From contig JAIVFI010000028.1 in NCBI GenBank assembly GCA_025558095.1, positions 372,001 through 436,000 on the forward strand: a DNA stretch of 64,000 nucleotides, read 5' to 3'. Made by a program: the position numbers and the translations under genes. Positions 1-64,000 of this stretch are shown here, in pieces; position 1 is the first letter of the stretch, and every line of letters begins with the position of its first letter. The stretch comes from Hyaloraphidium curvatum (lineage: Eukaryota; Monoblepharomycota; Hyaloraphidiomycetes; Hyaloraphidiales; Hyaloraphidiaceae). The notes below the pieces were generated by a model, which worked only from the letters and a program-made list of their open reading frames with translations, was not told where the DNA came from and searched no databases.

Positions 1-1341
1 GCGACCCTCTTTGGCCTCTACCTGCTCTTCACGTACTTCGACAAGGAGTACATCAACTACCTGCTCACGGCATACTTTGCCATCCTCGGCGTGGGCGCCA
101 TGGTCAAGGCCATCATGGCCGCGTCGCGGGCCGTTACCGGCTGGGAGCTGCGCGGCGACTACCGGATCGACATGTGGAAGAAGGACAAGGGCGAGTTCAT
201 TGCCGCGACCCGACGGGCTCGGAGCGGATCCTGATGCTCCCTGCCAGAGATCCTCTCGTACCACTTCTCGGTCTACCTGCTGTGCGTGATCGCCTTTGCC
301 TCGATTCTCACGGTGATCTACGTGCTGCACAAGCACTGGCTGCTGTCCAACATCTACGGGGAGGCATTCTCGACCACGGCCATCCAGCTCCTGCAGCTGG
401 ACTCGTTCTGGACTGGTATCATTCTCCTGTCGGGGCTCTTTCTCTACGACATCTTTTGGGTCTTCTTCACGCCTGTGATGGTCACCGTGGCCAAGAGCTT
501 CGATGCGCCGATCAAGGTCGTTTTCCCCAAGGATGTCGGGCAGCTGGGCCTCGCCGGTCTTTTCCGAGCGCCCCCGCGGGGTGTCCACTTCACGATGTTG
601 GGGCTGGGCGACATCGTCATCCCTGGTGGGTCCTCGCTAGCAATCGTTCCTGCTTTGGGCTCACTGCGGCGCTGTCAGGCATCTTCATTGCCCTTTGCTT
701 GCGGTTCGACCACCACATGCACCTGCAGCGGCTGAAGAAGAAGAAGAAGGATAGCCCGAAGCCGACGTGGAACTTCCCCAAGCCGTACTTCACCCACTGC
801 CTCATCAGCTACGTCCTGGGGCTCGTGACGACCGTCGTGGTCATGCACACCTTCCAAGCCGCTCAGGTGAGATCTTATTGTTCCTCCATGGGCTACAGGT
901 AGCTTACGACGTTGATACTTGCAGCCTGCGCTGCTTTACCTCTCTCCGGCGTGCATTTTGTCGGTTTTGGGGACGGCTTTTGCACGTGGCGAGGTCAAGG
1001 AGCTGTTTGCGTACTCGGAAGCTCCGGATGAGCCGACTGCCGACGGTGCTGCGTCCAACGGGAAGACGGACTCCGAGAAGGACGGTTCGCCGCCGAAAGG
1101 CACTCAAAAGATGGCGAAAGAGCAGAAGAAGCTGCCTGCAGGGGAGGGGAAGGGCAGCGCGAATGGAGAGGCCAGCTCACCTGCTGGAGGGCCGAACAAA
1201 CGCGCGAGGCGGTTGCAGGCCAAGCTTTCCCGCGAGTCGGGCGAAGTCGTCGAAACGCGGGACGTTGTTGTGGGGGACGAAGACTTTTCCGTGAAGGAAA
1301 TGGCGGCTTTTCGAGCGAGCAAGATCACCGGTGCTCGCTAA
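1..1341 (+). CDS. Signal peptide peptidase (presenilin-type intramembrane aspartyl protease), 5' partial
   Basis: Cleaves signal-peptide remnants and other type II transmembrane segments in the ER membrane. The window starts inside the gene, so the N-terminus is missing. Exons read 1-190, 248-625, 679-866 and 925-1341. All three family motifs are visible: YD in GLFLYDIFWVFF, GLGD in MLGLGDIVIPG, and the PAL motif in QPALLYL. The order and spacing match human HM13, including the conserved VMVTVAKSF-APIK stretch. The C-terminus is a charged, probably cytosolic tail rich in Lys, Ser and Gly. The first intron (191-247) seems to begin with GC rather than GT, because only that donor keeps the frame. 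It converges with the Mrc1 gene, the two stops lying about 20 bp apart. Identification is firm; the first splice is less sure. Confidence 0.93.
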
Positions 1342-1361
1342 CGAATACACCGCGGATAACC

Positions 1362-4300
1362 TCATCGTTCCCTGGACAATGCCTGCAACAGGCTCTTTGA
1401 CTGCGGCCTCCCGTTTCTCCTGTCGTCCTTCGCGACGCGCGTCTCCACAGAGGCTCCGGACCCTCTGGAAATCGCTTCCGCGCCGGGCTGTGAATCCGAG
1501 GATTTGCCGACGGTGAAGGTCCGTCCCTTGCCTCCCAAGCGGTCGTTTGTGTCCGCTTTCGCAAACTTGGACAGAGCACCGGGGCTTCTGTTCAGCAGCG
1601 AACGACTGTTCTGGATGCTATGCTGGCGACGTTTCTTTACCGCGAACCACGGCTTAGATTCCCCCTAACATGCAGTGAGAAGGAAGGAACACACCGTGGC
1701 GGAGTCCGGATGAAGGCGATCTCTGCCTTTCCGGGGTGTTTTGCGCGATCGATCGAGGATCTCGAATGCGCCCTCCTCGTCAGAAGATGCATCCTTGCGA
1801 GGTGACGCGGGACGTATTGCCAGTGACGGACGAGTGTCCACTGCTGTCGCATCCTGCGAAGCAATGCATGAGGTCACGTCAGCAGTCCCGAAAGGTCATC
1901 CAAGCACGTACCTCTTCCTTCGTCTCTCCATCTTCGTCCTCGTCAAAAAGACGCCATTGAGGGCGCTTCTTTTTCCTGGTTTTCTCGGCGTCCGATCCCG
2001 AAGAACGCGGGGCGTCCATGTCGACGTCCAGGTCCGACTCAAGTGAATTTCTGTCCGCATCCGTGCGTCGAATGCGTTTTGTTCCGTGATTGCGAGATCT
2101 TTCCGAAACGGTGTCAGCCTCCGAGCTTGCATCTTCGTCGCTGCGCTCCATGTCGTCCTCCTCGTACTGATCGTCGTCCTCGCTCTGGTGCGCGGAATCG
2201 GTCGACACAACGCCAACGGCGTCCGACTTTCTTTCTTCCCAATCCAGGAAGCCGCTTTTGTCGGCGGTATCCCCAAGAAAGGCCTTTCCGAAGGCGGCCG
2301 TCTCTGGGTTCGAAGCTGATGCGCTCGTCAGGGGCGGTCCTGGCGGATCAACGTGCATGCCTTACCCAGCTTCTCGACAACAGACATGTCGTCGCCGCGC
2401 TTCCTCTTCCCCGGACCGTATCTGCGCTGCAGGTCGTTGGCAAGGCGTATAGCCTTCAGGAGCTCGAGATCCTCGTCTTCCGAGTCATCGTCGAGGTAGC
2501 GCCCGTCGAGCCCAGTCCGTCCGCGCTTGCGCAGGTTGCCAGAAGTAACGTCCTTGAGAAGCTGGTTCACTTCCTCCTGATCCTTGGCCGCGAGCTCGGC
2601 CCGGTGCTGGCGTAGGATAGCATCCAACTCTTCCGGCGCGTGGTCTTCCGCATCCTTCCCCGTAGCGATCAAATCCGCCAGGTCCTTTCCGTCATCGTCA
2701 TCCGAGTCCTCGCCGTCCGGGCCTCCGAGCCCCTGGAATTCGTCCTCCTCCTCCTCAGCCTCATTCAGGACGAACATAGACTTGTTCTTCTTCGACTTAG
2801 GCTTGACGATCACCTCGTCATCGTCGTCTCCCGCAGCTTGCGTATCGCTTATGGGAGCTTCCGAAGCTGGACCGCTCGGAGATGCAATGCTGGATTCGCC
2901 TTCGTTGGGCTCCGAAGGGGCGTCCTCGCCAGCATCCGCGTCCGCATCCGCATCCGATCCTTCGCTCTCGCCGCTGCTTTCTTCGCCAGTTTCTTCTGCG
3001 GAGCCTTCCGAAAGGCCTTCCTCATCCTGCGAGTCCACGTCGGCACCGGACCCGCCGTCAGATGCAGCGTCCTCATCTCCCCCGTCATCGCGATCGCTGC
3101 GGTCTTCGGCAAACATGTCCGTTTCAGAGCCCGGCTCCCCAGATTTGCCGCTTTTGTGCAGTGTTGCAGCCGGCTTAACCGGATCTGCGGCCTTCGGGCC
3201 GGCAAAGAAGGACCTGATGTCATTGCCCTTCTTGCCCAGTGCCCTCGCGGCTTCCAGCTTGGCCTTTTCCCGCTGTGCTGCCTTGGCCTTGAGCTCCTTC
3301 GCCGTCTCCCGTTTGGTGTCCAAGCGTGCGTTCAAGTCCGAAACAACGGCAGGCTGCGCGAGGTAGTCGAGGTCCGCGTACGCAGGAGGAACGACAGCGT
3401 CTGGCGGTTGCACGGGATCCACCGGCAGAGAATCTTCCGCAGAGTACGACAGCTCTATGTGAATGGGTGCTGCAGAGTCTTGCGATTCGGCGCTTTTCGG
3501 CACCAAGCCGGGCCGTGTGACGATGGTAAGCTGTAACGGATACGAATGCAGTCACACCCAGACCGCCCGAAACAACGAATGGGCTTACTTCGGGTCTGTC
3601 TTTTGCTGCTCCGCTGTAGCCTTTTTGCTGGATGGCAGGCGAGTCCATCTGGCTCTCTTGGAAGAGCTGGCTGAAGCCCACTTTATGCCGCGGATCGACG
3701 CCACGGGGCGGCGCCGCAGAGGCGCCAACATCTGTCGGCACCTGCGAGTCAGCGAACAGCTGACTGAAGCCAACTTTATGTCTCGAGTCAATGGCGCCTG
3801 CTGGCGGGGCAGAATTGGCGGGAAGCGATGCTTGCGAATCTTTGAAAAGCTGGCTGAAGCCGATGACATGGCCAGGATCGACCCCGGCTGGCGAAAGGCC
3901 CCCGATCGACGCTTGAGAGTCCGCAAAGAGTTGGCTGAAGCCAATCTTGTGTTGGGGATCCACCTGCATAGATGATCCCTCCTGCACGACCTCGGCGGCC
4001 TTTGGCGAAAGAGCTCGTCAGCAACGGGAGGCATATGAGCGACGCAAGACTCACCGCAGGGCTGCGATCGGTCATTCCTTCATCATCCCCGCTCCCGTCG
4101 GAATCGAGTCCGGGGAAAGGATAGAGGAGGCTGTTGGATTCAGGGGGTGGCTGATAAGCGGCTTGCAAGACCTTGGAAGACATGCTGGCAGGGAATCCCG
4201 CGCGGCGAAACGGATCGGTGTCTTCTTCCGAGTCTGAGGCTGGCTGCACGCGATCCGCGGCGGGCTTGGCAAGTTCCGGGGATGCCACAAGGATGGATGC

Positions 4301-6239
4301 AACCCGAGATGGCGATCGAGCAGTACGCGCAGGCGAAGGCCGCCCGGAGTCCGCCCGAACGGTACGGACGGGCGACGCAGACGCCGCCCTACGTTTGCGA
4401 TGCAACTTGCGCTTGCCACGCCGCTCCGACTCGGGCAGACCAGCGTTGACAATGTCCTCGTCCCCGCTGTCCAGGTCGGAATCCCGCTTTTCCGACTGAG
4501 CGTCACCTTCTCCCTTCTCTGGTGGTGTTTCTGCGGCTGGCTCCGCCCCCTGTGCAGGCCTCTGCCCCTTCTTCCCGCTCTTCATCCCCAGTCTGTCGTC
4601 CGCCTTTTCCTGGGCACGCTTTGCCGCAAGGACCTGCTCCTTCTGCTTCTTGTACTGTTCCTTCTGGCGCAGAGCGTGGAGTTCGGCCTGCTTGGCGAGC
4701 TCGGCATTCCTCTTCGCCTTCAGGGAGCTGACAGCATCCACGCGCTTTGCCGCTGGGCGGGAAGCCGGAGCTCGAGGTCTTGCGGGAAGCGGATCGTCGT
4801 CGTCGAGCTCAATGACGGCCGCTTTTGCTAGTGCCGGCTTGTGTGGCATCGGCACGACGCCTCCAGGTCCATCGGTTCCCGACTTGACGCCGTCAGCAAG
4901 ATCGTCGACGGTTGGTGCGCCATTCGAGGGGGCTGACTCGACGGCGGGCGCTGCTTGTCTAAGCAAGGGACCGTTTAGCCCGTAGTCCGCATCGCGCAAT
5001 GTCCTTCAAGGGCTCACTTGTCTTTCGGTTTCCCTGCACCGAAACGGCTGAGAAAGTCCCTCATGTTGAGCTGCCTTGCAACAGTCATCTCCAGGCTGAC
5101 CACGCCGGTGCGCTTCAGCCTGTCGGACTCGCGGTGGAGCTCCTTGAGCTCTTTTTGGTTCAGTTTCTGGGAACAGCACAGATGAGCAGAGACGGGCGGC
5201 AGGGAAAACGACTGCGCACCTTGAGCCTGCGATGCTTCCCCTTCCTGGCACCATCATCCGAGCCTGATCCTGCATCTGCATCCGAAGCGGAGCCCGCCTT
5301 GCCCTCGCCTCCTTCGCCGGGGACCTGCGAATCGTCGGGGATCTCCGGGATGGGGGCATCATCCTCCAGGCCCATGGCCTCGCGCTTCCGGCGGTCGTTC
5401 TCCGCATCCCTCCGGATCTCTTCCTCGAGCTCTTCCTGGTCGGAGAAGTGGAGCTCCAGGTCCATGTTGGGGTCGAGGGGCTGGCTGGGCATCATCTGGC
5501 TCGAGCCGAGGTCTGCTTCCGGATCGGCGGGAGGGTTCTCGTCCTTGGGAGAACCGGCGTCACCCGCGTCCGATTCGGAGGGCAAGGCCGCGGGAAGGGC
5601 CTTCTTGATCGCAACCGGGGAGGCCTCCGAGGAGGAAGATCCGAGAATGCGCTTCCGCCGTTTCTTCTTCCCCTTCGACGACGCGTCCTTTGCGGCTGCG
5701 CTCGACTCCGACTCTGCCGAGGCGTCGTCAGCCTGTTCCTTCGGGGACGGCGATTTCATCTTGGGCGACCGGCGCTTGCGGTCCACCTCTGGGCTTTCAG
5801 AGGGGGAGCTCATCGAGGGCGGCTTTGGTACGCGGGCTGGCGACGGATCCGCGGGTCTGGCCTCCGTTTCCGACGGCATGGTATCGTCCACGTCCATTCG
5901 GTCCATTCGGACTGGGGGTCCGGGGGCGGTCGGGCTGTCGTGGGGCGACGGACCGTTGTTCTCGGCCGGTTCGCTCAAAGCGTCCTCGGAGCCGTCTGCG
6001 GCGGATCTCGGCGCGTCTCCGTCCAGCAGATCGAGCAGCGAGTCTGCCGACACGTCGTGCAGCGCGGCATCTGCGCGGACGCGCGTCGGGGGCTCGCGGG
6101 CGGCGGGCGGTTCCTCGGGCCGGCCTCCCTCGCCGCGTGCGGGCTCGCGCTTGCGCCCGTACGTTTTGGCGGACCGCTTGGCCGCGACGGGATCGCCGGG
6201 CACTTCAGCCGCGTCGCCGTGCGGGTCAACCGTCAGCAT
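1362..6239 (-). CDS. MRC1: Mrc1/claspin replication-checkpoint mediator
   Basis: Travels with the replisome and transmits replication stress to the checkpoint kinase. Eight exons on the minus strand: 6239-5220, 5166-5018, 4958-4055, 3999-3589, 3530-2366, 2315-1912, 1853-1695 and 1652-1362. They sum to 4503 nt (1500 aa) with consistent phase. The protein is mostly acidic, Ser-rich and disordered. Residues about 1075-1240 carry the MRC1-like domain: an acidic E-EEDEF-GLGG start, then a segment like DVTSGNLRKRGR, and a conserved block after it. Exon 4 holds four copies of a GFSQLF-x-(D/E)SQ repeat, supplying SQ sites of the kind ATR-family kinases phosphorylate. The last intron is short (42 nt). 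The start ATG at 6239 is the first good one after the shared promoter. The MRC1 domain makes the family call strong; the exact 3' exon is inferred. Confidence 0.88.
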
Positions 6240-6383
6240 TGTGGACGGGCGCGACTTGATTCGGGCTTGATTTGAACGAGCTGGGGTCAACGGCTCGAGT
6301 GCGATCGGCCTATAAAATCGCAAACCAATTCGGGACAACCGTCCCGCACCGGTCACTCGTCAAACACCTGCTCGGAGCGAAAG
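6240..6383. promoter_or_regulatory. Short bidirectional promoter between Mrc1 and the MDC1-like gene
   Basis: Only 144 bp separate the two divergent start codons. On the plus strand a TATAAAA lies at 6311-6317, about 70 bp before the MDC1-like ATG, followed by a CCAAT at about 6325. No equivalent TATA box is evident toward Mrc1. Promoter role is inferred from position. Confidence 0.6.
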
Positions 6384-9300
6384 ATGCCCGCGAAAGCGGC
6401 GCCGGAAGCCCCGTCGGACAGCGAGGAAAGTGTCGCGAGCCTTGCATCGGCCCGCGAGCAGCCGTACGACGACCCCGCCCCGCGCACCGAGCCCCGCACG
6501 GCGTCGGCGGGCCCGTCCCCCAATGCCTCGGCAAGCCGCAGCTCGGCCCCACGCGGCGCACCCACGCAGCACGCCTCCGGGGCCACCTTTCCGGCGTCGG
6601 CAAAGCGCGGCCCCGTCGTCGCCAGGCTGCACATCTTCGGCCCCGAGCGGACCGAGGTCGTCAACATACACCCGGGAATCACCGTTCTCGGGAGGACGGA
6701 CGGGCCTGCGCAGATCTCCCTTCCCGGCGACTGCGTGTCGATGAACCACGCCAAGCTAGGTGGGTCCCGCCCGCCGTGCGGCCCGCCGGACCACTGACTC
6801 CAGTTTTCATATTAGACGTCTCCCGCAACGGGCTGTACCACTTCATCACGGACACGTCGTCCAACGGCACCTGGTTTTCGCGCTTCCTCAAGGGCAGGGA
6901 GATCACGACGAGGCTCCTGCATTCGAGCAAGGACGACCAGGGCACGCAGTACAAGTACCAGATCTTTGACGGCGAGAACCTCAAGTTCGCCAACGTGGCC
7001 ACGCGCTACGAGATCCTGGAGCCGTGGAGGTCGAGCATGGGCGTTGGCCTGCTCTACGCCGCGGAGGAAGAGGAGGACGTCATGGTAGGGCCCGAGCGCA
7101 CCAAGGGTCGAGATCTGGGTTTCCTCACGCTCTCTGTCCAGCAGACCGCTCCGCTTTCCGCCACGAAGCTCGTCGATGACTCGCAGGAAGGCCGCGCTGC
7201 CCCTCCGGCGCAGCAGCGGAACTCCGTCGGAGCCAGCGCCGGCGCGAAGCTCGGGAGCGTGCAAGTGCCCGACAGCATCGTCGGCAGGCACGAGGCCGAC
7301 TCGGTCGAACACGCTGCGGGGTCCAACCCCGTGGTGTACCTCGCTGGGGAAGAGGAAGTCGACGCCGACCTGCTGGCCGAGGACCGCCGCGACGCGTCGC
7401 CCGTGCACAGCTCGAGCGAGATTGCTCTACCCAACGGCGGCTCGCTCGAAAATCCCGGCTCGCTCGAAAACGTCGGCGGGGTTGCTCCTAGCGTCGATGG
7501 TGCCGCTCCCATGGATGTCGAGCAGGAGGATCCCCTCCCCTCCAGCCAGCCGCACGACCAGGACCTGTCGCCGCCGGGCGCGCAATCCGCACTTGACCCT
7601 GAGCTGGTGCAGATCCAGGCCGGACCCCAGCAGGAGGCGCCAGAGGCGTTTCCCTCCATGGTGCCCGCGGAGAAGAACGCTCTCGAGCGCATGTTCGAGG
7701 ACGATGCCCCTTCGGACCAGCCCGCTGAGCAGCCGATCGCAAGCCCGCCCGAGGAGTCACACAGGGTGGCAGCGGCGGATGAGCGGGCCGCTGCGAGCGA
7801 TGCTGTGGGGCAGGGCAAGCAGCCCGCTGCGCAAAACCGCGAGGCGCCCATGGACTTGGCCGAAGAGGTCGATGCCGCGCTTCCCCCCGAGTCTTTTCCG
7901 CCTTCGTCGCCGCCCAAAGCTACCCGCAAGCAGAAGAAGAAAAAGACAGTGGTCGAGTCCTCCGACGATGAGCCGCCGGCTGCGCAGGCCAAGGAAGCGC
8001 CTATGGAGATTGTCGAGGAGCATGCCGCGGCACTTCAGCCGATCGAATCGCCCCCCTCGTCGCCTCCGAGGCAGACTCGCAAGCCGAAGAAGAAGGCAAC
8101 GGCATCGGAGGCAAAGACCGAGCGCAAGGGCGGGAAGGCCAGGGTACCCGCCGGCGCAGATGCTGAAGGCGAGGTCGACGAGATCACGGCCCCTGCCACG
8201 GAATCGGGACCCTCGAGGGCTGTTTCGGAGGAACCTGCCGAAGGCGTGGCCCCAGTAGTCAAGGGCAAATCCGTGCAGAAGAGCAGCGCCAAGGGCAAGA
8301 AGGTTGCGGAGATTCCGCGGGTGGAGGCGCCCGACCTGAGCTCGGAACAAGACGAGCTGAGCGCGGCGATACCCGCGCCGCTCGTGCGACCGCTCGGAGT
8401 CAAGACCGGAGCTGCCGAGCCCGTCAACGCCGCGGAGCCGCGGTCGGATGCTTCCGACGAGCTCGACTTTGGCAAGAAGCGCAAGAACGCGAGACCGTCG
8501 ACCACCTATGCGGGAAAGCAGAAGCAGAGGACGTCCCCGCGCAAGCCAGCAAAGGGAAGGAGCACCGAAGCGCAGGCAGCGGCCACGAGTGTCGGCAGCA
8601 GCAGCCCTGTGCACGACGAACCGCCACTGGCGGGCGACAAGGCCGAGAAGCCAGCTAAGCGGTGAGCGGAATCCCGCCGTGCCGATGTTTTCCGCTGATG
8701 TCGTGTTCCAGGCTCAAGAAGGCCGCTGCAGCCGAGCCCTCGCCGGCCAAACCAAAGGATGAGAACGTGGTGGTCGCTCCGAACCTGGAAGGGCGGTCGC
8801 TTCCCAAGGTCATGTTCACCGGCATCGAGGACGGCGGGCAGCCCAAGGTCGTGGACGATCTGGGCGGCGAGGTCGTCGAGAGCTGGCGCGAGTGCACGCA
8901 CGTGGTGACGGAAAGCAAGGTCAAGCGCACGGTCAAGTTCCTCTGCGCGCTCGCGACGGGCAAGCAGATCGTGAGCACCTCGTGGCTCGAAGCGTGCAAG
9001 CGTGCCAGCACCTTTGTCGGTGGGTGGCAGTGGTTGAAGCGATCTGGGTTGGTGTGACTCAGCGCAACGTTCCTCTCTACCGTAGACGAGTCCAAGTTTG
9101 TCATTCGCGACAAGGATGCGGAGAAGAAGTGGGGCTTTTCGCTCATCGACTCGATCAAGATGGCGAGGAACAGCCGCGTCCTCGCCGGCAAGTCCTTCTA
9201 CGTCACGGCGCACAACTTGGCGCTGAAGCTCACGGATCTCAAGGAAATCATCGAAGCTGCCGGCGGCAAGGTGATTGCCCGTTCTCTCGTTGCGTGAACC

Positions 9301-9567
9301 CGCCTGACCCGTCGTGCGGAACAGGTCCTCGACGACATCCCCGACCTCGAGATGGAGGACAAGAGCAGCACCTTCATTCTCGGTTGCCAGGACGACGAAG
9401 CGTTCTGCAAGGAGCTGCTGAAACAGGGATTCCCGGTGCAGACCAACGAGTTTGTGCTCACCGGGATCCTGCGGCAGCGGCTGGAGCGGGACGAGTTCAA
9501 GCTCGACACGTCCCGCGGCCCGGAGGCGGACCAGGTCAGCCCGAAAGGAAGCAAGCGCAAGCGGTGA
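6384..9567 (+). CDS. MDC1-like DNA-damage mediator (N-terminal FHA, C-terminal tandem BRCT)
   Basis: Likely a phospho-peptide-binding scaffold that gathers repair factors on damaged chromatin, like animal MDC1 or fission-yeast Mdb1. Exons 6384-6759, 6816-8661, 8712-9019, 9086-9270 and 9325-9567 total 2958 nt (985 aa), in phase throughout. The FHA domain (residues about 75-165) shows GRTDG, SMNHAKL and DTSSNGTW. A long acidic, Ser/Pro/Lys-rich linker follows, with repeated SSPPK-type segments. The tandem BRCT at the end has PKVMFTG, RTVKFLCAL, a WGFSL block and EFVLTGILRQ, which line up with MDC1's own BRCT pair. Intron 1 could end at 6803 or 6815; 6815 gives the better FHA fit and a typical 56-nt length. 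NBS1 is less likely because its BRCTs sit next to the FHA. Confidence 0.85.
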
Positions 9568-9661
9568 TTTGAGGGACGGGGGTTGGGGTGCGGACAGGTA
9601 TCATCTTCCAACTGTGTCGGAATTATCTTGTTCTTTTCGAACCATGAATGTAACATCCACT

Positions 9662-10953
9662 TCACCGCGACATCTCCTTGACCTTCCACTTGGGCGTGAT
9701 GACGTAGGGGTTTGCGCCCCGCGGCCGAGTCCGCTGACCCTGGAGTCCCGAAAGCGTTAGCATGCTCCCGATTGCTGAACCAACGGAGCGAAACCCACCC
9801 TCTTCATCTTGCCCCACGGGCTGACGCCCTGTCTGTTGCCCTTCTTGTTGCGCATGCCGCCGAGCGGGTGGTCGTTGGGGTTCATCGCCACACCGCGCAC
9901 CTTTGGCCGGCGGCCGCGGTGGTAGCTGTTGCCGGCCTTGCCCAGGTTGACGCTCCGGTACTCGCTGTTGCCGACCTTTCCGATGGTCGCGCTGGCCTTT
10001 TTCGAGATCCGACGCACCTCGCCCGAGGTGAGCCGGACCTGGGCCCAGTCCCCGGAGATGCCGACCAGCTGTCCGAAGGTGCCCGCCGCGCGGCAGAGCT
10101 GCGCCGGCCCGCCCTCCTCGAAGCCGATCGCGTGGATGATGGTGCCCACGGGGATGTCCTCCATGCGCATGCAGTTTCCGGGCTGCACCATGGTCGCCTT
10201 GGACATCCGCGCCGCCTCGGCGCCGGGCGAGTCCTCCGTCGAGGTCATGCGGCTCAGGGCGTGCGGCGGCACCGACACGAACGACTGCACCACGGTGCCG
10301 GGCTTGAGGCCCTCGCACGCGAGGATGTACGAGAGTTCGTTGGTGGCCAGGCTGCGCACCAGGGCCAGCGTGCCCGAGCGGTACGGGTCCAGCTCCAGGC
10401 GCACGACGACGTGCGGGCCCGGCGTCGCGCGGACCCAGTCCACGAATCGCAGCGTGCGCTTGCCGCCGCCGCCTCGACCGCGCACGGTGACGCGGCCGGT
10501 GTTGTTGCGGCCGCCCTTGTAGGCCTTTTTGATTGTCAGGCGCGGCACGGGATCGCCCTGCCAGTGGTCCAGCAGCGCCAGCAGCTTCATGTTGCGCAGG
10601 CCGTTTGTCAGCGGCTTGTAGACCTTGAACCTGTCGACGACCCTGTAGTAGCGCGTCTCGAGCGGAATGTGCTGCGTGACGGGCAGGCCGGTGACCTTGT
10701 CCCACGACGTGGGCACGGGCTTGCGGTCGCGCGCGCGGATGATGCGCTTGGGGCCCTTGCGCTTGGCCAGCCGCGCGGCCTGGCGCAGCGCCTGGCGCGC
10801 GCTCGCCGCCGGGCGCGCGGTGGTCGCGGTGGCGGCGGGCCGCGCGAAGATGGGCTTTAGGGCGCCCACGGTGCCGAGAACGGACCGCATCGCGGCTGCG
10901 GGGACCGCGAACGCCGCGAGTGCCGGCCGCAGCGGCAGCAGAAGGCCGCGCAT
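9662..10953 (-). CDS. MRPL2: Mitochondrial ribosomal protein of the uL2 family
   Basis: Large-subunit rRNA-binding protein close to the peptidyl-transferase centre. Two exons, 10953-9799 and 9739-9662, encode 410 aa. The core carries the uL2 signature blocks: KAYKGGRNNTGRVTVRGRGG, VGNSEYRSVNLGKAGNSYHR and NPNDHPLGGMRNKKGNRQG, the last being the near-invariant His-containing loop. The start at 10953 gives an N-terminal stretch rich in Arg, Ala and Leu with no acidic residues over the first ~60 positions, as expected for a mitochondrial targeting peptide. A long upstream extension of the frame is GC-rich noise before this ATG. The stop lies 94 bp from the stop of the convergent MDC1-like gene. 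Confidence 0.95.
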
Positions 10954-11411
10954 CGACGCGTTTGTGGGGTGAGGACGACCGCTGATCGGTCCGCTGACGT
11001 GTTTGGTCGCGTCGCGGCGGCGCGGCTGTTCCCCGCTTGATTGCTGGACCTCCGGGACCCCGTGGCCAACTCGGTGCCACCGCCGACCGCGTCGCGCCGT
11101 GAATTCGGCGCCTCTGCTCGTGGGCTCCGCCCGCTCCCGCCGCGGCGCCCCGCCAACCGCCGCTTCGCAGCACGTGACCCCCGCGGGCCCACCGGGGCCC
11201 CGTTGCGCTGCACGCCCTCCCGACCCCCGCGACCCGGCCTCCCTCCCCGGCGCACGCAGAGCACACAGAGTACGCACAGGAGCCAGCCCGCCCAGCATGG
11301 AGTCCGCCACCCTCGCCTAGATGTGCGAACGACGATCCGCACGCGCCGCGCGATATCGCGTCGCAGCGCTCGCCGCTCGCCCTCGCAACGCACCCGCGCC
11401 CCGACAGCCCC
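10954..11411. promoter_or_regulatory. Divergent intergenic region, MRPL2 / RNF10
   Basis: 458 bp of very GC-rich DNA between two divergent start codons. Several long reading frames cross it on both strands but none matches a recognisable protein. I see no TATA box. Presumed shared promoter. Confidence 0.45.
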
Positions 11412-13952
11412 ATGACGCTGTACGCCGCGCAGAAGGCCGCCCCGCCGGCCGCGCAGCGAGCAAGCCCCGTCGCGGGCCGCTCGGCTGCCAAGCCCCGCCA
11501 GGGCCCCGTGGTGCCGGCCGGCCAGGCTGATCTGCCGCCCAAGCCGGACACGCCGCCGCAGGCCGTCCGCGATGCAGAGAAGCCGGCCAAGGCCGCCACC
11601 TGGTCGGCCGGCCCCAAGCGCCGCTCCTTCCAGCGGGCCTACACGGGTTCCGGTGCCGGTTCGTCGCGCGCGTCCTCGGCGCAGGACCTCGACCACGTGG
11701 GCACCGGACTGCACGTCCACCGAAGATGTTGGCCGCTGACGCCAGTGCCCTCTGTTGTAGCTGGACGACCTCGAGCCGACGCTGCCAAAGAACGGCAGGG
11801 TGTCGATCAACCACCTGCTGAACTTCCGGCTCCCGCCGCGGCAGCACGGCTTCGGCGGATCGTCCGCGCGCAGGTCGACGGGGTCTTCGGGCTGGGACCG
11901 GATGACCCGCGAGCGGTACCTCAATGCCAAGTGGGCACCGGCCGTCGGGGAGGGCCGATTCGCGACCTCACCTGTCTCGCCGCTTTAGCAACCGCTTCGT
12001 CGTGCAAAAGGACGGCAACTACGAGGCCAATCTGCGCGATCCGGACGCGGCCGTCGACTGGGGATCCGTCGTGCAGGTCATCATGCCGACCTCCATGCAG
12101 CGGATGCCGACCTGCCCGATCTGCCTTTCGGAGCCCGTGGCTCCCAAGTGCACCCTGTGCGGTCACGTGTACTGCTACCCATGCATCTTGAGGCACCTGA
12201 GCGTCGCGGAGAAACAGTCAGTTCCCTGGAGGCGTCGCGGCGGGCCGGAATCTGACAGTCTCCCCCCCCAGCAACCGCCGCTGCCCGGTGTGCTTCGACG
12301 ACATCCGCGAACGCGAGCTCCGCAGCGTCTCGTTCCTCGCCATGGAGAGCCAGACTCTGCCGCCGAGCCCGACGCTGGAGCGCGCCGACGTTTCGTCCAA
12401 GGTCTCGCTGGACATGATCCTGATGCACCGCAGCGCCGTTGGTTTCGTGTCTGCAGAGCTGCAGAACGATTCGCTCACCGACGATCTGCCGCGCAGTCGT
12501 CGACGCTGGCCTTGCCGATGCACGTCCCTGCCCCACACGTGGTCGATCCCGACACGGGCCGCCCTGCGGCAGTGTTTCCTCGCGTGACGGACCACGAAGC
12601 CGCGCGCTACGCCAAGATTCTGCTCGCGGAGCCCGAGTACGTCGCCGTCGAGATCTTTGAGCGCGAGGCGATGGAGATGGAGAGGGTGCTGCAGGACAAC
12701 AAGGACCTGGAGGCGCTCGAGCGCCGCTACATCGAGATGGCGAGGGACACGTCGCTGGGCCGGATGCACGTCGCACAAACGGGGCAGCCCGCCATTCACG
12801 GCGTCCCCATCCCGGCCAAGGGCAAGTCGCCCAGCGCGGCCTCCACCCCGCTCACGAGCCCGCAGAGCTCGTTCGGGTCGCCTCCGACATTTCGTTCCTC
12901 GCCTCCCGTGCCGTTCCCGGGCGAACGCACGTTCCATTTCTACCAGGCGGCCGATGGCTCCCACGTGTATCTGCATCCCCTCGACGTGAGGATCCTGAAG
13001 CAGGAGTTTGGCGACTACGCCGCTTTTCCGCCGCGGATCGCGGCCCAGGTCAAGGAATTCGAGGATGGCTCCGTCAACTCGGACCTGCGGAAACGCTTCC
13101 GTTACTTGGGCCACCTTCCTCTGGGATGCGATGTCACTCTGGCGGAGATCGTGCTGGACGGCATCGTTTCTGAGGCCACCCAAGCAAGGTAGGCTCTTCG
13201 CGTTGTCGATGCTGAGAAGACGGGCTAACTTGCGCACCAAATGCCAGCTTCAGCAAGGAGCTCGCGGCGCGGGACGAACGGCGGGATCTGAAGCGCAAGC
13301 AGGCCAAGGAGGACGAGGAGCGTCAGCAGAGGGAGGCGCGTCGCCTTCAGCGGATCCAGAACGCGCGATCGCGAGAGGGCATCACGGCTCCCGTCTCGGC
13401 TGTCGGCCTGGCGGACATTGAGGCGGAGGACGAGCCCATCTTTGATATAAGCGATCTGGCCGGCGCCGTCCCTACCTACGTGACGCCAACACCGACGCTG
13501 AGCTTTGCGCGAGCGATCGCGTCGCCGAAAGCTCCAGCTACTGGTGGCGCGAGGAAGCCCGAGCCCTCGGAACGCGCGGGACGCGGGCAACCGCCACCGG
13601 TGGATCTGAGCCGCGGGGTCACGATCGGTTCGTCTCCGTGTTGCCCGCGAACTGCAATCGCCGGTGACGTCGCGTCAAACTCGCAGGCCACGAGATGGGA
13701 AAGGGTCCCCGCAACCGTCCCTTGGACGAGGAAGATGACGTGGACGAGGATTCTCTCCAGTATGTCTACCACCGGTCTTCGTCGAGCGCCACCTTCGGGC
13801 TCCTTGTCGATGACGATCACGTCCAACCCTGGGCCTCTTTCGAAGCCAAGGAGCTAGTCGATGCTGGTGCATCTGCGGCGGAGGATGGAAAGAAGAAGGC
13901 AAAGACCAAGAAGGTCACGTTGTTCTCGAACGGGGGAGCGCGGAGGAAGTAA
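11412..13952 (+). CDS. RING-finger protein 10 / Mag2 homologue (E3 ubiquitin ligase)
   Basis: RNF10 and yeast Mag2 are RING E3 ligases acting on ribosomal proteins of stalled or faulty small subunits. Seven exons: 11412-11696, 11761-11930, 11989-12216, 12272-12437, 12497-13188, 13248-13627 and 13687-13952. Total 2187 nt, 728 aa, with all phases consistent. The RING is split by an intron: CPICLSEP...CTLCGHVYCYPC in exon 3 and CPVCFDDI in exon 4. Other family blocks are INHLLNF near the N-terminus, RYAKILLAEPE, FYQAADGSHVYLHPL-VR, RYLGHLPL, SFARAI and the C-terminal LFSNGGARRK. The same order occurs in human RNF10. An intron of 59 nt at 13628-13686 restores the frame to the C-terminal block. 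Confidence in family is high. Confidence 0.93.
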
Positions 13953-14099
13953 AGTTGGGCAGAGACTTGGGCAGTCTTTGTTTGACGTCGTTTGTTGCCT
14001 GCGGGTTCGTGCAATTGCAAATGAATGGTCGGACCAATCGATCCCACGATTGAGGCGTCACGTTGCTGACAGAGAAGATCTAAGTGGAAATGGAGAACG

Positions 14100-15445
14100 C
14101 TACAGAAGGGTCTCTCCTAGGGTGGATCGCACCAACCCGCAACCAACGGAGACGGTCTGGAGCATGTTGTTCTGGTCGCCCAAAATAGGATTGACCTCCA
14201 TGAGGTCCATGGCAACCAGACAGCCAGTTTCCGCCACCGCTTCGCTGAAAAAAGCGCAAATGTGAGGCAGGCTCGACCCCCGCCTGGTCAGCACACGTAC
14301 CAAATGTAATGGCCCTCCCGGAAAGTCAGTCCTCCACGGACCGGGGTCCCCGTGCATGGAATCACGGACGGATCCTACAATTGCGGGGATGTGTTGCCGC
14401 TCGTCGCCATACCCAAAGGGCCAGGAGCTTGTACTTACCAGCGCATCGACATCGAATGAGAGGTGGATCGGCTTGTCTCGCTTCGGGTTCACCTGCGTGA
14501 CAGGTCGAGAAGTCAACGGACGCGCCATGGAGCAGAACGTCTCCACGAACGTGGTCCAAGGCCAGTTCCATGACACGACCGATCCCGTACTTGTCCACCT
14601 CGTGCATGGAGAACGCCTTGACGCCATGCTTCCGAAGGATGGTCTTTTCCGGAGCATCCAGATCTGCAGGGATCGATCTAAATCAACGGATCTCAGGCGC
14701 GAGATAAGCACGACGGACCGCGGAGGCCAATGTAGACGATCCGATCCGCCGTTAGGCACGGCTTCAACCACCGCAACGGTTCCACGTCTTCCGCTATCCC
14801 CAGGAGGAAGCTGACCGGGCAGCCGTGCAGGTTGCCGGAATGTGTTGTTTCCGGGGTGTTGATGTCCTTTTTCCGCGTCAGCACCCAGCCAAAAGAGCGG
14901 TGCAAACGATACTCACAGCATGCGCATCAATCCAAACGACCACGAGGTCCTGGTAGTGGGCGGCCGAACCCGATACCGTGCCCAGGGCGAGCGAATGGTC
15001 CCCCCCGAGCGTGACCGCGACGTTCCCCTTCTGGCACTGCTCGTACACCCTTCGATGCACGTCCTCCGCCACTCTTGAAACATAGCGGACCTAGATCGGT
15101 CCGTGAGCCGCGGCAGAGTGGGTTACCGGGGAATGTGACCACCTTTCGGAGCTTTCCAATTGGAGGGTCCTCCTTCGGTCTCAATCGCTCGTACGCGGGG
15201 AGCTCTTCGTCGTAGTCCACATTCCACCCCAAGCTTTCAATTTGATCGACGAGACCGAAATCCAAAAGGTGGCTCGGGCCCTCCTCCACCCCGTTCTTCG
15301 GCTGCCCTCCCGAAAACGGCGCGCTGATGATCCCGACCTGGTGCAACCCTCAGCATCCCGCACATCGCCGGCGGCGATTGAATCCTACTGTGCCGGATGT
15401 TGCAAACTTGCTCCTCTTCGGAGGCGGAAGGTCCGCGGTGTCCAT
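14100..15445 (-). CDS. CAR1: Arginase
   Basis: Hydrolyses arginine to ornithine and urea using two manganese ions. Eight short exons on the minus strand: 15445-15389, 15337-15143, 15090-14917, 14866-14719, 14663-14551, 14492-14439, 14374-14301 and 14244-14100. They sum to 960 nt, 319 aa, the normal family length. Metal-binding motifs are complete: [29 protein letters not shown] and [19 protein letters not shown]. Also present are [12 protein letters not shown] near the start and [11 protein letters not shown] near the end. Seven introns in under 1 kb of coding sequence make it the most finely divided gene here. The start at 15445 gives a 19-codon first exon; a TTG-started frame downstream of it is an artefact. 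It shares a 225-bp promoter with Iml1. Confidence 0.95.
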
Positions 15446-15670
15446 CGCCGAGAGCGACACCGGGTGTCTCTCCAACCACGAGGCGCTCGTGACGCTCGAC
15501 GGCTTGGGCACCCCCACCCTCTGGAAACACGGTACGGTAGGTCACCTCGGCGGGTACTCGAATCGCTGTGAAGGAGGGGGCCTCTTTGTGCGCGAAACGC
15601 GAAGCGGAATGGAGAGATCGAGATAGGGTTTTCGTCGGAGCAGCACGAGGGGCCCCTGTCCCAACGCAGG
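15446..15670. promoter_or_regulatory. Bidirectional promoter, arginase / Iml1
   Basis: 225 bp between divergent ATGs of an arginine-degrading enzyme and an amino-acid-sensing regulator. A-rich tracts are visible toward the Iml1 side. No defined binding site was recognised. Confidence 0.5.
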
Positions 15671-18600
15671 ATGCAGGGCAGGGGCCAGCGGGGCGGGGTC
15701 AGCGCGGCCTTTGCCGCGAGGCTTGGGCTCCTGCCCCCCCCAGGAGCCGCGCAGCGGCCGGAGGATCGCGCGGAGGAGGCCGCAGCACCCGCTGCAGACG
15801 CGCGATCAAAGACGAGCGCTTCTCGCGACGTCTTCACTCTGTGGACCCACGATGAGCGCTTTTCGAAAGAAGTCGGTACCTTGCCGGGGTTGGAACACGA
15901 TCGGTTGCTGAAGGACGCGTTCCGGACGCGTTCAGGAGATCCTTATCAATCCGCAGGTTCTACCCGGAGTCAGGCCCAACGACGTCCTTGAGCTGTATTT
16001 GGCGCGGCCCTCGATCATTTCTGCGCCGTCGCACACTAGGACTCACAGTCGGGGGGCTTCTTCGGCGCCGGAAGTTCCGCACGAGGATCCTGCGAAGGGG
16101 CCCACACCATCCGACCCTTCCGCTCAACGGAACCCCACGGAACCGCGCAACCCAAACAAACGGCTGATTCTGCAAGCCGTCATAGCAGATAAGGAAGTGC
16201 TGACCAAGCAGCCCCAGCTGCAAGTCCGTTTTCCGGGCGGTGCTGTTCTTCCACTTGGCTTACCGGCGTTTGCAGATCTCTTTGGACCGCACCGTGGCTT
16301 CTTTGTTCGAGATTCCTTCCAGAACCGAAGTGGTGGTCCGGAAGGTTCGTTCTGTGGAGCTGAGGGGACCGGTTCTCTTAGACGTTTGCAGATCGATCCT
16401 CTCACAGTCGCTGTGGACTACATTGAGGTGCTGTTCCGGGATCAATACATTGGCAGGGCGGACATGTGGCGGCTCAAGATGGCGATCATCAATACCTGCG
16501 TCTGGATTGGCAAGAAGGTGACTTACGCAGGGGTGATCCGGGCGAGGATCAGGGGCGTCTACGCCAACGGCTTACCAGTGAGTACGGAGGCTTGGATTGA
16601 GTTGGCATCCGACGTTGAGCTCAACCATCGTCCACAAGGTCAGCAGCGGATACGTCCTGGGGACCACTAAGCTCATTTTTCGTTCCGAGTCGGCAAAGTT
16701 CTTCGTGTTCCTCCAGCTTTCGCGGGAAATGTGGGAGTTTGCAGAGGATTCGGAGCTCATGGTGGAGAAGGCCGTCCAGGGCTTTCTGCCGGAGCTGTTC
16801 GCGAAGTGGAAAGACAGCGGCGCAAACCATGTGGTCACCATCGTGCTTTTCACGCGGATCTTTTACGACGGCCGCCATCCGGCAGAGGACGACTCTGCCG
16901 ACCCTGCGGTGACGATTGATCCCTGCACTGGGCGACTGAAGAAGGATTTTTTCCGGGTCGTGGCCGATTTCGAGAGCCGCTCCGATTGGACCACGGTGCT
17001 TCCGATAGTGAAGCGAGCCATAGGATCTTTTGCGGAGTCGGTCCTCTGTTCCTACGGCTCCGTTACGGCAGCAGGTGGCGGAACCTTCGTCGGTTCGAAC
17101 TCGCGCTCTGAGGAGGGGTGCGTGTTGGAAGCCATAAACCTGGCCCTCAACTCGTTCGACCGACACTATGTCGATCGCGATCTCTTGCGGACCGGCTTGT
17201 CCATCGTTCTGGTCACTCCTGGCAGCGGGACGTTCAAAGTCAACGAGCCTGTCTTTCGCCTCACATCGCAGAGGATGGTGGACAATGGCATAGGGTTCGT
17301 GTGTGCCGTGGTCAGCGGCATTGATGTTCCCTGATCGCCGCCGTAGATTGGACCTAGTGTGCCTGTCTCCCCCGCCCCTCTACACAGCACCGCTTTTCCA
17401 ATTCTTTGCGGGAGGTGCGCCAAGATCCGTGGCTGCCCCAGCAGAGAAATCGGAGGCATGGTCAAACGACAACCGTGGTTACGATGATGCGGAGGACACG
17501 GACGGGCTCGAATCTGACCTCTTTGTCATTCCGCACTGGATCGACCTGAGCTTCTGGACTCGCGCGGGGACCGGCGAGGTTTCTTTTCTCTCTCGTGCAA
17601 AGCTCGACGATTGCCAGAACTTGTACATCGTTCGAAGCGCGGGGGACGACATTGTACTCGGACGCGGTTTCGCACCCCAGGAGGTCTCTGGCATGGATCA
17701 GGCTGCGCACGATGCAGGTGCCTTCCTTGTTCAGGGACACGAGAGAGACGCGGCAAGCGACCGACCAGCGGGCGACGCGATCCAGCTATCCATAGACGGC
17801 CCCGGATTTAGTCCGCGGAAAGGTTCCGAAAATGCCGACTCTGGTGAGCCACTGCGTCTTTCAGTCCCTCGTGCGTCGGATGCAACCCTTCTCCCGTATC
17901 TTTGCAGGTGATGTCCTCACACACGGGCTACCGGAACATGGGCAATCGCCAGAGCGCCCGCGACAGGCCCTCCTGGGAGCCATGCCCATCTCCATTCGGC
18001 CCAAGTTGAAGCCCGCCGGGTCGCAGGCTAGCTCCTTCGATGAACGGTTTCGGGACTCCAGCCTGTCAAGTCTGCCACGTGGGACTCCCATGAGCAGGTT
18101 CCGGAAGCCGTCCCCAGGGAAGCAGGTCAGTCTAGTGCGGTCTTGAGCTCCATCAGGGCACCTGCTCACGAACGAACAGGCGTCCGGGGCCAAAGCGACC
18201 GTCAAGTCGGGTGATCATTTGAACCCATACAATCCCTCAAAGAACCTCCTCCGGATGACGGCGCACATTCGCCGTTGGCACCACATCTTTCCCAAGCTGG
18301 AGCAGTACGCCGAAGATGACCCGGCGATCAAATGGGTCTCTCTATCGACACCTGCCTGCCTGCCGCTGACGACCGACTTCTTTCCGAACACGAAGCAGCT
18401 GGCCGAGCGCTACCACGAATACAGCTACATCCTCTCACCGTTCATAGACGAGGCCAACATGTTTGTCGACTTTGCCTCCAAGGATGTGCGCAATCTGGAT
18501 GCACTTCTCATGGAGCTCGTCTATCACCGGCTTGCGCAGGGGTTTCAGATCATTGTTTTCACGGGCTCAGTCGACATTAGCTTCCAGAAGGGCCCTTCGG

Positions 18601-20646
18601 TCAAGGGCGCGGCGTCAGGGAGCTTCAACAGGAGTCTGTCTGCATCCGAAGTGGATAGGAAGGCCGTCGCCATGAACGATACTGGGATGTGGATGCATTC
18701 TTCGCTGGGAAAGCACATCTATCTTAGCCTGGGCGACCACGTTCATCACCTTACTTACGACTCCCTGGCGCAAAACATCGAGGTCAAGCGATATGTACGC
18801 AAAGCGTCGCGAGCCGCGGCCACGGCGTCGTTCCATTTTGGGATCTGGCCCAGGGAGGGGCCCGAATTCCGCTCCGTCTCGGTGCGCTTCGAAGATGCGC
18901 GTCTGACAAACTACAACTGGAACTACCTGGACCACCTCATTGCCGGCTACCAGGAGGAGCTCACCGATTCCTTGCGCTTCTGGCGGACCCGTTTCCTTCT
19001 CATTCCGATGGATGCGCCGCCGCTGCAGTCATCCCTCATGCTGGCCACGGCCGAAACCTTGGACGAGGAGGAGCTCAGGCTTGCGGGGTTTTCGAAGTTT
19101 CTCGAGGTCTTTGAGAAGGCTCGTTGGCTCTCTCCGTCGGAGAAGCGGGCAACGGAGTCGAAAGCCGCCAAACCACAAGGAGTTCAAGTCAATCTCACCA
19201 CATTCAGCACGGCTGGCTACGTCGCGCACGAGTGGCTGAAGGGGTCCGCTGACGATCCGGCGGGTCGGGCGAAGGGCGGGACGGCGGCGGGATCCGGGCA
19301 GGCCGTGACGACCCCACTATCTGATGCCGCGGGCAAGGAAGGGCCCTTGACGAGGCAGTCTTCTCTGCCCGCCATTGCGGCGGCGATGCAGCAGCCTGGC
19401 GCGGTGCCGTTCAAGGATCGGCGTTGGCATTTCCGGCTATACGAGGGCACATTCTTGGGCAGCGAATGCGTGGATTGGATGATGCAAGCGTTCTCTGACA
19501 TTGATTCTCGAGAAGCAGCTATTTCCTTTGGAGACGAGCTCCTCGACAAGGGGTTGTTCATCCACGTGAACCAGAAGCACAGGTTCCTGGACGGGTACTA
19601 CTACTATCGGTTGAAGGAAGAATTCGCGCCGCCTAGGTCCATGCTGGCGAAAGGGCTACGTTGGCTTGCTGGAGGAAAGCAGAACGCAACTGCGGACGTT
19701 TCGTCCAACAAGCCGAAGGGTGACGGAGGGTCTGACGCGCTTCTAGGTTCCAGCAAAGCCACTGACCCGCAACCCGGGTCAACAGAACCCGTGACCCCGT
19801 CAACCGCACGGCATGTCGTAGAGCTTAGCCGGTCTTTGATCGTGGACATGGATCCCCAGAAGCGCAGCAACCGTCGCGAACTCGCAATCGTTCACTATGA
19901 TACGGTTCACAACCCGAAAGCCTGCTACCATTTCCAGCTCCACTGGCTGTCTTGTACTGCCAGGCTCATGGAGGACATGCTGTCGTCGTGGGCCCGCACT
20001 GCGGACAAGTGCGGCCTGCGCATGGTCGAGGCTCCGGTCGAGCAAATCCAAGAGTTCTCTCCAGACAACCCGTTCCGCTCAGTGTCAGTTCTGCACTTGA
20101 GCGTGGAGCCTCCTCTGCGCGAGGAGGTTAAGCGCACCCTCGCCCTGGAGGTGGACATACCGGTCTTGTGGTTCGAAATGGAATTTCTTCGTTCCCAGGG
20201 CTTCATCATCGACGTGGAGGCGGACGACCGCTTCCCAAAGAACAGCACTCTCTACTCCTATAGGCACCCTCCCCACACGTACACGCAGTTTGTCCACAGA
20301 ACGGGACTCGTCTTTGTGAGTGGTGCCCTCCAGCCAAGCACCAGAACCGCTCATGCAGCTTCCCGCGCAACAGATCCAACTCCTCGGGCCCGGCAAAGGT
20401 TTCCTTTGGGCCAACAACAGGTTCCTAACGTCGAACAGCAGCAGCGTCATGGCTTCGCGCGGCGCCGCTTCCTCATCCTCCGCCGATCTGCTGTGGGAAA
20501 GCTTCCGCGCTGCTTGCTCCGACAAGGCTGGCCTCGTGCAGTTCTGGGAACAATGCCAAGCGAGGCTCACATCTCTGCCCACCGATCTGCTGGAAGACTG
20601 CTTCACCGCCTCCGTCGCGGACGGCACCTTCCAGACACCGGGCTAG
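15671..20646 (+). CDS. IML1: Iml1/DEPDC5, GATOR1 (SEACIT) subunit
   Basis: Subunit of the GTPase-activating complex that switches TORC1 off when amino acids are scarce; acts on the vacuole or lysosome. Nine exons: 15671-15871, 15936-16223, 16276-16344, 16392-16577, 16639-17294, 17347-17843, 17908-18125, 18180-20315 and 20374-20646. Total 4524 nt, 1507 aa, in phase. Family blocks include [20 protein letters not shown] near the start, [26 protein letters not shown] with FLPELFAKW, and a long conserved middle. A DEP domain lies at residues about 1110-1190 ([30 protein letters not shown]). The C-terminal part has [18 protein letters not shown] and a QFVHRTG block. Its stop overlaps the HIS3 stop on the other strand. 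Confidence 0.93.
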
Positions 20647-21372
20647 AAGCTCTGCAGGGTCCCCTTCGTGCTAGGGATGTCATCCGAACCCGTGCGCTCG
20701 ACAGCTTGCCGAAGCGCGAGCGCAAGCCCTTTGAACGCCGACTCGGATCTTGCCCAGACGTCAGCACCAAGTGTCGCTGATCATGAGCGAAAAGCTCACC
20801 TGTGGTGGTCGTTGAAGCCTTTGAGCACATCGACATGCAACGTGATCGCGGCCGATACGGCAAAGGACTCGAACACGTGCGGGATCATTTCGCACGACAG
20901 CTGCCCGATCTTCTCTCGCTTGAGGCCCAGATTGACGTCGGCGAAGGGCCGGCCGGAGATGTCGACAACGACCCTCGACAGGGCCTCATCGAGCGGAGCG
21001 TACGCGTGGCCAAAGCGCTTGATGCCCTTGGCATCGCCTAGCGCTTGTTTGAAGCACGTGCCCAAAACGATTGCGACGTCCTCTGGGAGAGCAGCCGCAT
21101 GAGCCGAATGAACGCCGCGAAGTCCCAAACGGCGACAAACCCGCGGTGTGGTGGTCGCAAATATGCAGATCACCGACGCATTTGAGCTCCAGAGACCACC
21201 GTCCGTGCTTTGCCAGAGCTTCAAGCATGTGGTCCAGGAAGCCGATGCCCGTGTCCACCGCGATCCGCTGGTCCGCAGGGTCCACCCCGAGGGTCAGCGT
21301 GCAAGAAATATCGGTCTCCTTTGTCTTGCGAGAGACGGAAGCCGTCCCGCCGTGCCCTTTGCCGTTCTGCAT
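20643..21372 (-). CDS. HIS3: Imidazoleglycerol-phosphate dehydratase (histidine biosynthesis)
   Basis: Sixth step of histidine synthesis, dehydrating imidazoleglycerol phosphate to imidazole-acetol phosphate. Exons 21372-21141, 21082-20800 and 20748-20643 give 206 aa, the size of stand-alone fungal and plant enzymes. Motifs: [67 protein letters not shown] and the terminal PSTKGTL. The two His-rich metal sites (DHHTAED and NDHHRSES) are both present. The residue just before the first DHH is Cys where many homologues have Asp. Its stop codon (20643-20645) overlaps the Iml1 stop (20644-20646). A divergent promoter of 111 bp is shared with p47. Confidence 0.96.
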
Positions 21373-21483
21373 CGTTTCGTTGGTTGCTTGTTGACTTCAG
21401 CGTGATCGACGAGCGAGTTGCGCCGGCAGTTGCCAGCACCGCGTCGGATCTCTGCACGCGTTTTAGCGCGTCCGGAAGCAACC

Positions 21484-23264
21484 ATGGCGGACCAAGACGC
21501 GCTTCTGGCGCAGTTCATGGACATAGCTCACTGCTCCGAGGACAAGGGTCGGTTGATCTCTGTCGGGAGCGACGTTCGTTGACCTCTCGCTCCTCCGAAT
21601 CAGCTCACTTCTATCTGTCCTCGCACAAGTGGGATCTGGAGGTAGCACTTGCCTCCGCAGAAGCGATGGGACAGTTTTGACCTGCGGTCCGGCCAGGCGG
21701 GTTTGGCTAGTTTCATGGAACTGGAGGAGGGTGAAGCCGCGGGTGCCTCGGAGGACCTTGCAGAGGAGGCAGCGGAATCGCTTCCTGCCCCTTCCAATCC
21801 GCGCGCGTCGGAGAGCGGGTACGCATCGCTCGCGTCATGGGGCGCCCGTGCATCCTGGGTGACTTGGCGCACACCAGTTCGAGACCGGCTCCCAGATCGG
21901 GCAACGTTGCTACGCTCCGGGACTTTGCGGACGGAGATCATGACCACGACAGTGATGATGACAAAGATCAGTCGTTCTATGCTGGAGGCGAAAAGTCGTA
22001 TGTGGTTTGGCACTTGTGGGCGTTGGGGACGTTACCAACTGCGAACGGCAGCGGAATCATGATGAAGGGCGGTCCGAAGAAGCCTCCGGCGACGGACGTT
22101 GTTCAGAACATATTGGAAATGGCAGCCAAGTCTGTGCGGCGTCGGTCCGCCTCCGGGTCGTTGTTCTAATGCGGGGCGCAGGGCGAGGCCCCCGGAAGGC
22201 GAGTCGGAAGACGAAGACGAGGTCACCGTGCCTACCAAGCCGCAAGCCTTCACCGGAGCTGGTGGGGGATCCGTAGCGGATTGAAAAAGTCTCTCCGACC
22301 CATGTGCCTGTTGCAGGGTACCGATTGGGCAGCGAGGATGATGCCCGGAGCAGGCCGTCGGCCCCCGGTCAGCCATCCCCTCAGCCTGCAGGTTCAACCA
22401 ATCCCGTCTCAGAGGCGCGGCCGGTGGAGACTGTATGTCGCGTTACCTTGGGTATGCGCGGCTTTGCTGATGCCGATGCAGGCCGTCCGGCACCTCACCT
22501 TCTGGCGCAACGGTTTCACTGTTGAGGACGGACCGCTTCTCAGCTACGACGATCCACAGAATCAAGACTTCCTGCAGGCAATCAAGTCTGGGTAAGGCCT
22601 GCCATCACGGGCTGCGAGCCGTACTCATTCCTTGGCCATCAGGCGAGCACCTACTCAACTCCTAAACGTTGCCTTTGGCCAATCTGTCGAGGTGAAAGTG
22701 ATGCAGAAGCTGGATGAGGACTACAAGCCGCCGCCAAAGGTGCTGAAGCCTTTCCAGGGCGCGGGCCACAAGTTGGGAGGGTGAGGGCATCCATTGAGAT
22801 CCCTGTGTCCTTCGCTAAGGTCCTTGCAGTGTTGCCAGTGATCTTCCTGCGAGTGTCCCCGGATCCTTCCCGGCTTCTGCTGCGAATCCAATGTTCAAGC
22901 TGGAGGTGGATAACACACAGCCAGTGACGACGTTGCAGATTCGTTTGGCCGACGGAACAAGGTGAGATCACGTCGCACGGACCTGGATCATGTGCTGCGA
23001 CTTACGCATCCTGTAACCTAGGCTGGTTGCCAAGTTCAACCATACGCATACCGTGGGAGACATCCGCTCGTTCATAGCCGCGTAGGTTTGGCACGTCCCA
23101 GATTGGAACTCTGTTCATGCTCTTTGTGCCACAGGTCAAGGCCGGGCGAGAGCCAAAGACCTTTCCAGCTGATGACAGGCTTCCCCACCAAAGTTCTTGC
23201 GTCTGATTCCACCACCATTGCAGAAGCTGGTCTCCTGAATGCCGTCATCACGCAGCGCGTGTAG
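21484..23264 (+). CDS. SHP1: p47/Shp1-type Cdc48 cofactor (UBA, SEP, UBX)
   Basis: Adaptor that links ubiquitylated cargo to the Cdc48/p97 ATPase. Twelve small exons: 21484-21547, 21604-21641, 21697-21818, 21878-21997, 22052-22129, 22182-22261, 22317-22432, 22482-22591, 22643-22780, 22830-22961, 23022-23081 and 23135-23264. Sum 1188 nt, 395 aa. Residues 1-45 form the UBA-like domain ([20 protein letters not shown] then WDLE). The YAGGEKSGI block follows, then [12 protein letters not shown] and a SEP domain with [15 protein letters not shown] and [10 protein letters not shown]. The C-terminus is UBX-like, with [20 protein letters not shown] and a final [10 protein letters not shown]. No single long reading frame covers this gene, but all eleven introns (49-60 nt) keep phase, so the model is well supported. 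Confidence 0.93.
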
Positions 23265-23619
23265 CTGGGCTGTTTTTGCAGTGCGTGTAACTGGACTGTT
23301 TTCTGATGAGAAAGTGATTGAATGATCCCTGTCATGCATATATTCACTGCGTAGAGGAGAGGGATCGAGTTGTTCCTTTCACCTTCCTTCGTTCCTTCGT
23401 AGGCCACCTTGCATCCAACTTTGTCCGCAGCTTCTGTTCAGCACTGCCTGCGCCTCTGTGGAGCATGACATAGATGTGTGCTTTTCCAATCACCCTTTAT
23501 ATTGTGCTAATCAGCAAATCGCAAATCCTGGAGCCAAAGGCGTGAGCCCTAACTGCGTCAGAAATCGAAGCGCTGGCTGAATTGAAGGAAAAAAGAAAAA
23601 CTCACCAGCCATTCTATGC
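23265..23619. other. Intergenic, p47 to start of the mobile-element island
   Basis: No gene recognised. A tandem imperfect duplication of about 25 bp straddles the p47 stop codon: 23252-23276 resembles 23277-23301 with a few changes. The rest is AT-richer than the coding DNA to its left. Confidence 0.5.
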
Positions 23620-24436
23620 CGAGGCAGGGTTCGGTCGGAAGGCCAGTATGGGAACCCGTTCATTGTTGAGATGCCGAGCCAGGAGTGCCTTGCATCGCAG
23701 GGGAAAGCACCAGGGACAAAGTGATGACATGCATGGCCCTTCATGTGTCACAACATCATCAGCCCAACTCTACATACCTCCCTGGCTTGTCTGTATGCGA
23801 TCGATCACTGGCCAGTACCCTCTTGCAGTTCATGACCATGATTGGGCTCTCAAGAAGGGCAAGTTCAGGGAGATCAACACCCAGAAGCTCAAGGACAATG
23901 ACAAGCAAGCTACACTTCTGGAGGATGTGTGACATGACCTTTGGTCACATTGCACCGCACTGATCCGGGTGGAGAAGCACCGGAGGGACGTCCAGAAGCT
24001 GCTCTGCTCTACCCACGACCTGGAGGTGGAGACAGGCAGGCGCCAAGGACTTGAGGTGCAGCAGAGGATGTGCAAACATGACCCTGAGCACATTGGAGCG
24101 AGACAAACAACAATTTCTGTTCCACTGTTCAGCAAATGGAGAGCTGTTGAAGAGCGGAGCCAGAAGCTGCAGACCAGACTGGAAACATTGGACCGCGAGC
24201 GGGTGGAACATGGAGACCTGGCTCTGGGCTCTTAGCATCAAAGAGTTCGAGCCCACAATCAAAGTGAGGCGGCAAAAGGAGAAGGCCCTCCATTGCCAGC
24301 TTCCTCTGAAAGTCCATGAAGGACAGAAAACGGGGAAAATGAAAAAGATGCACGACGACAAACTTCAAATTAGCAGCAAACTGATAGGATAACAGCGGCC
24401 AAGCCAGAGGCTGGTCCGGGTCACAAATACGACTAT
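23620..24436 (+). mobile_element. Degenerate 3' part of a non-LTR retrotransposon (copy A)
   Basis: Translates in broken frames to the same C-terminal region as the copy at 29709-30690. Examples are the blocks around EVETGRRQGLEVQQR and METWLWALSIKEFEPTIK. Compared with that copy it lacks an internal segment after about 23855 and carries several frameshifts. It ends with GGTCACAAATACGACTATATTCTA, corresponding to the shared 3' end. Non-functional. Confidence 0.8.
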
Positions 24437-25187
24437 ATTCTATACATCTCAAAAGTCTCCAGCACTGCCGCGACCCTTGCTCCGGATAGCATTGTTGCTC
24501 AGATGCTCCTCCCAGGTACGTTTCTCTCCTTCTCCCATCCACCTTAATTTGCAGTAAAAGTTCCGGTGAAAGTACGCTTTTCTCGAGCTTGCGCTCGACA
24601 TTTTGGTACAGAATCTTTAGGCTGGTCCGGGTCGCGTTTTCCTAGTCACGCGCAGTGTGCTTTTCAGCTGGGAAAAGCAAGGGGAAGAAGAAACTCCAGG
24701 CGAAAGTGCAGGCTCAGTAAGAGATGGAAAAGCCAGAGAAAGAGCAACAAAAAGAAGCGCAACAAGAAGCCGGAGGAGAGCAGTTCAGACTCAGATATCT
24801 AGATCCGAGGGGAAGGTGGCGCGCAAAAGTCAAAACCCCCGGATGTACAGAAGAAGTCCCTTGTTTTGCGCATGAACATAAAGTTTAGGAATGCTTGGGC
24901 GCTAGTGCTAGTTTTGGTGGATGTGCAACAAGACCGAATTTTGTTGGCAAAGAGTTTGAGAAACCCACAATTTGAACTCGGGGTGAAATTGGAAAGGCCA
25001 ATTGAGATCACCACCGCCTATGGATCGGCTTTCCCTCAAGGAATTGTGTGTATGATGTGGCTCTTGGCTCTGTCCACCATCGGGCTCAGGAGAGGCAATG
25101 GGGCAGTGATGTTTCATTCCTTTTTCCCAGAAGCGCCCCGTGGAAGCTGTCTGGCACATGTGGTTTGAGGTCACGTGCCTCCCAACG
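24437..25187. other. Unassigned 750 bp inside the element island
   Basis: Contains short open frames on the plus strand (24566-24802 ends in a Lys/Arg/Ser-rich stretch; 24866-25168 is hydrophobic in parts). Neither resembles a known family, and base composition is less GC-rich than in the neighbouring host genes. No repeats matching the other elements were seen. Probably element debris or spacer. Confidence 0.4.
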
Positions 25188-26684
25188 TCAAGTGGGCGCC
25201 CTGCACGCCAAGTCCATGGTCAAGCCCACGCCTGCGGCCCGCAGCAGCGTCCATAGGCCCGCCAACACCGTGAAACCCCCGACCAGCAGCCCCCTGAGAG
25301 ACCCGAACGTCACGTGGGCCCCGAAGAACCTCGCCCTGGCTTCCTCCTGCCCCGCGAACAAGTTGAGCATCCCCACGTGCGCCGCGAGCAACCCGCGGAG
25401 CTGCTCCCGCCCGGCAGGAAGTGAGGCGGAAAGCACGAGGAGCTCCTGCGCAGCAGTGCGGTACTGTGCAGCAGCGCGCTCGGGCTGCTGGTTGCGGGCG
25501 GCGACGCCAACGGCGGCCAGGCCGAGCATCCAGAGGCAGAAGGCGGCTCCGGCTACGTAGGTTGCCGGGATGCAGGATCCGGCGGCGGCACAGATGATGG
25601 CGGCGAGCGCTTCCGTTCCAAGGGCGGAGAGCTCGACCCGGTTCGCTGCGGAAAGCTCGGAAGCGCCGGTGCGCCAAGCAGCCTGGAGCTGGCCGTGCAA
25701 AGAGACGTAGGGTTCCTGGTCTATGCGGGGGAGGACCGGTTCATATTCAGGATCCACAGAGGCGGTGGAGACCATGCGGGAATGCAGGTCCGCCAGGGCG
25801 AGGTTGACAACACGATGCCGGAGGCGGAGCTCGATATCGAGGGCACTGATGTTAAGGATGCCCCCGGTTCCGGGCACCTGCGCCTCTAGAAGCACAAAGA
25901 TCACGACCACGCAGACCGCGCACAGGGCTGTCGACCAGGCAGAATCCCACACTGATGGAGCTAGAGTGACTGCAGGTGTCCAGATCACCGAGATAAAGTA
26001 GGCAAATGTGACCAGGGGAAAGCCGATGGCCAGGAGCCCTAAAACAGAAGTCCGGCTCCGCAGGAGCAGACCGCGAGTGCAGACCGGGCACGGGCAGAGA
26101 TCGTCCCCTGGGTCATGGTCGAGCAAGGCTCCTGCGTCCCCGGCAGAGCTCTCCGGGTCGTCCTTGGTACCATCCCGGCCGCGATCCAGTCTTGCCAGCT
26201 GCACGTAACGTGCCAGCCCCGCAAATGGATGGGCGTCGATTGTCTTCTCCTCGCCGTGCCCCGCCTCGTCCCCGTCCCGCACGGCCCACATGCGCATGCC
26301 GGTAGTGAACATAGGCAGAGTCCAGCCGGCCGTCCTGATTATGTGCGCGGCTTGGGCTGCGGCCAGGTTCCGGGTGCCGAACAGCGACAGGCCATAGACC
26401 CACAGGAATGCGAACAAAGTCAGCTGAAAAGCGTCGTACGCCAGCCGTACGGCCAGGCGCCCGTTCACGCCGCGAAGCACCTCGGCGACTGCCAACAGCG
26501 TGCCAAGCGGGGGAACCACGTCTAACGCGGCGCGGAGCGCGCGAATCGTCAGCGGCCGGGCAACGCGTCCTGCTTCGGCCGCCTCCTTTTCGGCGCTTGA
26601 GGCGCAGAGCCACGGCGCCGCGTCGGGCACGCGCTGTCCGGGAGCCGGGAAGAGCGCGAGCTGCCCCGCCGGCGAGAACACCAT
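25188..26684 (-). CDS. Multi-pass membrane protein of unknown function
   Basis: Uninterrupted 498-residue frame, first in-frame ATG at 26684; the frame extends upstream only to a GTG. I do not recognise the family. Hydrophobic segments suggest about six membrane spans: two early ones (around LRAALDVVPPLGTLLAVAEV and LTLFAFLWVYGLSLF), two in the middle (SVLGLLAIGFPLVTFAYFIS and ALCAVCVVVIFVLL), one long Ala-rich pair near residues 370-410, and one near the C-terminus. A short Cys-containing loop (LCPCPVCTRG) lies before the third span. It is GC-rich like host genes and intact, although surrounded by broken elements. It could be a host gene overrun by insertions, or cargo of an element. No function is proposed. 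Confidence 0.6.
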   Translation of the reverse strand: MVFSPAGQLALFPAPGQRVPDAAPWLCASSAEKEAAEAGRVARPLTIRALRAALDVVPPLGTLLAVAEVLRGVNGRLAVRLAYDAFQLTLFAFLWVYGLSLFGTRNLAAAQAAHIIRTAGWTLPMFTTGMRMWAVRDGDEAGHGEEKTIDAHPFAGLARYVQLARLDRGRDGTKDDPESSAGDAGALLDHDPGDDLCPCPVCTRGLLLRSRTSVLGLLAIGFPLVTFAYFISVIWTPAVTLAPSVWDSAWSTALCAVCVVVIFVLLEAQVPGTGGILNISALDIELRLRHRVVNLALADLHSRMVSTASVDPEYEPVLPRIDQEPYVSLHGQLQAAWRTGASELSAANRVELSALGTEALAAIICAAAGSCIPATYVAGAAFCLWMLGLAAVGVAARNQQPERAAAQYRTAAQELLVLSASLPAGREQLRGLLAAHVGMLNLFAGQEEARARFFGAHVTFGSLRGLLVGGFTVLAGLWTLLRAAGVGLTMDLACRAPT

Positions 26685-26814
26685 CGCCTCTGTCTGCCGC
26701 GGCAGTGGATGCACCCGCGGGCCAGACTCCCCAGCAACGTTTCAACCTTTTCCATCTTTCGGAAGGTCCTTTGATTGAACAGGAAGAACAATGTCTAAGC
26801 AAGAAGCTGAACCC

Positions 26815-27055
26815 CATGCTCAATGTGCTGAAGTCGCTGGCCGAACACGGGGCCGCGACCGCGCAAGAGCGTGCCGAGCTCCTCCAACTGGGCCGCTCCA
26901 TCGCCGAACACTGCAAGACGAGCCAGGGAACGATCCTGGCGGACCAGATGCTGACTTGGGAAGGCGCGGCGCTTGGTGGGAAGCTTGCCGACAAGGCACG
27001 GCTCAAAAGACTCGATCGCAGGGAGGCGGCAAAGGCGGGAATCGTATGCGGGTGA
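26815..27055 (+). CDS. Small ORF of unknown function
   Basis: About 79 residues, with helix-forming composition (LNVLKSLAEHGAATAQERAE), ending at 27055. The frame is open much further upstream but there it lies antisense to the membrane-protein gene. A second overlapping frame from 26791 is less protein-like. There is no recognised domain. It may be a fragment of a larger lost gene or a chance frame. Confidence 0.25.
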
Positions 27056-27080
27056 AGTGACGTATCGACGCATCACCTCG

Positions 27081-27700
27081 CTACACCATGCCCGCCGCCT
27101 CTTCCAAAGCCCGGAGCGCGGTTGACGGCAGGACGGATCCGTCCTCTGACCGGAACTTGGACATCACTCGCTTGCCTGCAAGAAGCTTCTTGCGAGCTCT
27201 GAGCATGGCGACAGCGGTGACGCGCGTCTGCGGCACGTCGATCGGCCCGTCCGCCGGCCGCCGATACTCTTTTTGTTTGGCTGTGGTGTGCTGGAGCGCC
27301 CGGGCGGTCTCCGCGTACGCTTGCGACGCATGGGCGTGCCCCTGTGATCGCTGAAGGAGCTCCGCTGCCCACGTGGCGCACAGGTCACGAAGGTCCGTCG
27401 AGCACAACGGCACCTGTACGAAGCGATGAAAGACGTCCTGGAGGTACTTTGTGAGCGGCGCTTGGGTGAACAGTTGTTGGTGCTACGTTTCGAACAGGTA
27501 TGTCCCCGGGAGGTACCGCAACGCAAAGGTCAACACCTGCTTGATGTGGGGACTTTCCAACGGGATCGTCTGCCTTCCGTGGTACGCCACGTTCTTGCCC
27601 GAGTGACGAATAAGGGTTGGAATGTGTTGAAATAGACCTCTACTGCCCACAAATAAAAAACCGGCATACAGACGGATCCTTGCTCCCCTTTGTCGTCGTT
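27081..27700 (-). pseudogene. Decayed ORF resembling the C-terminus of a tyrosine recombinase
   Basis: One frame is open across this stretch except for a single TAG at about 27483. The C-terminal part has a pattern typical of tyrosine recombinases: an Arg in STDLRDLCATWAAELL, then a His in LQHTTAKQ, followed by Tyr in EYRRP. Upstream lies RHSGKNVAYHGRQTIPL. Eukaryotic Crypton and DIRS elements use such enzymes. The in-frame stop and lack of a clear N-terminus suggest a remnant. The family call rests on pattern only. Confidence 0.4.
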
Positions 27701-27712
27701 GCTGGGTCGGTT

Positions 27713-27850
27713 TCATGGCAGAACCACGCTGCCCTGGACGTTGCCCTGGACACTTCCAAATGTCGTGATCGGCTTGAGACCTCGAGAAGTCTGGCTGCCA
27801 TGCTGCCTTTGAAGTTGCCCTGGACGTTGCCCTGGGCGCTTCCAAACTGA
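27713..27850. repeat. Imperfect duplication of a GTTGCCCTGGA-containing unit
   Basis: Two blocks of the form CTGGACGTTGCCCTGG followed by a CTTCCAAA-type end occur at about 27730-27762 and 27815-27848. The first block ends ACACTTCCAAA and the second GCGCTTCCAAA. They look like a local segmental duplication; they also give the repeated SRATSRA-like peptides in the antisense frame. Confidence 0.5.
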
Positions 27851-28162
27851 CGCCAGTGACGCGTCCCCAAGCCCGTCTGCCCGCCCTTGAGCCGAGGTCC
27901 ACGCCGCATGTATCGATGACCGGTTTATGACCTGCTTCCACTGGATGGCATTCGCACGGGAACTGGGCATGGGCCACCACTTGCTTCAGCCAACGAGGTT
28001 CGAACGGGAGCCTAGTTACAAACAGCGGGCTGGTGCTGTACAGGTGCGTCGGCCCCATAACTCGACTTGACCGCACTGCGAAGATCCGGGCCAAGCTGGG
28101 CCTAATTCGGCTCTAGCCGGACGCGCAGTTGCGTGTCGCTGACCCCTTTCACCGCCAGCGGC

Positions 28163-28409
28163 TAGAATAGAATAGTATTGGTGACCCGGACCTGCCCCTG
28201 GCTTGGCCGCTGTTACACCATGAGTTTGCTGCTAATTGCAAAGTTCATCGTGGTCGTGTGTCTTTTTCATTTTCCCAGTTTTCCTGTCCTTCATGGACTT
28301 TGAGATGAAGCTGGCAATGGAGTTGAGGGCCTTCTCCTTCTGCCGCCTTGCTTTGATTGTGGGCTCGAACTCCTTGATGCTAAGAGCCCAGAGCCAGGTC
28401 TCCATGTTC
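28163..28409 (-). mobile_element. Non-LTR retrotransposon 3' end (copy B)
   Basis: About 245 bp that match 29711-29949 almost base for base (I count only a few differences), so both are recent. On the minus strand the copy reads through the conserved ORF end and finishes in GGTCACCAATACTATTCTATTC. It is cut abruptly at 28409, where unrelated sequence begins. Confidence 0.85.
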
Positions 28410-28868
28410 AACCTCGTGCGACCAGCTGCAAAGGAGAACAAGCCGCACTGCAAGCCCGTGCCGTGCGACTTCCACTTCCTCGCAATAATGCGAAACCTCT
28501 ACGACGAGCCCTGGGTCAAGGAGGCAATGCAAGAGTACGAGCAACTTCAAGCTGGATCCGACAAGTGCAACCGGCTCATCCAGATCATGGCAGCGGCGAA
28601 CAAGGTCGCGAAGAAGAAGTACGACAAGGTCAGCGTACACGAAGAGGCGGACAAGTTCCTCAACGGCTTTGCGGACTCGGCAGAGAGGGCCGAGATCGAT
28701 CGGAAGCTGTATCGCCGAGCTGCGATCCCTCATGGAGAACGACGAGTGGAAGAAGGAGTACCAGGGGAAGACGCCGGAGCTGGAGAAGGAGCGGAAGAAG
28801 TTGGAGAAGAGGATGCGGAGGGTTGCTGAGCGAGAGAACTCCAAGCTGCTAGAGCGACTCTTCAGGAA
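28410..28868 (+). pseudogene. Fragment of a charged coiled-coil protein with a frameshift
   Basis: Open from the junction with copy B. The first ~100 codons include MAAANKVAKKKYDKVS. The reading then continues in another frame from about 28708 with ENDEWKKEYQGKTPELEKE and KKLEKRMRRVAEREN, a Glu/Lys-rich coiled coil. A single-base change would join them. It has no start codon of its own and runs into the repeat block at 28894. It may be the ORF1-like part of another element. Confidence 0.45.
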
Positions 28869-28893
28869 CTGCACGGTTCATTTGCGCGCTCGG

Positions 28894-28991
28894 AAAAGCC
28901 TGGGGGTGACCGGGTTTTTGGAGGCTTCTGGGCGCGACTGATTTTGCATGGGCACAACCGGATTTACTGGGCGTGACCGGTTAATCCTGGG
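28894..28991 (+). repeat. Dispersed copies of the TGGGCGTGACCGG 13-mer
   Basis: Variants occur at about 28899 (TGGGGGTGACCGG), 28928 (TGGGCGCGACTGA), 28950 (TGGGCACAACCGG) and 28969 (TGGGCGTGACCGG), roughly every 20-30 bp. The same unit makes up the array at 33095-33375. Confidence 0.75.
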
Positions 28992-29017
28992 CTATTCTAT
29001 TCTATTCTATTCTATCC
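28991..29017 (+). repeat. (TATTC)n microsatellite
   Basis: Five to six perfect tandem copies of TATTC. The same pentamer is the tail of the non-LTR retrotransposon copies nearby, so this may be the tail of a plus-strand insertion whose body has been lost or replaced. Confidence 0.9.
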
Positions 29018-29029
29018 ACATCACTGAAA

Positions 29030-29640
29030 TGCCCATGTTTGGAGGCACCCACATCAAGGCCTGCGGTGACTTTTACCAGCTACCGCCCGTGGGGGCCACC
29101 TCATTGGCCAAAGCGGCACCTGCAGAGCAAGGGAAATCGCTCGCCCTGGTTCAGGGCCGTCTTCTGTGGGTGTCCTTCTTTGCAGATTGCACAGCTCTGC
29201 GGCAGAATTGCCGGTCACAGGATCCCAGACTCACGGGCCTTCTGGAAGCCATGCCCACTGTCCCAAAACCGGGAGCCACGAGAAACAACGTGACTGACCA
29301 CCAAGTTGACCTTGTCAATGGCCAAGCACTTGGGCTCGCAAGATACCCTGCCCCGCATCCGCGAGAAGGAAGACTGATACGCGTGTCAGACGAACGTTAT
29401 TACCGTGACTTCAGCGTGCTCACGTACACCAACCTTGCCAAGGAGGCGTTTGCCATGGACGGAGTGTTTGCATTTGTGACATTGCTTGATGGTGTTCCTG
29501 GTCAAAGCTATGGACAAGCCCTACGAAGACCACCCGGCGTTCACTCCCGTGGAAGAGCTCCGCCTTCTTGCAGTGTCGGATTGTCGGATGGTGATCTTGG
29601 CTACCACTTGGTTTTTTTGCCTTTGGGTTGCCTTTGGTGA
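29030..29640 (+). pseudogene. Pif1-family helicase fragment
   Basis: The frame from 29040 contains GGTHIKACGDFYQLPPVG, the Walker-B/motif II region of Pif1-like helicases, then an LRQNCRSQD arginine motif and a LTYTNLAKEAFAMDG-type segment. The Walker A and C-terminal motifs are absent, so it is truncated on both sides. Such domains occur in Helitron replicases and in giant-virus or host helicases. The fragmentary state among other elements favours an element origin. Confidence 0.7.
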
Positions 29641-29708
29641 TTGGGCATCGGTATTTCCTGCGTGCCAATTTGGCCACCTCTGTGGGGGCCACCAATGAAG
29701 AATAGTAG

Positions 29709-30690
29709 AAGAATAGTATTGGTGACCCGGACCTGCCCCTGGCTTGGCCGCTGTTACACCATGAGTTTGCTGCTAATTGCAAAGTTCATCGTCGTCGTGT
29801 GTCTTTTTCATTTTCCCAGTTTTCCTGTCCTTCATGGACTTTGAGATGAAGCTGGCAATGGAGTTGAGGGCCTTCTCCTTCTGCCGCCTCGCTTTGATCG
29901 TGGGCTCGAACTCCTTGATGCTAAGAGCCCAGAGCCAGGTCTCCATGTTCCACTCGCGGCCTAGTGCTTCCAATCTAGTCTGCAGCTTCTGGCGACGCTC
30001 CGCATTTGCTGAACAGTGAAACAGAAAGTGTTGTTCGTCTCCAATGTGCTCAGGGTCATGCTTGCACGTTCTCTGCTGCACCTCAAGTCCTTGGTGCCTG
30101 CCTGTCTCCACCTCCAGGTCGTGGGTAGAGCACAGCAACTTTTGGACATCCCTCCGGTGCTTCTCCACCCGGATCAGGGATGGTCTGATGTGGCCAAAGG
30201 TCATGTCACACATCCTCCAAAAGTGCAGTTTGTCGTTGTCCTTGAGCCTCTGGGCATTGACCTCCCTGAACTTGCCCTTCACAAGATTCTCCACAGTCTC
30301 CTTGGGCCATGAGAAAGTGTCCTTCTCCCACATCTCCTTCCCATCTTCGCCGCCATAGTATACAAGTAGTTCCCTCAGGAAGGCAGCCCAGTTCCAGGAC
30401 CCCTTCAGTGCCTCGATCTTGAGCTCTTTGTAAAGTAGGTACAGCGCAGGATCCGCTGTTTTGATGTGCATGAGGAACTTGAGTGCCGACTCGTGGTCAT
30501 GAACTGCAAGGGGGTACTGGCCAGTGATCGCATACAGACAGGCCAGGGAGGTAGACTTGGGCAGATGAGTGACGGCACGAAGAGCCATGCATGTCACTTT
30601 GTCCCTACAGTCCGGTGCGGGGTACTTGGGCGGGAAATTTACAAACAAAGCTTCGACTCGTTCCCCACACACCAATTACACGGTTTCGCC
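29709..30690 (-). mobile_element. Non-LTR retrotransposon C-terminal region and 3' end (copy C)
   Basis: The best preserved 3' part. A 300-codon frame (30675-29773) covers the post-reverse-transcriptase region, with a HFLFHCSANAERRQK block and the ending KTGKMKKTHDD. It closes with GGTCACCAATACTATTC on the minus strand. The 5' side is cut at about 30690, where the DDE transposase frame ends. The reverse transcriptase itself is preserved only at 33425-34806. Confidence 0.85.
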
Positions 30691-32010
30691 TAGAAATCCT
30701 GCCGGGACGCGTACAATAGAGCCTCCTCCACGGCACTGGGCATGGGATTGCGCCCAGCCTGGATTTCCGCCCAGGCGTCGGCGTTCATTGCCAACGCCAG
30801 AGCGACCTCCGCGTCGAACTCCTCGTCCAGCGCTTCCTGAACCGTCACAGCCAATTCGTCGTTGTTATCCTCATCGTCCTCGTCCGTGATGGGCCGGACA
30901 GCGTCCCCGGAATCGTCGTCGTCGCTCTCGAGCTCGTTGTCGATGACCATCTGCGCGGTCCGGAAAGAGCGACTGCGAGGCTCCGGAGGCACCGGGGATG
31001 CCTCCTCTTCCTCGTCCTCGTCGACGTGAATGACCATGGTCGCGTCCTGGCGGCGGTATTTGTCCTCCTCCTTCTCAGCATGGATGACAAGCTTCTCCCA
31101 CGCGGCGGCGTCCACCAGAGCAAACCCCTCCTCCAGAAGGACCTTGACGTCAGTGAACTTGCGCGAATCGTTGTTCTCAGCAACGTGGTTCTTTGCACGG
31201 GCCCATGCAAGCTCGATGGGGTTGAGTTTGGGGTGATATGGGGGGAGGAAGTGGAGGTAGATGTCGAACTCTAGCGCCAGCTTGTCAATGAAGCGTTCCG
31301 GCTGGTATCCGAGCTCCTGTAGCAGCTTGCGAAGCTCCTTGACGGAAAAGCCGCCTCCGGCCTTCGTTTTGCGCGCCGTGAGCTGCTCCATTGTGTACCA
31401 AGTGGTGCCCATGTCCACAATAGTCTTGGCGAGATCTGCCTTCTTGGTCAGCTGCGAAATGCGTTTCTGACCATCCACAGGTGCAATATGATACGCAGCG
31501 TTGTCCATGTGAACGTGGATCTCCCCTTCCAGGTTCTTTTCGCGCATCTTTTTGAATGCACCCCTCGCCCACTCCTCAAAGTGCCTCGCATTCATGGATC
31601 CGTGGTAGTCTGCCAGCTTGTGATCACCCTGGAACACTTTGGGAGGCTCGAGCCATCCGTATCTCGATCCGCAGCCGATGATGCACCACCGCTTTCCGTA
31701 CCCGTCCGGGTGGGGAAGTTCGTCGCCGGGACGATACCAGGTGAAGTTGCTGACGTGATTCTGATGAACGTACGATTCATCGAGCCAGTACTGGGGTGCA
31801 GATTCAGCAGGAGCTCAGAACAGCATGGAGGGGGGGACTTACCGAGATGACTTTCTTGTCCGACTCCTTCTCCACCTTTCTGATCCGATACCGCTCTCGC
31901 AGGTACTCATACCGCCGCGCATGGATGTTTGGAGTCATGACAACGACCTTGGCGAAGATCGTAGGACAGCGGTTCTCCAGGCTTCCTGTTGAGATCTGCC
32001 GGGATTCCAA
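30690..32010 (-). CDS. Tc1/mariner-superfamily DDE transposase, probably 5' incomplete
   Basis: Cut-and-paste transposase. Exon 31790-30690 follows a 52-nt intron (31791-31842) from an exon that ends KVEKESDKKVIS. The acidic triad is present: YWLDESYVHQNH, VHMDNAAYH and HPKLNPIELAWARAK. Between the second Asp and the Glu lie about 96 residues, far more than the usual 34, because of an inserted helical segment. A 69-residue acidic tail ends the protein. The frame opens at about 32010 on a TTG, so its true start lies elsewhere, perhaps in the overlapping zinc-knuckle frame upstream. A one-base shift near 31958 would fuse the two. Whether it is active is unclear. Confidence 0.75.
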
Positions 32011-32554
32011 GCATCCTGAGGTTCTCCTCAGTGGTCAGAGTCCTCCCAAAGCGGAGCAGGCCCGGCAATCGCTGTGGACAGTAGCTCTTTGCGTGGCCTT
32101 TGCCGCAGCAATGGTCGCAAGTGATCCGCTGGGGGCACGTCGTGATGTAATGTCCTTCCTGCGTACAGTGGCGGCACCGACGCTCCCCAGAGCCAGGAAC
32201 ATCCTTGTAGCCGTCCACCTCGCGCTGGGATGCCGCGCGGGGCGTCCTGCGGCCCTCGGCCTGGTTGTGCCCGCCAGGGGTGTTCTCGGCGCCCCGAGCG
32301 CGCCTCTGCTCAACAAAAGCTGCTCCATCTTCCATGGCAAGCCCATCGGCGGTCTTGCGTCGCTTCGCGACCGGTGATTCGCGGATGGCGGTCGTGGCGC
32401 TGGTCGAGGTAGTCGAGCTGTCCCCCAGGGAGAACCTTCCGCGGCCATCCCGGGCACGGTCGGCCCCGCCGAGCATGCCAAAGACAGCTAGGAGGACGAT
32501 TAGGACGATCCCGCCGGCCAGAAGTGGGCCCAACCAGCCGCGACTCTCGGCCAT
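31907..32554 (-). CDS. Zinc-knuckle ORF with N-terminal hydrophobic segment, upstream of the DDE transposase
   Basis: 215 codons from an ATG at 32554. Two CCHC knuckles are clear: CRHCTQEGHYITTC and CDHCCGKGHAKSYC, as in nucleic-acid-binding parts of transposon and Gag proteins. Unexpectedly, residues 8-30 (around LLAGGIVLIVLLAVFGML) form a strong membrane-type helix. The end of the frame overlaps the first transposase exon in another phase, so the two may be one protein interrupted by a frameshift or an unseen intron. Confidence 0.6.
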   Translation of the reverse strand: MAESRGWLGPLLAGGIVLIVLLAVFGMLGGADRARDGRGRFSLGDSSTTSTSATTAIRESPVAKRRKTADGLAMEDGAAFVEQRRARGAENTPGGHNQAEGRRTPRAASQREVDGYKDVPGSGERRCRHCTQEGHYITTCPQRITCDHCCGKGHAKSYCPQRLPGLLRFGRTLTTEENLRMLGIPADLNRKPGEPLSYDLRQGRCHDSKHPCAAV

Positions 32555-32828
32555 GGCGGCGATGGAGTGTCTCCAATTGCGGCCATTCTGGGGGTAGAGG
32601 GCGGTGGGCTAAGGCCAGGGACCCCGCGGGATTGACTATTTGTTAGGGGAACTGGGTCCTGGCCGATTTTCAGGCCTTAGCTGTGGTTAAATTTCCCTAA
32701 GCCCGAATCTAACTTCAACTCGGCGACCCACGCCAAAATGCTTCCCACCACAGATAAGGGCCAAAAATCCCGGAAAAGCAGGGCACTGCCTACATCTTGC
32801 AGCTCACGAAACGGCAAATTCATGGCAT
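32555..32828. other. Non-coding 5' flank of the zinc-knuckle/DDE element
   Basis: No ORF or known repeat seen. AT content rises compared with the frame downstream of it. It may contain the element's promoter and terminus; no inverted terminal repeat partner was identified near 30690. Confidence 0.4.
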
Positions 32829-33068
32829 TCAAATTGTGTGTGGGGTGGCGAGTTGAAGCTCCCGCTCATCTTTGTAATTCAGTACTGTAGTGCTTTCCCC
32901 GGCAAGGTACTCCTCCTTCGGCATCTCAACAATGAACGGGTTCCCATATTGGCCCACTGCCTTGACCTTTGTGTTGTAGAGCTTGAGCTGGAGGTCAGGA
33001 CTCATCCCAGGCTGCTCCCTGATGTCACGGAGCCAGAGCCCATAAGCAGCATTCATCTTGGCCTCTCT
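32829..33068 (-). mobile_element. Non-LTR retrotransposon internal fragment (copy D)
   Basis: Minus-strand frame reads NAAYGLWLRDIREQPG onward through LQLKLYNTKVKAVGQYGNPF, identical in sequence to the stretch at 34684-34800, then continues into EMPKEEYLAGEST. About 240 bp, truncated on both sides. Confidence 0.85.
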
Positions 33069-33094
33069 AGAAAAATCATTTACGCAACCGAAAA

Positions 33095-33375
33095 GTCCTG
33101 GGCGCGACCGGCTACAGCCGTTTTGCTCCTGTGCGTGACCCGCTATTTCCCTTGCGCGACTTTTGCCTCATGGGCGTGACCGGAAAATTGAAAGTGATCA
33201 TTGAGTCCCGCCGCGCGCTTTTATCAGGGGCTGGGGAGCGTTTCCGATTATGTGGGGACGGTCACGGGCTATGGGGCCGGTCGCGCCCAGGAATACAGGG
33301 TCACGCCCAGGAATGCCGGTCACGCCCATGAGCTACCGGTCACGCCCAAAATCCGAAAAAGACCGGTCACCCCCA
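33095..33375. repeat. Head-to-head array of a 13-bp unit (TGGGCGTGACCGG)
   Basis: The left half carries the unit in plus orientation at about 33098, 33129 and 33170 (variants TGGGCGCGACCGG, TGTGCGTGACCCG, TGGGCGTGACCGG). The right half carries its complement, CCGGTCACGCCCA, at about 33277, 33294, 33315, 33332 and 33361 with small changes. About 80 bp of single-copy DNA lies between. The layout could fold into a cruciform-like structure. Confidence 0.75.
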
Positions 33376-33424
33376 GTAAATTAAGGGCGCGTAAATAGGG
33401 AATGCCTCTTCAGGCGAGAGCCTA

Positions 33425-34806
33425 AGGGGTACTACCAGCTGCTTGGAAAGGCTCACGCAAGGCGCAAGGGCACCCCGTGCCCTTTGCAGAGCTGGTGCGC
33501 CACATGGAGATGGTCGCCAGCGCCGAGTACGTGACCAAGATCAAGGAGGATCCAAGGCTCACGTTTCCACCACTTCCCAAGGCCACGATCACGCCTTCTG
33601 GAGACCTGCTGCGCCCCATCACCCTCAAGGAGCTGGAGAGGGTCTTGAAGAAGGCCCCCAACGGCAAGGCAAAGGACGAGGATGGGATCCGGCTCGAGTT
33701 CGTCAAGTACGGGACTGCAGTACTGAAGCAAGCTGTTGTCAACCTCCTCAACGACGTGCTCAATGGCATCAAGATGGATGACTGGGGCCAGACACTGCTG
33801 GTGATGCTGCACAAGAAGGGGCCCAAGAACGTGGCTGGCAACTACCGAGGCATCAGCATAGAGAGGATGCTGGAGAAGGTCAACAGAAGGTCTTCTCCCT
33901 GGTCTGGAACGCTCGGCTAGCTCCCTGGGCTGAGTGCAACAAGCTGCTGGAAGGCTCGCAGTTTGGATTCCTTCCGTGCACGGAGATCGACCCTTCATGC
34001 AGTGTTCCTTGCCGAGGCACTCTTCTCCCTGGCCAAGGCACGCAAGGAGAAGCTGATCATGGTGTTTGTAGATTTCACAAAGGCTTTTGACACGGTGGAG
34101 CGCCCCAGGTTATGGCAGAAGCTGGAGGAGATGGGTATACCCAAACAGGTTGTTGACATGTTCGAGATGGCGTTCGGGCGCGTGTGGGGACGGCTCCGGG
34201 ATGAAGACGGGACCAAGTCAGACTTCATCAAGTTCCTGACCGGAGTGAACCAGGGGGACCCTCTCTCGTCGCTGTTCTTCATCTTGTTCATCAACGACAT
34301 CACTGCTTTCATGGAGGCCAATGGTGCAAAGGGGATGGATCTGGGCATGGTGTCTGAGGAGGAAGAGGATCAGGAGAGGATGGTCAGCTTGCTGGCTCTG
34401 TTCTTTGCAGACGACACCACTTTGATCTCGAAGACGGTGAAGGATTCGATGCCAAGATGCAGCTGGATCTTTTGTCTGCATATGCCAGTGCCAATGGGCT
34501 AGAGATCAACGTCAGCCGCAAGACAGAGTGGATGGCCAGGAAGAAACCTAACCGTGTAAAGCTCATGTACAGGGACCAGGAGCTGAAGAGGGTTGACAGC
34601 TTCAAGCTTCTGGGGTATCAGCTGACCTCAACCGGCCGGAGCAAGGACCATGCATACATGTGCATGGCAGAGAGGCCAAGATGAACGCTGCTTATGGGCT
34701 CTGGCTCCGTGACATCAGGGAGCAGCCTGGGATGAGTCCTGACCTCCAGCTCAAGCTCTACAACACAAAGGTCAAGGCAGTGGGCCAATATGGGAACCCG
34801 TTCATG
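33425..34806 (+). mobile_element. Non-LTR retrotransposon reverse-transcriptase domain, frameshifted (copy E)
   Basis: Contains the recognisable RT blocks in order: LKELERVLKKAPNGKAKDED, AGNYRGIS, FVDFTKAFDTVERPRLW, VNQGDPLSSLFFILFIND, the catalytic FADDTTLIS, and a thumb-region block WMARKKPNRVKL. The frame breaks near 33890, 34480 and 34680, so it cannot make a full enzyme. The sequence ends in KAVGQYGNPF at about 34803, then a hairpin-rich duplication begins. Plus-strand orientation, opposite to copies B-D. Confidence 0.9.
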
Positions 34807-34886
34807 CCTTTTGACTATAGATTTTGGTACAAAATCGAGTCAAAAGGTTGGGGAAAAAGTGCCTTTTGACTATAGATTTTGGTACA
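34805..34886. repeat. 27-bp direct duplication enclosing a hairpin
   Basis: TGCCTTTTGACTATAGATTT and the following TTGGTACA recur exactly at 34806-34832 and 34859-34885. Between them the arms CCTTTTGACT and AGTCAAAAGG form a 10-bp inverted repeat around a GGTACAAAATC loop region. This marks the end of copy E and may be the terminus of another element. Confidence 0.7.
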
Positions 34887-34924
34887 TCTACAACCGCGTG
34901 CTCCAAAGCGTCAAAGTAGCGTCT

Positions 34925-35180
34925 ATGTCGGAAGAGGAACGCGCCGAACTTCGGGCACGGAATGCCGTTGCGAAGAACAAGTCTCGGCGTCGTGCACGGT
35001 CAGGTGCGTTGAGCGCGGCGTCACAGCACCCGTTGCCGCCGCTCACACGGTCGTTATCTACGCGCGCGAAGAGGACGTTTCTTTTGCCGTTGCAGAGTCG
35101 TGGCATGACGACGGATGTGTTAGTTCTGAATGTGGGGAAGGTTGGACACGGTCGTGCGCAGCCCCGCCGGGTGTTCTGAT
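34925..35180 (+). pseudogene. Possible N-terminal fragment of a Helitron-like replicase
   Basis: The frame begins MSEEERAELRARNAVAKNKS and stays basic and Arg-rich. A separate short frame at 35617 reads MDIDIPIAGLPPHVRSRF. Such basic starts followed by a short MDxDxPIA motif recall N-termini of fungal Helitron proteins, but I cannot confirm this. 35180-35860 otherwise holds no recognisable gene. Confidence 0.25.
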
Positions 35181-35866
35181 TGCGAATCGCGTCCAGCGCG
35201 TTCCGAAACCTTCGAGGTGGAAAAGACCAATCTCGGATCCGAGGCCTGCTCCCGGCACTGTGGGCGGACGCCGATTTGGGCGCAACGCGTTGCACCTTTT
35301 GACCCTCCCTTCCAGCGTCACCCACCAAACGCCGGGCCACGCAACCCACGGACGCGCCGATTGCGGGCACTACGTTGGGTGGGTTTGAGAGGCGCTTGAT
35401 GTGCAAGGGCAGATCATGATTGCTGTGCCTTGCAGGATCCACCAAGAAGCGTGTTCGGGTAGCGGGAGCGGCAAGTCCGGTGACCGTTGACCCGATCCTG
35501 GGTGCGTTGTCTGTTTGCGCGTGCCTTCCGGCCTCATTTTGCTTTCCGTCCCGCAGATCGCGATTGTTGCGGAAACGAAAGCGCGAGGGCCGGGGGCACA
35601 CGCGGTGTGGATCCTATGGACATTGACATCCCAATTGCAGGTTTGCCTCCGCACGTTCGGTCCCGCTTCGACCGTTGGTTTTATTTCTCTTCTTAGGTTC
35701 ATCTGGCACAAATCTCGAGCGCGACACGGCCGGCCGGACGGAGCCCGTCCCTTTTGCACCCGGCCGCGGCACTTCCGCGTTGGCAGGTGGCACCGGTTCG
35801 TGCCAGGCAGCTTAACTTCGTGGCAGTGATCTAACTGGCCGCGCTTGGCAGATTCGGCAGCCTCCT

Positions 35867-36367
35867 CAATGGACCCCCTTGTCGATCCCGCCTACTCAAC
35901 TACTCATGGGTTTGCTCGCGCTCGATTCGTCAAGACCGTACGGGACCTGTGCGACAGCGTCCGTGTCGACCCATGCAACGTTCCGCATGGGTTTGCTTGT
36001 CCTCCAGAGAACAATGAGGAACGAATGAAGTGCATGGAGGCTTGGTTGGATGCAGTCAGTGAGGAAGCTATGGAGCAGGCAGTCTGCGGGTCGTGTGCAC
36101 GTCTCTGCTTCAAACGTCATTCCACCACCGTCAACTACGTCTGTGGAGGGTCTGACTCTGGAAGTGGAAGTACTTTTCAGCAGAGCTGAGATTCTGGACG
36201 TGAAAAAGAGCGGACTGTTCACAGCACCTGCTGACCTTTTGCTCCATCCAACCTTTGTGGATAACCCTGCGTTGCGCGCCGAGTTTCCAAGGGCTGGTCT
36301 CACTTCATTGCGGATCATCATCTGCAAACCCGCGAAGCCAAAGGTGCGCAAAAACAATGATCATTGA
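35867..36367 (+). pseudogene. Cysteine-containing fragment, possibly of a Helitron-type ORF
   Basis: The first frame (MDPLVDPAYSTTHGFARARF onward to about 36140) includes a CGSCARLCF cluster. The text then continues in another frame with TLEVEVLFSRAEILDVKKSG and PADLLLHPTFVDNPALRAEF. It has no catalytic motif. The switch may be a frameshift or a lost intron. Cys clusters of this type occur upstream of the Rep domain in some Helitrons; attribution is tentative. Confidence 0.3.
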
Positions 36368-36472
36368 TCTTTCCTTTCGTGGAAATGCATCCAACGAAGC
36401 ATGTGTGTGTGCACTGTGCCTCTTATTGGACACATACAGAGTAGCATGCAAGAATTGCTACTGCAGAAAACT

Positions 36473-36525
36473 GGTGTAACACACAGCAGCCAAGCCAGGG
36501 GCAGGTCTGGGTCACCAATACTTTG
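36473..36525 (+). mobile_element. Non-LTR retrotransposon 3'-end fragment (copy F, plus strand)
   Basis: About 50 bp matching the terminal GGCCAAGCCAGGGGCAGGTC and GGGTCACCAATACT sequence of copies B and C, in plus orientation. It abuts copy G, which points the other way. Confidence 0.7.
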
Positions 36526-36589
36526 CTACTCCAGTAAAACAGGTGACACAAAATGGCAAAAGGCACTGTGCAGCAAGAAGCTTGCTTCT

Positions 36590-36828
36590 TGCCCCATGCA
36601 CTCATTTTTGTGCAGCATCACCAGCAGTGTCTGGCCCCAGTCATCCATCTTGACGCCATTGAGCACGTCGTTGAGGAGGTTGACAACAGCTTGCTTCAGT
36701 ACTGCAGTCCCGTACTTGACGAACTCGAGCCGGATCCCATCCTCCTCCTTTGCCTTGCCGTTGGGGGCCTTCTTCAAGACCCTCTCCAGCTCCTTGAGGA
36801 GGGGGGTGGGACATTGTTGTCTGGCCAC
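36590..36828 (-). mobile_element. Non-LTR retrotransposon RT fragment (copy G)
   Basis: The minus-strand frame repeats the LKELERVLKKAPNGKAKEED block through DWGQTLLVMLHK, nearly identical to 33620-33810. It is truncated on both sides. This is the right-hand limit of the element island. Confidence 0.88.
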
Positions 36829-36847
36829 GGCTCTATCATCTGTCCGA

Positions 36848-38113
36848 ATGACTCCTTCGGATTCGGGAATGATCGAAGCCTATACTGGTGTACCACTTCA
36901 CTTCCCGTTCTTGTCGGTAGGGATCCATTCAAGGCGCAGAGACACGCCGTGCTGGATGAGGCAGCGCACCACACACTTCCCGAAGGAACGCCGACGTCTT
37001 AGACAAGGGAACCACAATCTCATCGCCCTTTCAACTGCACACGTAGCCGCGACGCTGCCAGTTCAAACGCTTGCCAATGCCCGGAGAACCCCTGCGCGCC
37101 GCAGTGCGGAGGTGGAAAGCGGCGGCGCCGCCGGGACGCCCTATGCGTACGACTTCGCCCCCGCGTTGGAAGTCTTAGCGTCACAAAGGCGCGAATACGA
37201 GGAAAGGTTGAAGAAGCTGTCGCCGCTTGGCTTTGGTTCGGGCAGAGGAGCGCCGAACGTGGCAACGCCGTGGAGATCTGGCGGGGACACAGTTCGGCAG
37301 AGGCCATCGGTCTCGGGACGCGTTCTATGGCACCCGGACACGCCCGGGACCTTCAGTGGCAGCAAAGCGGACAAGTACCATGTCACGTTTGCCGCTTCCC
37401 CCTCTTCTTCGTCGCGCGGTGCGGGCAACGAATCCGCGGGGTCGCCGGCGCTGCACGTCTTCATTGACAACTCGAACATTTTCTACGGCCTTCTTCATGC
37501 TTTGCGTGAACGATACGGTTCCGCAGCGCCCCAGGCGCGGCTTGAGTACCACAACCTCGTGGGCCTGGTTTCCCGCGGCCGACCCGTCGAGAAGTGCTGT
37601 GTCGTTGCTTCGGAAGGAATCGGCCAATCGGGGAAGGTGCGCAAGATTTTTGAGCGAATGGGATTCAGTGCCCAGGGTGGCGGAGCGCGGGGTTTTCAGG
37701 CGATCGTCTTGCGGCGCGTGCCTGTATTGCAGACCTCGGCGCCTGCTGTGCTATCCAAGACGCCGCGGAACGACTTTCTCCAGCTCCGGGTGCAGGAGCA
37801 GAGCGTCGACGAGGCTCTTCAGCACGCGGTCGGCCTGAGCTTGCTTGATTACGGGCCTTCGACGCTCTGTCTCGTGACGGGAGACGGCGGACCGTCTTAC
37901 ATGGGGGCCGAGGGGTTTCCGGGCATGGTAAAGAGAGCTCTAGCGAAGGGCTGGACGGTCGAGGTCGTGTCGTGGTCCCACAGCCTGAGCGCCAACTTCT
38001 TGGCCAGGTTCGGACACCACGAGCGGTTCTCCGTCGTGCTTCTGGACGCGCACTTGGATGAGATATGCTTCATGGCAAAAGACAGGAACGCTTCCTCCGA
38101 TGACGAGGTGTAA
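36848..38113 (+). CDS. NYN-domain (PIN-like ribonuclease fold) protein
   Basis: The catalytic-type NYN core starts with LHVFIDNSNIFYGLL, has a KCCVVASEGIG strand, and ends with CLVTGDGGPSYMG and the following GWTVEVVSWSHSLSANFL. Conserved Asp residues in FIDNSN and VTGDGG fit metal-dependent nuclease activity, as in MARF1/limkain-type proteins, whose NYN domains act on RNA. The N-terminal 200 residues are Arg/Ser-rich and disordered. The frame continues upstream into retrotransposon DNA; I take the ATG at 36848, but a later start or a lost first exon is possible. C-terminus is acidic (SSDDEV). Confidence 0.75.
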   Translation: MTPSDSGMIEAYTGVPLHFPFLSVGIHSRRRDTPCWMRQRTTHFPKERRRLRQGNHNLIALSTAHVAATLPVQTLANARRTPARRSAEVESGGAAGTPYAYDFAPALEVLASQRREYEERLKKLSPLGFGSGRGAPNVATPWRSGGDTVRQRPSVSGRVLWHPDTPGTFSGSKADKYHVTFAASPSSSSRGAGNESAGSPALHVFIDNSNIFYGLLHALRERYGSAAPQARLEYHNLVGLVSRGRPVEKCCVVASEGIGQSGKVRKIFERMGFSAQGGGARGFQAIVLRRVPVLQTSAPAVLSKTPRNDFLQLRVQEQSVDEALQHAVGLSLLDYGPSTLCLVTGDGGPSYMGAEGFPGMVKRALAKGWTVEVVSWSHSLSANFLARFGHHERFSVVLLDAHLDEICFMAKDRNASSDDEV

Positions 38114-38200
38114 TTCTGGTTGCCGACAAATACAGGCAAATACCTCGACTTCAGGCAATAATGCTGGTGGTCACTGGTCACGGGCCTGCGACTGCTGCCG

Positions 38201-40022
38201 CTAGGCAAACTTCCACGCGTCCTCGATGCCGCGCCCAAAGTCCCAAACCATGATCTTTCGATCCTGCAGCCGACCAGTCAGATGTCGGACCATGGGTTTG
38301 CCCGTCCCCAACCCACCTGGCTAGCGCTCACGATCCTCCTCGGGCTCATCTGGACGTGAAACACCCAGCTCGAATGCGCCTCCCGGAGATCCAGCATCGG
38401 CCGCGTTTCCTGCCCCGCGGCGCGCAGGTCCCAGACCTTGATCGCCTGGTCGTACGATCCGCTGACGATGCGCTCGTTGTCGAACGCCAGGGTCCGCACG
38501 AGCTCCGTGTGTCCCTGGGGTCCGTCCAGCGTGCGCGCACACGTGCCCGTCCGCGCGTCCCAGACCTTGACGCTCTTGTCGTTGGACCCGGAGACGATCA
38601 GGCGGCCGTCGAACTGGACGCAGGCGAGGCCCCGGCTGTGCCCGACAAAGTCGCGGATGCAGCCGCCGGTGTTGAGGTCCCACAGCTTGACGGTGCAGTC
38701 ACCCGAAGCGCTCGCGACGAGGTTCCGGTAGAGGTACACGGCGTTGACGGCCGCATGGTGGCCCTCGAGCGTCCGCCGCACCGTGCCCACCGCCTCGGGT
38801 TCGGAAGTGTCCAGGTTCCAGACCTTGATCGTGCAGTCCTTGGAGCAAGAGACGATGGACCTCTCGTCGAAGCGCACGTCCAGGACCGGGCTCGCGTGGC
38901 CGCGCAGGATGCTGATCCGCTCCCCGGTCGCAAAGTCCCACAGCATCATGGAGCTGTCCGACGATCCAGACACCACAAGGCCGTCCGAGTGCCGCATCCC
39001 GTCGTCGTCGGGCGCGAAGAAGGGCACGGCGATCTGGTTGCTGTACTGGAGGCAGAGCACCGAGCCGTCGTGGCCCCGCATGGTGCGGAAGTTGCGGCCG
39101 CTGCGCATGTCCCACCACTTGATGGTCCGGTCCCGCGAGCCCGAGACGATCGTGTCGTTGTCAAACTGCACGCAGTAGACCGAATCCGTGTGCCCCTCCA
39201 CCTTGCGCTGCTCGAACGAGGCATCCGTCCAGTTCCTGTTGAGCGCGAGCCGGTTCCGGAACAGGGAGCTGTAGTCCTGCGGCTGGCTGCGCTCCGAAGC
39301 GACGAGGCCCCGCGGGATCGGCGAGGGATCCACGAGCGGGAGCGGGGGGAAGGACGGCAGGGCGGGGGCGACGGGGCACGGCTTGACCCAGCGCTCGACA
39401 AAGAGCACCCTCCAGATTTCGTTGTCCCGCGTCATGGCGTACCAGCTGCGGCACACCATGGACGCCCTGGCCACGTCCTGCACGGTCGGCAGGAACGTGA
39501 GCACGTGGATGGCCAGCTCGTAGGGCAGCGCCGTCAGGAAATCTGGCAAAGGCAATTTTTAAGACTGCTGCGACTCCACTCGAGTGGCGGCGACGTACCC
39601 ATGGTGTAGTCGGCGTCCTCGAACTCGAATGCCGAGTCCGTGGGGCTGTCGGCCCTGCGCTGCCTCTGCAGCGATCCCACGGGGACCGGGCCGGCCGAAG
39701 ACGGGCCCGCGACCGGCGACGGCGGCAGCGGCGAGCCGGGGCCGGCCGGGGGGTCGATGTCCATTGGAGCAGAGCCCGCGGGGCTTGCGGGCGCGGCGGC
39801 GGCGGCGGTGGCGGCGACCAGGTAGTCGAGCGGGGCGGCGGGGTCGCGCGACCGCATGCGCGTGTTGTAGCGGTGGCCGAGCGCGGGCTGGCCGGCGACG
39901 ATCGCCGGCGGCGTCGACGCGCGCGGGGGGCCGCCGGCGCTGTTGCTGCGGCGGAGCCACCTGCGGGGAGTCAGCCGCGGCGCACGCAGGGCTCGGCTCC
40001 CGCACCGCTTGATGCTCTGCAT
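38201..40022 (-). CDS. F-box/WD40-repeat protein (SCF substrate receptor)
   Basis: Substrate-recognition subunit of an SCF ubiquitin ligase. Exons 40022-39599, 39542-38317 and 38263-38201 total 1713 nt, 570 aa. After a disordered N-terminal region the F-box lies at residues about 145-190 (FLTALPYELAIHVLTFLPTV). An LALNRNW linker and seven WD40 blades follow, for example GHTDSVYCVQF, SGSRDRTIKWWD, SGSNDKSVKVWD and SGSYDQAIKVWD. The last small exon supplies the final strand DRKIMVWDFG. Closest in layout to the Cdc4/Fbw7, Pop1 and Met30 group, but I cannot say which. Its start codon lies 234 bp from that of the divergent Fanzor-bearing gene. Confidence 0.92.
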
Positions 40023-40256
40023 GGCGGACGGCGATGGGCGGCGCAGGGGTCGAGGGACGCTCGGGCCACCCCACGTCAGGGCAGTCGGTCAGGCAAGGGG
40101 TTGCGGGTACCGGCCGGGTGGGGCGCTAGTTTCACACACAGGTCCCGAGCTTGCCGGAGTCGCCGCGTGCGAATTTGCAACCGCTAGAGCACAGTCTCCA
40201 TCGCAAAAGGCGCGTGGTGCCTCCTGCGTCGCATCGGGGAACGGCACGGCCAAAAC
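40023..40256. other. Gap between the F-box gene and the transposase-Fanzor gene; expected left end of the element
   Basis: 234 bp with no ORF of note. It must hold the promoter of both divergent genes, and, if 40257-48629 is a transposon, its left terminus. I could not find a convincing terminal inverted repeat with 48630-48861. Confidence 0.4.
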
Positions 40257-41340
40257 ATGCTTCTGAGCGGGCCAGAAACCGCGGTTCGGCTCAAGCAGAC
40301 CGGCAAGCTTGGCCCGGACGAGATTGCTGCTGTACTCGCAATTCACCGAACGACGTATTTCCGTTGGATCCGCCGATGTGGGGCTCAGACCGTTCCGGAC
40401 CATCCCCGCAAGGCCTTCCGCAAGGTGTCCGAGGAAATGGTCCGGCACGTAGTTGACGAGGCCAAAGCTCGCGTCCGCGTGACGCAAAGGGAGCTCGCTG
40501 CTGACCTGGCGGAAAAGTTTGGCGTTTTGGTGTCGCAGCAGCATATCTCGCGGCTGCTGAAGGCCAACAGGGTCACGAGGAAGAAGCTCACCATTAAGAG
40601 CGCCGAAGCCCTGAAACAACCCGAGCGGCACCGCATGTTCCACGAGAGGGTCACTTCCTTTGATTTGGGGCGCCTAGGTGCCTTGGACGAGTCCTCATTC
40701 CAACTCAACGATCCGGGGCGCTTCGGCTACTCGGAGAAGGGGACTCCCGCCGTCGTATACCTGCCAGGGAACCGGGGCCCCAAGGTGACCCTTTGCCTCG
40801 CCATCTCACCCACTTCGCGACCCGGTAATCACACTGGAAACGTGATCTCGTACCAGATCTACAGCGGCAACATGAACACCGAGAGGTTCTGTGCTTTTCT
40901 CAAGACTATTCGCGCCGGGGCTTGTGGGTCCGAGTCCCTGGGCGTTATCCTGGACAATGCGGGTTTCCACGGCTCTCCTCTGCGGGCAAGGAAGACCACG
41001 GACGGCACGGCAATAATAAAGAACCTCTCGGGCAAGTCGTTCCTTGCGGTCCAGGCCGTAGCAAAGGCCAACAATCTGAGCCTCATCTACCTGCGACCGA
41101 GATCGCCGGAATTTAACCCGACCGAGTACGTGTTTGCCACGATCAAGAACCTCGTGAGGCGGGACTGCCCCAGGACGGTGCCGGATCTCGTCCGGTCCAT
41201 CGAGAGGGCCATTCAAATCGTCGGCCACGGCGATCTGATGGCGACGTTCCGGCACTGCTTGAAGCTAAGCGAGGCTGAGTTTGTGCGCATCGCGGAATCC
41301 GCGTCCGCCGGCAAATGTGTGGCGCGGAAGGTCACACTAC
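40257..41340 (+). mobile_element. Transposase domain of the Fanzor-bearing element
   Basis: Catalytic codons: Asp 40686-40688, Asp 40953-40955, Glu 41124-41126. All three acidic residues are intact, with 56 residues between the last two rather than about 34. Upstream HTH segments (LKQTGKLGPDEIAAVLAIHR and VTQRELAADLAEKFGVLVS) would bind the element ends. The ORF carries no stop or frameshift, so the insertion looks recent. Confidence 0.85.
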
Positions 41341-44300
41341 AAGGTCAGATCTCTGCCTTTGCTTCTCCGGCTCCTCAGACGTGCCCTTCCGCGATGGAGG
41401 GCGCAGCAGCGACCCAGACCGAAGCAAACGCGGCCGAGCGGCTCGCTGAAGAGGTGGACTGCCATGACGGTTGCGCATCGGGCATGCAGACCGCGCTGAC
41501 TCACGACAACGCCCACTCCGAGCAGGCTCGCAACCTCGGCGTCGCCCACATCAACCCGCACCAAAAGCACACTTTGCTGACCCTGAGGGAAGTTCTCCAC
41601 GTCGATGGTTCGGCGAGGGAATTCTTTGGGCCGTGGAACGACTTCACGGACTCCGCTCAAAGGACCGCGGGCTTCGACGCTGCGGACGTCCTCGGGGGCC
41701 TCTCCAACCTCGGTGAAGCTCCTTTTGAGTTCATCTGTCAGCGGGTGGCATCGGGTCGGGGGTACAAGCTGGAGCGCGAGCTTTTCGTCGCGCGCCTCCG
41801 GAACATCGTCGCCCGGCGGCGCCGGGTCGCCCCCAGTCTGATCGGACCAGACGCACCGGCACCTCCCTTTTTCCGCCCCGCGGACGATGGCGCGGATCTG
41901 GGACCGCCGTCAGCCCCCGACGTCTCCATCTCCCAGCTGGATAACCTCGCCCGCTATGCCGACGTCCCACCGGAACTTAACGTCTCGTTCAAGAAAGCCA
42001 GCCGCGCCGCGTTGAAACAGCTGTTTCCGCTCTCAGCCCTTGCAAACGACACCGTGCTGGACGAGAGGTTCGCCATCCTCCTATCGGGCCTTGTACGAAA
42101 CGGTCGTGGACCAGAATGGCTACGTGCGCTCGCTGTTTCTCTCTGGGGACAGCTCGGCCCGGCCGGGAGGGCACGCATGGACAGCTTCGAAACATCCGAG
42201 ACAGCACGTCGTGCTCTGCATTATGTTCACCAGCCCATTTCGAAGGTCTGTCGGTTGGAGTACCTCGAACGCGCGGCTTCGACCGAGTCTTTGCCAAGGA
42301 ACCTTAGGCAGATACTGGAGGAAGCGTGCCGCACGCTGAAGGACCAGCAGGGCCGCTCGCTTTTTGATGCGTCGCCCGGCCTGGAGTACTTCCTTGCTTC
42401 GCTCTCCCTCCCGCAGCGATGCAAGATAGTCATGGCGGCGCGTTTGCCGGATAGTGTGGCGAGTCGCAATGCGGAAGGGCGCAAGAGATTCTTCGATTGG
42501 GCGGTGTGGAACCCGATGGCGGCCAACGAGGAGGCCCTCGCCATCGAGAATCCGGGTTCCGTTCCCGTGCTGGTGTGCAATCTCCTGTCGAGCAGCCCCG
42601 CAATCCCAAACTGATTTTTGCCCCGGCAGCTGCTTTCGTTCCCGGGCCTTTTCCAGATGAGCCCGGGCGTACCTGGACTGGATGCAGAGGGCGATAAGCT
42701 GCTGGCAACCCTGTTCCTGAAGGCGGAGCAGCTCGGGTGGGAACACTCTTCCATGGTGACGCTGCGGCTGCTGGAGTCGGGGCCCAAGATGCGCGATTTT
42801 ACCCTGGACTTGTGCGGTATGCCCGCGCTGGTGCGCGGTAGCAACCCCGAAGCACGGCAGGAGGCCGCGCGCACCGCGCTCGACGCCAAGCTCCACTTCC
42901 TCGCGGAATCCGTTGGACTGCTGGACTTCGGCCGTATCCAGAAGCGGGATTGTCCGCTCTGTTCCTTCAGTGTGCAGGTGGAAGGCGAAGTCCCGGCGAA
43001 GGCTGGGCGGCGGCGCAAGGTCGCGGCGTCGGGGATGGTGGCTGACGGAGCTGCGCGGGAGCGTGTCTATGACGCCGAGCTTCGGCTCCTCCACCACGTC
43101 AAGGGTGCGCACCTCACCTGCAGAGCGTGCCCGGGGAAGGGACATCAGTTCGACCTCGAGAGTGAGTTCCGGCAGCATGTCGAGGAGAACCACCGTGGGG
43201 CGTGAGTTGCACCGCGCTTTCCATGCATGCCTGGGACCGATGCGAAGCTGACCGCCGCCGCGGACAGTTTGGTCGCCCCAAGGAATCTCACCACGTCGTT
43301 CGGCCAGTTCATTGCCAACGCACACTACATTGTCCCGTTCGCGTCGACAAACCTCAAAGCCAACATTCCTACGGGCCTCGGCGGCTCGTCCTGCCCTTTC
43401 TGTTTCGCCGGTGGCGGGAGGCACCGGCAGGAGTGCTCTCCGAAGCGGCGGTGGGTCGCGCTCAACGGCTTCCTCGCACTTGGCGACCCCCAGCACGAGC
43501 GATACAAGACGATGACGGAGCTGGCCGTCGAGTGGTTCCCGGCGGCCGAGGTGTGCCACCCATGGGCGCGGGGCCCGTACGAGCAAGTCGGGCCCCTCAT
43601 CACCAAGGCCTGCACCCTCGCCGCCATCTTGTTCAAGATCATCTGGACCAAGATCTTGTTGCAGATCCACAACAAAGAGCTCCCGGACCAAGACGGATCC
43701 GTCACGCAGGACATGCTCGCCAGCTTTCCCCCGTCTTACGTCGCAAAGATTGCCATCCACGCCGTGCTTGGTGCCGGCCAGATGTCCGCCGCTGTTGGAA
43801 CCCGCCGCGCGGGAAAGCAGAAGTCGGCCGGGCTCGGTGCTGGGGCGAGATACTCGGGCCATTCGTGTGCGCCAGGAGTGGAGCAGCTTGTGGACGGCGG
43901 TCCGGACCTCGGAGCCAACGACGACGATCGAGACGAGGTGCTCGAGGACGTTGACTTCGAGGACGATGACGACGCGATGGCCGAGGACCAGGCCGGCGCC
44001 AAGATCTTGGCCGACTTCTTGCACGGCGAGCTGGATCAGATTGAGGACGAGGACTTGGTTACGGCTGAGGACACCCCCGATCTCTCGCAGGTTGCTGATC
44101 AGGGCGCACCGTCCGTTCTCACCGTCGCGGAGCACAACGCAGCGGCAAAGCTTGTCCGCAAGGCGGCCGTTGCTGCGTTTGCAGAGGCGCGGGAACTTGT
44201 GGGCGAGACGTACGAAAAGCTCAGGCCGCTTTTCGTGCAGGGACCTTTGCTCCGCTATGCCGAGCAGGTCGCTTTCAACCGAGCTCGAAGCGTGCCGCAG

Positions 44301-47300
44301 CGGCTGCTGACTGCGCTCAAGGTTCTCATCCGTCGCTTCCTACGCGGGGAGGTGAACGCGGGCGTCGGCCGGAGGCGGATTGGCCCAATCCTCAGCTACG
44401 CTCTGGCAAAGCTCGGATATGGGGACGACGACTTCTCCAATTTCCCGTTCGAAAGCGCATTTGGCTGTGGTCTTGCCGAGGCCACGGAGCTCAGGGTCGG
44501 GCTGGGGAGGCTTTTCCGGCCGTTCAGAGGCTTGCAGCTGAACCGGATCGTTGACCTCCGGGATTCAAAACAGAAGCCGCCGGTGCCGGCAACCGTTTCG
44601 CAGCGGAGGGTTATCGCTCGGGTCCTGCAGGACAAGCAGGCGGGCAACCCCGTGGCGGCCGCGGTGCGAACCGTGAACCTGCCGAAGGGCAAGCCGCGCG
44701 GAAAGGTCGACGCGGAAACGGAGGCGGTGCGCAGCTACCTCCAGAACATTTGGGAGACGCTGCCGCGGGCCTCACCTGCGGAGAAGGCTGACTTGCGAAA
44801 GGTGGAGCTGCAGGAGCTGAGGGACTGGGTGGTTGCAAACCGTCTACAGCTTCGGAGCATCCCCTTCCGCTACCCGGCCGTGACCACGGCAACGATTCGG
44901 TCGACAGAGCAGAAACCCAAGTTCTGGGTCCCCGAGCACGCCGAGGACATGAACGAGGCGGCGGCGGCGGCATTGGTGGGGCAGAACCGGCCCCACTGGG
45001 AAAGCGAGAAGCTTCTGGTGGCGCGGATGAGCGAGTATGACCTCGACAAGTGTCGTTCATCCACGAACCCCGCGGACGAAGCCTTCGGCTTCCAGATGTG
45101 CTTCATCGCCCTGCACGAGCTCGAAAAGCAGGACGAGGCGCTGAAGAAGAGGGCCGCGTCCGCGGCTGCTGCACTGCCGGGACCTGGAACGGCGCGGAGG
45201 ACGAGCACCGCCAGGGACCCCGATTCAACCCCAACTTTCCCAACCATTTCAACTGCTCCGGTCAAGGACAGGGAGGCTTCGAACAAGACCAGGAGGGCCC
45301 GCAACACGTGGCGGCCGCACCGCGTCGAGAAGCGGCATTACAGCAAGAATGGCTCCCCGAAGCGATGGCACGGGTTCGTCGTGAGCTTCCGTAAGCGCCG
45401 ACCGCAGCCGGGGCCCGAGGGACTCGCCAAGAAGGAGACCATGGAGACGAAGCGGCGGGAGCGCAAGGCGGCCGCCGCCGCCGCGATGGCGGGGCTTGGC
45501 GCCGCCCAGACCGGCAAGGAAAAGGCAGCCTCGTGGGCGCGGCGGAAGCTTCGGGCTGCGGTCGCCGAAATCAGCTTGTCCCCCGTGACCGTCTACATCT
45601 CGGCCTCGGATCTGCCCGAGTTTTTGTCCAAGCTGGGCGTGGAGGTCGCGCCTGGCATCGACACCTCGCGCGTTGACTCGGACTACCTATTCGGCCACCT
45701 GCTCAACGGCGGCAACCAACTCGTCAACGAGGACCGGCTCTTCCGCCTCCGTCAGCAGGGCAAAGTCTCGGCAAGGGGCCATGCCGCCGCCACGCAGCCC
45801 ATCTATCGTCGCACCGCGGACGTTCTGAGGTACTCCGGCGTCCGGGGCATCTATCATTGCGGCAGCACCCTGGGCATTCTTAACGAAGAAGTCTCCTTCG
45901 TGGAAAAGGTCTCGTTCCAGCAGTCGCAGCAGCAGGAGCGGCAAAACACGACACAGGACGTCGAGCCGCCAAAGCGCGCAGCGCATTCGCCAGCAGCCGC
46001 GCCGGCTCCTCCTGTTCAAACTCGGCCCACCGTCTCCGTTCCCGCCGCAGCTCATGTGCCCGCCGGTCTTGCTGCTTTCGAAGTGGATGTTTCGTTCCCT
46101 CGCGATGTTCCGATGGATCCCTACCCGCCGCTCTACACCGGTCCATGGCTGCCAAACGGCGATCCGGACCCGCCGTGCGACATGGCTGTCTTCGATGGTG
46201 GGCATTTTGCTCAGTGACGCACGGGTTCGGAGGCTGATCGGATCCTCACTTTTCCAGGCCAGAATCGGATTTGGCATGGGGGCATGGTCTACTACCTGCA
46301 GGCGACGGCCCAAGGGGACGAATCGGTCCCGATGGATTGGGAGCCCTCTTATTGTGCCAGCAGCAACCTTAACTTCACCACCATGCCTTCCGAGCCTCCG
46401 GCGGACTGCGGCATCCCCGCCGCGGTCCCGCCGGAACCCCCGCCCTTTTTCTCCTTCGTCGAACCACCAGCCTCGACTTCTCTCCCTGCCTCCATTCCCC
46501 CGGAACCGCCCCCGCATTGGGTGCACGACCCGTGCTCGTGCTGTCAAGATGCCGCCTGCAAGGCCGTGGACTGTGCGCCCAAGGTGTTCGCGCCCCTGAG
46601 CTCGGGGCACAACGACCCTCCCTGCGCGACTGTCTCGCCCGGTGACTCGGTGCCCGAGACTTCTGTGCATCCATGCGCGGCCCTTCCTTTCCCCGACTTC
46701 TCGCCGCCACTTCCTTCCCCCTTCCTTTCTTGCTTCCCTCCCGAAGTCGTCGTTTGCGCGGTCGAACCGTCGCCGCCGACGGTAACGGTCGAGGGCAAGT
46801 TCGCTGCCCCCGTACCTCCTCAGCTGGCCCCGACCCCGGTTCCGCTCCCGCCGCGTTCTGCCGAGCCGTTGCCGCGGCCCCCGGTCGACTTCAAGACTGG
46901 CATTCCCGTCTACTACCTCAGCCGCCCTGACCATGTGTCCGTGCTGGCACCCAATCTCCTGCACATGCCGACGCAGGCGGAAATGTTCGAGCGGGCCGAG
47001 CGCGGCGAGCCAGTGGAGGGCGGGGTCGTCGACGTGGATCCGAATCGCTGGTTTCTGGCTGTTGCCAACCGCCGCGTCGACGTGCGGCTCGTTGCCAAGA
47101 GCCTGAACCCCGGGCCGAACGGACGCTACGACTTCGCCAACAGTCATCTGCCGGGGACAACGGAGCGCATCACCGTGACCAATGCCGACGGCACCAAGTC
47201 GCACTACGTGCCGAAGCGGGCGAACCCGTCCAAGGCCGACGGTTCCGTCAGCTTCGGGAGGATCGTCGGCTTCCACCTAGAGCACTCCTGCTCCGATACT

Positions 47301-48629
47301 AAGCGGATCGCAAGGTCTTTCGGTCCGTCGCCGCCTGCCGCTGGAGCGTGCAGACACCACCCGCTCTGGGAGCCCAAGATCTCGGAGTTCAAGCCGCCGG
47401 CGCCCGATTCGCGCCCCAACGACGCTGCAAAGGCGGAGAAGCACGCTCGGCGCAACGTCGAACTGTTCCCGACCCCTGGCGGCTGCACGGACGAGTTTGG
47501 TGCCAAGCTGTGGGGCGAGGTCGCTGGTGCCGGCCGTGCGGGGACCCCGGCGCTGCCGGAGCTCATCCTCGGTGTTCCGGCCAAGCTCGACCGCCGCCTG
47601 TGCGGCTACGACAAGGCGGCCGCGCGTCTGAATGCCACCAAGCGGACCACCATGCTGGACGTCAACGATTGCGAGGGCAACCCTGTGCAGAAGTCTCTCC
47701 ACGATTTCGAGCGCGACCTGCCCTCTCAACGCACGACAAACAGTGCAGCCTTCTCGGACTACACGAGGGCGCTGCTGCCACAACTCGACCGCATCCTGGA
47801 CGTCTACTGTTCCGGAGAACGGAGGTGGGCAAGCCAATCCCTGTGGCAACGACTTCGCTCACGCATCCTGCAGCCTGGATCGTGTGCGCACGATTCGCCG
47901 GCGCCGCGAGGTCCTCAGCTGGATCTGTCGCGACATGTGTCGCAACCCGTATTCGGGCAAGTACGATCCACAGACGACCATCGCATACGGCGCCGCGCGA
48001 TTCGGCCATGCGAGCAAGGGCGGCCCGGCCTCCCGGATCGTTCGCTTCAGGGCGGAGCTGGCCAAGGCCGGGATCATGGTCTTGGTCAACGAGTACCTCA
48101 CGTCCCAGATGTGCAGCTGGTGCGGCAGCCGCCGTGATCATCCGACTCGCCTGACGTCCTTTCCAGCTGCAAGACCACCTATGTCGTCGGAATCCGGAAC
48201 CCCGGCTCCAAGGGCGAGGTGCGCGGGGTGAAATACTGTCCCCTCTGCCGCCGCTTCTGGATGCGCGACGTGAACAGTGTGCACTCCATGGAGCACCTCT
48301 TCTGGTTCGGCCTCATCACCGGAGGGGAGCGCCCCTGGCCGTTCAGGCCGGACACCAGGAAGCCGAAGCCGCAGCCCAAGCTCCGAGCTGGGACTGGTGC
48401 AGCGCCGCGCAAGTCCGCGGGTGAGCGCGCTCGCATTCGCGACGGTCATCCCGAGCGTCATCCCGAGCTGATCCGGGAGCTCCAGGTGCCGCCACAGGCC
48501 GCAAGCGTACGGCCGCAAGCGCCGCGAATGGGTCGGTCAAGAAGCTCAAGCCGGCAAGCTGACCTGGCCGCGGAAACAGTTACAAGTTGGCGTGCCATGC
48601 ACCGCGTGGGCGCCATTGCATTTGCTTGA
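40257..48629 (+). CDS. DDE transposase joined in frame to a Fanzor (TnpB-like) RuvC nuclease
   Basis: Six exons: 40257-42572, 42630-43201, 43268-46197, 46258-47824, 47874-48119 and 48167-48629. They total 8094 nt, 2697 aa, with every junction in phase. Residues 1-360 are an IS630/Tc1-type transposase: two helix-turn-helix regions, then LDESSFQ, VILDNAGFH and SPEFNPTEYVF, the DDE triad. No stop separates this from the rest. The middle (residues about 380-2100) is unrecognised; it contains zinc-finger-like Cys/His clusters (CPLCSF, HVKGAHLTCRACPGKGH, CPFCFAGG), an acidic stretch and a Pro-rich stretch. The C-terminal core is Fanzor: RuvC-I VDVDPNRWF, RuvC-II MVLVNEYLTSQMC, zinc ligands in CSCC and KYCPLC, and RuvC-III RDVNSVHSM. 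Fanzors are RNA-guided DNA nucleases carried by eukaryotic transposons. Two separate proteins from one locus remain possible. Confidence 0.8.
46900..48320 (+). mobile_element. Fanzor RuvC nuclease core
   Basis: Catalytic codons: RuvC-I Asp at 47037-47039, RuvC-II Glu at 48091-48093, RuvC-III Asp at 48267-48269. Zinc ligands flank the last intron: MC-S then CC after splicing 48120-48166, and CPLC at about 48240-48251. This order (RuvC-I, RuvC-II, zinc finger, RuvC-III) and the EY-TS, YGAARFG and RDVNS signatures identify Fanzor rather than other RuvC families. Confidence 0.88.
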
Positions 48630-48861
48630 TCGAGGTGGAGTCCGTCAGGGACCGCCTTTTATTCGCAGGCTCGATGATGAACATTGCTGCTAGGCCGCAA
48701 AGGATTGCGGCACAGGGGGAACAGTAGCAGTTTCTGAGAGTGTAGCTAGCGATGGCCAAATAGCGCGCCGGGGGCCCAAACAACGCATCGGAACCAAAGC
48801 ATCGGGACCCGGTCTCCCGCCGCGAGCTCTAGAGACCGTAAAGGTCTCCTCGCCGGCGCCG
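48630..48861. other. Downstream flank of Fanzor; expected guide-RNA region and right end
   Basis: 232 bp with no ORF. In known TnpB and Fanzor loci the guide RNA is made from the 3' part of the gene through to the element end, so this is where it would be sought. I see moderate self-complementarity but no decisive fold. Confidence 0.4.
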
Positions 48862-50231
48862 ATGGCCCCGATGGCGGCAACACTCGCCCTCCTGGTCGCC
48901 CTCTCCCTGCCGGCGGCGCTGGCACGGAGCTTGCCTTCGTCCCGATTCCCCCACTATCGATGCCAGAACCACACCGAGCACTTCACGGACCCCTCGGTGC
49001 TCGTGAATGTAACGACCTGGGACGGCAACACGGACGGCAGGCCACGCTGGATTTCCGAGTACGACCCTTCTCACGCAGAGGTTATAAACGGGTCGGTCAG
49101 GATGTACCTGACTCCGGACACTCGCCCGGTTGCCAATGAGTGGGGAAGGATCATGGGCTGGCCGGTTGCGATCACGTCGTCGATGTGTACGTCGTGACAA
49201 GGGCGATTCAGGTCTTGTAGTAAGTCTTACTGCTGGAGCCCTCAGGGATCGGCCAGGGCAAGGTCTGCGCTCGGCTGCGCACGGGCAAGGGAGGCGGCAT
49301 TGTTACGGCGTTTATGATGGCTAGCTATTCTCAAGGGTACGAAGTTGACGACGAGCTCGATTGGGAAAGTGGGGATCAGCGACAAAGCGTCCCCGCGTGG
49401 AGGCGACATCGCTGACACCCTCACCGCGCAGTTGTCGGCAAACCCGAATGGCTGTCGGATGCGCAGAGCAACTTTTTCGCCCTGGGAAAGCTCAACTACA
49501 ACAACTCGCAACACTTTTGGGGCGCCCCGAACCTTGCCGAGTCGCAGAACGAGTATTGTTTCGAGCGGACAAAGGACCGGATCCTGTGGGTTTCTGGACG
49601 AGCTTCGGACATGGGAAGTCCTCTTGCTGATCATGTGCCTGCAGATGGATCTTGAACAACCAGACGGTGCGCACTTTGGTCCGGGAGCAGCACAACAGCA
49701 CCGACTTCCCGTACCGGACCGGGGAGCATCGGCTCATGAAGGTCGCCATCTCGCTCTGGGACGGCGGCAGTGGGCCCCAGGGAACGATGGATTGGTATGC
49801 GAAGGATGTACTCGTGCCGTGTCAGCGCTTTGACGCGGCGACGTTCCAGGTCCGGCGGCCCGACCAACTGGGACAACCCCCGCAACCCCGACTACGTCGC
49901 CACGGTCGACTGGATCCGCGTCGAGTGCTACGATTCCGAAGGTGTCGATCCCAGGACCGTGACCTCCTTCCTTCCCCCGCTCTCCACGGGCCGCAGCACG
50001 GCGACTCGCTCGGCGATGACGACAGCTTCGGTCACCTCTGCAGAGCAGTCTAAAACTGCGACCACGAGCACGCAGACGGAAATCGAGTCGCCCCCGCGTA
50101 CGACTAGCTCCGTCAGGAACCAGGAGTCTGAGAACTCTGCGGCATCCAAAGCGGATTGGGCGGCCATGATGACGCTTGCTGCCGAAGGCCTCGGTCTTGC
50201 GCTCTTCATATCATCGTGTTTGTTCATGTAG
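48862..50231 (+). CDS. GH16 cell-wall glucanase/transglycosylase, GPI-anchor type
   Basis: Secreted enzyme acting on beta-glucans or linking chitin and glucan. Exons 48862-49186, 49246-49368, 49432-49589, about 49664-49794, and 49850-50231 (372 aa as modelled). A signal peptide (ATLALLVALSLPAALA) is followed by a GH16 core: GKVCARLRTGKGGGIVTAF, then the catalytic ELDWE (nucleophile and acid/base Glu). LRILW- and VRT-type strands and DWSGGPTNWDNP follow. A Ser/Thr-rich region and a hydrophobic tail suggest a GPI anchor. At the fourth intron the usual 55-nt acceptor (49644) breaks the frame; acceptor 49663 restores it but drops a few conserved residues, so either the model or the gene is imperfect there. 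Confidence 0.75.
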
Positions 50232-50363
50232 ACATTGGAGCTAGCTAGTTTGTTTGTAGCTTGGACGCATTGTCTGTTGATTGTTGCGGATTGTTTGGGT
50301 GACTCAGCGGTCCGCGACCCTCGACCCCAACCGCCCGGATTGAACAAACCGGCCAGCCCCGTG

Positions 50364-51790
50364 ATGGCCGGTCGACCGATAAATGTTCTTATCACCTACG
50401 CCGATTCCGACCTTGGTTAGCAAGGCATCCAGGGGTGCAGACTGCGGCTGACGGGTCTCCCACCGCCAAAAGCCATTTCCCTCGTGACCTCCCTGAGCAA
50501 AGACCGCCGATGCGGGAGCGTGGCGGTCGGCATTCCTGGACCGCCAAACGATCTTCCCGGCTGGTTGCTCGACGGGTTGACCCCTGAAAAGGAGTTCCTT
50601 TACGATGGCGCAGGGCAGGAAGCCTCCGCCGCATTGGCTCGGTTCGACGCGGTCTGCATCCTTCCATCTGCTGAGGCGGACGACGAAAGCGGCGACGAGT
50701 CTCTCACCTTCCTCAAGAACGTCGTCGCCAATGGAAACGCTGGGAACGTTCTCCTCGTCGACTGGTACCAATCTGATTCGGGAGCACGGCGAGGCAGCGT
50801 CAGGGAGCACTCGGAACTTCGTGCACACCTCGAGAAGGTTTGGCGGTGCGGAAAACACCCCGTTTCAGCTTCCTTACCGTCCGTAGCAGTGCCCAGCAAA
50901 GTCCTGCGCAGCTCTGGCGGCCACTGTGCTCGGGAACTTGCTTCTTTCGATCATGCTCTTCCAGGCCATACCAAAGCGGCTCCTCATGCTGCCTCTGTAA
51001 GCATTCCTCTAGCTGGACGACGCTCCACTGATCGTCTTTCAGGGACGAGGCTCGCTTCTCACCGATCACGTTGTTCGACCTCGCCGAAGCCGCGAAGAAC
51101 ATCCTTCTCTCATGCACGCCCGATACGGAAGGCGCCATGAGCTTTGCTCCGGAGCACAGGGGACGGGGCTACCACGTGACAGGTCCCGAAGCCGTGGACG
51201 GGGTCGAGCTTGCGGAACTCCTCTCGCGATTCACGAGGGGCGACGCGACGGAAGACGGCGGTTTCGCGGGCTACGAAGTGCAGTACGTCTCCTGCTCACG
51301 CAACGAGGCCAAAAGGGTCCTCGTGGACCTTTGCGAGCTGCACGCGATGGGCGGGACCCTCGGAATATCGTCCGAGGGGGATCGCGCGGACGGACTGGCT
51401 TCCTGGACCGTGCGATCGAAGGAGGTGGAGGCGTTCCTGAACCTTTTCGATCACCTCAAGTCGAGCCACGAGAGGGCGGAAGAAGAACTGCGCACCGGGG
51501 CGAGGATCCCCGACGATCCGCTGCATCAGGTCGAGACCTGCGTGACCGAAGATTTGAAGTACTTGATCGGACGCGAGGGGCTCGGCATCTCGGATCTTCT
51601 CGATAAACAGGTAATGAAACATCATCGTCGCATAGCAAAGTTAATGGAACGTCTCCCGCAGCAACTGTCAATAGTCAACGAAGTCCAGCTCTCCAACGCC
51701 CTGTCGCCGCGCAGTTCTCTCTCCCGACGTCAACGCTCCGAGTCGAAGGAAACGCTCTCTGAGACGTCGATGGAAAGCAGCAGCCCGTAG
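50364..51790 (+). CDS. NmrA-like NAD(P)-binding protein
   Basis: Atypical short-chain dehydrogenase fold; members are often redox sensors or regulators rather than enzymes. Exons 50364-50415, 50473-50837, 50887-50996 and 51043-51790 give 424 aa. The N-terminus INVLITYADSDLA begins the Rossmann fold but lacks a clear GxxGxxG. Later blocks are typical: FQAIPKRLLMLPL, FSPITLFDLAEAAKNIL and YHVTGPEAVDGVELAELLSR. The C-terminal ~190 residues form a helical extension ending in a Ser-rich tail. A 51-nt in-frame segment (51610-51660) has GTAATG and CCGCAG ends and may be an intron; removing it does not change the frame. Confidence 0.7.
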
Positions 51791-51829
51791 CGCAAAGATG
51801 GCGCAGATGTGGTTCGCGGGACTTGTAAC

Positions 51830-53310
51830 TCAGAGGCCGAATCCATTGAGGCTGTGGAGATTGAGATCGTCTTCGAACTGCGGCGTGTCAAAGGCGTCGT
51901 TGTTGCTCCCCATGTCCAGAGTCTTCCAGTCCATCTCGGATATGCTGAACTCGTGGATGTTCACGGCCGGAAAGCGGTTCTTGTGTTCTGCGGACGCATG
52001 ATCAGTGATGCTTTCCGGGAGATGCAGAAACGGCATCACTCACGGTCGTCCCCGTGCAGCTCCCCGAAGTCGAAAGCCGAGTTCGAATCCGATCTCCTGG
52101 TGGACATGAGGATGCCGGCCACGAAAGTTGGGGATCCAGCGAGCGGGTCGTCGGCGTCGGCTGCGCTGTCCATCTTTGCCTCGGGAACGGCGAGTCCGAC
52201 GTTGAGTGGCCCAGGTTTGACGTTGCTCTCGGCTTGGTACGTCTCATCCGAGGTCCGATCCGCTCGAGAATCGCAGGCATCGAATCCATCCCGGAACTGT
52301 CCCTCCGCCATGAGCAGCGATCGATCGGCTTCGTTCATCTTCTGCAGCTGCCGGAAAAAGATGTTGTCCTCCGCAATCTCCTCGGCGACCTCTCCCTGTG
52401 TTGGTTCGGGTTTCTCCATGCCGCTCATCTTGAGGAACGGAACGCGCGTGTTGGACGTCTTGATCAGCAGTTGTTCGGGCGATCCGATCTTGCTCTTGCG
52501 CAGGCCAGAAGGCGTGGTGAAAGGCAGCGCGGACTGCGGAGGAGTCTTGGGGGTCGGGGCAGCGGTCCTGGTGGCGGAGATCGTCCTGGGGGCGAAGTCA
52601 CCGCGAGCCAGTGCGCTCGTTTGCCGGCAAGAGTCGAACCTGTCCACCCTCGGCGTGGCAAAGACCGGCCCAAACGCTTCGCTCGTTCGCAGATCCTCGA
52701 CGGAACTCTCTTGAAAGCCCTTCGGGCTCGGCTCGGTAGGCTCGTCGTCGAAAGCGCCCCAGCCGATTCCTGCCAGTCCGCCTGCCCGCCACCTTGATCC
52801 GGTGTTTCCGGGAGGAGCGGCGAGGAGTTCTCCGGGAAGCCGAGATTCTTCCGAGTGCTTCGGGGCCGCCTTTCGGACGAGTGGGTGCGCCTTGTTGGTG
52901 CCAGATCGGACTACAGTCGCGGCGAAGCCGCCGTGCATCTCGTCGGTCAGCTTGCTCATTCGTTCCTGGGCGATCGGAGTCGCACGGTAAGAGCCAGCTC
53001 CCTCGAGGACCAGAGGACGCGCACCTGCATCTTTGAGAACCTGCTGTTCAGTTTCACACTGCGCTGCGGTGGCGACGTCTCGCGCGCGCCGAGATCGCTC
53101 GAGAACCGAGGAGGAGGCAGGGAGACTAGAACGTAGGATACTTCGCGCTGCTGTCGAAGGAAGGGGAACTTTCCGGAGCGGTTGCCGTTGCCGAAGCGCG
53201 GGGCGGGAAAGGAAGCGGGCTTCGGCTTGCCTGCGGGCTCCCCGCTCCTGCGCGCGGTCGCGTGAGCTCTCCATCCGGCGCGGCGCCAGCAAAAGAATCC
53301 AACTTGGCAT
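51830..53310 (-). CDS. Disordered protein of unknown function
   Basis: Exons 53310-52044 and 51987-51830 (phase 1 join, 56-nt intron) give up to 474 aa. An alternative start is the Met at 53277 (MESSRDRAQER). Composition is rich in Ser, Pro, Arg and Glu with low-complexity stretches, for instance APTPKTPPQSALPFTTPSGL. The conserved-looking end (FSISEMDWKTLDMGSNNDAF) reads well across the splice. I recognise no domain. It is divergent to LSm5, 146 bp from its start. It could be a cell-cycle or chromatin-linked regulator by composition, but there is no evidence for a function. Confidence 0.65.
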
Positions 53311-53456
53311 GTCGTATGACAAGGAGGTCCGCGCCGTGGTCGGGCGGTTCGAGAGACATTCGGTGAGTTGTCGGCTTTGGATCCGCTGATGCGAGCGGCG
53401 TCGGTCGCACGCCTTCACGCAAAACCTCTCCGCGCTCACGGCGGCACTAGCGCGCG

Positions 53457-53817
53457 ATGGCGGCCCAATTACTACCGCTAGGTTCGCGCCGGTGCTTGCG
53501 CTGCTCGATGGCGGCCACTGAGGCCCGCAGCAGAGCTCATCGACAAGTGTGTGGGCTCGCGTCTCTGGATAGTCATGAAGTCGGAGAAGGAGTTCGTGGG
53601 CACGCTACTCGGCTTCGACGATTACGTCAACATGGTGCTCGAGGACGTGACCGAGATGTGCGTTTCACGGCCGAACCTGCGTGGAGGACGGGACTGACGC
53701 GTTGGTGGCAGCGAGCAGACACCGGAAGGCAGGAAGATCACCAAGCTGGACCAGATCCTCCTCAACGGGGCCAACATCTGCATCTTGGTTCCCGGAGGAG
53801 CGCCAGAGGGAATCTGA
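53457..53817 (+). CDS. LSM5: U6 snRNA-associated LSm5
   Basis: Member of the LSm1-7 and LSm2-8 rings that act in mRNA decay and U6 snRNP assembly. Exons 53457-53481, 53534-53657 and 53712-53817 encode 84 aa, the normal length. Sm1 and Sm2 motifs: [47 protein letters not shown]-like [19 protein letters not shown] and ICILVPG. The first intron ends CAGCAG, a tandem acceptor; the second gives LPLELID, the family consensus, while the first adds an extra Ala with a different join. The gene is too small and split to show as a long frame. Confidence 0.95.
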
Positions 53818-54132
53818 GGACCGTGGCGGGGCGGTTGCCGGCAGCTTTGGCATGGTGGATGGGTGTGGAAATCGATACCCGCGACATGGACGGCGCGACA
53901 GATCCTACGATAGCCATCGCGGAGGAGCGGTCGAATGTAGTGGAGTTAGTGACAGAGCTTCGTGTTCCTAGCTCTGATACACAGACCGGAGTACGTGATG
54001 GGAAGAGGGAGACACGGGAAGTTTCCACATCAACAGTCTTCCACTCCCGCTTCGGTGGCCTGCCAAATCAAATCGAGCCTTTGCAATCGCAATTGGGAGC
54101 ACGTTCTCAGCGACTGCGGACCGCGTGGCACC

Positions 54133-55431
54133 ATGGCTGGGCGCTTGACGCGTCTTGCCACCGCGGGATACAGTCTCGCACGAAGAACGCGATGCTACGG
54201 CACGGCGGCCGCGCCGGCCGGCTTCTCGGGCGCGCCTCAATCCTCGTACACGGAAGAGTTCGGAAAGGCGCTCCGTTTGCCCCCTTCCGAAGTCATTCCA
54301 ACGTATCGGGCTATCGACGTCGAGGGAAATGTCCTGGACCGCGATGCGGATCGACTTCTCTCCGATGAGACTTTGGCAGCCGTGTGGAGGGAGATGCTGA
54401 CCATTCGGACCTTTGACGATATCATGAACAAGCTGCAGCGACAGGGGAGGTTTAGCTTCTTCATGACCGAGAGCGGAGAGGAATCATCGCTTTTCGGCCT
54501 GGGCCTTGCTTTGAAGCCCGGAGATGTCGTCTTCAATCAGTATCGGGAACAGGCGCTGCTCTTCCACCTCGGAAAGACGCTGCGGGAGCTCTGCAGCTCC
54601 TACATGGCAACGCGTGGCGACGACATGAAGGGACGGCAGATGCCGCAAACCATGACCCACAACGGTCCCGTCAAGTGCGTGACCATGAAGGCCTCGCTCG
54701 GTGAACAGATCCCGCAGGCTGCTGGCTCCGCCTACGCGCTAAAGCGTGCTGGAAAGAAGCAGGTCGTGGCCTGCGTTTTCGGCGACGGGTGCTCTTCGGA
54801 GGGAGATTTTGCCGTGGGCCTCAACATGGCGGCGTCGACAAAAGCCCCGGTTTTGTTCGTGGCCAGGAACAACGGATGGGCAATCTCGACACCCGCTGAC
54901 GGCCAGCAGTATCTCGGCGACGGCGTAGCCGCACGCGGTCCCGCATACGGGATTCCGTCGCTTCGTGTGGACGGGACCGACCTAGTCGCCATGCACCGGG
55001 CCTGCGTCTTCGCCCGCGAACACTGTCTCAGCTCCCCGGACGCCGGCCCCTTCCTGATCGAGGCAATGACGGCTCGTTTGGGATCGCATTCCACGTCGGA
55101 CGAGCAGACTCGGTACAGGGACGAAGCGGAGATCGAACGCTCGTGGAAGAACTTCGATTGCGTTGAAAAGCTGCGGCGCTACATGGTCGGTTCGCGGAAC
55201 CTCGGGACGGCGGTTGATGCCTTTTCCAAGGAGGATGCAACGAAGGCTGTCCTTGAGGCGATCGCTGCCGCCGAAAAGGAGCCGCCGCCGTGGCTGGACG
55301 ACCTGTTCGAGGACGTCTACGCCGCGCCCGATGCGCGCCTGACGCAACAAAGGGATGAGCTGAAGCGCTTGATGGCCAAGTGGGGAACCAACGCCTTTGG
55401 CGCGGACGGGCGGTGGGAGTGGAGGCAATAA
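54133..55431 (+). CDS. BCKDHA: 2-oxoisovalerate dehydrogenase E1 alpha (branched-chain keto-acid dehydrogenase)
   Basis: Mitochondrial thiamine-diphosphate enzyme that decarboxylates keto acids from leucine, isoleucine and valine. Single exon, 432 aa. The start at 54133 gives an Arg/Ala-rich targeting peptide (MAGRLTRLATAGYSLARRT). The TPP motif is GDGCSSEGDFAVGLNMAAST continuing to ARNNGW. NQYREQALL and the phosphorylation-loop LGSHSTSDEQTRYR match the family. The frame is open for another 57 codons upstream in non-coding DNA. Lack of introns contrasts with most neighbours. It is tail to tail with TANGO2 (22 bp apart). Confidence 0.96.
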   Translation: MAGRLTRLATAGYSLARRTRCYGTAAAPAGFSGAPQSSYTEEFGKALRLPPSEVIPTYRAIDVEGNVLDRDADRLLSDETLAAVWREMLTIRTFDDIMNKLQRQGRFSFFMTESGEESSLFGLGLALKPGDVVFNQYREQALLFHLGKTLRELCSSYMATRGDDMKGRQMPQTMTHNGPVKCVTMKASLGEQIPQAAGSAYALKRAGKKQVVACVFGDGCSSEGDFAVGLNMAASTKAPVLFVARNNGWAISTPADGQQYLGDGVAARGPAYGIPSLRVDGTDLVAMHRACVFAREHCLSSPDAGPFLIEAMTARLGSHSTSDEQTRYRDEAEIERSWKNFDCVEKLRRYMVGSRNLGTAVDAFSKEDATKAVLEAIAAAEKEPPPWLDDLFEDVYAAPDARLTQQRDELKRLMAKWGTNAFGADGRWEWRQ

Positions 55432-55453
55432 ACCCCACTCTCTCTCTATGTCC

Positions 55454-56284
55454 TTAGATCTTTCCCAGCTGCACGGCGTGCACCCGGCGTCCGATCTCGT
55501 TGCCATCCCGTCCAAGCGACCGCTCGACGTAGCGCACGGTGCCGTCCCGGCGCGCGAGCACGACCGTGGATGCCCGGGTCCCGTAGTCGATCCCCGGGAG
55601 GATGTATCGGATTGCGCGGGCGCCGACGCCATAATAGCCCTCGCCTTCGTGTTCAGAATCGTCCCACAGGAGGGTCAGCAGGTCTTCGACGAGCCGGTCC
55701 TCTTCCGCGTCCGAAGCTTCCCCGGTCGCGGGGATCCGCGTCAGCAGCTCTTCGATCTGACGCTTGCCGTGGACTAGCTTCGGCCACGGCGTTTCCAAGG
55801 TGGCATTCGATAGTCCGTAGAGCGCATTGGGCGCTAGCGCACTTTCCGCCTCTCCCCCATCCGCCCCCTGGTTCGTGAAGAAGTGTGCCGAGGTCGGCTC
55901 TTCCCCCACGCTGCCAAAGATGACGTTGAAGCCCTCGTACTCGGGTCCGTCCCGTTTCAGCTCCGCGAGGAACTGCTCCGCTGCCCCATTGGACGCGGGG
56001 AACTTGAGCCACCGGTCGACAATCTCGCCGCGGGAACGTCCTTCCCCCGGGACCTTGCGCGGCCCGGGCTTGTGCACGTTCGTCAGGCCGCCCCAGCGTC
56101 CGGAAACGACGTCCAGCCCGAGCCAGGTGCCCTTGGCCACCGCATCCCGGCCGGCGAGGATGCTCGGGGCGTCCGGCCACCGGTGTAGCGGCTCCGTTGC
56201 CCGCGAAAAGACTTCCTCGCGGTTCGACGCGATGACCAGGCGGTAACGCGGGTGGTGAGCGTGGCAGACGAAAATGATGCACAT
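55454..56284 (-). CDS. TANGO2 homologue (NRDE family)
   Basis: Conserved protein linked to Golgi organisation and haem or lipid handling in other eukaryotes; its precise role is unsettled. Single exon, 276 aa, the same length as the human protein. It starts MCIIFVCHAHHP, followed by the family's NRE tetrad (VIASNREEVFSRAT), LAGRDAVAKGTWLGLD, GRWGGLTNV, LYGLSNATLETPW-K and a GTRASTVVLARRDG strand near the end. The frame runs 34 codons upstream of this Met, but that segment is not conserved-looking. Catalytic-type Cys 2 is present. Confidence 0.93.
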   Translation of the reverse strand: MCIIFVCHAHHPRYRLVIASNREEVFSRATEPLHRWPDAPSILAGRDAVAKGTWLGLDVVSGRWGGLTNVHKPGPRKVPGEGRSRGEIVDRWLKFPASNGAAEQFLAELKRDGPEYEGFNVIFGSVGEEPTSAHFFTNQGADGGEAESALAPNALYGLSNATLETPWPKLVHGKRQIEELLTRIPATGEASDAEEDRLVEDLLTLLWDDSEHEGEGYYGVGARAIRYILPGIDYGTRASTVVLARRDGTVRYVERSLGRDGNEIGRRVHAVQLGKI

Positions 56285-56566
56285 CGCGACAAGCGGTTTC
56301 GACGGGCGGAGAAGATTCTCGTCGGGAGACGTCGGCCCGCAACAGAGGTTTCGCCGCGCCGCGCCGCGACCCGCCACCGCCGCCACCGCGAGCCACCGCG
56401 AGCCACCCGCCGTCAGCGTAGAATGAGGGGATTGGCCCTCTCGCAGTGTGACATTTCTTGTTCAGAACCTCTCCGGCGTGACTTCAGTGGCGACGCTTGG
56501 CGACTTGAGGTGGCAGTGATGAAAGCGTGATTCATCGCTGCCACCTCACCCACTCAGAGCTCTACG

Positions 56567-57076
56567 ATGCCCAAGGCCGCCGAAGACCCTCATAGCCACG
56601 AGCATTCTACAGCGCCGCACCTCGCCGCGCGGCTCCCCCGTCTCTTCCCCGCGCCGGCTGCGCCCATCGAGCCCCACGTCGCGACGGAGGCCGCCAAGCA
56701 GACTGAGCATGCGGACGCTCCGGCAACCTCTCCGCACGCAAGCTCCCCCCGCCACCAGCTGATTCCGTCGATCTACGTCGCGGACGTGCTCCACCACCCC
56801 CATCCCCCTTTCGTCCACCCGCACCCCCACGCCGCGCACCCGCATGCTGCCGCGCCCCAGCAAACCTCGAATGCCGCAAGAGGGTCGGGGAGGGCCGAGG
56901 AGATGCTCCGTGACGCGCTGAAGCTGGGCGACGGGGAGCTGGAGATCGACCTGGGGAGCGCCTCCACCACCGCTCGCGAGGCCCCGGCTCCCGCGAGGCG
57001 CGGATCCAGGGGCATCACCGGGGAAGAAGTGGCCAAGGCGGCCGAGATGGTCGTTGAACATGGCATCTTTGACTAA
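56567..57076 (+). CDS. Small His/Pro/Ala-rich protein, unknown function
   Basis: 169 aa from ATG 56567. A central segment is dense in His and Pro (PHPPFVHPHPHAAHPHAAAP), which might bind metal or be plain low complexity. The C-terminal 50 residues are more ordered, with RAEEMLRDALKLGDGELEID and GITGEEVAKAAEMVVEHGIF, helical and acidic. No family recognised. Single exon. The distinct C-terminus and clean ATG make it a plausible gene. Confidence 0.5.
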   Translation: MPKAAEDPHSHEHSTAPHLAARLPRLFPAPAAPIEPHVATEAAKQTEHADAPATSPHASSPRHQLIPSIYVADVLHHPHPPFVHPHPHAAHPHAAAPQQTSNAARGSGRAEEMLRDALKLGDGELEIDLGSASTTAREAPAPARRGSRGITGEEVAKAAEMVVEHGIFD

Positions 57077-57240
57077 GAATATCGTTCGATTAGGGGGATC
57101 GTTCGTCCTCTTCTTGGGGGAGGGAAGCCACCGACTTGTGACGTCCTAGCTTGTTCGCGGGCATAGTGCAGTGCATCGTTTCATTGGTACGGTATCGTAC
57201 AGGTTTCACGGTATCAAGAGAAAAGAAATCCGCTTCCCGA

Positions 57241-59544
57241 TCACTCGGCCTCCTTGTGTCCAGCGAACCGCACCCCCTCCAACCAGCTCTCGTTCCACGC
57301 CGCGGGCCTGTACACCCCACCCTCGCCTGCCGTTTCTCCGCACCCGCCCCGTCCTCCTCGCCGGAGCTGTCGTCCAGGAACGGGTTGGCCCCCGCGTCCT
57401 CCACCGGCCGCGCGCGCGCGGCCGGTGGAAAACCCGCGGGCGCCGGCGGCGTCCTTCTTCCTGCGCGCCGGGGAGGGCGTCTTGTCGGCCGCGGCGGCCT
57501 TGCGGGGGCGCTTGGGCGCCGGCGTGGCTTCGTCCTCCGAGGTGCCATCCAGCTCGACGACCTCGACCTGCTTGGCCTTCCTCCCGCGCTTGGGCATCGG
57601 CTCCCCGTCCCCGTCCGACTCCCCGTCGAGGTCCACGACGACCCCCTTCTTCGCCCTCCTCGCGCGCTTGGGCGCCGGGCTCGGGCTCTCGCTCTCCCCA
57701 TCCTCATTCCCCAGCTCCCTCGTCTCCACCATCTTTGCCTTCCCCTTCCTCGGCGCACCCGGCTCGCCCCCCTTCCTCCCCTTGGGCGTCCTCATCCCCT
57801 CCCACTCCCGCACCATCCTCGGCGCCGCCAGCCGCGCCAGCGCAAGCGGCACCCGCACCTGCACCGGATCCGGCCAGGGGTGCGGGCCGGTGTCGCCCTC
57901 GGGGAGCGCCGAGAGGCGGACGAGCAGGCGGGCCTCGTGCGAGGCGCCGGGGTGGTCGTCCTCGGGGCGCGCGACCTTGCGGATGCGGAGCACCTCGAGG
58001 ACGGGGTTGGCGACGGCGCGGGGCTGGCTGGATTGCGCGGCCGAGGAGGCCTGCGAGGAGGCGAGGCTGCCCTGGCTCGAGGAGGGCTTGGCGTCCTTGG
58101 GCTCGCCGCCGGCGCGCTTCTTGGCCTGCCCGAAAAAGTCGGTGATGGCCGCCTGTCCCCTCGCGTCGCCCTGCGAGGAAGGCGGCGGGGACGAGTAGAC
58201 CATGCCGCCCTCCTCGAGCTCCACCTCCCCCGAGGGGCCGGCGCCGGCGTGCAGCGCCGCGTCCGCCATGCGGCGGACTTCCCACAGGCCGGCGGCCTCG
58301 GCGACCTTTTCCAGCTTGGCGTCCAGCTTGGCATGGCCCCAGCCGAAATTCTCGGCCGCAAACGCGCGCAGCCGGGCGAAATCCACGGGCCGGGAAAAGG
58401 GCCGTGCCAGGTGGTCCGTGAGCTGCGCGGGGTAACGGTCGTGCACGGCGGGGCGGAGGTACGAGAGGAGCACGCTCTCGGGGGGAAAGTCGGCGGGGAG
58501 GTTCGCGGCGGCGGCGGGCTTCTTGCGCGAGAGGAGGCCCTCGGGGTTCGAGGTCAGGTGCTCCTTGAGCATGGCCTGGATCGCGGCCCGCTCTTCCGGG
58601 GTGTAGCGCAGCTTGGCCGGGTCGCGCTCGAAGGGAGCCACGACGGCGTCGAGCAGCCGCGGGCCCAGGCCGGCGGGGTCGTCGCGCGCGAGCTCGAAGG
58701 CGGTCATGGCGCCGAGCGACTTGACGCCCGGCGTGTAGTCCGAGCCGTTGAGCAGGGCAAACAGGATGAGGGAGCGGCGCGGGAGCTGCACGTCCGGGTG
58801 CTCCGCGACGGCCGCGGCGGGGTAGATGTCCAGGGTGTCTGGCTTTGCGGGCGACGAGGGGTCGGCCGGCGGGGCGTCGCCGGGGTCCACGTCGTCGATG
58901 AGCACGGTGCCGCCCTGCGGGCCGGCGGGCGCCGACCAGCCGCGCACGAGGGCGGTCGCGCCAAACAGCAGCGTGTCGATGTCCTCACTGAGCACGGCGT
59001 CGACGAGGCCGCGACGCGACAGCTCTGCGCACTCTGCCTCCGCCTCGCTGCGCGACACGAGGCACGGCATGCCGAACAGGCCGACGAGCCTCTGGAAGCC
59101 GTCCTGCATGGCCAACACGTCCTTGCCCAGCGCGTGCGGGCGGCCGTGCTTGTGCGCCGGGCGCGAGCGCGGGTCGGGGTTGTCGAACACAAAGACGGGC
59201 AGCAGGCCCACCCGCAGCACGCGCAGCACGCGGTAGAACAGCGTGCGCAGCGGGTCGTGCGCGGCCTCGCGGGGCGTCGGGGTGCTGCCCGGCGTGCTCC
59301 TCCCCGTGGGTGCCCGCGCCGTCTGGTACATCCAGATCGACGCGTCGATCGCCACGCGGAACGGGTGCAGCCCCGCGCCGGCAGCCTGCGGCACGTCGAG
59401 AGCGTGGGAGCCCTCCGCAGAGTCCCCGGCGAACCGCGCCCGCCGCGGCCCGCACAGCGCCGCCACGCGCACGCTCTGCTTCGCAGCCTCGAGCCGCGGA
59501 AACAGCGCGCCGCCGCCGCCGCTGAGCGTGCCGCTGACTCCCAT
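57241..59544 (-). CDS. GEN1/Yen1-like Holliday-junction resolvase (XPG/Rad2 family)
   Basis: Structure-specific endonuclease that cuts four-way junctions and flaps. Single exon, 767 aa from ATG 59544. The N-terminus MGVSGTL begins the XPG-N domain, with VAIDASIWMYQTA; VFVFDNPDPRSRPAHK; the acidic SRSEAEAECAELSRRG and VDAVLSEDIDTLLFGA; and ALLNGSDYTPGVKSLGAMTA in the XPG-I/helix-two-turn-helix region. These give the metal-binding acidic set. A chromodomain-like middle region as in GEN1 is not obvious. The C-terminal third is Lys/Arg-rich and disordered with possible nuclear signals. Near the end a second frame also reads like protein, so a frameshift or assembly error in a GC-repeat tract around 57410 is possible. 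Confidence 0.85.
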   Translation of the reverse strand: MGVSGTLSGGGGALFPRLEAAKQSVRVAALCGPRRARFAGDSAEGSHALDVPQAAGAGLHPFRVAIDASIWMYQTARAPTGRSTPGSTPTPREAAHDPLRTLFYRVLRVLRVGLLPVFVFDNPDPRSRPAHKHGRPHALGKDVLAMQDGFQRLVGLFGMPCLVSRSEAEAECAELSRRGLVDAVLSEDIDTLLFGATALVRGWSAPAGPQGGTVLIDDVDPGDAPPADPSSPAKPDTLDIYPAAAVAEHPDVQLPRRSLILFALLNGSDYTPGVKSLGAMTAFELARDDPAGLGPRLLDAVVAPFERDPAKLRYTPEERAAIQAMLKEHLTSNPEGLLSRKKPAAAANLPADFPPESVLLSYLRPAVHDRYPAQLTDHLARPFSRPVDFARLRAFAAENFGWGHAKLDAKLEKVAEAAGLWEVRRMADAALHAGAGPSGEVELEEGGMVYSSPPPSSQGDARGQAAITDFFGQAKKRAGGEPKDAKPSSSQGSLASSQASSAAQSSQPRAVANPVLEVLRIRKVARPEDDHPGASHEARLLVRLSALPEGDTGPHPWPDPVQVRVPLALARLAAPRMVREWEGMRTPKGRKGGEPGAPRKGKAKMVETRELGNEDGESESPSPAPKRARRAKKGVVVDLDGESDGDGEPMPKRGRKAKQVEVVELDGTSEDEATPAPKRPRKAAAADKTPSPARRKKDAAGARGFSTGRARAAGGGRGGQPVPGRQLRRGGRGGCGETAGEGGVYRPAAWNESWLEGVRFAGHKEAE

Positions 59545-59948
59545 TGGAACCGGAATGGAGATCTGTTTGGGACCGGGGTCCACAGAGTCCATGAAGACAA
59601 CGGCCCCGCTGCTCCCTCCCTGCGGGGTCTCGGTGTAATGTCATTCAAGAGAACTGCAGACTAGCTGGCCTCGGTAAACTGCTGCTTTTTGTGGCGAACG
59701 TAGTCGGAAACGTCTCACTCGCCGCCCTGCCAATACGTCTTGTCTCCGGCCGCTCGGATCTTTGTAAAGAGCTTCGCATTACAATGCGATGCTTCGCGAC
59801 ATTGCTGTTTGGAGGGTGATACCCGATGGAAGCCGACCGCCAACTTCTCTGGATCTCGTTTGGCTTCCCCAGGGTCTGACTGAGCCATGGAACTGCTGCG
59901 ACCCTGACGAAGCCAAAGTCCGAACTACGACGCCACACGCTCACAACG
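59545..59948. promoter_or_regulatory. Divergent promoter region, GEN1-like / Sel1-kinase
   Basis: 404 bp of AT-richer DNA between divergent starts. Part of it is open on the minus strand (59645-60100) but that frame is not protein-like and overlaps the kinase gene. No specific regulatory motif recognised. Confidence 0.4.
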
Positions 59949-62900
59949 ATGTTCAAATCGGGCAAGGATTGCTTCCGCCTCGGCATCAAGTACAGGGATG
60001 GCGACGGCGTGCGGCAGGACCACGCCGAGGCCGCGCGCTGGTTCGACAAGGGCGCCCAGAAGGGCGACATCGCGTGCCTCGCCAACCTGGGCTGGCACAT
60101 CGAGCACGGCCTGGGGGCAGAGCGCGACGAAGAGACCGCCGCACAGATCTACGAGACGGCCGCCAAGAGCGGGGATGGGTTCGCCATGTACGCGCTCGCG
60201 TCGTGCTACGAACGCGGAGTGGGGGTGCTCCAGGATGTGGCGCAGGCGATGGACTGGTACCGCCGCTCTCTGGCTGCAGGCCATACGCCTGCCCGCGTCG
60301 CCTTGGACCGCCTGCAGAACGACCCGGTTGCGCTCATCGAGCTTGCGGAAGACGCATTGGAGCACGACCGCACGCGAAATGGCATCACTTGGATGCGCCG
60401 CGCAGCAGAGCTTGGCAGCGCGGATGCACAGCTGCGGATGGCCGAACTCTGCGAGGAGGACTTTCAAGGCCTCACCGGAGGCGCCCTGGAAGCGGCGCGC
60501 TGGCTGCGGGAAGCCGCTGCGAATGGTTCCGCGGAAGCTCAGGTGCAACTTGGCGACAAGTGCCTCGAAGGCGATGGGATGCCGAAGAATGAACTTGAAG
60601 CTGAGAAATGGTATCGTAGGGCTGCGGAACAGGGTGATACCGAGGGTTCCCTGGGACTGGGAAGGATTCTATTCGATCGAGAAGAGTACGAGGCGGCATT
60701 CAAGCCTCTATCCCACGCCGCTTTCAACGGTGACACCAACGCGACGCTCTACCTCGCCGAAATGCATCGCCAAGGGCTCGGGATGCCCGAAAATCTCGCT
60801 GAGGCCGAACGTCTGTACCGAGATGTTGCCGAGTTTGAGGACTCTGAAGATGCGCAGATGGGCTTAGGGCTCATTGCTTCGGAGCGCGAAGATTTCAGCG
60901 AGGCCGCACGCTGGTTCCGTAAAGCAGCGGATCAGGGACATGCACAAGCCGCATACAACCTCGGCTCTCTTTACGAACGTGGACGTGGGGTAGCTCAGAA
61001 CTTCGCGGAGGCCGCACGGTGGTACCGAACGGCAGCGGACAGCGACGACCCTGACCCGGACGCCCAGGTCAACTTGGGCTTGCTCTACGAGCGCGGCACA
61101 GGGGTGAAGCGCAACTTCAGTGAAGCCGCAAAGTACTACCGCAAAGCTGCGGATCTAGGGCACAGGAATGGGGAGACTCTTCTCGGCCACCTGTACGAGC
61201 GCGGCGAGGGCGTGGACCGCGACCTTACCAAGGCTGCCAAGTGGTATCAATTGGGCGTCGACCACGGATCCGTGGAAGCGCAGCTGAGGCTCGCAATGCT
61301 CTACGCGAAAGGGCGAGGTGTCCAACGGAACCAGGAGCGAGCCCTCGATTTGCTGAAGCAAGCAGCGGAATCCGGCCTGGTGGACGCGATGAAGTCTCTT
61401 GCAGATTGGTACGAGCACGGAACAGGCGTGGGCAAGGACCTGTCGGAGGCGCTCCGTCTCTATGAGCTTGCAGCCGAGCAGGATGAAGACGATAAGGAGA
61501 CCACTGCGGCCATTTCACGCATAAAAAAGATCCTCGAGCGCGAGCAAAAGGGCGAGCAACAGTCACAGAAGCGTGCGCCCATGCCGGAACGGCTTGCGGA
61601 ATCGTCGTCGGCACCAAAGGACCGCGCGTCACCTTTGCATCAGACTGATATAGCTGCCGGACCCCGCCGTGCGGCAGCGGACACCGTACAGCGCGCCGCA
61701 AATGCCGCTCAGCTTGCCCGAGAGCAGGAGCTCCGCCTCAAAGCAGAAGAGCTTCGTATGATGCAGGAGCAACTACGGATCGAGAAAGAGCTCGCTGAGC
61801 TCCGGCTGCAGGGAGGTGGCCCGCGGGGAGGACAAGATGCTCAAGCAATGGCAAATGATGGCGGACATGGTTCGGCGACCTCTTCACCGACGGTCACAGT
61901 CCTACCTCCACCAATCAGCGCGCGTCCCTTGGCACGCTCTTCACCAGTGATCCCAGCGCTTCCGCCGAAAAACAAAGCAAAGGACAGCGGCATTGCTGGC
62001 ATCTCTGTCAAGATCCCTGCCGTTGACAAGAAGGATGAGGGTAGCTTGCCCGTGACAGTCAACAAGATGCGCATCTCTCGTGCAGACGTCACTTACACTG
62101 AAGCCGACCGCCTTGGAGAAGGTGGTTTCGGCACGGTTTACCGTGGCTTGCTGCACGATACAACGATTGTAGCCATCAAGACCATCAAGGGGATTGTTGA
62201 CCAGCGCGCTATCAAGCTGTTCCTGCAAGAGATCAGCATATGGGGCGGCCTAACGCAACGCAACAGTGAGTTTGTCTTTTGATGCTCAACAATTCCACCG
62301 TTCTCATTCGAGCATACACTCTCCAGTCCTTCCTCTTCTTGCCTATTGCGATGACCCACCCATGATGGTATCGGAAATCGCATCGGATGGCAACATGAGG
62401 GACCATATGGGTCGAATCGAGTGGGATCAAGTCAAGGGTCTCGACTATCTTCGCGGAGTTGCTGATGGCATGGCCTTTCTGCACTCTTTTAACGTTCTTC
62501 ATGGAGACCTGAAGTGCATGAACGTTCTAATAGGTACGTCACTCCTCTTGGTTCCGCGCTGGGTTCAATCAGTGATGTGACTTCGTTGTTCTAGACCACG
62601 GCATTGCCAAGATAGCCGACTTCGGCCTTTCTCGCATTCGTTCCATTTCAGCTGCTTCAACGAATTCCAAGACCGACTCGGTATCCGGAACCCCTTCCTT
62701 CATGGCACCTGAGCTCTTCCAAGGCAAGAAGCTGCAAGCGCCTGCCGATGTCTATGCATTCGCCATGGTGATGTTTGAAGTTACGAGCAAAGGGGAGTTT
62801 CCGTTAGAACATGTTCATGCGACGGTCGTAGGTTTCCACGGGCTTGCCTTGCTTTGGGCCGTCTCACATAATCGCGGCTGGTCAACAGATTCACCTCGTT

Positions 62901-63047
62901 GTTCTAGAAGGCGGGCGTCCTGAACGCCCGGATTTGGCGACCGATGAAGCGTGGGCACTCATGCAGAGGATGTGGGAGCAGGATCCTGCCACCCGGCCAA
63001 GCTTCAGGGAGGTGCGCCTTGAGCTAGCCTCGTGGGCTTGGCAGTAG
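59949..63047 (+). CDS. Sel1-repeat protein with C-terminal TKL-like protein kinase domain
   Basis: Exons 59949-62265, 62327-62533, 62595-62827 and 62889-63047 give 971 aa. Residues 1 to about 540 are some fifteen Sel1 repeats, each of the type A-(R/K)W(Y/F)-(K/R)AA-G---A---LG-LYE-G-GV. A Gln/Glu-rich coiled coil follows (EQELRLKAEELRMMQEQLRI). The kinase domain has the glycine loop GEGGFGTVYRG, VAIKTIK, a catalytic loop HGDLKCMNVLI in which HRD is replaced by HGD, DFGLSRI, and an APE-like MAPELFQ with DVYAFAMVMFEVTS. The key Asp and Asn are kept, so it may be active. The combination is common in chytrids and some other early fungi. Confidence 0.88.
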
Positions 63048-63336
63048 CGACGAGGGACTGTTGAAGATGTGGAACATCAATGCTAGGATGTGCATGATGC
63101 AGTGTATGCGTATATTACTATCGCACATTCATTACACTACAGTAGGCTGCATGCATCATGAAGGTGTGTCTTCGATGGGGCAGATCATGAGCAGACCTCG
63201 AATCCCGTGTCTATTCCACCGAAAAAAGGGCCTAACCAACATAGAAGAAGAAGTTTCAGAGCAAAGAACGAGTACCTTCATGCGTATCAGCAGCGGGCCT
63301 GTGGGCGATGGCCCGAGAACCCACATGAAGGCGAAG
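63048..63336. other. Convergent intergenic region
   Basis: About 290 bp between the kinase stop and the resolvase-like stop. Contains AT-rich stretches (TATTACTATCGC region) that could serve 3'-end formation. No gene or repeat recognised. Confidence 0.4.
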
Positions 63337-64000
63337 TCAGTAGGCCAGCTCCTCCACGCGCGCGGCCCAGCGGTGGTAGGCGACCAGAAGGAGCATGGCG
63401 TCGGCGAGTTCGTCCTTTTTGCCGGGCATCTCGAAGATCGCGGCCACGGTGCCGGCAACAACCATGCCGCCGAAGTTGGCGTTGCCGATCATGTGCCGCG
63501 CACGTTCGACAGCTCGGGCCTTGCGGTACTTGTAGCGGCGCTTGCTCACCGCGGTCTTCTGCTTGCTGGTCATGTTCTGGTGCGCGGTGGGAGCGCCGAC
63601 CATGAGCCCGAACTCGGCGTCAATGCGCTTGGGGTCGACCAGCAGGACCTTGAAGCCGGCGGCAGACAGCGCGGCCACCATGGTGACTTCCCAGGCCACG
63701 AACTTGTGGGTGCCCTTGCGGACCTGGAAGTTGGTGCGGCCGTCGACGACATGCTGGCGCTCGAGGACGATGGTGACCTCCACGGGGTTGATCCCGGTCT
63801 CGGCGAGGGCGGCCGAGAGCCGCTCGGTCAAGGCACGGCCCCAGAAGACGAAGCGCTCGGCGCGATACCCTTCCGTCGCGAGGGGCACGGTTTCGAGGAC
63901 GCCGACGGAGGATAGCACCCCGAGCTGGTTGTCGTGGAGGGCGTACCAGGAGCGCTTGAGGCCCGGGTCGATGGCGAGGCGGTGGCGCGTCGGATAGATC
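63337..64000 (-). CDS. RuvC-fold resolvase-like protein, 5' partial
   Basis: The gene enters from beyond 64000. The first visible residues, RLAIDPGLKRSWYAL, hold the first catalytic Asp of RuvC-type Holliday-junction resolvases. VTIVLERQ supplies the Glu, and KKDELADAMLLLVAYHRW near the C-terminus gives the final Asp pair. This spacing fits the Ydc2/Cce1 and poxvirus-A22 group of resolvases. A basic segment (SKRRYKYRKARAVERARHM) precedes the last motif and could contact DNA. It may act in mitochondrial DNA segregation, as in yeasts, or belong to an element. Family is well supported by the acidic pattern; the cell role is not. Confidence 0.65.
   Translation of the reverse strand, partial: IYPTRHRLAIDPGLKRSWYALHDNQLGVLSSVGVLETVPLATEGYRAERFVFWGRALTERLSAALAETGINPVEVTIVLERQHVVDGRTNFQVRKGTHKFVAWEVTMVAALSAAGFKVLLVDPKRIDAEFGLMVGAPTAHQNMTSKQKTAVSKRRYKYRKARAVERARHMIGNANFGGMVVAGTVAAIFEMPGKKDELADAMLLLVAYHRWAARVEELAY

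Follow-up and report, generated by a model that had tools for sequence, protein, structure and literature searches.

The locus described here raises the question whether a DDE transposase and a Fanzor-type RuvC nuclease can be encoded as one protein. It lies in the window, the 64-kb stretch of Hyaloraphidium curvatum DNA that was analysed as a whole, and the original prediction had joined both enzymes through five splices into a single stop-free frame of 2,697 residues. A six-frame reading combined with splice candidates reproduced this frame exactly: read without splicing, the frame opened by the ATG at 40257 stops at a TGA (42612-42614), and with five introns spliced out it runs to the TGA at 48627-48629 with zero internal stops (Table 1). 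A strict scan for donor, branch point and acceptor returned 27 candidates on the plus strand and 15 on the minus strand of the window, and 12-21 candidates on five random sequences. It recovered four of the five predicted introns exactly, the missed one (47825-47873) being without YTRAY. On the minus strand, opposite exons 1-3, lies an open frame of 739 codons (42120-44339) that is probably a GC-rich shadow frame.

Table 1 Predicted gene structure, element boundaries and right-end stem-loop of the window copy. Positions are those of the window; families A, B and C are described in the text.
Feature	Position	Strand	Remarks
Whole family A element, 8,622 bp	40127..48748	+	TAG-TTTCACACACAG to GAGAGTG-TAGCTA; boundaries from 8/10 copies with differing flanks
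Left terminal inverted repeat TAGTTTCACACACAG	40127..40141	+	
Exon 1: HTH and IS630/mariner DDE transposase (aa 1-345), linker, domain X (aa ~400-772)	40257..42572	+	DDE_3, NCBIfam IS630
Intron 1	42573..42629	+	57 nt, phase 0; in-frame TGA 42612-42614 inside CTGAT branch-point-like motif
Exon 2	42630..43201	+	C2H2-like Cys/His cluster CRACPGKGHQ...HVEENH; 38% identity to B
Intron 2	43202..43267	+	66 nt, phase 2; GTGAGT donor
Exon 3	43268..46197	+	~977 aa conserved protein, acidic stretch, proline-rich end; 35-37% identity to B
Intron 3	46198..46257	+	60 nt, phase 1; column common to B
Exon 4: proline-rich linker and first half of Fanzor-type RuvC	46258..47824	+	D2200 at 47037-47039; DPNR invariant in A, B and C
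Intron 4	47825..47873	+	49 nt, phase 2; CTCAC where YTRAY expected; column common to B
Exon 5: RuvC-II part, E2535 (NEYLTS, 48091-48093), first zinc-finger cysteine C2542	47874..48119	+	aa 2461-2610 75% identical to B
Intron 5	48120..48166	+	47 nt, phase 2; column common to B
Exon 6: second half of C4 zinc finger, RuvC-III RDVNS (D2578, 48267-48269), basic tail	48167..48629	+	stop 48627-48629
Conserved stem-loop followed by T run	48624..48660	+	37 nt, 92% identity A vs B; overlaps A stop codon
Right terminal inverted repeat TAGCTACACTCTCAG (minus-strand reading)	48734..48748	-	

The frame starts with the DDE transposase that had been expected. Exon 1 matches Pfam DDE_3 (56 bits, cut-off 28.6, E=5.3e-15) and the NCBIfam IS630 transposase family (123 bits, cut-off 100). 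The triad D144 (40686), D233 (40953) and E290 (41124) is invariant in the family to which the window copy belongs (A), in a second family of the same genome (B) and in the ENA protein P0001. The latter is the one relative found among 8,000 scored candidates for exon 1; it is 43% identical over 50% of the exon-1 query, and its cluster represents 68 member sequences. The N-terminus is assigned to the IS630/mariner transposases. When exon 1 was modelled from its sequence alone, no usable fold resulted (mean pLDDT 35.9), and no transposase relative was confirmed among 45 pattern matches examined in viral contigs. A second, different DDE_3 transposase is present in the window at 31152-31790 (minus strand) in a 374-aa frame, with relatives in 371-aa frames on contigs C21, C22, C28 and C41.

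For the C-terminus, a Fanzor RuvC core had been claimed. Its catalytic triad and C4 zinc finger were borne out, and a full-length Fanzor match was not obtained. Families A, B and a third, distant family (C) all keep D2200, E2535, D2578 and four zinc-finger cysteines unchanged, and both triads are retained, as predicted. The aspartate D2200 sits within VDVDPNRWF, which corrects the earlier reading. The score of the C-terminus rises from 20.0 bits in one unspliced frame to 26.4 bits when introns 4 and 5 are removed, which supports splicing there; the latter value is barely over the cut-off of 26.3 for the Cas12f1-like_TNB zinc finger, for which C scores 32.4 bits. In A a glutamate stands directly before [TS][TS] (NEYLTS), which we take to be the place of the repositioned glutamate of Fanzors. 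A PDB chain named ‘TnpB-like protein L79’ reads NVNEYLTT there; it was matched weakly (E=0.33) with another Fanzor-like gene of the genome as query. That the glutamate is repositioned in Fanzors and their bacterial ancestors is described in the accessible part of PMC10711439. The spacing from D to TS is 337 in A and 324 in B, outside the D-X(125,275)-[TS][TS] given in the accessible part of PMC3627910. E2535 is also invariant in a Fanzor1-like gene elsewhere in the genome (L045, C5:335900-337900, minus strand), which comprises two frames and shows the more typical motifs GLDVGTRFWLAG, VDEYLSSQRCPRC and FHRDELSG; the genome search gave no match of the family A transposase within 80 kb of it.

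Database searches point to a high degree of divergence of this domain. The RuvC region of A alone gave no PDB match at E<=1, and the RuvC profile matched a chain named LaTranC weakly (E=0.0018). In the protein database, no relatives of the RuvC profile were found among the best 8,000 word-sharing candidates of 5.8 billion proteins and none of the full-length fusion among 7,995 scored candidates, and none of 61 pattern matches examined in viral contigs was confirmed as a RuvC relative. With PHROGs and PADLOC, A was matched weakly (best E 0.14 and 0.057); C was matched to TnpB/Cas12f zinc fingers (best E 8.8e-5 and 4.9e-7). Since no full-length Fanzor homology was found, we use the name ‘Fanzor-type’ and not ‘a Fanzor1’. 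Motifs, zinc-finger domain and RuvC residues identify the C-terminus as a putative, very divergent Fanzor-type RuvC.

The frame is the main gene of a mobile unit that exceeds the span originally noted. The terminal inverted repeats are imperfect, with 11/15 bases in agreement (manual count), and the window copy is flanked by a 2-bp duplication (GC/GC at 40125-40126 and 48749-48750). Seven of eight A copies examined show such duplications at one fixed offset (GC, AT, TG, CC, AC, TG and CC), the eighth (L025) having CA/GT and no matching 2-bp duplication; the left ends of the remaining two are rearranged or truncated. By eye, three of the five B copies fit a 2-bp duplication. The B copies L037 and L038 have a left tip without the first base and no clean 2-bp duplication. 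As the duplications are 2 bp long but differ from the TA duplication of IS630/Tc1-mariner elements, we call family A mariner-like for its transposase and do not regard it as a standard member.

Other copies with the same architecture were found in the genome (31.9 Mb in 55 contigs; all match counts are lower bounds). The transposase gave at least 34 matches, including 10 of family A, as an 8.6-kb unit, and 5 of family B. The RuvC part gave at least 17 matches, which fall on these 10 A and 5 B places and, twice, on C2; the middle region gave at least 16, all at those 15 places. Neither solo RuvC nor solo right-end copies of A were found in this genome search, with counts as lower bounds. Eight of the nine other A copies are 99.58-99.92% identical to the window copy over the unit, one of them without the left ~150 bp, and the ninth is split into two aligned parts (99.55 and 99.73%) by a 171-bp deletion; B copies are 99.75-99.98% identical to the B query copy. 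Family A copies moved recently. Copies with a stop between the two parts had been named as evidence against a fusion. Aligned to the window copy, 7/10 A copies (window copy included) carry no coding indel or stop, and the damaged ones have a 1-nt deletion, an in-frame 171-nt deletion, or a truncation with a stop; 4/5 B copies are intact and the fifth has a 1-nt insertion. Distinct coding differences among A copies comprise 42 non-synonymous and 22 synonymous changes, that is 66% compared to 73% expected without selection, which indicates that the copies are too young to reveal much selection. The corresponding numbers among B copies are 7 and 8.

Selection becomes apparent when A is compared to B. 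Family B has the same layout, with 35-75% protein identity to A in 10 of 11 segments, and its hand-built gene model comprises 7 introns and 2,623 aa. All five A introns recur in B with phases 0, 2, 1, 2 and 2, four of them at identical alignment columns and intron 2 at a position within three gapped columns. Identical residues on the two sides of introns 1 to 5 number 14/30 and 9/30, 11/28 and 13/27, 14/26 and 6/27, 9/30 and 24/30, and 24/30 and 20/30, the downstream side of intron 3 thus being weakly conserved. In a translated search of a B copy with the A protein, exon 1, which is one uninterrupted exon in both families, gave one unbroken match of 44-45% identity, and the further matches were collinear from the first residue through the end of RuvC; the linker at aa 346-400 is poorly conserved (29% identity). 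Compared at codon positions 1/2/3, A and B show identities of 0.69/0.81/0.47 for the transposase and 0.49/0.56/0.37 for domain X. Exon 2 and three segments of the middle range over 0.51-0.56/0.53-0.59/0.37-0.44, the proline-rich stretch has 0.51/0.57/0.33, and the two RuvC segments have 0.57/0.64/0.40 and 0.82/0.81/0.53. In each of the nine long segments the third position has the lowest identity, and in eight of them the second position has the highest, the exception being the second RuvC segment; the linker (51 codons, 0.49/0.47/0.31) and the tail (22 codons, 0.45/0.50/0.45) are too short for judging this pattern. Such a pattern indicates that purifying selection has acted over the long term along the fused frame. 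The original prediction had offered ‘selection or recent arrival’ for the intact triads, and both apply, the former between the families and the latter among the A copies.

Family C (locus L044, C2:397444-407443) shows the same order of parts and has the first two introns in common with A. The transposase is frame-shifted in the one copy read. Downstream, a spliced frame beginning at domain X stays open for 2,542 codons, up to where the piece read ends; its introns 1 and 2 have the phases found in A, and intron 2 again follows the Cys/His cluster. When A/B profiles were compared to C, the RuvC region reached a probability of 99.85%, and domain X (1.3%), exon 2 (5.7%, E=0.0066, at the Cys/His cluster) and exon 3 (2.7%) gave weak local matches. 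Homology of the middle with C rests for this reason on order, introns and the Cys/His cluster. The middle region of C (oriented 4011-8132) also contains the sequence KGDCLFESV, which resembles an OTU cysteine protease motif (Pfam E=0.03, below cut-off). Four more-distant transposase relatives, on C3, C13, C15 and C23, are each followed, 15.6-22.6 kb downstream, by a RuvC-III/zinc-finger match in the same orientation and are probably larger elements with the same left/right order; families A, B and C apart, six such RuvC places were found, and these relatives account for four of them.

We consider it about two-thirds probable that the elements are cut-and-paste transposons of an IS630/mariner-like type in which the main gene specifies a single protein of ~2,700 residues, composed of an HTH and DDE transposase, a conserved middle of ~1,800 residues and a Fanzor-type RuvC nuclease. 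Sequence comparison supports this reading: the spliced frame is continuous and conserved in two families, a third family has its parts in the same order, the catalytic residues are retained, and the elements have moved recently. The predicted single frame is thereby backed by 10 A copies, 5 B copies, the five introns common to A and B, and family C.

The alternatives turn largely on intron 1, whose place and phase 0 are common to A (57 nt), B (59 nt) and C (59 nt). An in-frame stop follows 13 codons past the donor in all three families (spacing by eye), and its TGA lies within CTGAT, CTGAC or TTGAT, 18-20 nt before the GCAG acceptor. YTRAY occurs near the acceptor in 10/12 introns of A and B, with A intron 4 and one of the seven B introns as exceptions, and in 3/3 introns found in C (by eye). 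The fixed spacing of the TGA can be attributed to the stop being part of a branch-point-like motif. Past intron 1, the first methionine of exon 2 comes at residue 10 in A, residue 55 in B and residue 43 in C (the last counted by hand), and the homology of A and B extends upstream of the A methionine, back to the acceptor (LLSFPGLFQ / PLTFYEIFQ). As it reaches back that far, the acceptor was set at 42629, replacing an intron 1 that ended at 42656. It may be speculated that intron 1 is alternatively spliced, with retention giving a 785-aa transposase and splicing the fusion; intron retention in the P element is the model for this. The 13 codons between donor and stop (42573-42611) can be aligned as protein between A and B, with ~60% nucleotide identity (manual count), but those of C are unrelated, and constraint on a short intron could account for the resemblance. 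We regard such alternative splicing as rather unlikely, and it would be compatible with the one-protein reading.

Less probable still is a polyprotein, in which one chain would be translated and later cut into transposase, middle protein or proteins and nuclease. The great length, the weakly conserved linker, a proline-rich stretch at ~aa 1831-2150 (by eye) and the weak OTU-protease match in C would fit this explanation. Against it, no 2A motif was found in A, B or the part of C read, and the A exons and the scanned part of B yielded no protease family at E<=1. The ~1,800 aa between the two enzymes contain no recognised Pfam domain; for exon 3, neither A nor the scanned part of B matched a Pfam family at E<=1.

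The two activities of the single protein might work together by means of the right end of the element. A 16-nt core, GATCGAGGTGGAGTCC, is present without mismatch at 15/15 right ends of A and B and is otherwise absent from the genome; with one mismatch allowed it occurs at three other places, and the reversed control pattern at none. A 40-nt stretch at this place folds into a GC-rich hairpin (-13.1 kcal/mol in both A and B), and Rfam scans gave no match for this RNA candidate, nor did a tRNA scan. The hairpin could be a candidate guide (omega) RNA scaffold or a terminator. We tentatively propose, at somewhat below even odds, a natural single-chain transposase and RNA-guided nuclease in which excision by the DDE part would be coupled to RuvC cutting of the emptied site, with the hairpin as scaffold and the element’s own flank as guide; the layout would be old and would have diverged into three families in one genome. 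The DDE part would bind the terminal repeats, excise the element and insert it elsewhere with a 2-bp duplication. The RuvC part would use an RNA made at the right end, its guide extending into the flank, and would cut the emptied donor site, where repair would restore or copy the element. The fusion would thus keep the cutter at the site of excision. It is doubtful, and less probable than a polyprotein, that the RuvC part is instead a targeting or DNA-binding module that chooses insertion sites, loosely like CRISPR-associated transposons: the physical connection to the transposase and the engineered dCas9-mariner fusion, which targets insertion according to the accessible part of PMC6735945, would agree with this, but every RuvC catalytic residue is kept and, by eye, no motif is common to 13 insertion flanks.

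Least probable among the alternatives are two genes, a 785-aa protein of transposase and domain X ending at TGA 42612 and a separate middle and Fanzor protein from ATG 42657: the frame does stop there, the codons before the stop align between A and B, A has a methionine early in exon 2, and Fanzors of mariner elements are separate proteins in the accessible part of PMC3627910, but the branch-point-like motif at a fixed distance from donor and acceptor explains the place of the stop in all three families, B and C have no methionine at the A position, homology between A and B runs upstream of it, and donor, acceptor and phase are common to A, B and C. With the stop in this motif and no conserved start beyond it, two separate genes appear unlikely, and the conserved stop was dropped as a proof of them.

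The single protein with two putative catalytic domains can be compared to several known systems. IS630 and Tc1-mariner transposases are normally ~350 aa long and have a TA target. They have the HTH and DDE parts in common with the protein described here, which scores above the NCBIfam IS630 cut-off, whereas here ~2,350 further residues are joined and the 2-bp duplication is variable. The Fanzor1 Tc/mariner elements PGv-1 and PUl-1 (Bao and Jurka 2013, PMC3627910) likewise combine a mariner-type transposase with a Fanzor in one element and show the D...[TS][TS]xxC4...RD motif. According to the accessible part of that paper, their two proteins are distinct and TA is duplicated, in contrast to the one spliced frame, the non-TA 2-bp duplications, the ~1,800-aa middle and the longer D-to-TS spacing found here. 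SpuFz1 (Saito 2023, PMC10432273) resembles our element in a RuvC with zinc finger near the right end of the transposon and a conserved right-end sequence, but as far as the accessible text goes its locus of ~2.1 kb consists of one ORF and has no transposase between the repeats, whereas the nuclease here is a C-terminal domain. In the accessible parts of PMC3627910, PMC10711439 and PMC10432273, Fanzors associated with mariner and other transposases are distinct proteins. The words ‘fusion’ and ‘fused’ are absent from PMC3627910 and PMC10432273, ‘fused’ refers to expression tags in the accessible passages of PMC10711439, and PMC11423790 contains none of the terms searched for. Among the openly accessible papers, a search by title and start of abstract found no natural transposase-Fanzor fusion.

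The role of RNA-guided cutting by Fanzors remains unknown according to the accessible part of PMC10432273. A covalent fusion, conserved as it is in two families or more, would tie both activities to one job and thus make this role directly testable, as either triad can be inactivated within one protein. If true, the fusion would also offer a naturally evolved model for tools of RNA-guided insertion such as the man-made dCas9-mariner (PMC6735945, accessible part), and a natural counterpart of transposase-nuclease fusions that are built deliberately in laboratories. As in the engineered dCas9-Hsmar1 fusion, a mariner transposase would be covalently joined to a Cas-type or RuvC protein, RNA guidance being a candidate property here. 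According to the accessible part of PMC6735945, that fusion is man-made and contains a catalytically dead Cas9, whereas the predicted fusion described here is natural and retains its catalytic residues.
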